Source: Thysanoteuthis rhombus (Eukaryota > Mollusca > Cephalopoda > Oegopsida > Thysanoteuthidae). Taken from it: a DNA stretch of 64,000 nucleotides. The stretch covers positions 44,369,794 to 44,433,793 of the forward strand of contig OY735216.1 in assembly GCA_963457665.1 (NCBI GenBank), given 5' to 3'. Made by a program: the position numbers and the translations under genes. Position 1 is the first letter of the stretch, and every line of letters starts with the position of its first letter. Below the pieces are notes generated by a model. The model saw nothing but the letters and a program-made list of their open reading frames with translations. It was not told where the DNA came from and did no database searches. Positions 1 through 64,000 of the stretch are shown here, piece after piece.

Positions 1-359
1 ATATATATATCTCTATAAATTCGTTTGTTTATAAGCCCATGTATGTCCATATGAAAAGATTGCGATAAGATTACTGCAACTTTCGTATTATTGTGACCGA
101 GCAAGACGCGAGGCCGCGCTTATCGAATGTCCCATACCTCAGAAACTGATAAAGATGGAAGGATGCAGTTTTTGCCAATCAATGAGATGTGTTTTGAAAA
201 AATTGAATTTAAAAAATGACTCGATGCAGCCCAGGCCAACCTCGACTCCGTTCACCACTCTTTTTGAAGCTCAATAACTCATCTTCCGAATAGAAATAGA
301 TTTTGAGTTGGTTCTTGCAGCAACCAAGCTTGTTTTATTTTTATTTATAATATAAGTCT

Positions 360-362
<3 letters not shown>

Positions 363-439
<77 letters not shown>
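363..439. repeat. (TA)n microsatellite
   Basis: An uninterrupted TA dinucleotide run of about 77 bp. It directly abuts the 3' end of a minus-strand tRNA-type SINE at 439. Confidence 0.97.
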
Positions 440-442
<3 letters not shown>

Positions 443-562
443 GAAGAAAATGGGCAGCTACTAAAAATTGGACCTGCCACCGATAGGGTAGCCGTTTCAA
501 TGTAGTATTGTTCTAACCATTGACCTAAAGAACCGCCGGTAATGCAAAAACTGTTCTAACTC
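439..562 (-). mobile_element. tRNA-derived SINE (family 1), head
   Basis: Read on the minus strand this starts with GCATTACCGGCGG, then a degenerate A-box region (GGTCAATGGTTAGAAC), a CTATCGGTGGCAGGTCCAA stretch in the B-box position, and ends GCCCATTTTCTTCAATTATA into the (TA)n tract. The same order and wording recurs at 15160, 45748, 50440, 50569 and 61107, so this is an interspersed tRNA-related retroposon and not a functional tRNA. The 3' body is missing beyond the TA boundary. Octopus SINEs related to tRNA-Lys and tRNA-Arg are known, but I cannot assign this copy to a named family. Confidence 0.75.
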
Positions 563-667
563 CAAATCCCCATTTTGCTTATTCACGGTCCATCTTTGCT
601 CCATTTGTTTATTAAACGCAATTAATGTTATCAAAGAATGGGTATATGATCCGACAGAATATTTATG

Positions 668-752
668 AATTGTATATTATATTGAAAAACTAGATCATTA
701 TACGGTGAACGCATTGTTTGGTCTACACTACGTAAATAGAATAAACAATCAA

Positions 753-756
<4 letters not shown>
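668..756 (-). mobile_element. SINE family 1 body fragment
   Basis: The minus strand reads TTGATTGTTTATTCTATTTACG followed by a CCAAACAATGCGTTCACCGT-like stretch. This matches the body that follows the tRNA-like head in the copies at 15270, 45860 and 61200. Its order relative to the head at 439-562 does not fit one insertion, so it is a separate truncated copy. It abuts (TA)n at 755. Confidence 0.6.

Positions 757-838
<82 letters not shown>
755..838. repeat. (TA)n(GT)n compound microsatellite
   Basis: About 50 bp of TA passes directly into about 34 bp of GT. The TA-to-TG junction recurs at 28130, 42680, 42870, 50294 and 60910, as expected from a common mutational path in expanding TA tracts. 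Confidence 0.96.
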
Positions 839-839
<1 letters not shown>

Positions 840-1129
840 CATATTGTGGATGGGAAATGACCCGACAGAATGTTGACGGAAGTGATAATTGAAAAGAGAA
901 AAGAAAAAATTTGCAGTGATTCACAGAAAACTCTGCTGTTTATATTTTTGAGGTCGAAAAAAGAAATGGGGATGTTTTCTGTGATCCGTTGTAAATTTTC
1001 CATCGTATATGATGACTGGCACCCATCGAAATGCATCGAAACATTCCCAAGGAAAGATAAAAAGATTTCAATACATAACACCTGCTTTCTCTGAAGTTTT
1101 TCTCCACATCTCCAAATTGTCACTTTCAT

Positions 1130-1132
<3 letters not shown>

Positions 1133-1216
<84 letters not shown>
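1133..1216. repeat. (TA)n microsatellite
   Basis: Perfect TA run of about 84 bp in otherwise unremarkable AT-rich DNA. The open frames crossing it are runs of Ile-Tyr and are not genes. Confidence 0.97.
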
Positions 1217-1221
<5 letters not shown>

Positions 1222-1693
1222 AAAAGAAAGAAAAATCATTGAGACATGATCATATAAATGCATCTAAAATTGGAATTTATGCAGAGGGAAACACCTGAAC
1301 TACACTTACTAACTTACATGAAATAGTTACCTGGGAATATTTTTCCCCTTGAATTCCAGGTGCATTCCATCGATTAGACTTCGGGACGATACAAAATATT
1401 TTTAGTCCAGGAAAAAAAAAATCCGGGTTTGTACATGTAGGGGGTATTTACAATGTAACTATAATGCTCAACTGGGTAATTATTTTCTGACATATTTACG
1501 CAAGTATGGACGGGAGTTTAGTTTTCATGGGCCCATGAAAAATGGTGCAAGCAGTATGTTGTTGAAAAATGAAAAGGAACAAGAGAATTCATGCAAAACA
1601 AATTTGGATCTAAGGGAAGATAATTCATACCAGCCGTTCTTCCCCCTGTACTCCAAGTCCCCAGTTTAGCATGATTGTAGTTAGATGGACACG

Positions 1694-3235
<1,542 letters not shown>

Positions 3236-3302
3236 CACTCACAACCGTAGACTGACAGTCTGGCTGGTTGATATGAAAAACAACTAAGATTAAGCCTATT
3301 AG

Positions 3303-3582
3303 AACCCGTCGTTGAACATAACATTAAGATCCGCCATATTTCTCTATCATAGATATCATAGAACCAGTATTTTCAAAACTTGTCTAGTTCGTCACGCTAT
3401 TTTATTTTTTCAAGACGCAGTTTCGTCTACATATGATATCCGGGATTCTACCTCGTGAGTCTTGATGTCTATAAGTCGTTTGACATTATAGCAACATGAC
3501 CAGCTCATCGCTATTACAGTTTTTTTTAATGGTGTTTATATAATCTCTGGCTTCTGATTTTTCTTCTGATGCAAAGTGCTGT
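3303..3582 (-). mobile_element. RTE-type LINE, 3' part (proximal half of split copy)
   Basis: Minus-strand relic of the ORF2 C-terminal region and 3' end. It contains CCGTCGTTGAACATA at the 3' end, then the homologue of the WLRDAHDRE / GHVARMADDRW region, ending at GCAAAGTGCTGT. The consensus sequence after this point is not next to it; it resumes at about 4495 in the same orientation. This piece and 4495-4668 are therefore two halves of one copy split by the + strand LINE. The frame is heavily broken. Confidence 0.8.
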
Positions 3583-4433
3583 CCCACACCCTGCCTCGAG
3601 ATGATCTTCAGAAGACTAGATTGGGAAAGTACAGGAATCAGAATAGACGGCGAATACCTGAACAACCTCAGATTTGTAGACAACGTTGTCTTATTTGTAG
3701 AGAACCTACACTACCTCCAACTAATACTCGATGAACTTAATGAAGAGAGCAAGAAAGTTGACTTAGACATAAACTTCAGCAAGACGAAGATCATGAATAA
3801 CAACCAACCAGATCGGAAATAAAAACACTAAGATCGAAATCGAGGACACAGAATTGGAGAAAGTAGATCACTATATCTACCTAAGACTACAATTCTCCAT
3901 GAGACCTTCAAAAGAAGAAATCACGCGAAGAATCACATTAGGATGGCAAGCCTTTGGCAGAGTAAGCTCAACTTTAAAAACAAGAACATCCCATAGATCC
4001 TAAAAAGAATAGTGTACGACCAATGCATCCTTCCAATAGTCACTAATGAAGCTGAAACATGGGACCTAACCAAGAGACAGATCTGCAAAATCTTGCAACG
4101 TGCACATGAAAAAGTAATGTGGGGCCTAACATGGAGAGACCACAAGACAGTACATTACACCAGAAAGAAGAAAAGAGTCAGGAACATCATAGAATCCATT
4201 AAAAATCTCAAATGGCAGCGGGCTGGCCATATTGCAAGAATAGCAGACGACCGATGGACATTGCGACTAACGACATGGATCCCCAGAGATCACATGCACA
4301 ACCGAAGCTGGAATAGTATTAAATGGAGAGACGAGCTAAACAAATTCAGAAAGTACTGGCTCCGCGACGCCCACGATAGAGAAGTGCAGCGAATCCTGGG
4401 GAAGGTGTATGTCCAACGACAGACATTGAAAGA

Positions 4434-4487
<54 letters not shown>

Positions 4488-4493
4488 ATGATT
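3583..4493 (+). mobile_element. RTE-type LINE ORF2 relic, 5'-truncated, with (TGC)(TGA) tail
   Basis: The first open stretch (about 3583-3822) reads CLEMIFRRLDW, GIRIDGEYLNNL and DELNEESKKV...SKTKIM, which is the palm/thumb part of an RTE-clade reverse transcriptase. The catalytic FADD position is FVDN (3673-3684), so one aspartate is lost. After a frame break, 4012-4440 encodes the C-terminal region: MYDQCILPIV, ETWDLTKRQ, NIIESIKNLKWQRAGHIARI, WRDELNKFRKYWLRDAHDRE. The 3' end passes into (TGC)n, then (TGA)n (4438-4490), the short-repeat tail typical of RTE elements. The apurinic-type endonuclease and most of the RT are absent through 5' truncation. Confidence 0.9.
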
Positions 4494-4494
4494 A

Positions 4495-4668
4495 TGATCT
4501 CCCCGTGTGACCTTGGGCACAATCCTCTCGTGTGCACGTTGCGTGGTTCTCAGTTTGGGGGTCAATCTTTCGGTCAGGATCCTTGCTTCAACTCTATCAG
4601 TGACTAACCGGAGATCGTGTTGCTTGTTGATCCTTTCTTTTAGGAATAATTGGATCCTGTTCTTTGGA
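4495..4668 (-). mobile_element. RTE-type LINE (distal half of split copy)
   Basis: Minus-strand homologue of the stretch encoding CILPIVTYGAETW-LTKRQ in other copies (compare 7905-8045 and 25540-25690). It starts at GATCTCCCCGTGTGACC, exactly where the 3303-3582 fragment stops in the consensus. The copy is 5'-truncated near GGATCCTGTTCTTTGG. Confidence 0.78.
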
Positions 4669-5109
4669 GGAAAAAAATTAAAAAACACTAGTCAAAAATT
4701 AATCATGGTTCAGAGATTCTTTGGAGTCTTTTATTAAATTTTGAAGCAATAATTATCGCACTGTTACGAGAAAAGGTTACAGTTTGGGTATAGCATCCAG
4801 AAAAATATTATTGACGTATTATTTCTGATCTTCACTATTTACTCACTGCAGTAGACTGAAGGTCTAGGTTGTTGCGATGAAAAGCAACTAGAATTAAGAT
4901 GAAAGAAATACTAGTCAAAGATTCACAATGGTCTGGGAACACTTATGATTTTATTATTCAATTTTTAAGCAGTGACAATGGCGCTGTTCAAAGAAAAAGT
5001 TCTTGTTTGGCAACTGTATCCAGAAAAAAAAAATGTTATCATCGTATTGCGTATGTAATAAACATGTGGCGGTGTGACGGATTAAGAACGATGGTAAATA
5101 ATTCGAAGA

Positions 5110-6638
5110 TAGGCAGTTGCGAAAATTGAGAAAGATGAAAGTGGGAGATGGTATTGATGGATAGCAAGAGGACGCAGATGCTTTAGTTGTGATTCAGAGT
5201 TATCTGGAATCACACTGATTAGTACTGGCGTTCGCCACCTGCGGCGTTGTCGTATCTTCTGTAAGCAACGAGACGAAACTTTTTTGAAAAATACAGATTT
5301 CGGGTACATTACAAGAAGAGACACACACAAAAAAAAAAGATAGGAAGACATAAAACCGGAATAATGAGAACTAATGATGAAGAATTGAAAGAAGGAAAAA
5401 AAGACAAGGAAATGAAGAAGGTCACAGAAGGGGAAAACAAGTCTGAAAATCAGATCGTAGACGCGCTAGTTCTTTTCTTGTGTGAAGATCTAATAAAGGC
5501 TGTGTTGCCAACTCTATTTCGACGTTTACATCTAAAGGTGGGTGAAAAAACATCTTGAAACACGTACAAACATCTAGAATCGCCACATGTATATCTAAGT
5601 TCTTGAAAATGTATTACGTACTAATAATAAACAAGCTGAAAACCCCCGATCGGGATTTGCAACTAGTTTCCAGAGAAAGCCTGAAGAGAGCCACTGGCCC
5701 TAATGAGAGATAGAAAAAGAGTCTCATGCAAAATGTTTATTTGACAAGAACGACACTGCTTCGATCAAAACATGCACATCATCACATAATCTAATGAAAA
5801 CGGTATAAATGAAATGTATCCGTTCAGTTTCGGCCAGACAACAATACAATTATTGTTCAAAGCGATAGAAAAATATAAAAATTACCATTCCCCCAGTCAA
5901 AAGAAGAACAGGAAATATAAATGAGAATGTAAAGTATAGCAATGACCAAAAAAATATAAGTGAATGAAAGTTAAAAGTATCACTCAGGCTGCATCAATGG
6001 AAAATTTTAGGCTGAATAAAAGTTGTTGATCTTATAAAATATAGTGTTATAGGGTTATCTTTGAATTGTAACCACCGCTGCATTAAAGTCACTAAGTTGA
6101 AGGTATGTATTTAGCAATATAAAATTCAAGCTTTTTGCAGTGATCGACGAAGGAACGTTAAAGAATAAGTAGCGTTAATTGAACTATATTTCACCTCTAA
6201 GTTTCGTAAAAAATCTCTTTTGCAAAATGACGACTTTGAATAAAGAGATTGCAACCATTGGTTATGTTCGCAGAGCGTTGTTTTAGAATGATATCTATAT
6301 GTTTAAAACCTGCCTTGTAGAGTACTTTCTCATCAATTCATTTAGAAACAAATAATTCAGGCGGAAAACGTGTGGCAATTTTGAATAAATCAACTGTCGT
6401 CTCTCTAATTTAAAGAACCTCACCTCAAAATGAGGCTATTACGAAATCAAGAAAAAGAACAAATTCTGATTTCAAAAAAATAAACAAACTAGGACGTTGT
6501 ATTTGCATTTTGGTCTGCGTTTTTCTACAGTTGTTCCCACAATAAAACTACTTCAAATTGAGTTTTTAAGCTAATACCTACTAATGATTGCACATAAAAC
6601 GTAAAATATCGTCAAAAAGGTAATATTTTCAAATGGAG

Positions 6639-6640
<2 letters not shown>
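5110..6640. other. No gene or repeat recognised
   Basis: AT-rich sequence with only short, low-complexity open frames. No recognisable protein, RNA gene or transposon terminus. Confidence 0.6.

Positions 6641-6701
<61 letters not shown>
6641..6701. repeat. (TA)n microsatellite
   Basis: Perfect TA run of about 60 bp ending TATGTGGG. Confidence 0.97.
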
Positions 6702-6703
<2 letters not shown>

Positions 6704-7103
6704 GGAAGTGTACGTTAGTTATAAACACTTTATCGTATTCTTTCTTTTTCTAGCTATTTATCTTGTTTTTTTTTCTATTTGGATAACACAATTCCTTACA
6801 AACACTGTTAACCTATTCGAGAATTAGTCTTCACATGGTTCTTCCCTGTTCTAAAAACTGTCGACTTTCGTTTCAGTAAAACCGTGTACATTGCTCTTTG
6901 TGCAAACATATCTATTATTGCAAATAGTAAAAAAAATTAACCTCTGCTCGCAGACCATTGTTTTGAAATCTACAATTCTTTCCTTTCAATCACTCGTAAA
7001 AAGATTCTCTCTCCCTATTCTATTTCATTGTTTAAAGGCACGGTAATAATTAGTACATATATTTGTTTTTCTTTTCGGCGAACATATTACTTTATTCAAT
7101 CAT

Positions 7104-7150
7104 TTATTGATATATTTCGGCGTTGCTGGTCAACGCCTCTTTCAAACTGA
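7104..7150 (-). other. Degenerate hammerhead-like hairpin
   Basis: On the minus strand, TTTGAAAGA is followed by a perfect 7-bp stem (GGCGTTG / CAACGCC, 5-nt loop) and then GAAATATATC. This resembles the stem II plus GAAA layout of the hammerhead-like domains at 37614-37659. However, the CUGANGA box is mutated and the C of GAAAC is lost. It is probably a dead relic of the same domain. Confidence 0.35.
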
Positions 7151-7589
7151 TTCCTGGACATTATAAAGTATTTTCTTATGAATTGTTTCTATTCTATTTG
7201 AAATAATCAGAAGTACAATTCTAATCCTATTCATGCCTCTTTTGAACAATCACAGAATGTCTTTTTTTCCAGTATATGTTTTCATTGTAAACACAATAAA
7301 TAGATCAAGAAGGCCTCGAATCGAAAAGCATTCTAGATAACACAGGTGGCAGTGAACATGCAGGAGGTGAAAAAACGCAACATTAGCTCAATAACCATTA
7401 TTGATTCAGCTAAAAACGCACGTGCTCATTTGCATAAGGTTATATTTGTACACATAGATCAAATGTGACTTTAATCTTCAAAATCTAGTGTATTAAAATC
7501 ACGATTTATCAAAATATTTACTTTTTTATGAACAAATTAAAACTATCCATTTTATCAAAAAAATCGCCTACATTGCAATTTCTGACATA

Positions 7590-8048
7590 TCATCATCATC
7601 ATCATCATCATCAATCTTTTAACGGCCGTCGTTGAACATAGACCTTCCCCAGGATTTGCCACTCTTCTCTATCATGGACGTTGTGGAGCCAGTACTTCCT
7701 GAATTTGTTTAGTTCATCTCACCGTCTAATATTCTGCCTGCTTCAGTTGCGCATGTGACCACGGGGGATCCATGTCGTGAGTCGTGATGTCCATCGGTTG
7801 TCTGCCTTTCTTGCCACATGGCAAGCCAACCGCCATTTGAGATTTTTAATGGATTATATGATGTCCCTGACTTTTGTCTTTTCTCGGATGTACTGTGCTG
7901 TCTTGTGGTCTCTCCATGTTAGGTCCAGCATAATTATTTCATGTGCATGTTGCATGGTTCTCAATTTGTGGGTCTGTCTCTTGGTCAGGTTCTATGTCTC
8001 GATTCCATAAGTGACTATTGGGAGGATGCATTGGTTATACACCCTTCT
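7590..8048 (-). mobile_element. RTE-type LINE relic with (GAT)n tail
   Basis: Minus-strand copy. The (ATC)n run at 7590-7613 is the (GAT)n tail. It is followed by AATCTTTTAACGGCCGTCG, the homologue of the GKVYVQRRTLK* end, then the regions for WLRDAHDRE, GHVARMADDRW, and the CILPIVTYGIETW segment (about 7985-8030). Numerous frame breaks. 5'-truncated after ACACCCTTCTC. Confidence 0.88.
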
Positions 8049-8489
8049 CTTACGCAACCAAAATCGTAGATTTGGCAACTCTGAGCAAGGGACATAATTA
8101 ATATGACGATAATTGTTGCTAGAGGTACCAGTACATCTGAAAAGAATAATAACAACTAACGATGAAAAGTAATTGATAGTGGGAAGAAAAATTAGACAAA
8201 GATTTACGCACGCAGAGCTGATTTTTTGTTCGTTTATCTGTTTCTGTTTGTTACGTCTCAGACGGACCTACAACTAGCAAGTTAGAGCAATGACAGATGA
8301 GGTTGTTTTATGCCTGGGATGGTTGCGTATTGTTCTTCTGATGTCAGTGAACGGTGTTCGAGTGCCGATAAAAGAGAGCGAAAAAAGAAGCAATTCGAAT
8401 AATGATTTTCAAGGCAGATAAGCCCTTTATATTTGGATGATTGGCCTTGTACAATCTTCCCAACTTGATTAGGAATGAATGTAAGCATT

Positions 8490-8578
8490 GTTGGCAGCGA
8501 GTTCCATGATAAAGAAGTCTGGCGAATTTTGGGAAAAGTCTATGTCTAATGAGGGACCCCAAAAGGCTGATGATGACC
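8490..8578 (+). mobile_element. RTE-type LINE 3' fragment
   Basis: Translation gives REFHDKEVWRILGKVYV followed by stops, then GGACCCCAAAAGGCTGATGATGA. This is the last ~25 codons and start of the tail of the RTE family seen elsewhere (RDAHDREVQRILGKVYVQR at 4356-4412). Only the extreme 3' end is preserved. Confidence 0.7.
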
Positions 8579-8822
8579 ATAATTCATAAAATGTCTGACC
8601 TTCTCTTCATGACAGCGTACTGTAAAAACCATATAACATATCACTATGAAATTTCCTGTGTTTACTCATGGGTCCTAGGCATATTTTAAGCTCATTAATT
8701 TTTGTGGATTAAAAAAAAGAAATTTGTCTATATGTGACTCCCTAGATAGTCGAAACGATGCATTGTTGCCAGAGATATCGGAGGAATCCGTCAGATGCTT
8801 GGACAAGAGTCCAGGCATGCAA

Positions 8823-8826
<4 letters not shown>

Positions 8827-8889
<63 letters not shown>
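8827..8889. repeat. (AAT)n microsatellite, LINE target or tail
   Basis: About 21 AAT units directly upstream of the restriction-like-endonuclease LINE. The same repeat is found at the 3' end of that element (10192-10229). Confidence 0.96.
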
Positions 8890-10191
8890 GTTATAAACAA
8901 CAACTTATGGCAATGCATAAAGCCTTACACCCCAGAGTTGACAGAGATAGACTATACGTTAAGAGAAAAGAAGGTGGCTGGGGGCTCATCAGCGTAGAGG
9001 AGTGTGTCTAGAGAGCTAAAACAGATCTAGAAAAGTACGTGCAAGCAAACAGTAAAGACATCATAAAAAGTGCACGAAACAGTGCAACAAACCACAAAAT
9101 AGAAAACGGTGGAACAGCACAGCAAACAAGGAAAGAAAAATGGGAAAAGAAAAAATTGTACGGAGATTTTAAAAGACAGAAATAACATATGGCAGACGAG
9201 AGATCATGAACATGGTTACGAAAAGGAAACCTGAAGAGAGAAACGGAGTCGCTCATCATGAAAGCTCAAAACAGAAGTATCAGGACAAACTATATAAAAG
9301 CAAAAATCGGCAGAACACAGATAAACAGCTAGTGCCGCCTGTGTGGTGAAAGAGATGAGACCGTAAATCACATAACTAGTGAATATAATCAACTCGCCGA
9401 GAAGGAGAATAAATACAGACATGATAGAGTATCAACGGTGATACACTGGGAACTGAGTAAACGAATGGGATTCAACCATACGGAAAAGTGGTACCAGCAC
9501 AAATCAGAGGCAGCCCTGCAGAATGAAAACCACAAATTAGTCAGGGACTTTGACATCCAAACTGACCACCTCATCCAGGCAAGAAGACTAGACTTGGTAA
9601 TCGTAGACAAGAAAAGGAAAACCTGCCAAATAATAAAGATGACTGTATCTGCAGACCATAGAGTAAACAGGAAGGAAAGTGAAAAACTGGAAAAATACCG
9701 AGATCTATCGAGAGATCTGAGAAGATGTGGAACATGAAAGTCAGGTTAGTGCCAATCATAGTCAGCGCACTGGGAACTGTCCCAAAGACAACGAGGGCGA
9801 GACTGGGGGAGATCAGGATAAAAGGAAGGATTGAGACTATACAGACCACAGCACTGCTAGAAATTGCACGGATAGTGAGGAAAGTGCTAGAAATATAAAG
9901 ACTGAAATACCAATTGTTAGCAGTGGCCTACCAGACGAAGGGAAATGTAAGTGGAAATGTGAACCACAGCACTGGCATGATTGGCGAAGGAGAAAAAAAG
10001 ATGTTGGCTGAAGACCTGAGGAGACTTACTGTCGCTCAGCCTTCAGCAATGACCACCGGGCATCCGCTGTGAGACTGTAGACCACAGTATTACTGTGGCC
10101 TATGAGAACTGGGAGAAGGGCTGGAGACTTGAGGAGACTTGCTGTCACTCAAACTCCAGCGGTTACCACCAGGCAACTGGTGTGAGATTGC
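8890..10191 (+). mobile_element. LINE with restriction-like endonuclease (R2/NeSL-like), 3' half, decayed
   Basis: Non-LTR retrotransposon C-terminal region. It begins with MHKALHPRVDRDRLYVKRK / GGWGLISVEECV (8905-9011). A CCHC-like knuckle follows, CRLCGERDETVNHITSEYN (9335-9391), with the last Cys replaced by Tyr. An ELSKRMGFNHTEKWY segment leads to the endonuclease: ARRLDLVIVDKKRKTCQIIK, where family members usually have RPD...IID. Pro and the catalytic Asp therefore appear lost (RRLD, IIK). Next is ADHRVNRKESEKLEKYRDL. Stop codons (e.g. at 9009, 9184 and 9328) and a frameshift near 9729 make it a pseudogene. A ~290-bp structured 3' UTR ends in (AAT)n. The RT domain is absent. Confidence 0.85.
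10013..10187 (+). other. LINE 3' UTR: duplicated module with three hairpins
   Basis: Two ~62-nt modules, 10013-10074 and 10126-10187, share GAC-TGAGGAGACTT-CTGTC-CTCA and end TGTGAGA. Each holds a hairpin. The first is CACCGG-GCAT-CCGCTG (10054-10069, one mismatch). The second is CACCAG-GCAA-CTGGTG (10067+100 to 10182, perfect stem with a GCAA loop). Between them is a 7-bp hairpin, CCACAGT-ATT-ACTGTGG (10082-10098). In R2-type elements the 3' UTR structure is what the reverse transcriptase recognises, so that role is plausible here. Confidence 0.7.
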
Positions 10192-10192
10192 A

Positions 10193-10229
<37 letters not shown>
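10192..10229. repeat. (AAT)n tract between two LINE 3' ends
   Basis: About 13 AAT units. This is the 3' tail of the upstream LINE copy and also the 5' junction of the next one, which starts at 10230. Confidence 0.95.
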
Positions 10230-10735
10230 GAGTAAAAAAGAAGGAGGGTGAAAAAAGGGAAAAATACCAGGACCTAGCAAGGGAGTTAAGGAAAATGTGG
10301 AACATGAAAACCAGGGTAGTACCGGTCATAGTGGGCGCACTAGGAACTGTCCCCAAAACGCTGAGGGAGAGACTGGAGGAGATCGGGATTAGGGGGAGGA
10401 TACAGACCGTACAGACTACAGCACTACTGGGAACTGCACGGATACTGAGGAAGGTGCTATAGATATAAGTACTGCAACGAATTGTAGCTCTGTCATGATA
10501 TGCGAAAGAGGGAGGAGACGTTAGCTGAAGACCTGAGGAGACTTATTGTCACTCAGCCTTCAGCGATAACCACTGGGCAACCGGTGTGAAACTATAAATC
10601 GTAGAATTACTGCGACCAATGAGTACTAGGAGAGGAGGGCTGGAGACTTGAGGAGACTTGCTGTCACTCAAACTCCAGCGGTTACCACCAGGCAACTGGT
10701 GTGAGATTCCAAATAATAATAATAATAAAAATAAT
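10230..10735 (+). mobile_element. Second copy of the restriction-like-endonuclease LINE, 3' end
   Basis: 5'-truncated copy starting within the RVKKKEGEKREKYQDL segment. It keeps an intact C-terminus that contains LARELRKMWNMKTRVVPVIV, GALGTVPKTLRERLEEIGI and RGRIQTVQTTALLGTARIL, with a stop at 10460. The 3' UTR follows with the same duplicated modules: CACTGG-GCAA-CCGGTG at 10571-10586 and CACCAG-GCAA-CTGGTG at 10686-10701. It ends in AAATAATAATAATAATAAAA. It is in the same orientation as the first copy and less decayed, so it is probably the younger insertion into the (AAT)n tail of the first. Confidence 0.85.
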
Positions 10736-10739
10736 TATT

Positions 10740-11375
10740 GAAAGTCTGAATCGTTTCATCTTCATGTGAACTGTTAATTAAGGCACCCATAGAAAACAGT
10801 TACGATCACTGGTTTTTTTCTGTAGGAAGTAGCTGAAACCCCCTCTTCGGATGGGTTTTCGGCTAGTTATACGTACAGTTCCTACGATGTGAATTCATAC
10901 CTATTAATCTGCTTTAAAATAAGCATTGTTAAGGACTGACTGGCAGAGAGGCTGAATACCTAGCAAGAGTCAGAACATTTGAACACACGACAACCCCTCA
11001 GCCCCATCCAACGCACACACTTTTAAGTGCAACAAAGACATTGGGGACAAAACAGTCATTCCGATATGCATTGTACCAAATACGCTTCTCTCGAATAAAA
11101 ATGAAAAACACCATTGTTAAATCGTTGAATACTTAGAGTGAAGGGAGCGTCTAAAAGTGAATGATGTCATTGTTGCTAAGGTCGGATTAATTGTATGGAA
11201 GGTCAGACATGCCATTTTGTCGTTTGAGTGTCCAAGTTCAATAGACGATTGTTATGTAAGAATTCTGGAAGCAGAGGCGTTTTATTTTAGTTACAGTGTG
11301 AATAGATGTGTTTGTGTCGAGTGAATAAAGGAAGGAGATGAATAATTGGGAAAATAGGGAAAACGTCGGGGGTGG
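10740..11375. other. No gene recognised
   Basis: Mixed unique sequence with no open frame of note and no recognised repeat. Confidence 0.55.
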
Positions 11376-11875
11376 GGAGGCTGAAGAAGTTTATGGCAAA
11401 ACGAAGGAAAATATCGAGTAGAAGAAGAGAAGGGGAAAAGGGATATAAAGGAAAAGGGAAAAAAGAGACGGAAAAAATGGATGAATGAATGAAAGAAAGG
11501 TAATAGGTGGAAAAGAAGATAGAAAAGAAGAAAAAAAGAATAGAAAAATGGGAGGGAGAAAGAATGAAAGACAGGAAGAATGAAATAAAGGAAGAAAGAC
11601 AAAAAGGAAAAAAGCTGTGTAAAAATATGAATGAAGAAAGGATGAAAGAAAGAAAGACCAAAAAAAGAAGCAAAACAAAACTGGAAGGGGAAAGAATAAT
11701 AGAGGAAGAAAAAAGAAGGAAAGAAAAAAGATGAAATCATTGAAATGAAAAGGAAGGAAAGATATAGAAAAAAGAGAGAATGAATTGAAGGAGAAAGGAA
11801 AGGGAAAGAAAGTAAGGAAAAAGGATAAAAGAAGGAAAGGAAATTAGAAATGAAAGAAGGAAAAGAAGAAACGTG
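11376..11875 (+). repeat. Purine-rich (polypurine) tract
   Basis: About 500 bp of almost pure A/G with GGAAAGAAAG-type wording. Long open frames on both strands here are Lys/Glu-rich or Phe/Ser-rich translations of the tract and are not genes. Confidence 0.9.
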
Positions 11876-11977
11876 GTTGTGCTAGAGTTCAGATCTTTTG
11901 CTTCAAGTCTAAAACGTAAACAAAACAGAATTCATTTCTCCGTATAATATTAATCCCAAACTACGGTCCATTCACCA

Positions 11978-12965
11978 CTAGTTTTTGCGTACGTAACTGT
12001 TATTTGTGCACAACATCACCGTATTTTGGTCCAGTCATTGTCATATTCAATACGTGTCTAAATAAATCAAAATTCGATAGTCGGAGTTTTACCGGAAAAA
12101 AGGAGGAAGAAAGAGAAAGAGAGAAAGGACGAAAGAAGGAAAAACGACAGAAAGGAAGAAAGAAGGAAAGAAATTAAGAAATAAAGAAAAAAGAAGTGGT
12201 CAGGAGACAAGGAAAAGAAAGAGGTTATAGTGTAAAAAGATAGAAGTCAGAGATAAGAAAAAGAGAGAAATACAAATAATAAGGGAACAAGTTTGGTGAG
12301 AAACCATATAAGAAAATTAAACAAAGTAATTAATTGCACAGGTCAATGAAATACTGAGAAATAATTTTTAAAAATCGAGGACAATAGATTTTAATAATGT
12401 ATACTTAAAATTACAGATAATTTCACACTCGTATGATAAACGAAAATAGATAATAACTTATAAAAGCCAATACAATGGACAATATAAATATTCAACAAAA
12501 CTGCATAAAATGCAATTTAAGTGAAGGACTTGAAATACAATAACAAAAATTTGTTAAACAAAACAGCCATCATACGAGAAGAAGTTGGTAACAAGGCAAT
12601 CTTGGCTTCTGATCCTCAGGAGAATGACTAAACAATTGTACCACGAGAATAACGAAACGATTCTCAACAAGACATTTTTGTAACGTTCCTAATTCTGTTT
12701 TAAAACGGCATTGGCCGGCCGAAATATCACCAATATAAAAAAAAGTTGAATCGTATAATAGAAGATATATCAATAATTCATTTATGAAATAAAATAATAG
12801 AACAAAATAATCAATACAAAATAGAACAAAACATTGAAAAGAACAGGAAAGTCACGCGAATGATAGAGCCACGCGTTATATTTTGCGTACGTCACTGTTA
12901 ATCATGCACGACGTTACTGGTTTTGGGGTATGGTCGTCATTGTTGTCACGTGCAAAAATAAAGTC
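11978..12965 (+). repeat. Dispersed ~85-bp repeat, two copies
   Basis: TTTTTGCGTACGTAACTGTTA...GTGCACAACATCACCGTATTTTGG...CCAGTCATTGTCAT at 11983-12046 matches TATTTTGCGTACGTCACTGTTA...ATGCACGACGTTACTGGTTTTGG...GTCGTCATTGTTGTC at 12878-12946. The copies are in the same orientation and about 895 bp apart. The family is not recognised. A second purine-rich stretch (12085-12280) lies between them. Confidence 0.55.
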
Positions 12966-13433
12966 AAAACACAATGATAAGGGGTTGACAATTCACGTAT
13001 GTATTTGAATTTCTATGTCATGTATAAAGTTCTTTTTATGAAATGATAATAATGCTGAACCCATTTTAGTGGACGGGTCCATTGTTACCGACATAGAAAC
13101 TCAGAAATTCACACAGTCCATTGTATAAGTAGGGCCTAATCTTTCACGCCTTCTCTTCGCCTTTTTTGCCTTCTGTTTCTGTCCACGTCTCCTTTTCTCT
13201 TTCTCATCATGAATTTTCTCTTCACTGTTTTTCTTGAAATCACATCTCTACCCTTTCTTGAGAAGCCGTTGACATGGTGAGTTTTTTTTATTTGCCACTC
13301 GCTATTTCTTATCAACACTTTTTTTCTCTTGGCTTTTCTTACGATTTCTAAGCAACGTATTGACCTAACTTTTGAAAAAGAAATTACCCCGCCCCTTTCT
13401 TTTTGTTCCTGACCCACAGAGGTCTTAAAATAA

Positions 13434-13586
13434 ATAGATAGCTAGATAGATAGATGGATACATAGATAGATAGACTGATAGAGAAAAAGATAGAGATAGA
13501 ATGACATATATATTTGTGACTCAAGCTAGAAGGCTTGATATTTAGATATTTGGCATATAATAAACAGGTATACATATCCAGGTTTT

Positions 13587-13672
<86 letters not shown>

Positions 13673-13706
13673 TATAAATATGTATAAATATTTATAAAAA
13701 AGAAAA

Positions 13707-13779
<73 letters not shown>

Positions 13780-13831
13780 GTATGTATTCATATTTATGTA
13801 TAGATACACACATATATTAAGACAAACACAT

Positions 13832-13874
<43 letters not shown>

Positions 13875-13935
13875 GATAGATAGATATAGATATAGATTTA
13901 TATACAGAGAGACAGACAAAGAGAAAGATAGATAA
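13434..13935. repeat. (GATA)n / (TA)n / (CA)n microsatellite cluster
   Basis: GATA-type repeats (13434-13495), TA tracts at 13590-13660, 13705-13775 and 13850-13874, and CA blocks at 13661-13672 and 13829-13849. The 193-codon open frame across this cluster is a translated repeat. Confidence 0.93.
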
Positions 13936-14935
13936 AATAAGGAAAGAGGGGAGAATATAAACCACTTTTTTCTATGTCAAAGCACCAATTGAGCTTACAT
14001 TCTCCTTTCAACGTTCTCCCTGTTCCTTTACTGATGTACTTGACCAACAATGGTCTTTAAAAGAAAAGAAACCAGATTTGGGCAATTGTAATTGATTCGG
14101 AGAAAAGATGAAGTTTTGTATCTTAATAAAGGTTGACGAGTCAGAGGAGCGATAAGGGATTTTAACAAAACACCGTCATTATATTGACACTCTGTGTTCA
14201 GATGAGGTGGAGCAGCCCCAGAATTTTACTTCTTTTTTTCTTATTGTTGTTGTTTTGTTTTTCTTTTTTAGATATCACTCAAGGACATGGAAAAGGCAGC
14301 TGTTTTCAAAATACCGATGGACTTGACTTTACAATTGGTAATTGAATAGCTCCCTTTGTTCGGGTCCAACGTTTTGTTCTCTCTCACTCTCTTTTCCCCT
14401 TTTCTCCTCTTTATTTGCCGTAAAATGACACGTCGGTTTTTGCAATAAAATTCTTGATGGCAACCGTTGGAAATTTTATTCGCCCCAGCAATCGGATAAA
14501 ATGTTAAAAATATATATAACACCTGATGGCCGGACATTTGCTCCCCCAAAAGGAACCTCATTGTAATAAGAGGGGCGGTTTCTGGGATACATTCTGATGT
14601 GATAGGCAGTAGCCAAGGGAAATGCAAAATTCTTTAATGACCAGGCATAAAATGTAACTTTTTGTCGGGTACCATATTGGGTGTATATACAAATTCACCC
14701 ACGTTAAAACAAAATTGACCCCTCGTCACATTTTGCCTTTGTGTGGTAAAAAAATGAAAGCGTTGAAAGGTCAATATTCACTGAGTGCCCCTCTATTTCA
14801 GCGCTTCGATATAAGCTACTAGGCATATCATATCCTTTATCCAGCGAGCCTTGGACAGGAAATGACCAGGAACTCACGAGTTCGGCAGTGCTATAGACCA
14901 AAATAATGTATACTTGAGAAATGATGATAAATGCG
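13936..14935. other. No gene recognised
   Basis: AT-rich sequence. The longest open frame (119 codons, minus strand, 14268-14627) has no recognisable motif and no gene-like context. Confidence 0.5.
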
Positions 14936-14937
14936 TA

Positions 14938-15060
14938 ATTTCTTATTCTATTCACGCTGTCAAGGCCAACTGACACATTCACTGTGTAATAACGAGATGT
15001 CAGTCCAAATAGATTTTCAAAATAAAAATAATGCATTATTAATTATTCTATCAAATTATA
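14938..15060 (+). mobile_element. SINE family 1 body (headless)
   Basis: TTTCTTATTCTATTCACGCTGTCAAGGCC, ACTGACACATTCACTGTGTAATAACG and CAGTCCAAATAGATTTTCAA follow in the same order as the 3' body of the copies at 15270, 45860 and 61200. No tRNA-like head is visible upstream, so it is 5'-truncated. Confidence 0.7.
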
Positions 15061-15159
15061 TATCCATTTCTTTCTAATTTTGCATTGAGAAATAAAAGAA
15101 CATAGATGGACAGTGAATGAACAAGACAAGATTCGGGTATAGAACAGTAGTTTGGACTT

Positions 15160-15375
15160 CCAACTTACCAGCGAGCTGTTTATCTTATTAGTAACAGTGG
15201 TATCACGTCAAGACAACCTCCTGTTGGACGCAGGTTCGATTCAAATAGCCGCCCCATTTCTTTAATTGTATATTCTATTTACCCAGTCTAAGCAAACTGA
15301 CACATTCACCATGTTGAATGTCAGTTCAAATAGAGATTCAAATAAAAATACCACATTTATAAATATTATCGGGTT
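15160..15375 (+). mobile_element. tRNA-derived SINE (family 1)
   Basis: Head: CTTACCAGCGAGCTGTTTATC...GTAACAGTGG...GTTGGACGCAGGTTCGATTC. GGTTCGATTC matches the pol III B-box, and the A-box is degenerate. Then GCCCCATTTCTTTAATTG and the shared body CTATTTACCCAGTCTAAGC...GACACATTCACCATG...GTCAGTTCAAATAGAGATTC. It lies only ~100 bp downstream of the headless copy and in the same orientation. Confidence 0.78.
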
Positions 15376-15892
15376 ATGCGTCCATTTCTTTGTATATGAA
15401 GGAGAAAACGAAAAGTGAAGACAGAAATAGTATTCAACAGATACAAAATAATGAACACTTATATTTCTGATATATCTATATTACTTTTTGATGAATTTAT
15501 CCCGTTATCAATAAATCAATACGGAGAGTTTTATTACACTTCATTAATTATAACTTACTGGCCTGATGGAAGCGTTTTCGCGCGAAGATTTAAATCGTCA
15601 ACTATGACAGGTCCTGCTGATATCAAACTAATGCGTTTTTGTTTTGTTTTGTTTTTTTGGTGAAATTCTAAATCGTCAACTATAACAGCTTCTGTTGATC
15701 TCAGGCAGAAATAATGTTTAGTTTTCAATCGTAATCGCAATGGAATACGTTTTATAGAGATCATCGGTCGTGAAGTTTACCATAGACCCAAACTGTTGAA
15801 TTTCAGTGTATATTTGGTACCCTAATTGTTCCAATCGATTTTCAACATGTTTTGTTTTTTTTTTTTGTAAATATAAACATAAGATTATCTCT

Positions 15893-16153
15893 ATTATTGT
15901 TCGGGCTATCCTCATCTTGGTTGTTTTCCATACAAAGTTTCGGCCGTTGTACTCTACGGCCTTCATCAGGTATCATCTGGTAGGTGTGGCAGAAGTAACA
16001 AACCGAACCCTTTATTTGACCGATGGGGGTATGTAGACTGCACTCCTCTCTTAGCAGTAGTAGTATTTTTTAATTATTGTTGTCTTGCACTGGGATCGAA
16101 CCTAGAACAATTATACAGAAAACAACCAAGATGAGGATAGTCCGAACAATAAT
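15893..16153 (-). mobile_element. tRNA-derived SINE (family 2) with 36-bp inverted ends and hammerhead-like core
   Basis: Minus strand: B-box GGTTCGATCCC (rc of 16092-16101 region), then body (GGGTTCGGTTTG, CCAGATGATACC), then a hammerhead-like domain at 15929-15975, then CAACCAAGATGAGGATAGC. The outermost 36 nt (15893-15928 and 16118-16153) are inverted copies of each other at 35 of 36 positions. The A-box half of the tRNA head present in the sister copy (37571-37844) is replaced here by the inverted tail. Probably a rearranged SINE copy. Confidence 0.75.
15929..15975 (-). ncRNA. Hammerhead-ribozyme-like domain in SINE family 2
   Basis: Minus strand: GATAC, then CTGATGA (15963-15969), an extra A, a 6-bp stem GGCCGT / ACGGCC with 8-nt loop, then GAAAC (15937-15941) and TTTGTAT. 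The CUGAUGA and GAAAC boxes are canonical, and GTAT can pair with ATAC as stem I. The stem III palindrome ACGT seen in the sister copy is ACTT here, so catalysis is doubtful. The extra A before stem II departs from the textbook core. Confidence 0.55.
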
Positions 16154-16159
16154 TGAGAT

Positions 16160-17880
16160 GATAATAATACCTCACCTCAAAAATTCAGAGAAACAGTAAA
16201 CATAAAATTTTAGAAATAAATAACTCCATTTCTCTATTAATGAAAGAAAATGATTTTTATATCATAGTTTTGTTTTCTAATTCCTCTTTTAATTAAAGTA
16301 ATATAATGAAATTGATTAAAACATTATATAAGATTGGATCATTTATTGTCAAAAAATGCCAATTTTCTGACAAGTTCAAAAACATCCAGAAAAGATCCCG
16401 AATGGTTGATTACAACAAAATCCAGCCAAATCGAACAATAGCCTGTTTTCTGGTAATCTTAGTTTTCTGGAAGCAGGATAATTCGTTCGGTACCTATACC
16501 AGACAACCGTCTATTGTAGAACTATCGATAGGAATTAGTTTCTCAAGAGAGTGCTTATCACATTAATACTCATTGGCGAGAGCAACCACTGGGAGGGGTT
16601 TGCAAATAGGGAAATCACACCTGACTTCCTTGATTAGGCCTTGTCACCTGGAAATTGGAACCTTGCAGTCAATAAAGGATAATTGTTCTGTACGATTATT
16701 ACAATAATTACAACCTAATTCACCCTTATAAAGAGATGGTATTATTATTCACTCACAATAGGTTAGCTGCCAAGATATATTTTGAGTATATGCTTCAGAT
16801 CTCCCTATCCATGGTGGAAAATATCCTTATGTCCCCCCACTGTGATAAAATTGCAACGGGCCCACACGTTCACTGGATGTCCAGATATTGTCGTCATTTC
16901 TCTCCAAGAAAGGCTTAACATCTTTAGAGCAGTGACATATTTGAGTTGGGTGTATTTGTTTGGAATTTTCAGAGCGGAGACACTGGGAGTATTCACTAAT
17001 TTTAGGTGCATATGGCAAAAGTCACCTTTGGGGCCGTAGACGAATTGGACCTGTCAAGAGTGCAAAAGGCTTGATTTGTCAGAAATTTAACATTATTTTG
17101 TCCTAATTGTGGGGAGGAGACAGTCACTCCCTCTGAGGGGGGCACATAGTTGGGAGCTAACTGACCAAACAAGTAGTAATTGGAGACCATTTCAGCGTTT
17201 GTTTTTTTTTCATTGAGAAAAAAAAAACTTCTGAACTGGGAGCGAGGCCCTCCTCTAAAATGATGGACCTTAGCTTGGGGGATGCTAATGAGAAAGATCC
17301 GTGAATTTTATTTGGTGACATGTATCAACCGATTTCGTTTAAAAATTACAATTTGCAGCAACTGAAGAAATAACTGCATATTTTACGTGATTATCATCGA
17401 TAGATTCAGTTCGCTTGTTTGTTTTCCATCTGCTTGCTGAATTTTTAAATTTGCGCGCAGTATTTTTTGATTTTTTGCTCGTATTTTTAAAATTTGCATG
17501 GCTTACTTACTTGGCGTATTTTTTTTCTAATTTGCTTCTATCGTCAATTTGCTTGTGAAAGGATATAGCATGCCTTTTTACGGCGAGGCACCCAATAAAT
17601 AATTTCATTGGGGGAACGATTGAAAATCAAATCCCTTACATCATGGTTTTTAACCTTTTCCCTTCGCCCCGTCTGGATGTTTTTTAAAATCACCCTTTTC
17701 CCGCTAGCCTGACTCTCGCCCCAAGGGGGAGATAGTGCCTCTGTTAGGAAGGACTATTCTAAATTGTCTAACGTATTTAGCCAAGTGAATACTTTCATCA
17801 AATAACTTGATTGTACATATTCCGAACTGAACATTACTTTCCATTATGCAATGACTTGACTTGACTTTTTCATGTATTGT
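16160..17880. other. No gene or repeat recognised
   Basis: Unique AT-rich sequence. Overlapping short open frames near 16780-17040 lie on both strands and show no domain similarity that I recognise. Confidence 0.55.
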
Positions 17881-17883
17881 TTA

Positions 17884-18413
17884 CAGCGGGAGGAAGAAAT
17901 CAAGCCAAGAATCACATTAGGTTGACAAGTTTTTGGTTGAGCAAGCTCGACTTTTAAGAACAAAAAAATCCAGTTAATCCTTAAAAGAAGGGCATATGAC
18001 CAATGTATCCTACCGGTAGTCACATATGGAACTGAAACATGGAACCTAACCAGAAATTCGACCCAAAAAATGACAAGCATGGAATGTGCATAAGAAAGAA
18101 TCATGCTTATGCGGAGAGACCAAAAGACAACACAGTATATCAGAGGAAAGACAGGAGTCTGAGACATCATAGAAATAGTTAGAAAACTCAAATGGCAATG
18201 GGCTGAACATGTCGCAAGATTGTCGGACAACGGTTGGACATCACGACTCATGACTTGGATCCCTAGAAATCAGGTTTGAGGCTGTGGCCGTCAGAAAGGA
18301 TGATGGCGTAACGAGCTAAATATATTCAGAAAGCACTTGCTTCGCAACGCCAATGATACAGAGATGTGATGAATACTAGGGAAGGTCTATGTCCAACGAC
18401 GGGCACTAACTAA

Positions 18414-18458
<45 letters not shown>
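17884..18458 (+). mobile_element. RTE-type LINE relic with (GAT)n tail
   Basis: Plus-strand relic covering the region from the thumb to the C-terminus: GAGGAAGAAATCAAGCCAAG (for EEEIKRRI), the QCILPVVTYGTETWNLTR segment near 18000-18050, then NGLKWQWAEHVARL and the RNANDTE-M-ILGKVYVQR end near 18350-18400. The (GAT)n tail is 18416-18457. Many stops and frameshifts. Confidence 0.85.
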
Positions 18459-18459
<1 letters not shown>

Positions 18460-18963
18460 GGAACTTCAGGACGACCCACATGTGCTTGCATAATGAAATA
18501 ACACGGTAATTGGAACAGAGGCTAGGAGGCTAGTATTCAAAGATTTTTTTTCAAAATACGTATTTTGTAATTCAACAGGTGAGAGTGACTTCCCCTTATT
18601 TCTCGACTTGATTGACATAAAAGTAAATATCGTTTTTTTTCTTAAAAAAATAATTCTATTATCTGCAATAATCTATCACCCATCCCATAAGCTAAAATTT
18701 CGCCCCCTCGGGAATGACTGTCTTACTTCGTCATAATGACTTGTTTAATTCGTTGCAAAGTGAGGTGTACCCGATGTCGCTGAGTTGTTTAGTCTGGCAC
18801 TACTCAAAATGGAAAGAGCTTTAGAAAGACTGTGTCGCACTTGTCTTGAAAGTATAAAATGATTACAGATGTCATCTCTCAACACCCACCATAAAATTGC
18901 TATAAGTGGGAAATTTACTGATGTAAGTACATTTTTTTTGCAGAGTTTATGCAAGTGGAGATA

Positions 18964-19020
18964 TTATCATCATCATCATCATCATCATCATCATCGTCGT
19001 CGTCGTCGTCGTCGTCGTCA
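18964..19020. repeat. (ATC)n(GTC)n microsatellite
   Basis: About 10 ATC units turning into about 8 CGT units. Unlike most ATC/GAT tracts in this window it is not attached to a recognisable LINE. Confidence 0.93.
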
Positions 19021-19024
19021 ACAA

Positions 19025-19844
19025 CAGTCTGGGGCAGCTCCACTGTCAACACCACCACCAGCAACAGTCTTTTAAAGTTTGTAGTTTGACATAGAAGAGC
19101 CTAATCTCAATGGTGATACAATTCATTATTATTGGTTGGCTTCGGGGCCAAAATAGTAATGTCTACACAAGACGTTGGGATTATGTCTCGCTGTTCAGAC
19201 TGCCGATAATGCGAACTGTTCAACAGGGGTTGAATAGGTCTTGGTTAGTAAATAAGTATACCAATGATGGACCTTGACATAAGGCCACACTTTTTCTCAA
19301 TGGTGGAGAATTATCGGCAGCAATGGCCAATGATCAATGAGCAATGGTTCGTGTACTTAACAGAAACTTAAGGACTCCAACAGCAAACATATCACGCTAT
19401 CTCAAACTAGAAGAAAGGATAACACGCTTGAGATATGGATCCCGAATGAAATGCTCTCAGACAATGTCAAATCGTGCACTTCTCTGTTGACAGTGTTTAA
19501 GCTTAGAGAAGTGAGATATGAAATCCTGTATCATCTTCCATGTTTTTTTTTTCAACTCAAAGTAAAAAAATGTTTCAGTTATAAATAAGCCACAATTAGT
19601 GTTTTCACTGGATTTGTGACCACTAAAATTAACATTATTATATGAATGAATGAATCGTTGGGAGGACGTACACAGCAGTAGAACCATCGATAGCAAGGCC
19701 TGTGTGCGAAAAGCACTTCAGCCTGAACGATGGAGTTTTTATGATGTTGCCAGCTTTCCAGGAGCCAATCCCACCCTCTAAATCCTATGGTCTAAGGTGA
19801 CAAATATAGGAGCAAAAATATTTGGTTAGATATTTACTGGTTTT

Positions 19845-19886
<42 letters not shown>

Positions 19887-20440
19887 ATGTAGGAAAACAT
19901 TTCATACGTGATAACACATTACTATGTTTCGCCTAGTTTGTCAAAAGGCTCACAAGTGTGGAGCATCAGGTGAAAATTGTACTCCCTACACAGTTATTAA
20001 GGTATGCTAAAGTAACTTACTGTTACCCAGAAGATGTAAACCACAAAAATAAGCGAACTAATGACAAAAAGAGATTTACAGTAAGATAACTGAATGAATT
20101 GAAACGACGAAAAAAAAAAAAAGAAAAAAAAAGAGAGAAAGAAAAGAGAAACATGTCTGGCTGCCAAAAATCAAACTACCCACCACTTCAGTTACAACTG
20201 GATTTGGTTACTGCGTCCTTTGTATTGTACACAAAATAAATTGGTAATTGCATAAGACTTGTTAGTTTCGCAGAGTCGATAAGAAAGGCGCCTTGATTTC
20301 AAATCTCAGTAAAGAAATGTTAATTTTATAAATCGGTTTGGTTTAATGTGGCGGGTCAGACGAACAGTGAAGGGTTAGCTCCCCTAATTTAGATGTTTCT
20401 ATCTTCTTACTTCAACTTCGACTTGAAATTTTTTTTTCCA
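19025..20440. other. No gene; (TTG)n tract at 19846-19882
   Basis: Apart from 12 TTG units and an A/G-rich stretch near 20108-20150 I see no element or coding sequence. Confidence 0.55.
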
Positions 20441-20445
20441 CAAAA

Positions 20446-20800
20446 ATATACGAACCAATTAACGGATTAATAGGTATATAGCTATCCCGACTCGTGAAAT
20501 GTTCGTTGTATCACACTTTTTGAGTTATTGAAAAACTGCAATTGACTTATTTACTGTAACAAGAACAACCAATTAAAGTATATATAGTTATATAGGTAAC
20601 CCGACTCTTGAACTGTTTACTCTATCACATTTTTTGAATTAATAAAAAACTAGAGTTCACTTAATTTTCTAACCGTAACAAGAGCAAACAATTAACGGGT
20701 ATATAGGTATATAGATATCCCAACTCTTGAAATGTTTGCTCTATTACACTTTGTGGTTTATTGAAAAACTGGAGTTGACTTTTTTTATTATCGTAATAAG
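20446..20800 (+). repeat. Three-copy tandem repeat, ~120-125 bp unit
   Basis: Each unit runs: AACCAATTAA-GG, TATATAG-TAT, CCCGACTC-TGAA-TGTT, CTCTATCACA-TTTTTGA, TTATTGAAAAACT, GAGTTGACTT, GTAACAAGAACAA. Starts lie near 20453, 20567 and 20687. Divergence is moderate and no open frame is conserved, so this is a short satellite-like array. Confidence 0.8.
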
Positions 20801-20802
20801 AA

Positions 20803-21095
20803 AAACAAGAACAATCCTCACCAAAATTGGAGATGGATAGCGATATGTGAAATTCACTTCCCCCTGTTGTGATTTTAAGTCACAACTAACTGATTGCCAA
20901 AATGTTGTTTATCTGACTGAGCTAAATCAATCAGTCCTAGAAAATTTATCTCACTGATATGCACAAGCTTATTTCATTATAATAGAGAAACAAATTCATA
21001 CAAAAATACGTTTTTTTTTAAAAATATTTTTTTCATTTATCATATATAACACAAAAGTTGCAGTAATTATCTTCAGTTAGAATTGGAGTTGGAGA
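20803..21095 (+). repeat. Dispersed ~280-bp repeat (copy 1 of 2)
   Basis: ACAAGAACAATCCTCACCAAAA...GATATGCACAAGCTTATTTCATT...ACAAATTCATACAAAAATACG...GTTGCAGTAATTATCTTCAG...GAATTGGAGTTGG recurs in the same order at 57357-57615. The spacing is similar throughout, implying a mobile or duplicated unit of unknown class. Confidence 0.65.
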
Positions 21096-21398
21096 GGAGT
21101 CTGGTACGGAAAAGAAAGAAAAGCGAGAATTGCTTCCAGCATTCTTTTTATTTATTTATTTATTTATTTTTTGCAGCTAGCAGTAATATTGGTAGTACAC
21201 ATAATTCTATCTCTCGCCTAAATACTAGCCTCCTTTACCTCAACCCCAACTTTCTGTACTCCAGCCTCCTCTGAAACTGTCAAACGAACCATCATTACTA
21301 TTTTTTGATCTGGGAACGCTCACAAAATGTTAATGGTGATTCAGCTTGCATAAGGGTTTTTTTTAGGAACACTTGACTAACAGATTTCAGGGGAACCC

Positions 21399-21402
<4 letters not shown>

Positions 21403-21456
<54 letters not shown>
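21403..21456. repeat. (TA)n microsatellite followed by GA-rich tract
   Basis: TA run of 54 bp, then GA-rich DNA with a clean (AG)n block at 21517-21547. Confidence 0.95.
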
Positions 21457-21459
<3 letters not shown>

Positions 21460-21513
21460 TGGAAAGAGAGAGAAAGAATGAAAAAGACAGACGGACAGAC
21501 AGACAGAGATAGA

Positions 21514-21556
<43 letters not shown>

Positions 21557-22123
21557 AGAGCGAAAACCAGACTGATATAGAGACGGATGGGGGGTTCACA
21601 GAGAGAGTATGGATGTATGTGTGTGAAAGAGAGTGGTGAGTGAATGAGTGTATTTGTGTGGGGGGGGGAGTGGGAAAGAAATAGAGAGACAATGTAATTC
21701 ACTTCCAACGATGTCTAAATTGAATTCTTATACAATCCCTGTAGGCAGGACAGCAGCAACCGGTCTTGTTAAAAATAGTTCCAGTACAAAACTATCGATT
21801 CCTTAACGAGGTCTTGCCGTACACGAGAAGAGTATGGCATTCCCTGCAAAGTTGGTAGCCGACAGGGAAAATAAGATCTTACATATAATATTGGCACTAC
21901 GGTGTGATTTCTCTTCAGTTATTATAACTACATTTTTTTTTACGATTTTATACAACAGTACCAATCACCAAGCAATAGAGTGCTCACCTCCAGTTCGGTA
22001 GGCTGTTTTCCAATCCAACGCTGAGCTATATCAAAGACTTCAAAAAATGTACCCAGTATCTCACCACTCAAGCATGAGTACGAGGACTAGTCTTGTAAAA
22101 AAAAAAACTTTCTCTGGGGTAAA

Positions 22124-22345
22124 AGGTTACGGGAAAATTCCGTTGGATGCATCAGTTCTAGTTAGGTTACCGAAGTTAAGAGATTTCGAGCCTGGTCAGT
22201 GCCTGGACGGGCGAATACCAGGTGCCGTAAGCAGAACGAAACTAATTAGAAGTTGGTCTTACTAACTATCGATCGCGTGTACATTATTCCTTGACTCCCT
22301 CCATGAGGGTATAAGCGGTGGACGATGATACATACATACATATCT
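22124..22345 (+). mobile_element. 5S rRNA-derived SINE (SINE3-like)
   Basis: The first ~109 nt align with 5S rRNA. GGTTACGGG corresponds to its 5' start. GCATCAGTTCTAGTTAGGTT, CCGAAGTTAAGAGATTTCGA, GCCTGGTCAGTGCCTGGACG and AATACCAGGTGCCGTAAGC (22214-22232) cover the rest. The pol III internal control region (A-box GAAGTTAAG, C-box around TGGTCAGTGCCTGGA) is recognisable. About 9 nt usually found between GGGTGA and AATACC are deleted. A ~90-nt unrelated body follows, ending in a (CATA)n tail (22330-22343). The unrelated body plus simple tail favours a 5S-headed retroposon over a plain 5S pseudogene. Confidence 0.75.
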
Positions 22346-22648
22346 ATCCTTGTAAAAGCCATGTAGGCAAATTGATGTATTAAATCATGGTTTGGTTGTC
22401 TCTTTCAGTTATTTCCTGTTATCACCTAAAAGCTATGATCGATATGTCCATGCAAAATAGATTAATAGAGCTTAAAAACAATAAATGGGTTGTTGTGAAA
22501 TGAAGCTGGCTGTTCTGACATAATAATGAATAATACATCACAGGAACGCTTGGGATTTCATGTCAATCATACATTAAAACAGCTTGCGTTGAGACTTGAA
22601 AAAAACTTGGAATTAAGATACTCAAATATGTTACCTAATGATATAGGT

Positions 22649-22723
22649 AATTTTAGTTTTAAGATCCACACATAAATAACAGCGTCATTTTTTTACGAGT
22701 ATATGCTAGAATATATATATATA

Positions 22724-22768
<45 letters not shown>

Positions 22769-22789
22769 TAGCATATAGGGTATATGCTA

Positions 22790-22849
<60 letters not shown>

Positions 22850-22883
22850 TAGCATATACCCGTAAAAAAATGACGCTGTTATT

Positions 22884-22948
<65 letters not shown>

Positions 22949-23005
22949 TAGCATATACCCGTAAAAAAATGACGCTGTTATTTATGTGTGGATCTTAAAA
23001 CTAAA

Positions 23006-23008
<3 letters not shown>
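22649..23008. mobile_element. Foldback/MITE-like element with 64-bp inverted arms
   Basis: The outer arms 22649-22712 and 22945-23008 are reverse complements at 63 of 64 positions. Landmarks are TTTTAAGATCCACACATAAA, TAACAGCGTCATTTTTTTAC and TATGCTAGAAT. Inside lie three TA tracts, a central palindrome ATTCTAGCATATA-GGG-TATATGCTAGAAT (22765-22793) and an extra partial right arm (22846-22890). There is no open frame. It could be a MITE or a TA-rich foldback element. (TA)n flanks continue to 23090. Confidence 0.85.
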
Positions 23009-23088
<80 letters not shown>

Positions 23089-23090
23089 TG
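23009..23090. repeat. (TA)n microsatellite
   Basis: TA tract adjoining the right arm of the foldback element. Confidence 0.95.
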
Positions 23091-23542
23091 ATTAAATTCT
23101 CATCAAAGCATCCTTTTATGCGTCTGTGTGGAAGTTGTGTTTAAATGCGCAATAATTTGTAGCTCTGATAGGGACGAAAATGTGAACAGAGATTTTTTTA
23201 TGTATTTAGCTGCAAAAGTCCAAATTAAGAGGCTGCTGTACCAACTAATCAAATCAAATAAAATCCGTCATCAGACAAAGCTTGTTGGAAGAATGGATTG
23301 AATTACATATTTTTTATTTATTGTTCATGTGTATTTACGTCGTATCCTATAATGCAGACTTGTAATGTAGCTGTACTGGGATCCCGAGAGGACCTTTTTA
23401 TTTGAAGCATTAAGTAAGTTGTTTACACTTCAATATAAGTACTTTAAGATAAAATATGTTGCCAATTCATTTTTTTTGATCCGGTATGCATAATTTTCAA
23501 GAAGTCATCCAAGATGGCCGTCAAATATTCATGGTATCTATT

Positions 23543-24012
23543 CATCATCATCATGATCATGATCATCATGATCATCATCATCATCTGTCATTCAACGTCT
23601 GTCATTGGACATAGACCTTCCCTAGGATTCGTCACACTTCTCTATTGTGGGTGTCGCTGAGCCGGTACTTTCTGAATTCGTCTAGCCCGTCTCTTCATCT
23701 AATATTCTGCCGGCCTCGGTTGGGATCCATATTGAGTCGCGATGTCCATCGGTTGTCCGCCATTCATGCAACATGGCCAGCCCTCAGCTATTTGAGACTT
23801 TTAATTGATTCTATAATGTCCCTGACTCCTGTCTTTTCCCGGATGTACTGCGCTGTGTTGTAGTCTCTCCATGTGAGGCCAAGCATAATTCTTCCATGTA
23901 CATGTTGCATAGGTCTTAATTTGCAGATCTGTCTCTTGGTTAGGCTCCATGTTTCAGCTCGAAAAGGAACTATTGGGAGGATGCATTGGTTATACACCCT
24001 TGTTTTTAGTTT
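23543..24012 (-). mobile_element. RTE-type LINE relic with ATC/GAT tail
   Basis: The (GAT)n-type tail (23543-23586) is followed on the minus strand by the full C-terminal region. The stretch 23788-23997 is still open: MYNQCILPIV, RAETWSLTKRQICK, MLGLTWRDYNTAQYIREK and RDIIESIKSLK. No RT catalytic region is present (5'-truncated after ACACCCTTG). Confidence 0.9.
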
Positions 24013-25172
24013 TTTCCAATGTTCTGTTGTTCTATCAAGTAACTATGTTCTTGATTACATATCAGAATCCCACCACCGTTTGATCACTAGAGAGGTATGT
24101 TCTTTTTTGAAGATGGCGTTTTAAGATCGGATTCATTAGAAAAAAACAACCTACCCGCGAAAAAATTACAGCAAAAGGCTTCTCAACGTTCCGTCGTCCT
24201 TTCAGGTATGCTCAATGACATTATAAAAGTCTACTGCAGGCTTCATCACAGACCTACTTCATGAGTTATCGAGCAAGTAGGTCATTCAGATTTCTGGATC
24301 CACCCTGAAATTTCATCATTTCTGTTCTTCCTTTCCTGCTCCAATTTTCCACAAGATTTTATTGAAATTCAAGAAAAACTTCTGGAAATATTGTTGACAT
24401 AATCTTTTTGAAATTACTCATACTAAGAATTGAAACGAAAATTTTACTTTAAGCATCGAATAAAAAGTTCCCTCTATAATATCATTTGTGAGCGCGGTAC
24501 AGAGCGTTAAAAAAGGTGAGAGAATAAGTGACTAATGCATCAAAAGTAGAGCTTAGGTGTACATATAAACTAATAATGCTTATTTTATACATTTCATGTA
24601 AGACCCAGTTCAATGTATTTTGTGTCAGGTCTGGTATAATGTAGTTAGTATCAAAGATTCCTGGTCAAGTCCAAATCAATACCAAATTCAACGTTCAGTA
24701 CCACATCTTTATCTTTAGAACCAAATTTCTTTGTTCAGTACCAAATCTGACCAGTTTTGATATTGGAAAGTATCGAATGGCAACCAAGACATGAACTTGT
24801 CGCGTTCTACACATGGCAGTCGCGAACTTCTGTCAACCACTAGCAATGCCGACTTTCCTGTTTAAACCAGTATTTGGTATGGCTTAAGATATTGGAACCT
24901 AATACTTTGGCGAACGGCTTTGCATCAAAAACAGGTGTCTTTATGTGTAGACACATCAGGTAGAAGAACCTGACTCAAATCCAGCTTAACGTAGAATTTA
25001 GAAGAATGGCCAGAATTTCTGCTTAGGAAAGATAATAAGGATCGGTGTAGGAGATGAACTCAGTGAGTTTTAACTATAAGCCAATTGAAGTATCAGGAAT
25101 GATGTTGGCTAGACGGCCTACCTCAGAAGACTTTGCATTTGTTGCCAATAATAATACTATTATGACATACAC

Positions 25173-25175
<3 letters not shown>
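24013..25175. other. No gene; weak CAGTACCAAAT tandem motif near 24655-24760
   Basis: The only structure seen is a loose repetition of AGTACCAAATCT / TTCAGTACCA wording between about 24640 and 24770. Confidence 0.5.

Positions 25176-25176
<1 letters not shown>

Positions 25177-25229
<53 letters not shown>
25177..25229. repeat. (TA)n microsatellite abutting a LINE 3' end
   Basis: TA run of about 53 bp directly joined to the CTTCATCATCATC tail of the minus-strand LINE. Confidence 0.95.
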
Positions 25230-25231
<2 letters not shown>

Positions 25232-25690
25232 TCATCATCATCAGTCTTTTAATGTCCATCGTTGGACATAGGCCTTCCCCAGGATTCGCTACACTTTTCT
25301 ATCATGAGTGTCGCGGAGCTAGTATTTTCTGAATCTGTCTAGTTCATCTCGCCATCTTATGTTCTGTCGGCCTCGGTTTCTTATGTGATCTCTGTGGATC
25401 CATGTTGTGAGACGCGTTGTCCATCAGTTGTCTTTAATTCTTGCAACATGGCCTGCTCATTGCCATTTGATATTTTTTGATAGTTTCTATGATGTCATGG
25501 ACTCCTGTTTTCTTCCTTATATACTGTGCTGTATTGTGATCTCTCCATGTAAGGTTGAGCATGATTCTCTCATATGCATGTTGCATACTTCTCAGTTTGT
25601 AGGTCTGTCTTTTGGTTAGGTTCCATGTTTCAGCTCCATAAATGACAATCAGGAGAATGCATTGGTTGTATACTGTTCTTTTTAGGATTA
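25230..25690 (-). mobile_element. RTE-type LINE relic
   Basis: Minus-strand C-terminal region. CAGTCTTTTAATGTCCATCG marks the 3' end. The homologues of RDTHDRKV, GHVARI, IRKKTGVHDIIE and CILLIVIYGAETWNLTKRQ follow. It is 5'-truncated after GTTCTTTTTAGGATTATTTG. Confidence 0.88.
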
Positions 25691-25814
25691 TTTGGATATA
25701 GATATATATTCATATAATCAGCTGCGTAACTTAACTATTTCCCTGTCTACAGCAACTGATTTTTCAAATCATGGGAAACAGTTTTTTCAATGAAAATATT
25801 ACTTATTATGTGGA

Positions 25815-26124
<310 letters not shown>

Positions 26125-26327
26125 CTTGTGTTGGGGGTCCGGGGAATATTCAGAGTTTCCTCACATTGGCTCCAGCTATATCTACAAAGGTTTCTATGCA
26201 AAAGAAATTATTTTGAATGCATACAACCTTATCTGATACAGAGCTGCCTCTTCAGATATTTCCTCAAATGCATATCCATGGACTCGTTTCATATAGACAC
26301 AAGTACCTCAATGTATAATGATATACA

Positions 26328-26700
26328 CTGACGGAGAAAAAAAAGCGCAGCATCCTGAGGAACGGTGCAAAATTCAACCTGGGTACGGCATGCTTATATT
26401 TTTGGGCAGTATATATTCTAAGATCTCGGCCACCTTGTGAAGTAGTAATATTAATACCATTGCATCGTATGTGTTTGCGTTACAGATGGAGAAACATGCT
26501 TTGATGGGTTTCAATGTGGTGGAAATGTCCAGGGAACGTTGAGCAGCCAAGAGTACCTCCAGAATATTGTTCAAACCATTCTGCTGTGATTTCTGTAACA
26601 GGAATGTAATGTGCTGATCCAGCAGGATAATGCCTGCACACATGACGCCTGAGCTGCTAAACATGCCCTGGAATACGTTTGAAAACTTCCCAGGCCGATG
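26328..26700 (+). pseudogene. Tc1-type transposase relic
   Basis: Plus-strand translation from about 26495 gives GGNVQGTLSSQEYLQNIVQ, then two stops, then NVLIQQDNACTHDA. This matches the Tc1 DDE transposase region that carries the second catalytic Asp (family wording LQQDNARPH). ACACTGACGGAGAAAAAAAA at 26327-26346 resembles a Tc1-type element end, which is an inference. Stops and missing N- and C-terminal parts show it is dead. Confidence 0.78.
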
Positions 26701-26849
26701 AGATCACAAGGTTGTTTATACATACGAGAGAATCTTTTATGTGCGATGGAGAACAGGTAATCTTGCTAAGAGTCAAAAGGGAGCTACACTCAGAAAATCA
26801 TGATTGTCTTCCTCTTGGAGACCAGAATGGGATTTTTTTTCATTTCTCT

Positions 26850-27215
26850 GACTTCGAATATGCGAGGAACTTCGTTTTTCCTCTGAGGGGCCGAAATCTT
26901 GACGGTCCCTTGTAGGGGTCAAAGTCAGGATAGGGAACTCTGTTTCCTTTGCAGGAGTCCAAAAACAGGGACAGTGAGGTTGGAAACTTTTTTTTGCTTT
27001 TCAGGGGTCGAAAGGCGAGGAACTTTTATGCTCTTACAAGTCAAAATTAGCGGGGGGGGATTTTCTTTCACCTATCAAGGAGAACATTTTTTAGGGGTCA
27101 AAAGCTAAAACTTTTATTTAAATGTTTATGTTTTAAGGGGTCTTAAGTGTAGGGTAACTTGTCCGCTCGCTTTGAGGGGTCAAGAGTGAGGGGAGACTTT
27201 TTTCCTTCCTGTAAT
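26850..27215 (+). repeat. Diverged GGGGTCAAAAG minisatellite, block 1
   Basis: About seven loose units of ~40-60 bp built on AGGGGTC(A)AAAG-GAGGGAACTTTTTTCCTTTC. Starts lie near 26883, 26915, 26952, 27003, 27091, 27136 and 27174. It lies between the two Tc1 relics. Confidence 0.7.
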
Positions 27216-27254
27216 TTAATCATAATCACGATAACAAAACGTGATCATCTACAT

Positions 27255-27465
27255 ACGTGACTTAGATCAGGAGACGGACACATTCCAGAATTTATTTGCG
27301 GGATGAGGATCCAATACCTAGCGTCATGTTGTAGGGTGCAATTAATGTTTGTCGCTCTTAATGTCTGTAGAGGAAACATTGAGCAGCACAAGGTACTTAT
27401 AGAATATTCTTCTAACCACTCTGCTGTAATTTCTGCAACAGGATTCTCAAATCTCAAGCTACGCC
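27255..27465 (+). pseudogene. Second Tc1-type transposase relic
   Basis: GAAACATTGAGCAGCACAAG...CTTATAGAATATTCTTCTAA...CCACTCTGCTGTAATTTCTG is a nucleotide-level match to the relic at 26530-26605, with a 1-nt frame change. The QQDN part is missing. Together the two copies suggest duplication of a decayed element before or with expansion of the surrounding minisatellite. Confidence 0.65.
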
Positions 27466-27504
27466 TCCGAGTGAAAGGAAACTTCTTTCACATGTATTCA
27501 GCTA

Positions 27505-27506
<2 letters not shown>

Positions 27507-27567
<61 letters not shown>
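27507..27567. repeat. (TA)n microsatellite
   Basis: TA run of about 60 bp inside the minisatellite region. Confidence 0.96.
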
Positions 27568-27568
<1 letters not shown>

Positions 27569-28035
27569 AAGGGGTTAAAAGTGAAAGGGAATTTCGTTCA
27601 CATTTCAGAGTCCAAAAAGGTAAGAAAACTTTCCCTGTTTAAGGGGTCAAAAATAAAGGGAGTCTTCCTTCTCCTTTCAAGGAGTCAGTTGTAATGGGGG
27701 GATTCCTCAATTGAGAGATCAAATGTCATGGGACCATTTCCCTCTCGTTCAAAGGGTCATGAATGAAAGGAAAGTTTTTCCCCTTAATAAATGACAAAAG
27801 TAAAGGCAAAATCGTGGCCAAGGGAACAGTTAGGGAGCCATCACAAGACCCCAATGAGGTTACAACGTAGGCGACACTATGAGCATAATAAATAATCGTT
27901 TATCCACTGCTTTTCAACTGACAATATGCAATGAGAGCTTTCAATAAATGTTGAATGGGGGTCGCTCAAGGAACATCGTCTCTCGGACCCCCCGAATCTG
28001 TAGCTACGCCTCTGAGTGAAGGGGAACTTCTTTTA
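27567..28035 (+). repeat. GGGGTCAAAAG minisatellite, block 2
   Basis: Continues the block 1 theme: GAAGGGGTTAAAAGTGAAAGG, TAAGGGGTCAAAAATAAAGG, CAAAGGGTCATGAATGAAAGG. The phrase TAGCTACGCCTCTGAGTGAA (28001) repeats AAGCTACGCCTCCGAGTGAA (27458), showing a longer higher-order unit of about 540 bp. Confidence 0.65.
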
Positions 28036-28089
28036 CATGTGTGAAAGTGTTAATACTATCTTTAAAACTCTCACCCAGCGTTGACGGTA

Positions 28090-28093
<4 letters not shown>

Positions 28094-28171
<78 letters not shown>
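28094..28171. repeat. (TA)n(GT)n microsatellite
   Basis: About 36 bp of TA then about 40 bp of GT. Confidence 0.95.
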
Positions 28172-28175
<4 letters not shown>

Positions 28176-28239
28176 CACGTGCACGTGCGTGCGTGTGCGT
28201 ACGTGCATTCATGCATAGATTGTATATACGTATTTTAGA

Positions 28240-28495
28240 AGTTGTTGGTTCCTGATTTCAAAATACTATCCACCAACTCAGCGTCCTCTTTTGAAGGACG
28301 CTGTGGTTTTGACATCATTGTAACGCTTTTCTGCACTTTAAATGTTTGTTTTTTAAATCCTTCCTCAACCCTCTTCAGAAAATCAGTTCAATTCTGGAAT
28401 TATCTTCCACAATTCCCGTTATCTACTTCGACAATAATTTATGCCTTTGACAGCAGTTTCTACATCGTAGACAGTTTTAAAATGAAGAAAAGAAA
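28240..28495 (+). pseudogene. LINE (CR1/L2/Jockey-type) ORF2 C-terminal relic, tentative
   Basis: Plus-strand open stretch with NPSSTLFRKSVQFWNYLPQF followed by Ser/Phe-rich sequence. This resembles the conserved tail of many CR1/L2/Jockey-like ORF2 proteins, which end with an S.FPR...LWNSLP-type motif a few dozen residues before the stop. Only this motif supports the call. Confidence 0.45.
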
Positions 28496-28599
28496 TTGAC
28501 TTTGAATTCGATATTGAACTTTACATTTCAGTTTGTAGATCAGAGTTTTGATAAAATTAACATCTCGCAGCTCTGTGAAACACGCACTGAAATGGTCGA

Positions 28600-28812
28600 G
28601 ACACAACCTTAGTTTTTAAGGATACATTTGATCATTTAAAAAGAAATCTGACCGGTCGTTTCATCTTTCAAAACAAGTCATCTTTCGGGATTGCCATCAG
28701 CTGCCGCCCTTTATTTTATTTTTTTTTCAATTTTATCGACGGTCTGAAATCACTTTTTATCACTTTTGGGGAAAAGCCAGATGTCACAGGGAGCTAAATC
28801 TGGGCGTTATTG
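28600..28812 (-). pseudogene. Mariner-type transposase C-terminal relic
   Basis: Minus strand reads PDLAPCDIWLFPK (rc of about 28770-28808), the mariner motif holding the third catalytic Asp in PCD. It continues QTVDKIEK and then, in other frames, sequence homologous to the 47.2-kb copy. Frameshifts and stops are present. Confidence 0.75.
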
Positions 28813-28825
28813 ATGCTTGAAAAGG

Positions 28826-29230
28826 GTCTAAACCAATGCAACTTCCTGATAGTCATCTATGGAGCTGGAACATGAAACCTAAGAAAAAGATTGGTACGCA
28901 AACTAAGAACTACGCAACGTACACAGGAGGAAATCATGTTTAATATCACGTTGAGGGATCACAAGATAGTGAAATATGATAGAAAATAAACAGGCGTCAG
29001 AGAAACACTCAGAAAATTTAGATGGCCAAGGGCTGGTTGTGCTGCAAGAATGTTCGACCACTGCCAGAAATCACAACGAACAACGTGGACCCCTTGATAG
29101 CATATGCGATACTGTGGCCGACAAAAAAATAAGATGGTGTGACAAACTTGGCAACTTCAGAATGTATTGGCTCCGCGACGCCTATGATCCAGATATTTTA
29201 CTTTGAAGTCTATGCCCGACAATAAACGTC
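28826..29230 (+). mobile_element. RTE-type LINE relic
   Basis: Plus-strand C-terminal region: NFLIVIYGAGT*NL (28840-28880), RTQEEIMFNITLRDH, RETLRKFRWPRAGCAARMFD, WCDKLGNFRMYWLRDAYD and a KVYAR-type end at about 29215. It lacks a clear (GAT)n tail. Confidence 0.85.
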
Positions 29231-29232
29231 AA

Positions 29233-29470
29233 AATGGTCCCTTACTTTGTGTCCGGTAGCATTCACCTATTGTTTTCTTTTTTTTTTCTTTTAAAAAGTC
29301 GAACATTCTAGTGATCATGGCCAAATAAAAGGGAGTGATTAATTCATCGATCGACCCATTTTTCAAATATCCAATTGATAAACCCTGACACAGCATGCTA
29401 CCAAAAAACAATGGTCCCATGATAGATCTTGCTGAATGACTAACCAGACCTCTCTTAGTAAAGTCACGTC
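29233..29470 (+). repeat. Dispersed ~220-bp repeat (copy 1 of 2)
   Basis: TGTCCGGTAGCATTCACCTATTG, AGTGATTAATTCATCGATCGACCC, CAGCATGCTACCAAAAAACAA and GACTAACCAGACCTCTCTTA recur in the same order at 33433-33640. The class is unknown. It directly follows the LINE end at 29230. Confidence 0.7.
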
Positions 29471-29747
29471 GTTGACTATGTAATGTGACAGAAATGGTCA
29501 GTGAGACTGGCTAGCTAAAACCTGTGCAACAGCAAGACGCCCTGAATGTCTGTCTCCCTATCATGGACAAATACTCACATACTCTCCTTATGGACACATG
29601 TGAAATGAAGTCTCCAACACTGACCACTGCCACCTCTGAGAAATAGATAACTATCTCAACAATAGTTTCTCTTTTTATTATAAAAGAGATCTCATCTTTG
29701 GACTTAAGATGTTTGTTCGTTCATCTACCTATCAATTCTATTGCCAA

Positions 29748-29750
<3 letters not shown>

Positions 29751-29805
<55 letters not shown>
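29751..29805. repeat. (TA)n microsatellite at hammerhead-repeat boundary
   Basis: TA-rich run ending directly at the TTGTGTCATCCACAG terminus of the hammerhead repeat. Confidence 0.95.
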
Positions 29806-29806
<1 letters not shown>

Positions 29807-30160
29807 TGTCATCCACAGACTGCTGTTTCGATGTATTACATCTCTTCAGTGTGACTATAGACTTTCCATTATCCTATCCAGTACTGCGAGGCAGAATTGA
29901 AACCTTCACTTCAGACCCGCAGGCTGATATCTTATATCTGGACTACAGAACTGGATAGTCAGTAAAATTGAATTTAAGCGATATATCTATATACACAGAA
30001 ATCCCTCATCCACCAGAGTGCTCTATTTCTATGGAAGAGCATAGCATGAGCGTACAATGGATGAGTTACCTCACTTAGAGAGTGCTCAACCCTAAATAGA
30101 GGAGCATCAATTATTGTGTCATCCACAGATAGCTGTTTCGATGTACATATTGTTGATGGT
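29805..30160 (-). mobile_element. Hammerhead-bearing 310-nt tandem repeat (retrozyme-like), 1.1 units
   Basis: Two in-phase occurrences of TTGTGTCATCCACAGA..GCTGTTTCGATGTA, at 29805 and 30115, are exactly 310 nt apart and define the monomer. Ribozyme sense is the minus strand. The first unit is complete and the second stops within stem II of the ribozyme. Landmarks shared with the 42.0- and 62.1-kb copies are CATCTCTTCAGTGTG, CTTTCCATTATCC, GAGGCAGAATTGAAAC, TCAGACC-GCAGGC-GATATC and CATCCACCAGAGTGCTCT. There is no coding potential. Metazoan retrozymes are non-coding tandem repeats of a few hundred nt with type I hammerheads, and the match in architecture is close. Confidence 0.75.
29813..29854 (-). 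ncRNA. Type I hammerhead ribozyme
   Basis: Minus strand 5' to 3': TCACA (stem I), CTGAAGA (29843-29849), stem II GATGT-AAT-ACATC (perfect 5 bp), GAAAC (29825-29829), AGCAGTC, then TGTGG (stem I). All invariant core positions and a GUC cleavage triplet are present. Stem III, a perfect ACAGCTGT palindrome in the 62-kb copy, has one mismatch here, and stem I ends in a G-U pair. Predicted cleavage lies between 29818 and 29817. Confidence 0.75.
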
Positions 30161-30270
30161 TCCAAAAAACCAAGCAATTGATCTGCAGACAAGAGAAAAT
30201 AAATAAGAAGGTAATTCAACAAAACTTGTCTGTTGTGTTGAACGATCTAAGCTCTAAAGAAAAATGGCCA

Positions 30271-30272
<2 letters not shown>

Positions 30273-30315
<43 letters not shown>
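30273..30315. repeat. (TA)n microsatellite
   Basis: TA run of about 42 bp. Confidence 0.95.
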
Positions 30316-30318
<3 letters not shown>

Positions 30319-30511
30319 ACTTTAAAGTTATCACTAGCTGTATTTTCTTTTATGTCTCTCTGGTCAATTCCTTAAGAGACGGAAAAAGATCAACACTGAT
30401 CAGAGGGAGGTCTACGGAGAAGAATATATACATAGCAACGGTTAGTGCAATCACAGTCATCATGGAAAGAGATAGGAAGGTTCTTGTCCAGTAGTGGTCT
30501 TATAATAGCTA

Positions 30512-30512
30512 T

Positions 30513-30549
<37 letters not shown>

Positions 30550-30589
30550 ATATACGTGTGTGTGTGTGTCATCAACGTTGCTATGATGT

Positions 30590-30628
<39 letters not shown>
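30512..30628. repeat. (GAT)n, (GT)n and (TA)n cluster
   Basis: GAT units 30512-30550, a short GT run 30556-30569 and TA 30592-30628. No LINE 3' end is attached to this GAT tract. Confidence 0.92.
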
Positions 30629-30631
<3 letters not shown>

Positions 30632-30968
30632 GGTTGCCCCGGCAACGCTTATAATGGTGAAAGAGCATTGTTCCGCATGGCTTACAAAGTGGTCTATTCA
30701 GCCATAAATCCCTTGTTTCATCTTTGAGTCGGTCGGACATCGTGATATATCCCTCAGCATTGAAGTCAGGTCGTCAGCTGCGGTGGAGACCGGGGGATTC
30801 AAAGGATGGGGCGATCTGGTGGAGGGTCGCCGAGTTGTGCAGTTGAAATCCCGCGATTTGTCGATTGAATCCTCTCAGATTGGGTTAAGAAAGGATTCGC
30901 CAGGGGTAATGATTCTGACTCTGGCTTATTTTCATCTTCCAAGAAAACTATCCATCTTTGGAAAAAAA

Positions 30969-30969
<1 letters not shown>

Positions 30970-30999
<30 letters not shown>

Positions 31000-31002
31000 C
31001 TT

Positions 31003-31081
<79 letters not shown>
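30970..31081. repeat. (TTC)n(TTA)n compound microsatellite
   Basis: About 20 TTC units (30970-31030) then about 17 TTA units (31031-31081). The TTA part is the (AAT)n tail of the minus-strand LINE 3' end that follows. Confidence 0.96.
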
Positions 31082-31082
<1 letters not shown>

Positions 31083-31268
31083 GAATCTCACACCAGTTGC
31101 CTGGTGGTAACCGCTGGAGTTTGAGCGACAGCAAATCTCCTCAAGTCTCCAGCCCTCCTCTCCTAGTACTCATAGGTCACAGTAATACTGTGGTTTACAG
31201 TTTCACACCGGTTGACCGGTGGTCATTGCTGAAGGTTGGGTGACAATAAGTCTCCTCAGGTCTTCAGC
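31082..31268 (-). mobile_element. Restriction-like-endonuclease LINE, 3' UTR only
   Basis: Reverse complement matches the 3' UTR of the 9-10 kb element: module A (GACCTGAGGAGACTTATTGTC), the CACAGT-ATT-ACTGTG hairpin and module B. All three hairpins are kept: CACCGG-TCAA-CCGGTG, CACAGT-ATT-ACTGTG and CACCAG-GCAA-CTGGTG. It is followed by (AAT)n, as in both + strand copies. 5'-truncated about 190 bp from the tail. Confidence 0.88.
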
Positions 31269-31269
31269 C

Positions 31270-33425
31270 AAATTATCATTATTATCATTGTAAATGATAG
31301 ATAAAGCCTTGCTTGTAAATATTTCAAAAGAAACAAGTGTAAATAAAACTGTTTGATTAAAAAAAAAAAAAGATTTTATATCTTTGAAGATGTGCTATAT
31401 ATCAAAAAGTTCCAGTTTTGTCAGATTATATCAAATTTCAAAAGTTTAAAACATTCTTGTTTTTCTTCCTTCTTTTTCAATTCCTTCTTCTTCTTCTACT
31501 TCTTATTATCATCATTATTATTATTATTATCATTATTATTATTACACTTTTGTCTTGATTTCTGTCTTATTTTCAGAGATGATGAATTATACACTAATTT
31601 ACTCTGGCACCACTGTAAACTTCATGTTCCACATTTTTGTCAGTTTCCGTACAAGGTCCTGATATTTATTTTCCTTACATCTTCATCTTCATGACTATCA
31701 GATCCGATTTGCTTGGATGTGGTGCTCGGTCTTGATCTCAAAATATATTTTAATTCTTCTCCTTCGTATGATCTAGCACAGTTTTTGCTTTGTGTTGATA
31801 CCCTTTGTTTACCTGGTCAAACAAAAGTCGTTTGCACAATTGCGACTGTATCACAGTTCCTACTCTGTCGTGTCAATTTTTGCATTCCTTTCGAGACAAA
31901 TTGCTGAATTTAATCATAATGTGATTTTCAGCCACCACTACGCAAGGCTTGCATTTGTTATTTCTCTGTATTAATTATTGTTAGTAGTGATTACCTGTCG
32001 AAATGTTAAGAGATAATCTGAAGCTGTGTCTATGTCAGTATGTTTACAGAGTTATTTGAAAGGTCAGCGTAAGTTATTGCGAAGTAAAATTATTGTAACA
32101 TCAGCAACAGCATTAAGAGTGGAAGTAGTTGTTTGGATATTAACAGCAGTAGCAAACGAACGAATACACCTATGCACACAGCAGAATAGCTGATTTTGTG
32201 TTCATGTTTTTGTATTACTCCTTCCTCTCTATCATTTTGTTTATGCCGCAGACAGGCCGAAACTTCGCCAATTATAATCATGATTTGTAGTAATATTGTA
32301 TTTTTCATGCATGAGCAAATTCACATGTCTAGAGATTGTCATTGCACATTTTGAGAGTCTATATCCGTAAATCTAAAGCACCTTCTTCGATATCCTCCAA
32401 ACTCCCAGCTTTGCCCTGGACTGGCAGACTGTGAGACGGTATGGTAACTCAGTAATGCCGCTACGAGGCCTTATGAGGCACACCTGCTTATAGGGCAGCA
32501 CAAGTAATCAAGACCACAAAAGAGGAAGGCCTTCTAGTGGATTCACCAAAAAAAGGAGAGTAATGCGAGAATTAAATGCTTAAAATTTCAATTAGTTCTG
32601 TATTGGTTCATTGATTGGCGATTTCAATGGAAAACAATGCGAAAAAATTGTGCCATTCACAGAATTTTAGCATCAGCAATTGTGGGGACACATTTGGTCT
32701 GAATTCTGCGTTATGAGGGGAACAATTGCTGTATCATACTCTGGTCTATATAATTGAAGTTCTTCCCTTCAAATTCGCTTCAAATTCAATAGCATAGTTA
32801 CCAAAAAGCAATCTTTCATGAGTGACACATCAACTTTTACGTCTCTGATAATCGTTTTCTTCCATCTTAAAAACTGTTGTTTGCTGGCACAAACACGTCT
32901 CAATCTGACTAAATCTTGTTCTTCTCTGTTTTGCTTTTCTTTCTTTGGTGGAATGGTCGGACTGGACCTCAAAGTCCAAATCTCTTTTATCTTCTCTCAT
33001 TATCATTTTTCTTTCTACAACTACTTTTCTGTAGTGCTTTTTTTTTTCAATAAGATGAATCTAAGTGCTTTGCATAATTCCCAACGTATGACCGTACCTG
33101 CTCTGCCATGCCTGTTTTGGGACCGCTTTTCGGGTCACTTTACTACATTCAATTCCGCTGTGGTATAAAGTGTCATTTATTTTTCGGGTTTTCCTCCATT
33201 TCTATGAACCGTCAACTAAATTATCACTAAAACTCTTAACAAAAGTTTCTTCAGTCTTTAAGCTGCCGTGGCTGACTCTCTATCTATGTATCACCTGTAC
33301 AGGCCACGATAATGGAACTAGTGCGCTGAAAATGTCAACATTTACTAATTATGTTTAAAAAAAAAAAATTGTTTTCTGAAAATCCCAGTTTCAATTTGCA
33401 ATGTGGATTTATTTTGAATTTATCC
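31270..33425. other. No gene or repeat recognised
   Basis: Pyrimidine-rich patches (31455-31550) and several short open frames with no recognisable domain. I see no exon signature. Confidence 0.5.
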
Positions 33426-33429
33426 TTTG

Positions 33430-33642
33430 AATTATGTCCGGTAGTATTCACGCTTGTTTTTCGATAATTTGGACCATTTTTTTAGAGAGAGCATTGCCCA
33501 GCAAGAGGTGAGGGTAGTGAATCATTCATTGATCACCAATTTTTCTCCATTTTTTTTATTATTCAGCCCTAACATGATATGCCGCCAAAAGATATTAGTT
33601 ACGTGGCGGTCTCTATTGGGTGACTAACCAGACCTGTTTTGA
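33430..33642 (+). repeat. Dispersed ~220-bp repeat (copy 2 of 2)
   Basis: TGTCCGGTAGTATTCACGCTTG, GTGAATCATTCATTGATCACC, GATATGCCGCCAAAAGATA and GACTAACCAGACCTGTTTTG match the copy at 29233-29470. Confidence 0.7.
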
Positions 33643-33687
33643 TTTTTGTTAAAATTATCATCAATAATGATAATACAAGTAGTAACA

Positions 33688-33701
33688 GCCGCAGCAGCAG
33701 C

Positions 33702-33736
<35 letters not shown>
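33688..33736. repeat. (GCA)n(GTA)n microsatellite
   Basis: Four GCA units then about 12 GTA units. Confidence 0.9.
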
Positions 33737-34799
33737 CCGTAGTAGTGGTAATAGTTTTAATCAGCCTAAAGCGTTCTAGAAGTTGCTAGGGGTTCTGCGA
33801 AATCTTATACATGCATGAAATAAGCAAATATCTTTTTTTATATTTGATTTTTCCAATAATGAGTGGCGACCCCTGTTTTGATGACATATGACACTCTGCT
33901 GTCTTCAAGTAAAAACAATAGGACATTTTTCACCGAACACCCAGAACACCGAGTTCAACACCCAAGTTCACAACTTCTCCAACACACACGAACACAAGTG
34001 CATCCAGATAACTCAAGTCTTTCCGGCTATATTGTAATATATAAACGGCGGCCCATAGATTGGAAAATCCCAATTACTCTCTAGATCCAATTATCTCGGA
34101 GGTTTGACAGCATCAACACCAAAAACTACATTATCGGATATCCACATCCCGCCCATACTCTTTTTTTTCTATTAAAGAGCCAAACAAAATTGAGTCCATG
34201 TCAGAGATCTCTCAGACCTACGTTAAGTGCGGTATTCATTGGAGAATGGAGTCAGATAGAATTATACCTAATTAATTTTATCCATTCCGTTATATGAATA
34301 CCAGGAGTGCGGCAAAAAACAATCACGAGTTTCACAATTATTAGATCTGTAATTGATATCTAAATTAATATTAAAGCTGTGCTGTTCTGTCTGTCCATAT
34401 TTTTGATTCATCTCTAAAATTATAGGTTATCATCGTTCCAGCATTTGTAATCTTTACTGGTGAGGAAGGAAAATATGTCTTCTTGTCAAAGTTCAAATCA
34501 TTTGTGTATAGGGAGTGAAAATGAATAGGGTTATGTTTATGTGTGTGTTTGTGTGTGAGTGTGTGTGTGTGTACTTAAATTTATAAGTATATTAAGCTCA
34601 TAAAAAACATTAGTTTTATGATAAGTAAGCTTCGATTATTAAATTTTTTTCAAGGGAACTGGCTTCTATTCCATATGTTTTTTTTTTATATTGAATTTGG
34701 ATGGAAGGGTACTGAAAAAATATAATATCACTAACATGACCATAAAAATGTCAAAAACTATTTTCCTGTACACCGCAGAATATAGATAATCACTTGTAG

Positions 34800-34800
<1 letters not shown>

Positions 34801-34839
<39 letters not shown>

Positions 34840-35222
34840 ATATTCCATTGTCCGTCGTTGGACATTGGATTCCCCCAAGATTCGCTAGAATCTCTCCATC
34901 AGTGGCGTTGCAGAGCTAATGCTTTCTAAACATGTATTGTTTGCCTCTCAATCTTTTATTCAGCCGGCTTCGATTTCGCATGTGATCTCTGGGGATCTGC
35001 GTTGTGAGTTGTGTGTGGAAGTTGTCGGCAATTCTTACAACATGGCCAGTTCAATGCCATTTGAGTTTTGTAATGGATTCTATGATGTCCTGGACTCCGG
35101 TTTTTTTTCCTTGATATATTGTGCTGTCTAATTCTCAATGTGTGGGTCAGTCTCGTCGGTTTGCAGGTCAGTATACTTTTCTTTTTAGGACTGAAGGTTT
35201 TTCAGAGTTGGGCTTGCTCTAC
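34801..35222 (-). mobile_element. RTE-type LINE relic with (GAT)n tail
   Basis: The (ATC)n run 34801-34840 is the tail. ATTGTCCGTCGTTGGACATTGG and downstream sequence on the minus strand correspond to the C-terminal region. It is more diverged than other copies, and the CILPIVTYG segment is mostly deleted near 35130-35160. It resumes with GGACTGAAGGTTTTTCAGAG...GGGCTTGCTC (35186-35222). Confidence 0.82.
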
Positions 35223-36253
35223 TGAAGGGTAGCTGCCCTTTCACAAACAAAGAATTACAAGTGTCTTTATTGTATCTTGTCACTAACTCCATATGTATAA
35301 AGTAGAGAAAAACTTTTCTCTCTCTATCAAAAAATGATTACATGCGTCTTATAGATTATAATGTATATTATTCTTTCCAGACACTGATGTGTCATTTGTT
35401 GTACATCTATTATTAAGCAGGGGTTCCTTGATACAGGGTAGGTATTTCAAAGATTATTCCAGTTTGAAAGGTTGAGAAAGGCCGGTCCAAATATTTATAA
35501 TTCTTTGTTGTGGATCTTGGATGATAATGGAGATCTCGTGAGTCTTCTAAGTCTCGGATGACAATGGAGATCTCGTAAGTATTGTAAGTCTCGGATGACA
35601 ATGGAGTATCTCCAAGGGTTTTAATATGATTGGGCTGAAGATCTTTAAGACTGTGCATCCCAAGTCCCCAGCAATAAACTGTTGGTCCACTTTTAAAAGC
35701 GTAGCCTGCATCCGTCTCTCTTGGTTCTGCCTCTCCTCGTTAAACTGCATTTAACTCATCGGTCATCTCGCTAGTCCGGATATCTGTCTTGATTAGAAGT
35801 CACTATAAACTGCAATCTACAGCTACAGCCTTCGAGCCTACCGAACAGACGTTGCTTAGCTTCAGGTCTCGTTATACCGACGTGTACGTAACAGAGAACA
35901 GGCTTTCCTGCTGGTCGCTAGCCTGTGACAAGTTCCCCAGACAACACATCCTTAAAGTAACAACAACAGTGGACGCATTATTATTACTTTTATAATTTAA
36001 GTTTTTGCTAGAAGATTACTTTGACTTTCACCCTTCTCTTGTCCAATTTTTATTTTTGGCTTACAATCGTTATTACGTTTACTCTAGTGTCATTTTTTTC
36101 CTTTCTTACTTGGTACACTTTCTTCTTCTTTTTGATACTATGCCCTCCTTTCGCTTCTTCTTCTTACGGCTTCTGGCTTTATCCTATTTTCTCCTTTAGT
36201 CATCGGGGCATGCAATATAAGGATCCGCTTTATTTTTACCTTCGTACCTATAT

Positions 36254-36255
<2 letters not shown>
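35223..36255. other. No gene; small AATGGAGATCTCGT duplication
   Basis: GGATGATAATGGAGATCTCGT (35518), GGATGACAATGGAGATCTCGT (35557) and GGATGACAATGGAGTATCTC (35596) form a three-unit ~39-bp tandem repeat. Nothing else was recognised. Confidence 0.65.
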
Positions 36256-36257
<2 letters not shown>

Positions 36258-36324
<67 letters not shown>

Positions 36325-36467
36325 AATGTTTATCATGTTAAGGTAATATACATATATATATTTGAAAAATTTCAATAGTATAAATTTGATACATACACAC
36401 AAATATATATTCCCATAATTATATATAATGCACACCAATGTGCACGCACGCACACACACACACACAT

Positions 36468-36523
<56 letters not shown>
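36258..36523. repeat. (TA)n and (CA)n(TA)n microsatellites
   Basis: TA 36258-36321, CA-rich 36445-36490, TA 36490-36523. Confidence 0.95.
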
Positions 36524-36525
<2 letters not shown>

Positions 36526-37570
36526 TTGGACATATATACTATGATTTACATGAAAACACATATTTACTTAAAAATGTGTATATAAAACTTGTCGATGCAT
36601 ATATTAATGTGTATACACTCATATATGTAGATAAACATACATTGTTATTGGAATTCCTGTGTACAAAAATATTTATACTTGTATTTTTACACATAACTAT
36701 GCATACACACGTAAACTTGCTTTTATAATTCCTTCACTTTATCCATCTTTTTCACACACACACATATATGTACATATGTATATATTTACATACACATATA
36801 TATGTGTATGTGTGTTTGTATGTGAGAGTGTGTTGAGATTTTCAAAATATTCATTCTTATGTATAATGTGTGCAGCCACGTGGATAGAATTATTATTTGG
36901 AGGCAAATATATATTTGTATATGGTTTATGGGTAGTACGTTTTGTAAGGAATCTTGAAATATATATTTCTAGGTAAGTTGATCGCTTTGTATACAGTAAT
37001 GTGGATGAAGCATAGTTACTTCAGAACTCGCTGCCTTGAGGTAATCATGCAGACCATTACTAATGTAGTGTGTTCGATCCTCGATGGTGGCTGTACACTT
37101 GAAGCTTTGAGCCAGCGTATTCTGAATCCTTAAAAGTGTTTAGCTCAGTCATTCTCAACGGGGACCATATTGCACCAAACGGACTGAGGTGACGGATTCT
37201 TCTTGTAATCTTATATGTGATATTAGGTTGTTGTTTTTTGGCGATCTCCTGAAGTTTTCGTAATTTTGTACACTTCCCTCAAGACATCACACAGTAGGTA
37301 CTTGTCTATTGAATTCCTAGAAACTTTTGAACCTGGTTCTCTCCCCACCCATAAACGAGATATTTGGTACTTCCCGTTTGCAATTTCTCAATATTCTCTG
37401 AACCTTGTCCTTCCCCCTCCATAAATGTCATATTAGATACTTCCTCTCGCGAGTACTTTTGGTACTGACTTATGTCAGGTTCCAAGGTGATTAGATAAAA
37501 AGGCACCATTAATGCGTCAATATTTTTCATAGTATATCTCGGAATTTTTGAGATGAGGTATTATTATTAT

Positions 37571-37844
37571 TTCTATTGATATTCGGACCATCTTCATCTT
37601 GTTTTTTTTTTTTCATACAACGTTTCGGCCGTTGCACTCTACGGCCTTCGTCAGGTATCATCTGGTAGATTTGGGGAAGTAACGGACCGAACCCTTTATT
37701 TACCCGACGGGGGTATATTGACCGTACTACCCTCTTAGCGTTAGTAGTATTGTTATATTGTCTCACACTAGGATCGAACCTAGAACCATCAGATTACTTT
37801 ACAGTAATTTTTCTGAGGCTGTAACCACTGTGCTATCAATAGAA
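37571..37844 (-). mobile_element. tRNA-derived SINE (family 2) with hammerhead-like core
   Basis: Minus strand from 37844: TTCTATTGATAGCACAGTGG (A-box region), TTACAGCCTC, GGTTCTAGGTTCGATCCTAG (perfect pol III B-box GGTTCGATCC), then a non-tRNA body with ATACCCCCGTCGGGTAAATA and GGGTTCGGTCCG. The hammerhead-like domain lies at 37614-37659, then an A-rich stretch, CAAGATGAAGATGGTCCGAA and an (AAT)n-like tail. The first and last 11 nt (TTCTATTGATA / TATCAATAGAA) are perfect inverted repeats. The sister copy is at 15893-16153. Confidence 0.82.
37614..37659 (-). ncRNA. Hammerhead-ribozyme-like domain in SINE family 2
   Basis: Minus strand: GATAC, CTGACGA (37648-37654), extra A, stem II GGCCGT / ACGGCC (perfect 6 bp, 8-nt loop AGAGTGCA), GAAAC (37622-37626), GTT, GTATG. 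ACGT can form a 2-bp palindromic stem III, GUU is a permitted cleavage triplet, and GTAT pairs with ATAC as a 4-bp stem I. All core boxes are intact except for one additional A between CUGACGA and stem II, which may weaken or abolish cleavage. Confidence 0.6.
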
Positions 37845-38211
37845 AAAAAATATTTTTCATGTTGGTCAAAAACTATTGTTCAGTTTATCAATTAAAAATA
37901 AGAGATAAACAATTGTGGTGTGTCACTCAATGGAAATCGTCACGTGACCAACGTCTTTTGTCACCATGAGGTGTTGGGGGGGGATCAGTTGAAAGATTGG
38001 AAAATGGGGGAATCGATGTATAAATCACTTCACATGAGTGTGTTCAAATATTCAAATGATTTGGAAGAGAGAGAGGGGGGGGAGAGAATCAGTTTTTTTT
38101 GCTGATTTTTTTATGTAGGATAAATTTTAATCAAATTATTGTAGGTAAGGAAATGGCATTTATTGCTGTTGTTGACTAAAACTTATCAAAATTCAGAAAA
38201 TATCTAAATTG

Positions 38212-38252
38212 TCATCACTGAAGAGGAGTAACTGCAATACTTCGAATCCATA
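38212..38252 (+). other. Degenerate hammerhead-like core
   Basis: Plus strand ATCACTGAAGA, then stem GGAGTA / TACTTC (6 bp with one G-U, loop ACTGCAA), then GAATCC. It has CUGAAGA and GAA in the right places, but the A15.1 position of GAAAC is lost. Probably a relic related to the 310-nt repeat family. Confidence 0.4.
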
Positions 38253-38359
38253 GTTTCGCACGACGGACGGAAAATTATTCAATATGCCAATTATGGCACT
38301 ACACGTGGGTTTCAGTATCATCTCAAGTCGGAATAGAAGTGGAATTTTGACTGAGTAGC

Positions 38360-38444
38360 TACTTATCTATCTATATTTCTGATCATCTATCTATCAATCT
38401 ATCATCTATCTATCTATCTATCTATCTATCTTATTCTTTTCTTA

Positions 38445-38477
<33 letters not shown>

Positions 38478-38484
38478 CTATATA

Positions 38485-38533
<49 letters not shown>

Positions 38534-38736
38534 TTCTATTAAAATATTTACATCTATGTATCCATCTCATTCAACTAATATTCACCTATCTTGTATTTCA
38601 TTCTGTTCATATCCATCCATTCATCAATCAATCTATCTTCTTTTCATATATCCCAATCTATCTACCTCTTCTCTCTCTCTTTATACACACACACACATAT
38701 ATATATATATATATTCATTCTTTTCATATCCCTCCT

Positions 38737-38773
<37 letters not shown>

Positions 38774-38830
38774 TAATCTCTATCTATCCATCTATCTATC
38801 TATCTATCAATCTATCTATCTATCTCACTC
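38360..38830. repeat. (TATC)n and (TA)n microsatellite cluster
   Basis: TATC-type repeats 38360-38480 and 38740-38830, with (TA)n at 38485-38531 and a short CA/TA block at 38684-38714. Confidence 0.93.
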
Positions 38831-38834
38831 TGTT

Positions 38835-40388
38835 CGTATTTATCTACCTATATCTGTCTTCATATCTATCTCTGCCTATTAATCTATTCCAATCTCTTCC
38901 TATCTATTGAATAATCCATCTCAATCTGTTCTTATCGATCAATACTTATCTATATGTTTGGTAATATCTTTCTATAGAAGTCTTATTCATTCCTGTCTCC
39001 TACACCCGTTGAGCACAACGACTCCAGCACCAATACCGAGAGCCTGGTTCCAGGTCAGGATCTGCTTACAAATGGACAATTTGAAACCCGCAGATCACAA
39101 AAGATTATCGCTCTTAAATCGCCTTAATCTAGCAACGGGAACATTCTTGTAAAATCTGAAATACTCAAAGATTAAAATTCTTATACATATGTATGTATAT
39201 GATTGTATGTGTGTGTGTATGTGCGTGTGTGTGTGTGAAAAATTGCAGGCTACTCAACAATCTACCAAATCTCTAATATTGTTATGCATGTTACTACCTG
39301 TGTTCGAATCTTACATTTTCAGTTGTAACATAAAGGAATCTTTGGGTAGTTTAATAAGAGTATAGGAAGGAAGAGGGCAAAGAAGAAATTTAGATACTTC
39401 AATAAAACGGTTGGATTAAAAAGAAGAGAAAAGAAATTTAGACAGTCAAATAAGAGGGTGGGGATGAGATGAAAAAAAAGAATGTTAGATAATTGAATAA
39501 GAGAGTTGTAATAAGGGGAACTGAATAGAAAATTTTGATAAGGCGGTCGTAAGAGAGAGGATATAAAAATGAGATATTTAAATATGAAGATAGGTAAGGA
39601 GTGAACAAAAAAGAGTCATGTGGTTTACATGGAATCCCCATACTCATTTCAAACTGATACATGTTTGTATAACAGCTAGAAAAAACATTGGTGAGCATCA
39701 TAGATTAGAAGGGATAAGGGAGAGAATTAAAAGATATAAGTGAAGGGTGAGAGACGGCTGAGGATTGGGATAATCGATAATCTCATGGAATTTCTGCGGG
39801 TTCGGCTAGTAAAATACTATTTATGGTGCACAAATCCGATTAAATCCGCTTAGTCTGGCACAAGGCTACAGGTTTAGGTAACCCAGTGAGATTTTCGCCG
39901 TCAAATCCTGTAGTTTGATCAAGTCAAGAAACAACATGTGCTTGCAAAATCTGTAATACTTGAGTATGACTGGGAGGCACCCAGTGAGCGCATACCTAAC
40001 GCCATACATAGGACAAGGTGAATAAAAATCAGTTCATACAGAGTAACTCTGAATCGAGGACGACAATGCAATTTTTTCATTATTTGAATTATTGTCTTCA
40101 TCTAGGAAAGGATATTTCCAAGTCAAGAGAGAAAAGAATCCTGGATCTGATTTCCAATCATCCTACAATCCACACTTCCAAGAAATGTCATTCAGATTCA
40201 TCAGCGAGTTTTTTGAGATATTAATGGACAGGCAGACAAACATAAATGGATGCGTATGATCATCAGGGGAAAAATATCTCTAAATCGAAATATAGTCCCC
40301 TGAATTCGAGCAATTCTTTCTTAGCCAATTGTTTTTCCTTCCACAAGATTTCATGAAAGTTCATTAAATACATCTTGAGGGATTCTGC

Positions 40389-40390
<2 letters not shown>
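38835..40390. other. No gene recognised
   Basis: Contains a TAGTCTGGCACAAGGCTAC phrase (39852) that resembles phrases at 40625 and 41106. No element boundary could be drawn. Confidence 0.5.

Positions 40391-40393
<3 letters not shown>

Positions 40394-40475
<82 letters not shown>
40394..40475. repeat. (AG)n microsatellite
   Basis: Perfect AG run of about 82 bp. Confidence 0.97.
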
Positions 40476-40478
<3 letters not shown>

Positions 40479-40479
40479 G

Positions 40480-41640
40480 GGTGGATACATATACCTCTTC
40501 CAACTCCATGGGCAAAGTTAAAAAATAATCTTTGTAGTCGGGTCAGCTCTCTTCGAAATGAAATACTATCGATGATGCATAAATCCAGTTCAATGATCGG
40601 CACTTATTAAGCCTAGGTTAGCATGGCACAAGGCCACTTGTGTGACAAATCCAGAAGAAATAAATATTTGTATAGTATTAGCTGTCAGCAGCTTTAGCTT
40701 GCTCAACATTATTCTATAACTATATGATTCAGCTGTTCACTAATCCTGTTTATTTGGTCCTAAAAATACGATAGCATAGAGATTGCCAAAGATTAGCCAT
40801 TTTAGTGGTTAAACATGGTTAGACTTTTAATTTCCAGCCAACTTCATTGCTTGAAATTACACGTTCCAAATAACGTTGTTGTACTCCCTATGGAATATCC
40901 TTTTCGAAATCTCACCTCATAACCCTAACCCTAATTCTAATCCTGTACATGAATTTCTGGTGTGAACATAAGATTTTTAGCAATAAAGTTATCTGGAAAT
41001 TGATAAAATGAAAAATCTGCCCATTTTTAGCCATCAAGGGGAATAATCATTGTTAATATTCATACTATCTTATTTTGGAACAAATAACCATTATCGGTTT
41101 GATCTAGTCTGGCACAAGAGCATGTGTGCGGGGCGCCCACTCAGTAACAAACTCATTAAGGTGATAATAATCAACACGATCAGATAACCATTACAGCGAT
41201 GCTAAGATTGTATTTACTCAGCTTAGCTTTTCTGGCTCAGGGCAAAGTGTATTAATTACTGGGCGAGGAACGAACTCACTACAGGAGTACTTGTCTGCTA
41301 GAATATCTTGTTAACCATTACTCTATAAACATACTTCGGTGGTATTTACCAAGCTTTGCTTCGTCTTACGGAATGCCTTATTGGATGTGAAAAGGATTAT
41401 TCTGGAAAAGATCAATTGTTTCAATTCGATATTTCCCGAGCAGAGAGGGTCAACATACTTGAACCATCTGTATTTTACAAAACTGGCTTCTACTTGGGCT
41501 TGAACACTGATCACTGACACCAGTAATGTATACATTATTGTTTACATAGTTTACACTATACATACGTCATGATTGTGGTGTACAATGCAAACCACAGTGC
41601 AATAAATCGATATTACGAATGAAATTTTAGACGTATTGCA
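40480..41640. other. No gene recognised
   Basis: Unique AT-rich sequence with three GGCACAAG phrases. AACCCTAACCCTAA near 40922 is too short to be a telomeric tract. Confidence 0.5.
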
Positions 41641-41641
41641 C

Positions 41642-41643
<2 letters not shown>

Positions 41644-41730
<87 letters not shown>
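41644..41730. repeat. (CA)n(TA)n microsatellite
   Basis: CA 41644-41686 then TA 41687-41730. Confidence 0.96.
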
Positions 41731-41732
<2 letters not shown>

Positions 41733-41963
41733 GATATCAAGGTGGTGCCACAACATCTATTGGTCTATTTGCTTGTCTATAAATTACCTGAATTTTGCTT
41801 GCATACTCGAAGGATGTTGGGGAAAGGTTTAAAATAAAACGTTTTGAGAACAATATTTCTGAAGATTTCAGAAGGGGTTATTTATAATTAAACTATAATG
41901 CTCAACTGAGCCGTTGCTCACCGTTCAACAGACACACACTCACACTCACACACGCACACACAC

Positions 41964-42002
<39 letters not shown>

Positions 42003-42011
42003 CGTGGGTGT

Positions 42012-42261
42012 GTATGTTGAACGAGAGCACTCTGGTGGATGGGGAATTTATCCGTAATATATATATAACGCTTAGATTCTTAATTAAATTAATTTGGCAT
42101 TACAGACCATTCAGTTCCGTACCTCTGAGGCAGGATATCGGCCTCCGGGTCTGAGGCGAAGGTTTTGATCCTGCCTTGTAGTACTGGGTGGGATAATGGA
42201 AAGTCTACTGCCACACTGAAGAGATGTAATACTTCGAAACAGCTGTCCGTGGATAACACTT

Positions 42262-42262
<1 letters not shown>
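42012..42262 (+). mobile_element. Hammerhead-bearing 310-nt repeat, one partial unit
   Basis: Ribozyme sense is the plus strand. Same landmarks as the other copies: GAGAGCACTCTGGTGGATGG, TCGGCCTCCGGGTCTGAGGC, GTTTTGATCCTGCC, GGGATAATGGAAAGTC and the ribozyme at 42211-42252. It ends in GGATAACACTTTATATATA. As in the other copies, the 3' side of the ribozyme abuts (TA)n. Confidence 0.8.
42211..42252 (+). ncRNA. Type I hammerhead ribozyme
   Basis: CCACA (42211-42215), CTGAAGA (42216-42222), stem II GATGT-AAT-ACTTC with one T-T mismatch, GAAAC (42236-42240), AGCTGTC, CGTGG. Stem III ACAG/CTGT is a perfect palindrome, and GTGG/CCAC forms stem I. Predicted cleavage after C 42247 (GUC). The stem II mismatch may reduce activity. 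Confidence 0.75.

Positions 42263-42322
<60 letters not shown>
42263..42322. repeat. (TA)n microsatellite at hammerhead-repeat boundary
   Basis: TA run directly following the hammerhead repeat. Confidence 0.95.
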
Positions 42323-42326
<4 letters not shown>

Positions 42327-42552
42327 AGAAAAACAAATCAGTAAGTCAATATGTGATGTGTGATGGGTTCATTTCATAAAGTGCTCGATAATTAAACACC
42401 AAGTTAATTTCAAGTAGAGCTTAAAATGTGATGTTCATAAAGTGCCCAATACATTCCATCGAGAAGAATAGACACCTCTCCCAACAATGTTCTGGATAAG
42501 GATAAATATTGATCGAATCATTTACCTGAAAATGGACAATTTTTCTCATTTA

Positions 42553-42592
42553 AGGGTCAAAAGTAAAGGGCAACTTTCTTCACAAGTCTAAA
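42553..42592 (+). repeat. Single unit of the GGGTCAAAAG minisatellite
   Basis: TTTAAGGGTCAAAAGTAAAGG followed by GCAACTTTCTTCAC matches the 26.9-27.8 kb array units. Confidence 0.6.
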
Positions 42593-42636
42593 AGCTTTTC
42601 TATTTTAACTCAAATATCCAACTGATCGTACTTTGG

Positions 42637-42639
<3 letters not shown>

Positions 42640-42721
<82 letters not shown>

Positions 42722-42817
42722 TTGCACTTGTAAACAGATATGCATCTATGTTATTTTCTCATTTTTATTTTGTCTCTCTCTCTCTTTCCCTCTGTCTCCC
42801 TGTCTCTGTGTTTCTCT

Positions 42818-42896
<79 letters not shown>

Positions 42897-42932
42897 TCTC
42901 TCTCTCTCTCTCTCTCCCTCTCTCTCTCTCTT
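42640..42932. repeat. (TA)n/(GT)n/(TC)n microsatellite cluster
   Basis: TA 42640-42679, GT 42680-42721, TC-rich 42773-42820, TA 42821-42864, GT 42865-42895, TC 42896-42932. The 124-codon open frame across it is a translated repeat. Confidence 0.94.
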
Positions 42933-43194
42933 TTAATCCCTTCCTATAATTTTACTTTTGTTTTTCGACTTTTCCTTTCTCTTTGTCTCGATCATCTACG
43001 TCTCTAGTGAGGGTTCCCATGGAGACAGACGCTGTTTGGAAATGATGTCATTAGAGATGGTTCTTGGTGAGTTAGAATCATTATTCAGTACATTTTCACG
43101 ACTTCCACAGACATAATGAATCTCATGTTGGTTGGCAATTGTGATGACTTGTGTAACTATATGTAATATCAGTCTGAATATTTAAGGAGTAAGA

Positions 43195-43372
43195 AAAAGC
43201 TGAAAGTAAGACTGAAGCTTTCACGTTTGTAAAAAAAAAATGTTTCCCTTCATTTGTGGTAAGAGTTTAAATTCAATCTTGACCCCTTAAAAGTAAAATG
43301 AAAAGTTTCATCTTCACTTTTGATCCTTTAAATGAATGAAGAAAACTTTTGATTCACTTTTTACCTCCAAGG
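43195..43372 (-). repeat. GGGGTCAAAAG minisatellite, minus orientation
   Basis: Units CTTGACCCCTTAAAAGTAAAA (43280), CTTTTGATCCTTTAAATGAA (43317) and CACTTTTTACCTCCAAGG (43350) are reverse-complement units of the array at 26.9-27.8 kb. Confidence 0.55.
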
Positions 43373-43482
43373 ACTGGGAAGTTCAACCTCACCAACTTTC
43401 CTTCGGTCAATTAAGTATGCGTGCCAAATTCTATTTTTTACGTGGTTCCTATAGCGGTACAAACAGACGAGGTGACATCTCT

Positions 43483-43815
43483 CACCATCATCATCATTAT
43501 TATCATTAGTCTTCGGGCATAGACCTTCCCAAGATATATCGGACCTCTCTGTCATGAGCATCACAGAGCCAATACTCCATAGACTTGTTTAGTTTGTCCT
43601 GTCATATCATATTCTGCTGGCCTGGTTTCTCGGTGTTTTTGATTTTGATCATCGTGTGTATATTTCTAACATGCTTGTCGTACATGACCTTTGTTTTACT
43701 AGAGTCCATATGAAGGCTGGCTTTCTTGCTTTCTTCATTCAGTTCATCTAGCATTAGTTGGAGGCTATGAAGGTTCTCTGCAAAATGAGTGATGTTGTCT
43801 GTAAATCAGAAGGGC
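43483..43815 (-). mobile_element. RTE-type LINE relic with internal deletion
   Basis: Two parts of the consensus are fused. Next to the (ATC)n-like tail (43483-43503) is the extreme C-terminal region (to about 43627, TGGCCTGGTTTCTCGG). Immediately after it comes the RT thumb: minus strand LDELNEESKKASLHMDSSKT and NLHSLQLM (43690-43780). The ~600 bp that separate these parts in the 3.6-kb copy are missing. Confidence 0.8.
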
Positions 43816-43819
43816 TTAG

Positions 43820-45745
43820 ACACTCGACTTATACATATAGATGCATTAATTATATAATTCTGAAGATGCGTTCACTGAGGCATACCAATATTTATCCATC
43901 TATACATCTTCATATATATTCATCAATGGAATAAGCAAACGAAGCTACTTACCAGAATCATTGCTATTGATAAATGAGTTCAAACCTTCTTTGGGACCCT
44001 CTTCTCGTTTGCTTTCACCAAAATTAAGTCAGGTTTGTCCAGGCAATATCCAACCATTTTGAATCCCTCGAGTACCGGTTGTCCAGCCTCAATATGATTG
44101 GAAACCAAGCAGACGGATCTTTACTTCGTATTCATGCATAGTAAATCGCCCGTGAGGTTACTCAATCGACATTGAGACATCCTTGAGTGAACTTGTGCAT
44201 TCTGTGATCGATATTTACGATAGTGGAGCTCGCACGTTCTTCACATCAAATGTAGGACACATCACTTACGTTGGCCAGCCCTTTGCAGTCCAGATTCGGC
44301 ATCCCTCAACTTCTTGCTTTCCCAAAGATATTCCAGACTGCGAACAAGATGATGGAGAACGTGATTAGGAAGATTATGAAGATCCCGAAAGAGGGATCCG
44401 TAAGGCTAAGATACTTCTTTTCCATGGAGATTGGAGCCTTTTATTGGCGCTAGTCAATCTTTCTTGTCCTGCATTCGGCTGTGTGTCAAATGAATCTAAA
44501 CTTGCTGAACAATGTGGATTTTATAAGTAAATTTTCATTTCATTTCAGTCTCCTTTTACTTGGTTGGATTGGCATTGTGCCTTGGGTCTAAAACTGGAAT
44601 CCCATCAAATCAAAAGACAATTTTGTTCAACTCGTAAAAGCTTCCTCTGATTTCGACTGTTCGATCTAAAACACAGACAGTCATTCTCTTTTATTGATGA
44701 TAGACATAACCCGACCCTGGCTGTCAATAGCAGAATTGTCTCGGTTCATTTCTTAAAGTGTTGTAATGCTGACTAGCAGGGAAACCCAGCGTTGTCCGAT
44801 AAAAAAATACTGTCTAGACAAGAAAATCGTTCTTTTATGTAATTGTTTTTAGACAATAAAGCAAATGAAAAAAAATTACATATGAAAAAGTAGCTTTTAC
44901 TGTAGATTGTATGATGCGTGAAACAAAGTGGTAGATGCAGACCTTTATTTTGGCAGGATTTCTGGGTACACAGTATTAATGCGTCTGCATTTTATCCAGG
45001 GATCTCATGAGATTGACACTGTATCTTTAATCATATGAGATCCCAAAACTCTGTACTCCATACTTCTCAGTTAATTCAATATCTTACTCCATTTCTCTTG
45101 ACATTGCTTCATTTGGCTTCATATAGCATGATGTGCTCTTTTATGTTCTGTGGGAGCCCCAAATGACCGTATAATCAATTTTGTTACAACTTGATGTTTT
45201 GTGAGTCGTTATACCAAATTTAAGTCGATGGGCCTTACGTTTGAATGTCTTTGTTGCATGGACATGCAGTGACACACACAAGCTTTGGCCTTTGATATTA
45301 GTACAAATTAACGAAAATTAGTTATGTAATTTTTCTAGAGTCCTGTAACAAAATATGCTTAGTTATTTTTCAAGATAATGTTCTGGCTGGAGACTTTTGC
45401 ACACATTAATTTGTATCAAAACATAGAAATTTCCAAAACAAATGGATGTAAAAGCATTGTTTTCAAACAAATGCTCAAATGTTCATTTGAAAATATACGG
45501 CTGTTGACTGAAGTAAATAACTTGGAAAAATGTGTTTATAGATCAGCTTAGTTTACATTATAAGTTTAGATTACATTTTTTTAACCGAATTATAAAATAA
45601 AAAAATGGAAAAAAAAAGTGGGAGTGAGTTCTAAGTGAGTTACTGATAAATTCTACGGAATGCAGCGGTAATCGAAGCAGGAATCGGGCAGGTACAGACA
45701 ATATATGAACAAAAGTGAGAATTTTGAGTTGAAGCAGTTATTCAG
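43820..45745. other. No gene or repeat recognised
   Basis: Unique sequence with short frames only. No transposon motif or exon signature seen. Confidence 0.5.
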
Positions 45746-45965
45746 TCCCTTGCATTACCGGTTGGCTGTTTAGTTCGATGATAAAAGTAAGGCAACATTG
45801 GAGTAGCTACCCTATCGGTAGGAGGTCCAATTCCTGCAGCAGTCCAATTTTCTTTAATTGTTTATCCTATTCATGCTGTTCCGGCCAAATGATACATCCA
45901 CTGTGTAATAACGGGAAATCATTTCAGATAGAGTTTCAAGATCATATAACGCAACGTATATGTAC
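45690..45965 (+). mobile_element. tRNA-derived SINE (family 1)
   Basis: CCCTTGCATTACCGGTTGGC, degenerate A-box, GCTACCCTATCGGTAGGAGG, TCCAATTCCTGCAGCAG, then body TTTTCTTTAATTGTTTATCC, TATTCATGCTG, ATACATCCACTGTGTAATAA and AGATAGAGTTTCAAG. The ~60 bp upstream (45690-45745, GACAATATATGAACAAAAGTG) resemble an inverted copy of the body start, as in the copies at 50.5 and 61.1 kb. Confidence 0.78.
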
Positions 45966-46239
45966 ATAAATATATATACATACGATATACACACAGAAAT
46001 AGATACATAATTGGATATTAGTATGCAGACACCAGTGCTACTACAATTATGAGTGTGTCTGTCTGTGCGTGTTCTTACATACAGACATGATAACCTTTGC
46101 GATGAGGTACGCGGTCATAGATTTGCCAATAATGTCGATCTCGTGGTGTTGTTATCAGCGACGAGTTGGAAATATCTTCGACTTTTAATTTCATTTTGAA
46201 CGATTCGTCCTGATTTGAAACAAGAACGTCTTCACCGGT

Positions 46240-46240
46240 G

Positions 46241-46290
<50 letters not shown>

Positions 46291-46318
46291 GGGAGAGAGA
46301 GAGGGGGAGAGAGGAAGC
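46240..46318. repeat. (GA)n tract
   Basis: GA-rich run of about 78 bp with GGG interruptions. A second GA-rich region spans 46459-46582. Confidence 0.93.
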
Positions 46319-46735
46319 GGGTGGCTTGTCTTTATCCGTAACCAAGCTTTTTCCGAATCTCTAGTCTAATATCTTTATAACATCGCTGTTGTCATCACAC
46401 CCACTTACGTATCAATTAAACATTTCCGGATTATTAGTTCTGTCTTGTCTGATTTAAAGAGTCAGAGAGGGGGGGACAGGAGAGGGAGAGAGAGAGGGAA
46501 AGAGTCAAACAGACACACATACACAGAGGAGGACAGAGAGAGAGAGAGGGGGGGAGGGAGAGAGTGAAAGGCTGAGAGAGAGAAGGATCTATCTTTTTTA
46601 CCTATCGGTGATCCGATCGATTGAGACAGACGGATAGATATAACGATTTTCTGTCCATCTCTTTTCCCCTCTCTCTGTCTTTCACTCTCTTTCTCTATGT
46701 ATATATAAAAAGAGAGAGAGCAAGAGGAAGAGAAT

Positions 46736-46736
<1 letters not shown>

Positions 46737-46804
<68 letters not shown>
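46737..46804. repeat. (CA)n(TA)n microsatellite
   Basis: CA 46737-46773 then TA 46774-46804. Confidence 0.95.
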
Positions 46805-46807
<3 letters not shown>

Positions 46808-47207
46808 TGAAATTTTAATTAACCGATTCCACTTCGTGAAGATACATCGGTTAATAGATATAGAATTGAATTACGAAGAATCGGGAGGAGTTTATTTCGC
46901 ATTTCTGTAATTTGATTATCACGATGGAATATGTACAAGTTCTGTCCAGAATCTCTCCAGTCATTTGGTATTAACAAAAAAAATAGCCAACCTAGGGCAA
47001 TGGTGCCTTACTGTCTTTCAAAATACAGGAAAATATCCTGAACAGAGCGGTTTCGATTTGTACGGAGTTCCGGTATGGTTAAGGTATCTCTATGCAATGT
47101 AACTAAGTATAAGCTTGAAAAATTGAATTTTAAGACCTTGAGCAGTGCGCTTTTTGCAGGGGACGAATTGAGCGGACTAATCAAAGTATACGTGTATTCC
47201 CCGTGGA

Positions 47208-47345
47208 ACCTAACAGACTTCTTCCAGCACCCCTTTCATTTTTTCAAATAGTCTGTAAAGTTTTCTTTCGTGATTGTCATCAGCTGCCTCGTTGCGTTCT
47301 TCATATTCTCGTCCACGGTCTCAAAAGAGGAAGAGGAAAAGTCAG
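47208..47345 (-). pseudogene. Mariner-type transposase C-terminal relic
   Basis: Minus strand reads FETVDENMKNATRQLMTITK, ENFTDYLKK, stop, KGCWKKSVRF. This is the mariner C-terminal stretch following the third catalytic Asp (family pattern: F.T..EI...A...L..IP...F...F..W..RW.KC). It is homologous to the copies at 28.7 and 48.4 kb. The upstream catalytic core is absent. Confidence 0.72.
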
Positions 47346-48299
47346 AGTTTGCAATGAGGCAAATTTGGACCTTACTGGATTGACAGACCTAGATTCTGCG
47401 TTTTTCTCCCTATAAGCTTTGCATTGGACGTGATGAAATGCTTTGCCATTGTTAATGCAGTAAGTTCAGGTTATAGGAGACCCCTTAATGGCCTCTCACT
47501 GATATCAGAGTAACTGCACTGGGCTCTTTCAGCATGCGTGTGCAGTAAGGTCCTCTCCAATATACATCAAGGCTGCACAACCGGTTCTTGACATATTCTA
47601 AATGATATGCATAATTTAACAGACTTACGTCTTCCGCCAACGGACCACCAATCTAGGAGGTGGTGATTCGGGAACTTTAGAGCAACTGCCAATAGTCATT
47701 GACCTTTGTCCAGTGCGTGGTCCAAACTTATGGGTGTTGAAGTAGTTACGGTCAATGATCGGACCGGTTAGACTTAGGTACAACCTTTGTTCCATAAATT
47801 GACCGAATGACATTTCTCCGATTTCAGGATTGGTGTGCTTGTGAATATGTGGAGCGAGAAGACTCATTTATTTAATACAGGTGTTATCAAACAGCAGCAA
47901 AAGCGTAGCACGTATTTTTGACCCGAGGCAAATATGTATTGTGACTGTTGAGCGTGTCCAGAACGGGTATTATGTCTGTCCAGAGTTACAAAGCCAGTGG
48001 TTTTATCGCTATATTCTGTGAGATCTCATTCTTTTTAGTGGCAGATGAAAGGGGGAAAGGGGCGATGAATATATACATCAGTACGCTGATGAGAAAGTTT
48101 CGATCATTTTTACTACTGAAATGTTTTTTGTCAAATTCATTTCATTTATACCATTGGTGAGGCCCTCAACTCAAACATATTTTTTAATGCGCTGTCAAAC
48201 TGTGAATACTATTTCTCTTGATTTCTTTACATCATATATCTACCGGTCAGCAAATCAGTTAGTCTCAGCCCTTCTCTCTCACTATCCACACGCATACAT

Positions 48300-48440
48300 A
48301 CACAGCGTGCCATTCAATTTCCGAAACTGTCTACAAAATCCCCTTTCCGACTCGTACCATCACGTCCTCCTTAATCTCATCCATGGTCTGAAATCTGAAA
48401 AAAGCGAGAGATCACTGAGACCCAATTTTCGACTCTGGGC
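48300..48440 (-). pseudogene. Mariner-type transposase C-terminal relic, frameshifted
   Basis: Minus strand carries SDLSLFSDFR (for CDFWLFPKLKSDFR), then in another frame FQTMDEIKEDVM and KGDFVDSFRKLNG. These correspond to the same C-terminal region as the 47.2-kb copy. At least two frameshifts. Confidence 0.6.
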
Positions 48441-49316
48441 CGCTTAGGTGATGCTATATTTTGTAAAGAAAAAATATGCTGTACAAGACTTGAAGAATTA
48501 TTTGCATTGTGAATGTGATGTTGATGCATTTCACAATGAATATCTATACACCTATCTCTATCTCAACATATATTATTTCAGTATTTCAATATATAAATTC
48601 TAATTTTGCTAACTCTTGTACATACATCCCCAGGCGAAATGGTGAGCCAAACCTTTATACAAATACATATGAGTGGCTGCCCATGATAAGTGCCCTACCA
48701 ACCATCTTTGAAAGCTGGTTTTTTAGTTATTTCAGAGCTTCAATACTTATCTTCTTCAAGTTTGAACACTGTTCATTATGATTCTTGGGATGTCCAAGCT
48801 TCAAAATAAAATAGGAATCATGTGTTCTAGCTCTGGAAGTAACGAGTATATCATCTTTTTAAGAATGGTGCATTGAGCATTTATCATGTGCGTCCACTAA
48901 TATGTATACGTCTTTGGCCTATTTTCGGCCCAGGTGTGTAGATGCAATTAGGCGAATTCCATTGAGGAAAGGAGCACCTGTTCCAAAGACCAGTAAATTA
49001 ATACCTTCATTTAGGTACCAAGTTTGTATTCCTTGTCTCTTTGTAACTTGGTATTGGTTATGTTTTGTTTTTGTTTTTTTGTAACATAGCTGTTTCCTTG
49101 TATAAAGTCGCTGCCCCAGTAACGTGCGGTGACTAGTATAAACTAGGACGCACAACTATCCAAACGTTCGCTTTACGCCGCTTTCTTTGCTTTTACGAAA
49201 AAAAAAAGTTTCGCGAAAATGAGATTCAGCTTTTTTTTTGCAGTGGACTGTTACAAAGGAAGCGCAAACTCTTTCCCCTTCCTCGAAAATCTTACGTTAG
49301 GCTATTAAGACCACAG

Positions 49317-49850
49317 AAATGAAATAGGACAGTGCATAACAATCGGCTTGAAAGCAGTTGGTATAAATAGAGACATACTGAAGAGCAAATTGCCAATAGT
49401 CTTAAAGCGTAAAGTATACAATCAACTGATAATACCAGCTATGACGTACGAGTTGATACCTAGAACCCAAGAAAACCACAGAAAAACAGACTCAGAATAC
49501 TGCTGAGCCTAATGAAAAGAGCAATGTAATTTTGAAATATGATCAGGATGAATTTTATCATACAATCAAGCTGCAAAAATTAAGATGGGTAGGATACATA
49601 GCAAAAAAGAAGAAAACAACAGATGGAAAAAGAGGGTAACCGATCAGAGCCTGTGGGACATCAAACGCAGTAAGAAAGGACAGACATGATCAGAAGAGTT
49701 AGGGTTTGAAAAAAAAAATTTCATGGCAGAATGTAGCACAATCACTCTCGTTATGGAAGGAAATGGGAAAGGCCTTTCCCCAGCAATGGACTTAAAATTG
49801 CTGCTGCTGTTATTGATGACAATGATGATGATGATGATGACAATGATATG
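49317..49850 (+). mobile_element. RTE-type LINE relic, second subfamily
   Basis: Plus strand EIGQCITIGLKAVGINRDIL / KSKLPIVLKRKVYNQLIIP (about 49321-49437), then RWVGYIAKK (49585) and WQNVAQSLSLWKEMGKAFPQ (about 49725-49784). Wording and ending (GKAFPQQWT) differ from the QRRTLKE family, so this is a separate RTE subfamily. The tail is TGCTGCTGTTATTGATGACA with (GAT)n to 49850. Confidence 0.8.
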
Positions 49851-50228
49851 TGCAAAGTTTCCTTATACATCTTTTTCAGCAGTTGTCTTGCCATAACACA
49901 ATACCAAGCGAACATTTTCGCAATTAAATCAGAAAACACCGAAGGGGGAGGGCGTAATGACACAAGGTGTGTGGACAGAAGGGGTGGGAGCGTGTGTAAA
50001 AGAGAGAAAATCTTTGGACGACCTACGCCTCAACCAGATTCTCTCTCTTTCTCTCTTCGTTCATCTTTCCGTTGAAGCGAATTTAATTATAGCGCCCCAA
50101 AATTTGCTCTTCGATTGCAATAAAATACAATGTTTCCAATGTCCCTTCCATTGTTGTTAATTCTATCCCGCTCCGTCTGTCCAAAACACGATCTCCGTTT
50201 TAGTCTCTCACTATTTCACTATATATAT

Positions 50229-50331
<103 letters not shown>

Positions 50332-50434
50332 AAAAACAAAAAATTGTGTTATATTATACAAAAACTATTTGAAATGATCCTCTGTCATTACACGATTGAT
50401 ATAACATTTGAACCAATCAACGTAAATATATTGA

Positions 50435-50515
50435 ACAATTAAAGAAAATGAGTCTCCAGCAGGAATTGAAGTCATGACTGATAGGGTAGCCGCTTCAACG
50501 TAGCGTTGCTCTTTT
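50435..50515 (-). mobile_element. tRNA-derived SINE (family 1), minus copy
   Basis: Minus strand GAGCAACGCTACGTTGAAGC, GGCTACCCTATCAGTCATGA, TTCAATTCCTGCTGGAGACT, CATTTTCTTTAATTGTTCAA. It lies head to head with the plus copy at 50569. Confidence 0.75.
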
Positions 50516-50720
50516 TTAAACCTAGACTAAACGAGATGGAAATATAGAATAGAAACAGTTTTTTGAGCCTTTACATTACTGATTAGCTCAATGGTTAGAG
50601 CAACGCTACGTTGGGGCAAGTACCGTTCAATTCCTGCTGCAGCCCCATTTTTTAAATTATTTATTCCATTCACGTTGTCTGGGACATTCCACATGTAATA
50701 ACGTTAACTGCATTGACAGA
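50516..50720 (+). mobile_element. tRNA-derived SINE (family 1), plus copy with inverted arm
   Basis: Head 50569-50645: TTACATTACTGATTAGCTCA, ATGGTTAGAGCAACGC (good A-box, TAGCTCAATGG), GTTCAATTCCTGCTGC (B-box-like), then GCCCCATTTTTTAAATTA, TTTATTCCATTCACGTTGTC and ACATGTAATAACG. The preceding 50518-50562 (CCTAGACTAAACGAGATGGA, AATATAGAATAGAAAC) is an imperfect reverse complement of the body start, so the head sits between inverted arms. Confidence 0.8.
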
Positions 50721-50931
50721 TATATTGCCGAGAATGGACTTGGCGAGCCAAGTTCAAACTCCAACTGACGCTAATACCCTTGGAGGGAAGAGGGTGCGTC
50801 CTACTTCTCCTTCGGCTATGGGTGAAATAGCATATGATCGAGTTAGTGACCCCATTCTTGGTGTTTGTCGCAGGTACTTAATTAGCTGCTTAAAGGATTT
50901 GATATAATGAAGATTTTTTCTACGAATTTTG

Positions 50932-51003
50932 CCCTTACTGAGAATCGAACCTTGGAGATTTTACGTGTGAGGTTGACGTGCTAATCACTATACTATTCAA
51001 ATG
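50932..51003 (-). pseudogene. tRNA-Val(CAC)-like sequence (tRNA pseudogene or SINE head)
   Basis: Minus strand AATAGTATAGTGATTAGCAC, GTCAACCTCACACGTAAAAT, CTCCAAGGTTCGATTCTCAG. It follows animal tRNA-Val(CAC) closely in the D-arm (AGT-TAGTG-TTA), anticodon loop (CCTCACACG) and T-arm (GGTTCGA). The acceptor stem and T-stem no longer pair, so it is not a functional tRNA. The sequence downstream on the minus strand (50930 to about 50700) may be a SINE body, but I have no second copy to prove it. Confidence 0.6.
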
Positions 51004-51616
51004 GACTGCACATGGACTAACATAACGTAATATCCGTTCAGTGCTCGGTTGTTCGGACACTGCAAGTGATTTCATTATGGCTTGTGTCAAGGCTGAACTA
51101 GCCTGAGGGTAGTATTACCATTCGGACTGCTTTTAAAATGTATCCATCTCCTATACCGGTTGCCACCTATGGCTAAAGGACTGAATCTGCGCAAAAAACG
51201 TATCTAAAGCTAGAGCTAAAGTTAGAGAAGAGATGGTTTCACGCCTCCCAAGGGGCATTGGCGTGAAGTGAACACAGTCATGCTACCTACATGGCACATT
51301 GCAGAAGTTATATGTATTTTTCCTATCGATGCATACTTTGAGATGGGAAAAAATCAAACATCCACGACTCTCTTTGTTCTTTTTGCTGCTTGCTCAGATT
51401 ATTGCATTTCGATTCATCCATATCATATAATGTCATTGATTGTTGAGATTGACAATATGCGAGGCAGGTATTTTCTATGGCGTATAAGGTAGTTATAGCT
51501 AAGTAATTACCCCAAGTGTTCATATGCCGATTTTTTTCTATTATTAACCATGACGGACTCATCATTCTTTCCTTTACCAAAACACACCCTTATATAGGCC
51601 CGTGGATTAGACTCAT

Positions 51617-52105
51617 CACCATCATCAGTCTTTTAACGTTGGACATAGACCTTCGCAAGATGTGCCACACTTCTCTATCATGGGCGTCACAGAGCCAGTA
51701 CTTTCTGAATTTGTCTAGCTCGTCCTACCATCTAATATTCTTCCGGCCTCGGTTGTGCATGTAATCACGGGGATCCATGTTGTGAGTTGCAATGTCCATC
51801 AGTTGTCTGCCATGCTTGCAACATGGCCAGCCCACTGCCATTTGAGTTTTTAATGGATTCTATAATGTCTCTGACTCTTGTCTTTTCCCAGATTTATTGT
51901 GCTGTCTTGTGGTCTCTCAATGTGAGGCCTAGCATAATCCTTCATGTGCACGTTGCATAGTTCTCAGTTTGCAGGTCTGTCTCTAGGTTAGGTTCCATGT
52001 TTAAGCTCCATAGGTGACTATTGGGAGGATGCATTGGTTATACACCCTTCCTTTCAGGATCAATGGGATCTTCTTGTTTTTGAAAGTTGAACTTACTAGA
52101 CTAAG
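51617..52105 (-). mobile_element. RTE-type LINE relic
   Basis: Tail CATCACCATCATCAG, then minus-strand C-terminal region (RDAHDREVWHILRR, GHVARMADN, IRE..RVRDIIESIKN, CILPIVTYGA*TWNLT). It extends slightly further 5' than most copies, to the TSLVSSTFKNKKIP region (52060-52105). No long open frame remains. Confidence 0.87.
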
Positions 52106-52975
52106 CCAAGCTGAATAAATTACTACTGTTAAATGTATCCGTATGCTGATAGAGAGACACTAACTAGACTAGCTTGGCAGCAAGGTCGGACATCAATGCA
52201 GCTTATAGCAACTTCCCAACCATAATTGGATTTCATGGTTCCCACTGGCAGTCACAGCCTAACTCTAGACCTAACCATAATCGTCAGAGAATCCACCAAA
52301 ACATCACAAACACAGATACCTTTCTTATTATATTGTTTGGGCTTTACTCAGATTAACTGAGTACAACAGAAGGCAAGATGAAAAAAAGTATCAGGCAGTA
52401 TCTTCTTTATGCAAATATGTATTATGATTGGTTAGACCTTGTCAAAGCTGACTATAGGCATGGCAGCTTTTGGAAGCTAAGCTCATTTGATGAATTGCAA
52501 AATATGTATTATTAAAATCTTTGTTTCAATTATCAATGTCCGTTGATACCATCGAGTAATCTATTCTGAAAAATACCATATATGCAAAGAAGCATGTTTC
52601 ATTGTATGATTTGTTTCATGGTTGTCCTGTTTGATTCCTGATCTAACCTCAAACTTATAATGGGTAGGATCATGTGAAATCCAATAATACAGACGATTGA
52701 ACAATTAAAAGGTTTTAGAATTTGAGATTGTCTGTTGTGACATTACAATGAAAATCGCGTCAGAGAAGCTGTCAAGACTTCAAGGCGGATCACGCATTAA
52801 AACAGCTTAGACCCTAAAAAACTTGAACTATTAAAGATGAATTTATTATCAAATATTTCTATGCTCTTTGGTGACGATCAATACATAAATAAAACCGTCA
52901 TCATTTTGGGTATATGTTAGCTTCATAATAAACTGCTTGGACAGGATAATCAGAACTTCAAGTTGAACTACACAT
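52106..52975. other. No gene or repeat recognised
   Basis: Unique AT-rich sequence with no supported feature. Confidence 0.5.
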
Positions 52976-53264
52976 CCTTGCAAAATGAAATAAGGAAGAA
53001 AACGGGAGCCAGAGACATAATAGAATCTATTAGAAGACTTAAATGGCAATGGGCAGGCCAAGTCGCAAGAATGACGGAAAAACGATGGACGTCATGACTC
53101 ACAACACGGATCCCCAGAGATCACATGTGAAACCGAGGCCGAACGAACATAAGATAGAGAGATAAACTAGACAGATTCAGGAAATACTGGCTCCGCGAAG
53201 CCCACGATAGCGAAATGTGGCGAATCCTGGGAAAGGTCTTTGTCCAACGACGGACATTAAAAGA

Positions 53265-53310
<46 letters not shown>
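52976..53310 (+). mobile_element. RTE-type LINE 3' relic with long (GAT)n tail
   Basis: TGARDIIESIRRLKWQWAGQ, VARMTEKRW, a stop, TRIPRDHM, then KLDRFRKYWLREAHDSEMW and RILGKVFVQRRTLKE (to 53266). The tail is 53266-53311. It is the least degraded C-terminal end in the window, with GKVFVQRRTLKE running straight into ATGATG. Confidence 0.9.
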
Positions 53311-53311
<1 letters not shown>

Positions 53312-53312
<1 letters not shown>

Positions 53313-56300
53313 ACAAAAAAACAAAAGACTAAATATTTTTTCGGAAAAATTTCATGTATATGAAACAAGAGTAACTACTGCAATTTTCAAATCTCAGTAA
53401 CGACCTGGGTGATTATTAACCACCAGAATGTTTACTAAAGACATGAACCGAATAACTTCTACCCGTGTGACAAACAATGTTCTTTGAAATTTTTCCATGA
53501 CTTGCGTGGGACCAAAAGGCCAGTGAGCGAATGAAGAAGTGGCGTGTGCACAAAATATCCCTACTTCATGGATTCATCGTCTTTTTTGAATAAAGTTTAT
53601 GAAACAAAGGTCAGTCATTTTCAATAATGTATGTAATGTGTAAATGTGTAATGATTGCTGTTGTTCAGTATATTGATATCTCTTAATCATCTTTTATTAG
53701 CTTACCTGTGTCGCTAAGAATGAAAACATGAATAAAATACAGAGATATACACATTGCATTTTATATACGTGGATAATAGAGATTTGCATAGCAGTCAGTT
53801 TGGAGTATAGCCTTCTATACACTTTGCATTTTATATACGTGGATAATAGACATTGCAATGAGCATGGATAATAGCGGTCTGTTCTCTGCAAATGGATTTT
53901 TCGTTTTTGTTTTCATTACTTTTTATACGTCTCCATTATTCTCCTAATTCAGCATTTTTATTACGACATCAGAATATGTATGGAATTCTATTTTACTACG
54001 CCAATTAAGAGAGTCCCATATCGTCATCAGCAAAAGAAGATGCTCCTTCAAGATCTCATGACGCTGTCTATCAGTTTCTTTGATATCAATTTCCTCTAGG
54101 GTTTTCATTTCTTGTGGACATATCATGTCTAATTAGTATTTTCAACTAGACCAAGTATTGGTCCAGTTGTTTTGTTTTTGTGTTGTTGTTGTTGTTTCTT
54201 TTTTTTTTCGTATTATACTACTGAATGCCTCAAACGTTAATTGCATGAATGAAATTCTATCTCACTACGTCAGTTGCATCACTTACTGTGACAGAAGACA
54301 TCTGCACATTGATAGTTATCATACGTGTGGATGGGGATCAGTGTCTGATTGTATATAGTGTGAAACATCAAGATTTTTACAGCACAACATGCTTTTTCCT
54401 CTAAACTCCCACGTTGTCCAGAAGGAACATTTGGGCTAAGGGTGGACAGAACTTACACCGAGCAGTAGAAAAACTGTCTCAAACGAAGCTGAAGGTCGAA
54501 CTTAAAAGAATTCATTATTCTTTAAATTATCACGGTCATGTTCTGTTCCAAGCAACGCATGCATCTATAAATATGCCTGGCTGCTGCAGGGTCAAACTCC
54601 ACTCCCACTTCTATTCTGAGTGAAACTTTTGCCCGATAAAGGCATAGGCTTCAGGGACGGCAGCCCGGGGCCTTGTGCCAGCTGCAAGACCTCCGGAGAT
54701 TTAGTGAAAAAGTATTCATCTGTAAGTGCTGGATCAAAGTATGAGTTATCTATAAAAAAAGGGGCCAATTGTTATATCTAAGTATACATAGTCTAGAAAG
54801 CTTTACAGCTTTAAACACTAAATATATGAAAGACATTTTTCCAAAATTTCATGTCATTTCAGACATTTATTTCTGTATATCTGTTGATGTAATTCATGCA
54901 ATCTTATTTAGTGTTCGTATGTTTCACATACAATTTGATATTATGGCACTATACGGGAATTTTTCTTGTTTTGATCATCAGCTTCTTACCTTGTAACTGT
55001 TTCGAAGATTTGAAAACAAAACAGTTACGCGGATCCCCTGCAGTGTCCATCAAAAACCAACTCCCCTTCGACTATGAATTCAGTATATAGCTTACTTATG
55101 TCATTGTACACGTGGTTTGTTATTTTACATAGGATATTATCATAGTATATTGTGTGTGGATATTATTCTATACTACACATCATTTAATTTCTTTGAAATT
55201 CAGTGTTTACTGACGTAGGTATTTGACGATGAGCGATCGATAAGTATATGAACAGACGTGATTCGTTTGTGTCGCTTCCATTAAGTGTTTACCCACGTCT
55301 ATATTCAATGTGTTGTGCTGGTTTTAATTTTGATATTTGTTCCCATGAAATAATGCAAAGCAAATGTTCATTGGTTTAGCTAGCCAGCCAAGCAAACGAA
55401 AGCTATGTTGACAGTTTTGGGTGATGGTCTGACATATCAAAAATATATTTGATTAAAAAAAAAAAGTATTTACGAGTCAAGGGTAATTTGAGATAAGAAA
55501 CCTTGTACCGTGTTCAACTCGATCTGAGATATGGAACCTTGTCCCTTCTTATGTTACAGAAGATCAAATACCATTTCTTATTAGAAGAAAACAATTGAAA
55601 AATATCTCTTTTTTAGTAAAAGTAGTTATTTATCAGAGAGAAGCCCTTGCGTATCTGTAAGATATATTATAGATATATATGAGTTGTCAATTCAACTCAG
55701 ACGGTTCGACATCAGCTTACCAATCACGTTGTCGTGATTTCAAATCAGGAAATGCTAATGTTGTAGAATGTTTTTATTTTTATTTTTTAGAATGAAATAA
55801 GTGTTTGCATATTTCTAACATAAATCTTGCTAAATACGTGAGACTTGTCGATTTATCTCAGTTGGAACGACCCTTAACGACCAATTGGTTGGTTGTGATT
55901 TCAAATCACGGAATGGGAACGTTGATTTTGACTTCCCAAAATTTGGTTAGGATTGAAGTCATCTTCAAGTTTGAACAAGAGTTGACCTAAAAATCAATTT
56001 CAGGCGATCATGCTTCAGTAGGATTATGAGAGCAATGATTTGTGAAATTCCAGAACATTTTCGAGATCTCATGAAATCCCTAACTCTGCAATCAGTGTAA
56101 TAGTTAATAAGCTTGTGATGCTGACCATTACTACTAAAAAGAATTCAATCTTCACTGGGTGCTCCACTATTATGGCCTTGTGTCAAACTTAGCTGTATAT
56201 ACTCTGTGAATATTGCAGTAGAATATACTTGATATTTACTTAGTTTACTTTGACTAAAACATAGTGGAAATATCATTTGGATCCGTTCAAACATTTAATC

Positions 56301-56680
56301 ACTTATTCCATAGCCAATTGTCTATCCTAGCATCCAATCTCATAAGAATTGATTGAGAACTTTGGGGGATACTATGTGGATAGACATGAGCTTATACATG
56401 AATGGATGGACTGAAATATTTTTAAATCGAAAATATATGTCCTGGATCTACCCCAAATTATAACCACTCCTACCTTATCCTGTTATTCATTTCCCCGAAA
56501 GATTCGAAATCAATTGAGTAATTTTGGAGATATCGTCTGGACAGATGGACTGAGAGACGGAAAGACAAACGGAAAAGACGGAAACGTCTTCAACTTCTTT
56601 ACTAGAGGTGACCAGACAAAAATGAATTGTTACCATCAAACAGTTTTTATTGTGATTGAACTTCTTGCGTGTTTGTGCTG
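53312..56680. other. No gene; small local duplications only
   Basis: TTTATATACGTGGATAATAGA occurs twice (53760 and 53830), a ~70-bp local duplication. GGCCTTGTGCCAGC at 54668 and GGCCTTGTGTCAAAC at 56172 echo the CACAAGGC phrases at 39-41 kb. No exon or transposase seen. Confidence 0.5.
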
Positions 56681-56683
56681 TTA

Positions 56684-56735
56684 AAATACGTTTCGGCCGA
56701 TCTCTTCAACGGTCTGCTACAGGTATATTCCCCGA
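56684..56735 (-). other. Degenerate hammerhead-like domain (SINE family 2 relic)
   Basis: Minus strand ATATACCTGTAGCAGACCG, loop, ATCGGCCGAAACGTATTTTA. GAAACGTA and the flanking ATAC/GTAT words match the SINE family 2 domain, but the CUGANGA box is CTGTAGC, so two core bases are lost. Confidence 0.45.
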
Positions 56736-57356
56736 ATTTGAATTTTCCAATGATAGCAATACTAAAATGTTGTATTTGAATTGTATATTTTTCTTTCCTT
56801 AGTTATTCAATAAGGACGAGGTATGGAAATCCATGCCTGAAAAAGAAAAGAAGAGGTATCACTGAATCCAACTTTGTTGGGTTGTTATCATCGGAAGAAT
56901 TCTGCTAACTGCCATCGAATTCGGAGAGTACATCTGAAGAAGACCTTGGAATGGATTGGCTGAAAAATCGTTTTAACAACAAAAACAACAAGAAGGAAAT
57001 CAATCATCTGCAGAACTCTTATGATTGTTAATGACCTTCTTCAAAACTACAGACATTATTTTACACTTTTAAAAAAATGAATCTACCCAGCTTCAAAAGT
57101 TTCTCTCTACACCACTTTTTCGCTTTGTCAAAGAAAAGGTGACAAACGGCATTCAGCATTTTTCAAAGCGAGCCGCTCCAGAGGCAGTGCGCACCCTCTT
57201 CCTCTCACTCTACAACCCCACTTGCATCTTCTACCTCCCGTCACCCCGACCTCCGAACCACGAAATGTGTATAAGATGGAATATTTCCATGGCTATTGTA
57301 ACACTATAAGATATTGAGAAATTCCAGAACTGGAATAGACTTTATTTTCTTAACAT

Positions 57357-57617
57357 AACAACAAGAACAATCCTCACCAAAACATGGGGCACAAATCGAT
57401 ACGGAAAATTGACGACTAAATGAATGCCAGAAGGCAGTCGTAGTAACCGAGCTAGATTGATAAGTCGCAGATATTGATGAAAATTTATCATATAGATACA
57501 CATGAGCACATTTCATTCTAATAAATAAATACATTCATAAAAAATCGTAATTTTTATCTATTATGTATACAATACAAATTTGCAGTAATCATCCTCAGTC
57601 AGAATAGAAGTCGGAAT
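57357..57617 (+). repeat. Dispersed ~280-bp repeat (copy 2 of 2)
   Basis: ACAACAAGAACAATCCTCACC, GATACACATGAGCACATTTC, AATACATTCATAAAAAATCG, TTTGCAGTAATCATCCTCAG and GAATAGAAGTCGGAATGC match the copy at 20803-21095 in order and orientation. Confidence 0.65.
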
Positions 57618-58319
57618 GCTATTTGTCCCCGAAGCAGCTAGGCTTGATTATACTAATATTTTCATCTTATATTTACTTTGAAATATTAATGTAATCCATC
57701 ACAGCTTCTATATGAATAATAAGTTGCCCGCCTAACGCAAGTATGTTTTTGGGAGAGACCTTTATGATTCTTAAAAGATCCTAAAGGCATATTTTCTCTT
57801 CTTGTTCGTGCACTATAAAGTGGCTGGCATGTTTCACTTGAATTAAAATTAACCCATTACATTACCCTACAACGGCATTGCTGTGCTTATTTTGAAATTA
57901 CGCAAACAAATCCTAATGTAGGCCACTGTTACCAGCCCCTGCCCGCCCTCCATCTCCCCCTCTCCCCCAACAAAACGACTGCGAGAACAACAAAATTTCA
58001 TTCATTCAATCATTCAATCATGCATCCCCCTCATTCCTTCGTTCATTTTTGTTTTGTTCAGTTCGATCATTGGTTGGCTTGGCTCCTTCGTGTACGGAAC
58101 GCTGTTCTTGTGCGTCGAATTTCAAGCTCAATACGAAAAATGAAGAAATTGAATGAAAAATATTTTTATTGATAAAGGTTTCTGCTAAAAAGGGTTTTTT
58201 TTTTAAATTTTTTTTTATTTCTGCGTTGTTGGAGGGTAAGGGGGAGGAGGCATGGGTAATGGTGCGAGAGTTGAACGTTAAATGATTCATGCTCTATTTA
58301 TGAGAGATACTAATCCATT

Positions 58320-59700
58320 GCTGAATCACGAGAAAAAGGGAGACAGGAAGAGAAAGGGTGACACTGAGAAAGAGAGAGAGAGAGAGATGGGGGGGCAAAA
58401 GGAGGAGAGTGAGGAAGGAGAGGGAAAAGAAAGAGAGGAAAAAGAGGGTAAAGAAAAAACATTTGATGTGAGAAAGAAAGATAGCGAGAGGAAGAGAGGA
58501 AGAGAAAAGAGAGAGGGAAGGAGGCAGAGAGAAAGAACGTAAGAAAGAGAAAAATAAAGAGAAGAAGAGAGGAGAAAAGAGAGTGTGTGTGAGAGAAAAA
58601 AACAGAAGAGGAGAGGGTGCGTGAGAAAGAGACAGAGAGTGCGAGAGAGAGAGAGAGAGACAGAGAAAGAAATACGGAAAAAAGGGTAAAGAGAAAATTT
58701 GGAGAGAAAAAGAAAAAGAGAGTGAAAAAAGGAGAAAGGAAGAGAGAAAAAGTGAGAGGGTGAGAGAGGAAAGTCTGGAGAGGAATGAGGGTAATAGAGA
58801 GAAGGCAGGGAGAAAAAATGGTATAGAGAAAATCTTATGAGAGAATACGAGAAAGGAAGAGAGAGGTTGAGGAAAAGAGTACGTGAGAAAGAGTGGAAGA
58901 GGGGAAGGAGAGGAAGAGTGAGAGAAAAAAGAGAGAAGAAATGAGTGAAAAGAAAATCTGATGGGAGAAGAAGAGAAAGAAATTAAAGAATGATAGAGAT
59001 ATGAGAATAGAAAGGGTAAACAAATCAAAGAAAGAAGAGTAGAGTTATTTGAAAAGAAAGAATGAAGGACAGAAGAAATACAAAAAAAACGAAAGGGAAA
59101 AGGAAGAAGGAAAGAGTAAACAGAAAATTAAAAAAAGGAAAGGAAAAAGAAAGAAAGATACAAAAAAGAATAGAATCAAAAATAGAATTAATGAAAGTTA
59201 ACAAAGAGAAAAAAGATTTTTTCAAATCACAAAGAAATAACAAAAAAGAAGGAAAAAAGAAAAAAGAGAAAAAAAGGAATGAAAAGTGAGATAGAAAGAA
59301 AAAAGGGAAAACACAAAGAAAAAAGGTGATTATGAAATAAAAATAGAGAGAAAGAAAAGTCAAAGATTGGAAAAAAACAAAGAAAAATGAAAGAAAGAGA
59401 GGAAGAAAGGAAAAGAAAGAAAAACAGAAAGAAAGAAAAGGAGAGATTGACATTATGGCAGAAAAGGAAAAAGTCAAAAGGAAAAGGAAGATAGGGGATG
59501 ACTGGAGAGAAGAAAAAAAGAAAAATCAAATGAGAAAGAACGAGAATTACATAGAGGGAAGGATATACAGAGGGATAAGGAGAGAGGGAGAAAGAGAGGG
59601 GCTGAGAGATGGAGAGATAGAATGACGGAGGTAAAAGAAAAGCCGACAAAAATGAAAGGGAAAGAAAACAAGAAAAAGAGAGGGAGAGAGAGAGTTATTA
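58320..59700 (+). repeat. ~1.4-kb polypurine (GA-rich) tract
   Basis: Almost exclusively A and G on the plus strand with GAGAGAGA, GGAAAG and AAAGAAAG wording. All long open frames here (for example 244 codons on the minus strand at 58294-59028, Ser/Leu/Phe-rich) are artefacts of the tract. Confidence 0.95.
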
Positions 59701-59934
59701 GGGATCATATAAACCCCGTCTTTAAGAAGGTAAATGCCGTTTTACCTTGGAACGCTAGTACCAAGCGAAGGGTGGAATAATGAAGCGGGTGGAGAAGAAT
59801 GTTCATGGGGGTGGGGTAGGGAGTTACCGGGTGGAGCTAGGAGGGAGAGAGAGAGAGAGAGAGAGATAAAAAGATAGAGAGAGTGAAAGAGAAAAGAGAA
59901 GCGGGAGTGTCAAGATAAAAAGTACGGAGGGTGG

Positions 59935-60660
59935 ATTCTCTCTTTCCCTCCTCTCTCTGTCTGTCCCTCTCAGTCACTCTCTCTTTGTGCATGCGTGCGC
60001 ACGCGCATGTCTTAGGTCTGCCTGTCTGTCTGTCCGCCCGCCTGCCCGCCTGTCGGTCTGTCTGTCCGTCCGTCTGTCTGTACGTAAGGTGATTCATTCG
60101 GGCGTATTTACCGGTACTTTTGGGGCCCGGCATGTTGTAAACAACTTTCAGAAGAGAAAAGCTCGAATCGAACGAATGACGATAGAAGAAAGAAAATATC
60201 CCTTTTTTTTTCTTTTTTTTTTCTTTTTTCTTTTTTTAGGTTTAATTTTTTTTTTTTTTGAATGAAGACAAAACTCGCTGAGAAGAAGAGAATGTAAAAG
60301 CGACGCACAGAGTTCTGTGTGCGTGTGTGTGTCTCGCTTTTTCTCTACACCGCTCGCCTCCTCTCTCACTTTGGGAAACGTCATTCGCTGTTTTGTTCTG
60401 TGTTTCTCTTTCTTTTCTTTCTTCCTTCTCTCTTTCTTTTTTCTTTCTTTCTTTTTTTCCCCAGCTTTGATTCTATCTGCCTTTCTCTCTTTTCTATCTT
60501 ATTCTTTTTGTATTTCTTTCTTTTTGTCGTTCTTTACATCTTTCTTATTCCTCTCTCTCCCTTTCTTTTCTGTTTAGCTGTGTTTTTCTGTCATCCTTCC
60601 TCCTTTCTTTTTTTCTTTCTTTCTTTCTTTCTTTTTTTCTATCTATTCGTCTGTTTGTAT
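59935..60660 (+). repeat. Polypyrimidine tract (CT-rich, TTTC-rich)
   Basis: CTCTCTTTCCC and CTGTCTGTC blocks (59938-60085), poly-T blocks near 60200-60260, then TTCTTTC-type repeats (60405-60650). Strand composition flips from purine to pyrimidine at about 59935. Confidence 0.9.
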
Positions 60661-60853
60661 ACGTATGTGCATACGTGTGTGTATCCAAGAACGTATGCCT
60701 GGGTACACGCGAGTGGACAGGTGTGTGTGTAAATGTCTATGTATACAAATATGCGTACGGATCCTTTGAAGAGCCGTCTAAGACATTGAACTCTTACCAT
60801 TAGTATACCATATCATATTGTTAATATAACTCTTACAAGTGACCTGATGCATA

Positions 60854-60857
<4 letters not shown>

Positions 60858-60913
<56 letters not shown>

Positions 60914-60935
60914 TGTGTGTGTGTGTGTGTGTGTG
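60858..60935. repeat. (TA)n(GT)n microsatellite
   Basis: TA 60858-60910 then GT 60913-60935. Confidence 0.95.
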
Positions 60936-61029
60936 CATGTGTGTGTATGCTTGTTGTTAAGAAATGGATAAAGGATCAAACAGAACGTGTTATACTGAAA
61001 CTCTTATTTGAAATGACCTCCCGTTGTAA

Positions 61030-61300
61030 CATGGTAAATATATCACTCAGCCTAGACAACGTAAATGGAATAAACAATGAAAGAAAATTGAGTCAGTTAC
61101 TCGGACCTTTGCATTACTGGCGGCAGTTCAGCTCAATGGTAACAGCAATGCTACGCAGATACGGTCGCATATTCGAATCTTGGAGCAGCCCCATTTTCTT
61201 CAATTGTTTATTCTATTTACATCGTCAAGGCCAAGTGATATATTAACCGTCTAATAACGGGAACACATTTTAAATAAGACTTTCAATATAATATGACGCA
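61030..61300 (+). mobile_element. tRNA-derived SINE (family 1) with inverted arms
   Basis: Left arm 61048-61092 (CCTAGACAACGTAAATGGAA, TAAACAATGAAAGAAAATTG) is an imperfect reverse complement of the right arm 61190-61232 (CATTTTCTTCAATTGTTTAT, TCTATTTACATCGTCAAGG). The tRNA-like head lies between: CCTTTGCATTACTGG, CAGTTCAGCTCAATGGTAAC (A-box), ATATTCGAATCTTGGAGC (B-box region). The 3' end continues ATATTAACCGTCTAATAACG and AATATAATATGACGC. No (TA)n boundary at this copy. Confidence 0.82.
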
Positions 61301-62040
61301 ATTTATAAACACACACACTCATACACACGCACACATATATGTATAAATTGTTATTTATTCTGAGGGTTGAGATATCTATGCATGAAGGGTGCTTAATATA
61401 AGGAATAGAGCATATGTAAATAGGTGTACATAGAAAATCAAGTTCTTCGTGGTGACTCTGAGTTCCATTCATCATCCATTTACGCTCTTTTCTAATTCAA
61501 TGATAGAGATCACCAGTGATAAAATAACCACCAAATAGTAAAAAGCTTTACATCTTTATTCATGTCAGTTCAGTCACTTATTTACCTGTAAAAGCAATAA
61601 ACGTATTATTTTCAAAGCACCTTATGTTTTACACAGAATTAGATATTAGAGTGCTTAGTGTGTAAATTCCCTTCTTGGGATCATAAGTTGTTTGATATGT
61701 AACTGTTTTTAAGGAATTTAAAAACGAAACGAGCATGTCAACAAGTATGTATGCACGTATTTATAACGAACAATGTGACACTTTTTATTTGTTTCTCTGC
61801 TCGTAACACTTGAAGGTAAGAACTCTGCTGATAGAAATATCTTCCGTACGATATTTGACTTAATGGCTTTTCCCATTGACACGACTTCAGTAACTTTTTA
61901 ATAGGAATTCCAATGAAAGTCGTAAATATTCATTTACACTATTAACAGCTTTGAAGTCGAGAACTACGACATGTTTACGTTGGTAAGAGAATAGGAAGAA
62001 AAAATTCAGACTCCACAGAAATGCATAACGTCCCGTAATA

Positions 62041-62268
62041 TATATATATATATTGTGTCATCCACAGACAGCTGTTTCGATGTATTTCATCTCTTCAGTG
62101 TGGCTATGGACTTTCCATTATCCCATCAAGTACCACGAGGCAGGATTGAAACTTCAGACCCGGAGGCCGATATCTTACCTCTGGACTACGGAACTGGACA
62201 GTTAGTAAGGCTGAATTTAAGCGATATATTCATTTACACACAAATTCCTCATGCACCAGAGTGGTCTA

Positions 62269-62270
<2 letters not shown>
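62041..62270 (-). mobile_element. Hammerhead-bearing 310-nt repeat, best-preserved ribozyme
   Basis: Starts beside (TA)n (62038-62053) and runs through the ribozyme (62062-62103), TTTCCATTATCCCATCAAG, GAGGCAGGATTGAAAC, TTCAGACCCGGAGGCCGATA, CTGGACTACGGAACTGGACA, GAATTTAAGCGATATAT and CACCAGAGTGGTCTATAG, ending at (GT)n. About 225 nt of the 310-nt unit are present. No coding capacity. Sense strand of the ribozyme is minus. Confidence 0.82.
62062..62103 (-). ncRNA. Type I hammerhead ribozyme, all core positions intact
   Basis: Minus strand: CCACA (62099-62103), CTGAAGA (62092-62098), stem II GATG-AAATA-CATC (4 bp), GAAAC (62074-62078), AGCTGTC (62067-62073), TGTGG (62062-62066). Stem I CCACA/TGTGG is a perfect 5 bp. 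Stem III is the perfect palindrome ACAGCTGT with no loop, which in known examples works best as a dimer. The cleavage triplet is GUC, with predicted scission between 62067 and 62066. Confidence 0.85.
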
Positions 62271-62307
<37 letters not shown>

Positions 62308-62370
62308 TGTGTCTATGTGTGTGTGTGTTTGTGTGTTTGTGTGTGTCTATATTTGTGAGTGTGTGTGTAT
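62271..62370. repeat. (GT)n microsatellite
   Basis: About 90 bp of GT with TTTG and CTAT interruptions, starting at the end of the hammerhead repeat. Confidence 0.93.
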
Positions 62371-62974
62371 CTTTAAGGGATGTTAAGTGGAAAAAAGTTT
62401 CCAGTATTCCTAGACACAAAAAAATGGCTGAATCATTTGAGGTTTAAGTGATGGAAGCTACTGAATGCATTGATGTAGGAGACAGAGAATGTGAGAGGAG
62501 GGTACACGTTGTTTCTATAACAACCTGCTACCAAACAATGGCTGCAAGCTATTTTTGCTTTTTGTCTTTTATCCTAAAAGCGCAGTGGGGCCAGACGGAA
62601 CGTGCATATGTATTTAGAAGTATATATGGTGGACATACATCTAGGGTGGTTATGTAACGTGACTTACGCCATACAATACTCGCTGGTGTAAAGTAAGGAC
62701 CCAGGGTTTGGCAAAGTGCATTTTTTAGGGTGGGGATGAACAGCTTTCTTTTAATTTGTACTCTGCTTCAGCAAAACTTTGGTAACAGCTTGTCGGTTAG
62801 AGTAAACAAATCGCTCGAAGAATGGCATTGCACTCCTATGGCCAGCACAGAATAATTATATAAAAATCTCTGTTTTATTACGATTGATAGCAACTCAGTT
62901 TTATCTGTGAGACAGAGCTTTTATCTTTCGATGAATAATTATAAACTTGCCAACGTTCAGTTTATGGGTGGATC

Positions 62975-63295
62975 CACTATGGTGGTGATAGTGATGGTGG
63001 TGATGATAGTGATAGTAATGACAATCATGGTTATGGTGTTGATGATAGTGATGATAGCGGTGGTAGACATTTTAGTGATGGTACGGGAAAGATCATCACC
63101 ATTCCCACCAGTGCCATCATCGCCACCAATACCACCACTAACATCACAACCACTACCTCACCAACATTAACTAATCCCATCACCAACACCATAACTATCA
63201 TCACCACCAACACCACCACCAATACCACCAATAGCAACAACACATCATCACTTCCATCAACATCACTATCATTACCATCATCAACCCCATCGATA
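62975..63295. repeat. (GRT)n then (AYC)n degenerate triplet repeat with strand switch
   Basis: 62978-63082 is GTGGTGATAGTGATGG-type repeat. From about 63095 it becomes CACCATCACCACC-type repeat up to 63290. The two halves are reverse-complement in wording and could fold on each other. Val/Met/Ile-rich open frames here are artefacts. Confidence 0.85.
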
Positions 63296-63299
63296 CAGT

Positions 63300-64000
63300 G
63301 AAGATAGCTGCGATGTCGGCCCCAGCATTCAACCAAAACATGGTGGTCATCCTGAATTGCTGGATATCATATTATATCCATTGCTGATAAGAAAATTGAT
63401 CTGAAAACAGTTGTCGCTGGTAATCTTTTCAAAAGTGGTTTCCAGGGTCGACACACTGGAATTCCATTATAGTTCAATACCCAAATTCGTTTTGGATGCT
63501 TTTGGCTATAAGTATACCAAATTGCATGCTTATATTACAAAATGTACAATTACTTGACCAAACAGTCCCATTATAAGGGATGTTTTGACTAGAAAACAAC
63601 AGGCAAAAAATGTGTGTCTCCCATCAGTCAACCTTTCTTCCTCATCACCCTCCATTTGGTCAATTTTTAAATCTGAGCCCCCTTTGGGGTAATACTGACC
63701 CCATTGTGAATGACCGCTCCTTATTGCATATCTGTTAAAAAGAACGTTGCTTTCATCATGCAATGTCAGTGTGCATGTTTGTATGTGCAGGTATGCGCGT
63801 ACAAACGCATACGAACATACGCACAAACACACATCTATACACGCACAAGCAAACAAACATACACATACACACATACACCTACAGACACGCCAACACGAAA
63901 TTTATATTCATATACACACACAGGCATAGATTCCCTCATACAAACATGCACACACACACACACACATGTTCCCACACACATACACACGCACACTCAAAAA
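63300..64000. other. No gene; CA-rich sequence towards the end
   Basis: Unique sequence to about 63770, then ACAC/CATAC-rich DNA to the window end (clean CA block 63949-63965). Confidence 0.55.

Follow-up and report, generated by a model that had tools for sequence, protein, structure and literature searches.

A minimal hammerhead motif and three copies of its repeat

The window, i.e. the whole stretch of 64,000 nucleotides of Thysanoteuthis rhombus DNA that was analysed (contig OY735216.1), carries an intact minimal type I hammerhead on the minus strand at positions 62062..62103, as seen in the sequence itself, in a motif scan, with Rfam and in the predicted fold. Read from 62103 to 62062, it consists of CCACA-CTGAAGA-GATG-AAATA-CATC-GAA-ACAG-CTGT-C-TGTGG. 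The core has the type I signature (CUGANGA and GAA, A15.1-U16.1, and a base other than G at position 17), all three helices are present (stem I 5 bp, stem II 4 bp, stem III 4 bp), stem I is open-ended, and the predicted cut site lies between 62067 and 62066. An ATG within stem II starts 24 nt ahead of this site. Stem III is the palindrome ACAGCTGT without a loop, and the motif therefore differs from canonical hammerheads, which are defined by a loop III and by contacts between loops 1 and 2. The initial annotation had described all conserved type I elements on the minus strand, a 5-bp stem I (CCACA/TGTGG), a self-complementary stem III without loop and the same cut position. The conserved elements were borne out by reading of the sequence and by the motif scan, stem I and the cut position by the sequence of this copy, and stem III by sequence and fold, so that the hammerhead observation was confirmed.

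The full motif was matched once in the window and not at all in 100 first-order simulated windows, and with up to three mismatches three places were found in comparison to none in 100 shuffles. At the curated threshold of Rfam, a search of the whole window yielded no hammerhead match. Under relaxed conditions, the covariance-model check proposed in the annotation did recover the motif with RF00163 (Hammerhead_1; 28.2 bits, E 0.0092 over the window), which is below the cut-off of 34 bits; the E value was 3.9e-5 when a 271-nt stretch containing the motif was searched. The consensus structure line of Rfam at this match likewise shows a stem III without loop. For a single hammerhead sequence another hairpin was predicted (-10.4 kcal/mol), whereas two copies folded together formed a double hammerhead with a common stem III of 8 bp (-26.5 kcal/mol). 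These folds support the earlier assignment to the minimal hammerheads of the retroelement type in a non-coding, dispersed repeat. By its sequence, catalytic activity of this minimal type I hammerhead is plausible.

Three copies of this repeat, with about 240 aligned nt, are located in the window. The copy with the intact hammerhead, c3 (62051..62269, minus strand), is 5'-truncated, begins at position 102 of one unit and ends at position 16 of the following one; it is directly followed on its 3' side by a (TA)n sequence (62038..62050, minus strand). With 344 nt, copy c1 (29802..30145, minus strand) exceeds one unit of 310 nt and forms a seamless partial dimer. Its hammerhead (29813..29854, minus strand) has an intact core and an A-A mismatch in stem III. 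This copy also contains a 34-nt hammerhead end (30112-30145) and a 5' part of the unit which are absent from c2 and c3. The possibility that 30112-30145 is a stray fragment was rejected, since related copies place the 34-nt end and the linker at the beginning of the unit. Copy c2 (42024..42259, plus strand) reaches from unit position 104 to 12, with (TA)n nearby on either side, and its hammerhead (42211..42252, plus strand) has an intact core and two mismatches (A-C in stem I, T-T in stem II). In a cmscan with E values up to 10, no hammerhead row was obtained for c1 and c2, and only the hammerhead of c3 is fully paired. The conservation of the motif in three diverged copies had been put forward as an argument against chance. 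It holds for the catalytic core, which is kept in all three copies, and not for the stems, which are mismatched in c1 and c2; furthermore, the argument is weakened because these are three copies of one repeat and not independent evidence. A compensated stem II class found elsewhere in the genome is the better evidence.

Some further features of the window were noted. A 5S rRNA-like stretch (22125-22233, plus strand) reached 32.5 bits (cut-off 38) and possibly represents a 5S-derived SINE. By eye, a tRNA-like SINE head with CAGCTCAATGGTAA and TTCGAATC was recognised at 61120-61200 (plus strand), and similar pieces occur in the flanks of another locus (L018). A long (TA)n-based inverted repeat with unique arms and identical frames on both strands is present at 22659-22998, and the region 58001-60000 shows a strong strand asymmetry (GC skew 0.60, AT skew 0.49) with a long purine-rich strand. 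Frames at 9333-9737 and 3997-4470 resemble, by eye, decayed remnants of non-LTR retrotransposons.

Relatives in the genome and two stem II classes

In the 2.73-Gb genome, a core pattern of 32 nt, one base of which was left free, was matched 3,103 times (1567+1536 on the two strands), and a pattern with a base other than A at the second position of stem II 4,393 times (2166+2227); the controls, reversed in the case of the core pattern, gave no match. Among the first 100 listed matches of this second stem II class, a T-A pair replaced the A-T pair of the window class in 95 and a standard pair was present in 97. One relative (L001) showed an additional change from T-A to C-G, and seven long-loop variants were matched by a stem II pattern one base longer. 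The states of the stem II classes are mostly inherited and therefore represent one or few events, each of which changed both sides and kept the stem.

In 24 distinct hammerheads, whose core was required for inclusion and whose second-class members had also been preselected for stem III, 93.9% of the cells were paired, compared to 17.3-52.9% when the partners were slid. Two-sided changes occurred in 2 pairs of the real pairing and in 0 to 3 pairs of the slid controls, so that the paired percentage discriminates and this count does not. With the whole c3 element as query there were 4,911 first-look candidates; the 40 best ones, c3 among them, were scored and were 88-100% identical. At 29 loci chosen by whole-element similarity, excluding a copy from the window (L002), the hammerhead diverged less from the consensus than the rest of the element (41/1216 vs 353/6588; Fisher p 0.003). 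The core was kept in 17 of these 29 copies and damaged or gapped in 12, and 11 were fully paired. Single copies decay, and a modest extra conservation of the hammerhead is left. At three loci (L012, L045 and L059), a second copy in opposite orientation lies within the same 3 kb. The exact hammerhead patterns had no match in the viral_contigs and genome_contigs collections.

With Rfam, window-class relatives gave a hammerhead row in 2 of 20 loci at E values up to 0.5 (L006, 26.0 bits; L028, 25.0 bits), second-class relatives in 11 of 12 loci at E values up to 2 (19.3 to 34.1 bits). The curated cut-off can thus miss such a family, since a single place among these 20 + 12 loci exceeded it (L130:1496-1538, 34.1 bits). 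The best place of a whole-genome Rfam search, L001:1501-1544, also exceeded the cut-off (35.6 bits); in this search 73 of 299,496 first-look candidates were scored and one match was kept, and it is therefore uninformative on the copy number.

Repeat unit, end points and copy lengths

An alignment of 64 pieces gave a unit of 310 nt with a G+C content of 0.43, which is numbered here from the predicted cut. Size and G+C content fit the range of metazoan non-LTR retrozymes (about 170-400 nt, low G+C). Judged from its length, the unit is non-coding, and with just 310 nt it contains no frame for a reverse transcriptase with GIY-YIG domain as in Penelope-like elements.

End points were determined for 90 elements from pattern-sampled loci, which had been chosen for an exact core (the duplicates L033, equal to L032, and L049, equal to L048, were left out). 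The 3' end was located at unit positions 16-18, i.e. 16-18 nt past the predicted cut, in 69 elements and at positions 11-23 in 82. The templates must therefore span the cut, and insertion begins at a fixed point past it. At least 12 of 14 flanking nucleotides were A or T on the 3' side of 76 elements and on the 5' side of 46. Most of the sampled copies were single, the longest measured 553 nt, and at least 11 of the 90 were longer than one unit. This number is a lower bound, because the eight elements without the usual 3' end include dimers and interrupted copies. These eight, which do not enter the length count, comprise seamless dimers with ends at unit positions 2-9 (L048, L066, L087), elements reaching the end of the fetched stretch (L088, L118) and elements that break off within the second unit (L102, L107, L108).

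The template lengths of the remaining 82 elements fell into a large group of 232-251 nt and another one of 298-318 nt; 17 templates had 295-320 nt, none 321-346 nt, and eight were longer. Synthesis thus often stops after one lap, a pattern compatible with circles or re-ligated units and also with uncut concatemers on which it stops at TA-like places. Part of this peak could result from microhomology with TA targets, since a one-lap copy ends within TA-like sequence. The elements of the 232-251-nt group have 5' ends near unit positions 80-97, often with (TA)n upstream, and outnumber the one-lap group; this larger peak is not explained by a circle. Exact genome matches to a 30-mer across the seamless junction numbered 367 (172+195; control 0), those to a (TA)n-ended 30-mer 2,383 (1190+1193; control 0), and the ratio between the two resembles 11/90.

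Interpretation and alternative explanations

The ends of the sampled copies suggest that the repeat may spread via unit-sized RNAs that the ribozyme generates. The motif, its family, the unit with its end points, the A+T-rich 3' flanks, the dimers and the compensated stem II, all computed from the DNA, are best explained by a retrozyme-like, non-coding, SINE-sized retroelement whose minimal hammerhead would act as a dimer. We assign this reading a probability of roughly 0.6; cleavage, circularisation and the identity of the reverse transcriptase are inferred parts of it. Against it stands that the insertions end beyond the cut and not at it.

This last point likewise speaks for an explanation in which the hammerhead fold is kept as a structural site for recognition and priming by a Penelope-like reverse transcriptase. 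The fold would be uncut, or cut incidentally, and linear, uncleaved dimeric or monomeric transcripts would be the templates. The position of the 3' ends in 69 of 90 elements, with templates spanning the cut, is in line with this, and so is the Penelope-like element of Anolis. This element cuts AT-rich DNA, initiates reverse transcription at an internal position past the hammerhead and still inserts in vitro with hammerhead mutants (PMC11167929), and its hammerhead is reported to cut solely when the protein is present (PMC11167929). In addition, the distance of 24 nt between the ATG in stem II of c3 and the cut is close to the 26 bp given for the anole element (PMC11167929). However, most members of the second stem II class lack this ATG and retain the pairing, and another cause would be needed for the peak of one-lap lengths and for the lack of templates just above it.

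A search of the genome for the enzyme bears on the same question. Seven GIY-YIG loci were found, and a Penelope-like reverse transcriptase query gave 150 scored places among 895 candidates, so that relatives of this enzyme are present. No hammerhead was detected in ten distinct GIY-YIG or Penelope-like loci (L122-L128, L145, L146, L147). The check covered one strand of L146 and L147, the sequence of L128 is partly N, and among the GIY-YIG loci some are perhaps not Penelope-like; L144 overlaps L126 and was not counted. A Penelope-like locus carrying this hammerhead was missing among the ten loci read, though such a locus may well exist elsewhere in the genome. We consider the priming-site explanation less likely than the retrozyme-like one. 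Penelope-like elements, which have been named as likely helpers of retrozymes (PMC7761336), are perhaps the partner of the repeat also under the retrozyme-like reading.

The body of the unit shows some likeness to tRNA. Its consensus contains no TTTT and matches the A-box in 11 of 11 and the B-box in 8 of 11 positions, a score reached by 10 of 1000 shuffles, and the tRNA-like part begins near unit position 173. In c3, this stretch lies upstream of the hammerhead at approximately 62120..62198 (minus strand; limits taken from the family consensus), with a complete A-box match at 62178-62188 and a weak B-box. Transcription of the unit by Pol III is possible on these sequence grounds. The consensus circle had a minimum free energy of -92.4 (z -3.0), which none of 200 shuffles reached, with a paired fraction of 0.63 in comparison to 0.62 in the shuffles.

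The tRNA-like features would suit an ordinary tRNA-derived SINE mobilised by a LINE, with the hammerhead as a passenger. Size and dispersion are SINE-like, and 5' truncation and a 3' flank of simple repeats occur as well as the full A-box and the lack of TTTT. The combined A- and B-box score could be calculated for 36 copies, from 28 of 30 class-A and 8 of 12 second-class loci. In 15 of them no more than 2 of 40 shuffles equalled it; the other 21, some of them truncated, were unremarkable, and the B-box is weak. Moreover, RF00005 gave no tRNA covariance match inside the element in 20 + 12 loci or in the three window copies. A match at L046:2419-2489 was rejected as proof of tRNA identity, because it lies outside the element. 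The start of the tRNA-like part near position 173 rather than at the 5' end, the seamless dimers and the lower divergence of the hammerhead compared to the rest of the element also disagree with a passenger, which makes this origin improbable.

A chance resemblance to a hammerhead, for which the score of c3 under the Rfam cut-off and the weak scores of most members of its class might be quoted, can be dismissed in view of the empty simulated windows, the thousands of core matches, the relatives L001 and L130 above the cut-off and, strongly, the compensated stem II class.

Comparison with known hammerhead-bearing elements

The schistosome elements Sm-alpha and Sj-alpha carry a canonical hammerhead. 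They share with the repeat described here that they are SINE-like, tRNA-related and hammerhead-bearing, and more than 10,000 copies have been reported for Sm-alpha (PMC2770079, PMC4918200). They differ in the host group and in their reported tRNA similarity (PMC2770079, PMC4918200), which is weak in the squid repeat.

Metazoan non-LTR retrozymes, as described in PMC7229834, are likewise non-coding, comprise 170-400 nt with less than 50% G+C and have a type I hammerhead; their head-to-tail copies have a possible counterpart in the partial dimers of the squid repeat. The retrozyme hammerheads are canonical and occur in tandem repeats, from dimers up to 62-mers in coral (PMC7229834), whereas the repeat in T. 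rhombus has a stem III without loop and consists mostly of single copies with at most 553 nt among the 90 elements. A minimal helix III is shared with the hammerheads of Penelope-like elements and Terminons, which are thought to cleave as dimers (PMC7761336); unlike these elements, the repeat unit has no frame for a reverse transcriptase or endonuclease. Poseidon PAc of Anolis is similar in its AT-rich targets, its internal start of reverse transcription past the cut and its partial tandems (PMC11167929), and resembles c3 in a start codon at stem II. In PAc, this start is placed 111-118 bp inside the frame and about 90 nt beyond the cut (PMC11167929), compared to 16-18 nt in the frameless repeat.

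According to the review PMC7761336, through which the findings of Cervera and de la Pena (2014) and Lunse et al. (2017) on minimal hammerheads are cited, thousands of dispersed, non-coding minimal motifs have been reported in animal genomes. These motifs, the retrozymes with canonical hammerheads and the SINE-like hammerhead elements of schistosomes are hence already known (PMC7761336, PMC7229834, PMC4918200, PMC2770079). Among cephalopods, 235 Hammerhead_1 loci are listed for the giant squid genome (PMC6962438), and the word ribozyme does not appear in the main text of a paper on repeats in Octopus vulgaris (PMC13282606). Going by titles and the beginnings of abstracts, none of the papers listed on hammerheads, retrozymes, Penelope-like elements, SINEs and cephalopods describes such an element. 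In comparison to the dispersed minimal motifs, the description here extends to the unit that carries the motif, to the end points of this unit and to two classes of stem II. What seems to be added is a SINE-sized carrier of a hammerhead without loop III and with two compensated stem II classes. Further apparent additions are arrays that do not exceed partial dimers in the elements read, and end points able to test a circle model.

A possible route of propagation

If the repeat is a retrozyme-like element, head-to-tail transcripts with two hammerheads would pair the palindromic halves of their stems III, and cutting by the double hammerhead would release RNA of unit length. This RNA might be re-ligated to a circle, or uncut concatemers might serve as the template. 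A reverse transcriptase supplied in trans, perhaps a Penelope-like one, would then initiate internally within an AATAAT sequence 16-18 nt past the cut, with a nicked TA-rich target as primer. Synthesis would mostly stop early, which would lead to 5' truncation, or often after one lap. Sometimes it might run past its start and form a new partial dimer, a possible source copy.

The lengths and ends of the copies can tentatively be read as footprints of reverse transcription on re-ligated circles, with a fixed start, an early or one-lap stop, and an overrun yielding seamless dimers that could cut in cis.

What minimal hammerheads do in mobile elements was still a mystery according to the 2020 review (PMC7761336). 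A large family with readable end points allows tests of the circle model, first on sequences and later in simple RNA experiments. If the reading of the copies as circle footprints is true, the element would renew its own ribozyme-competent dimers, which would be the sole loci able to cut in cis.
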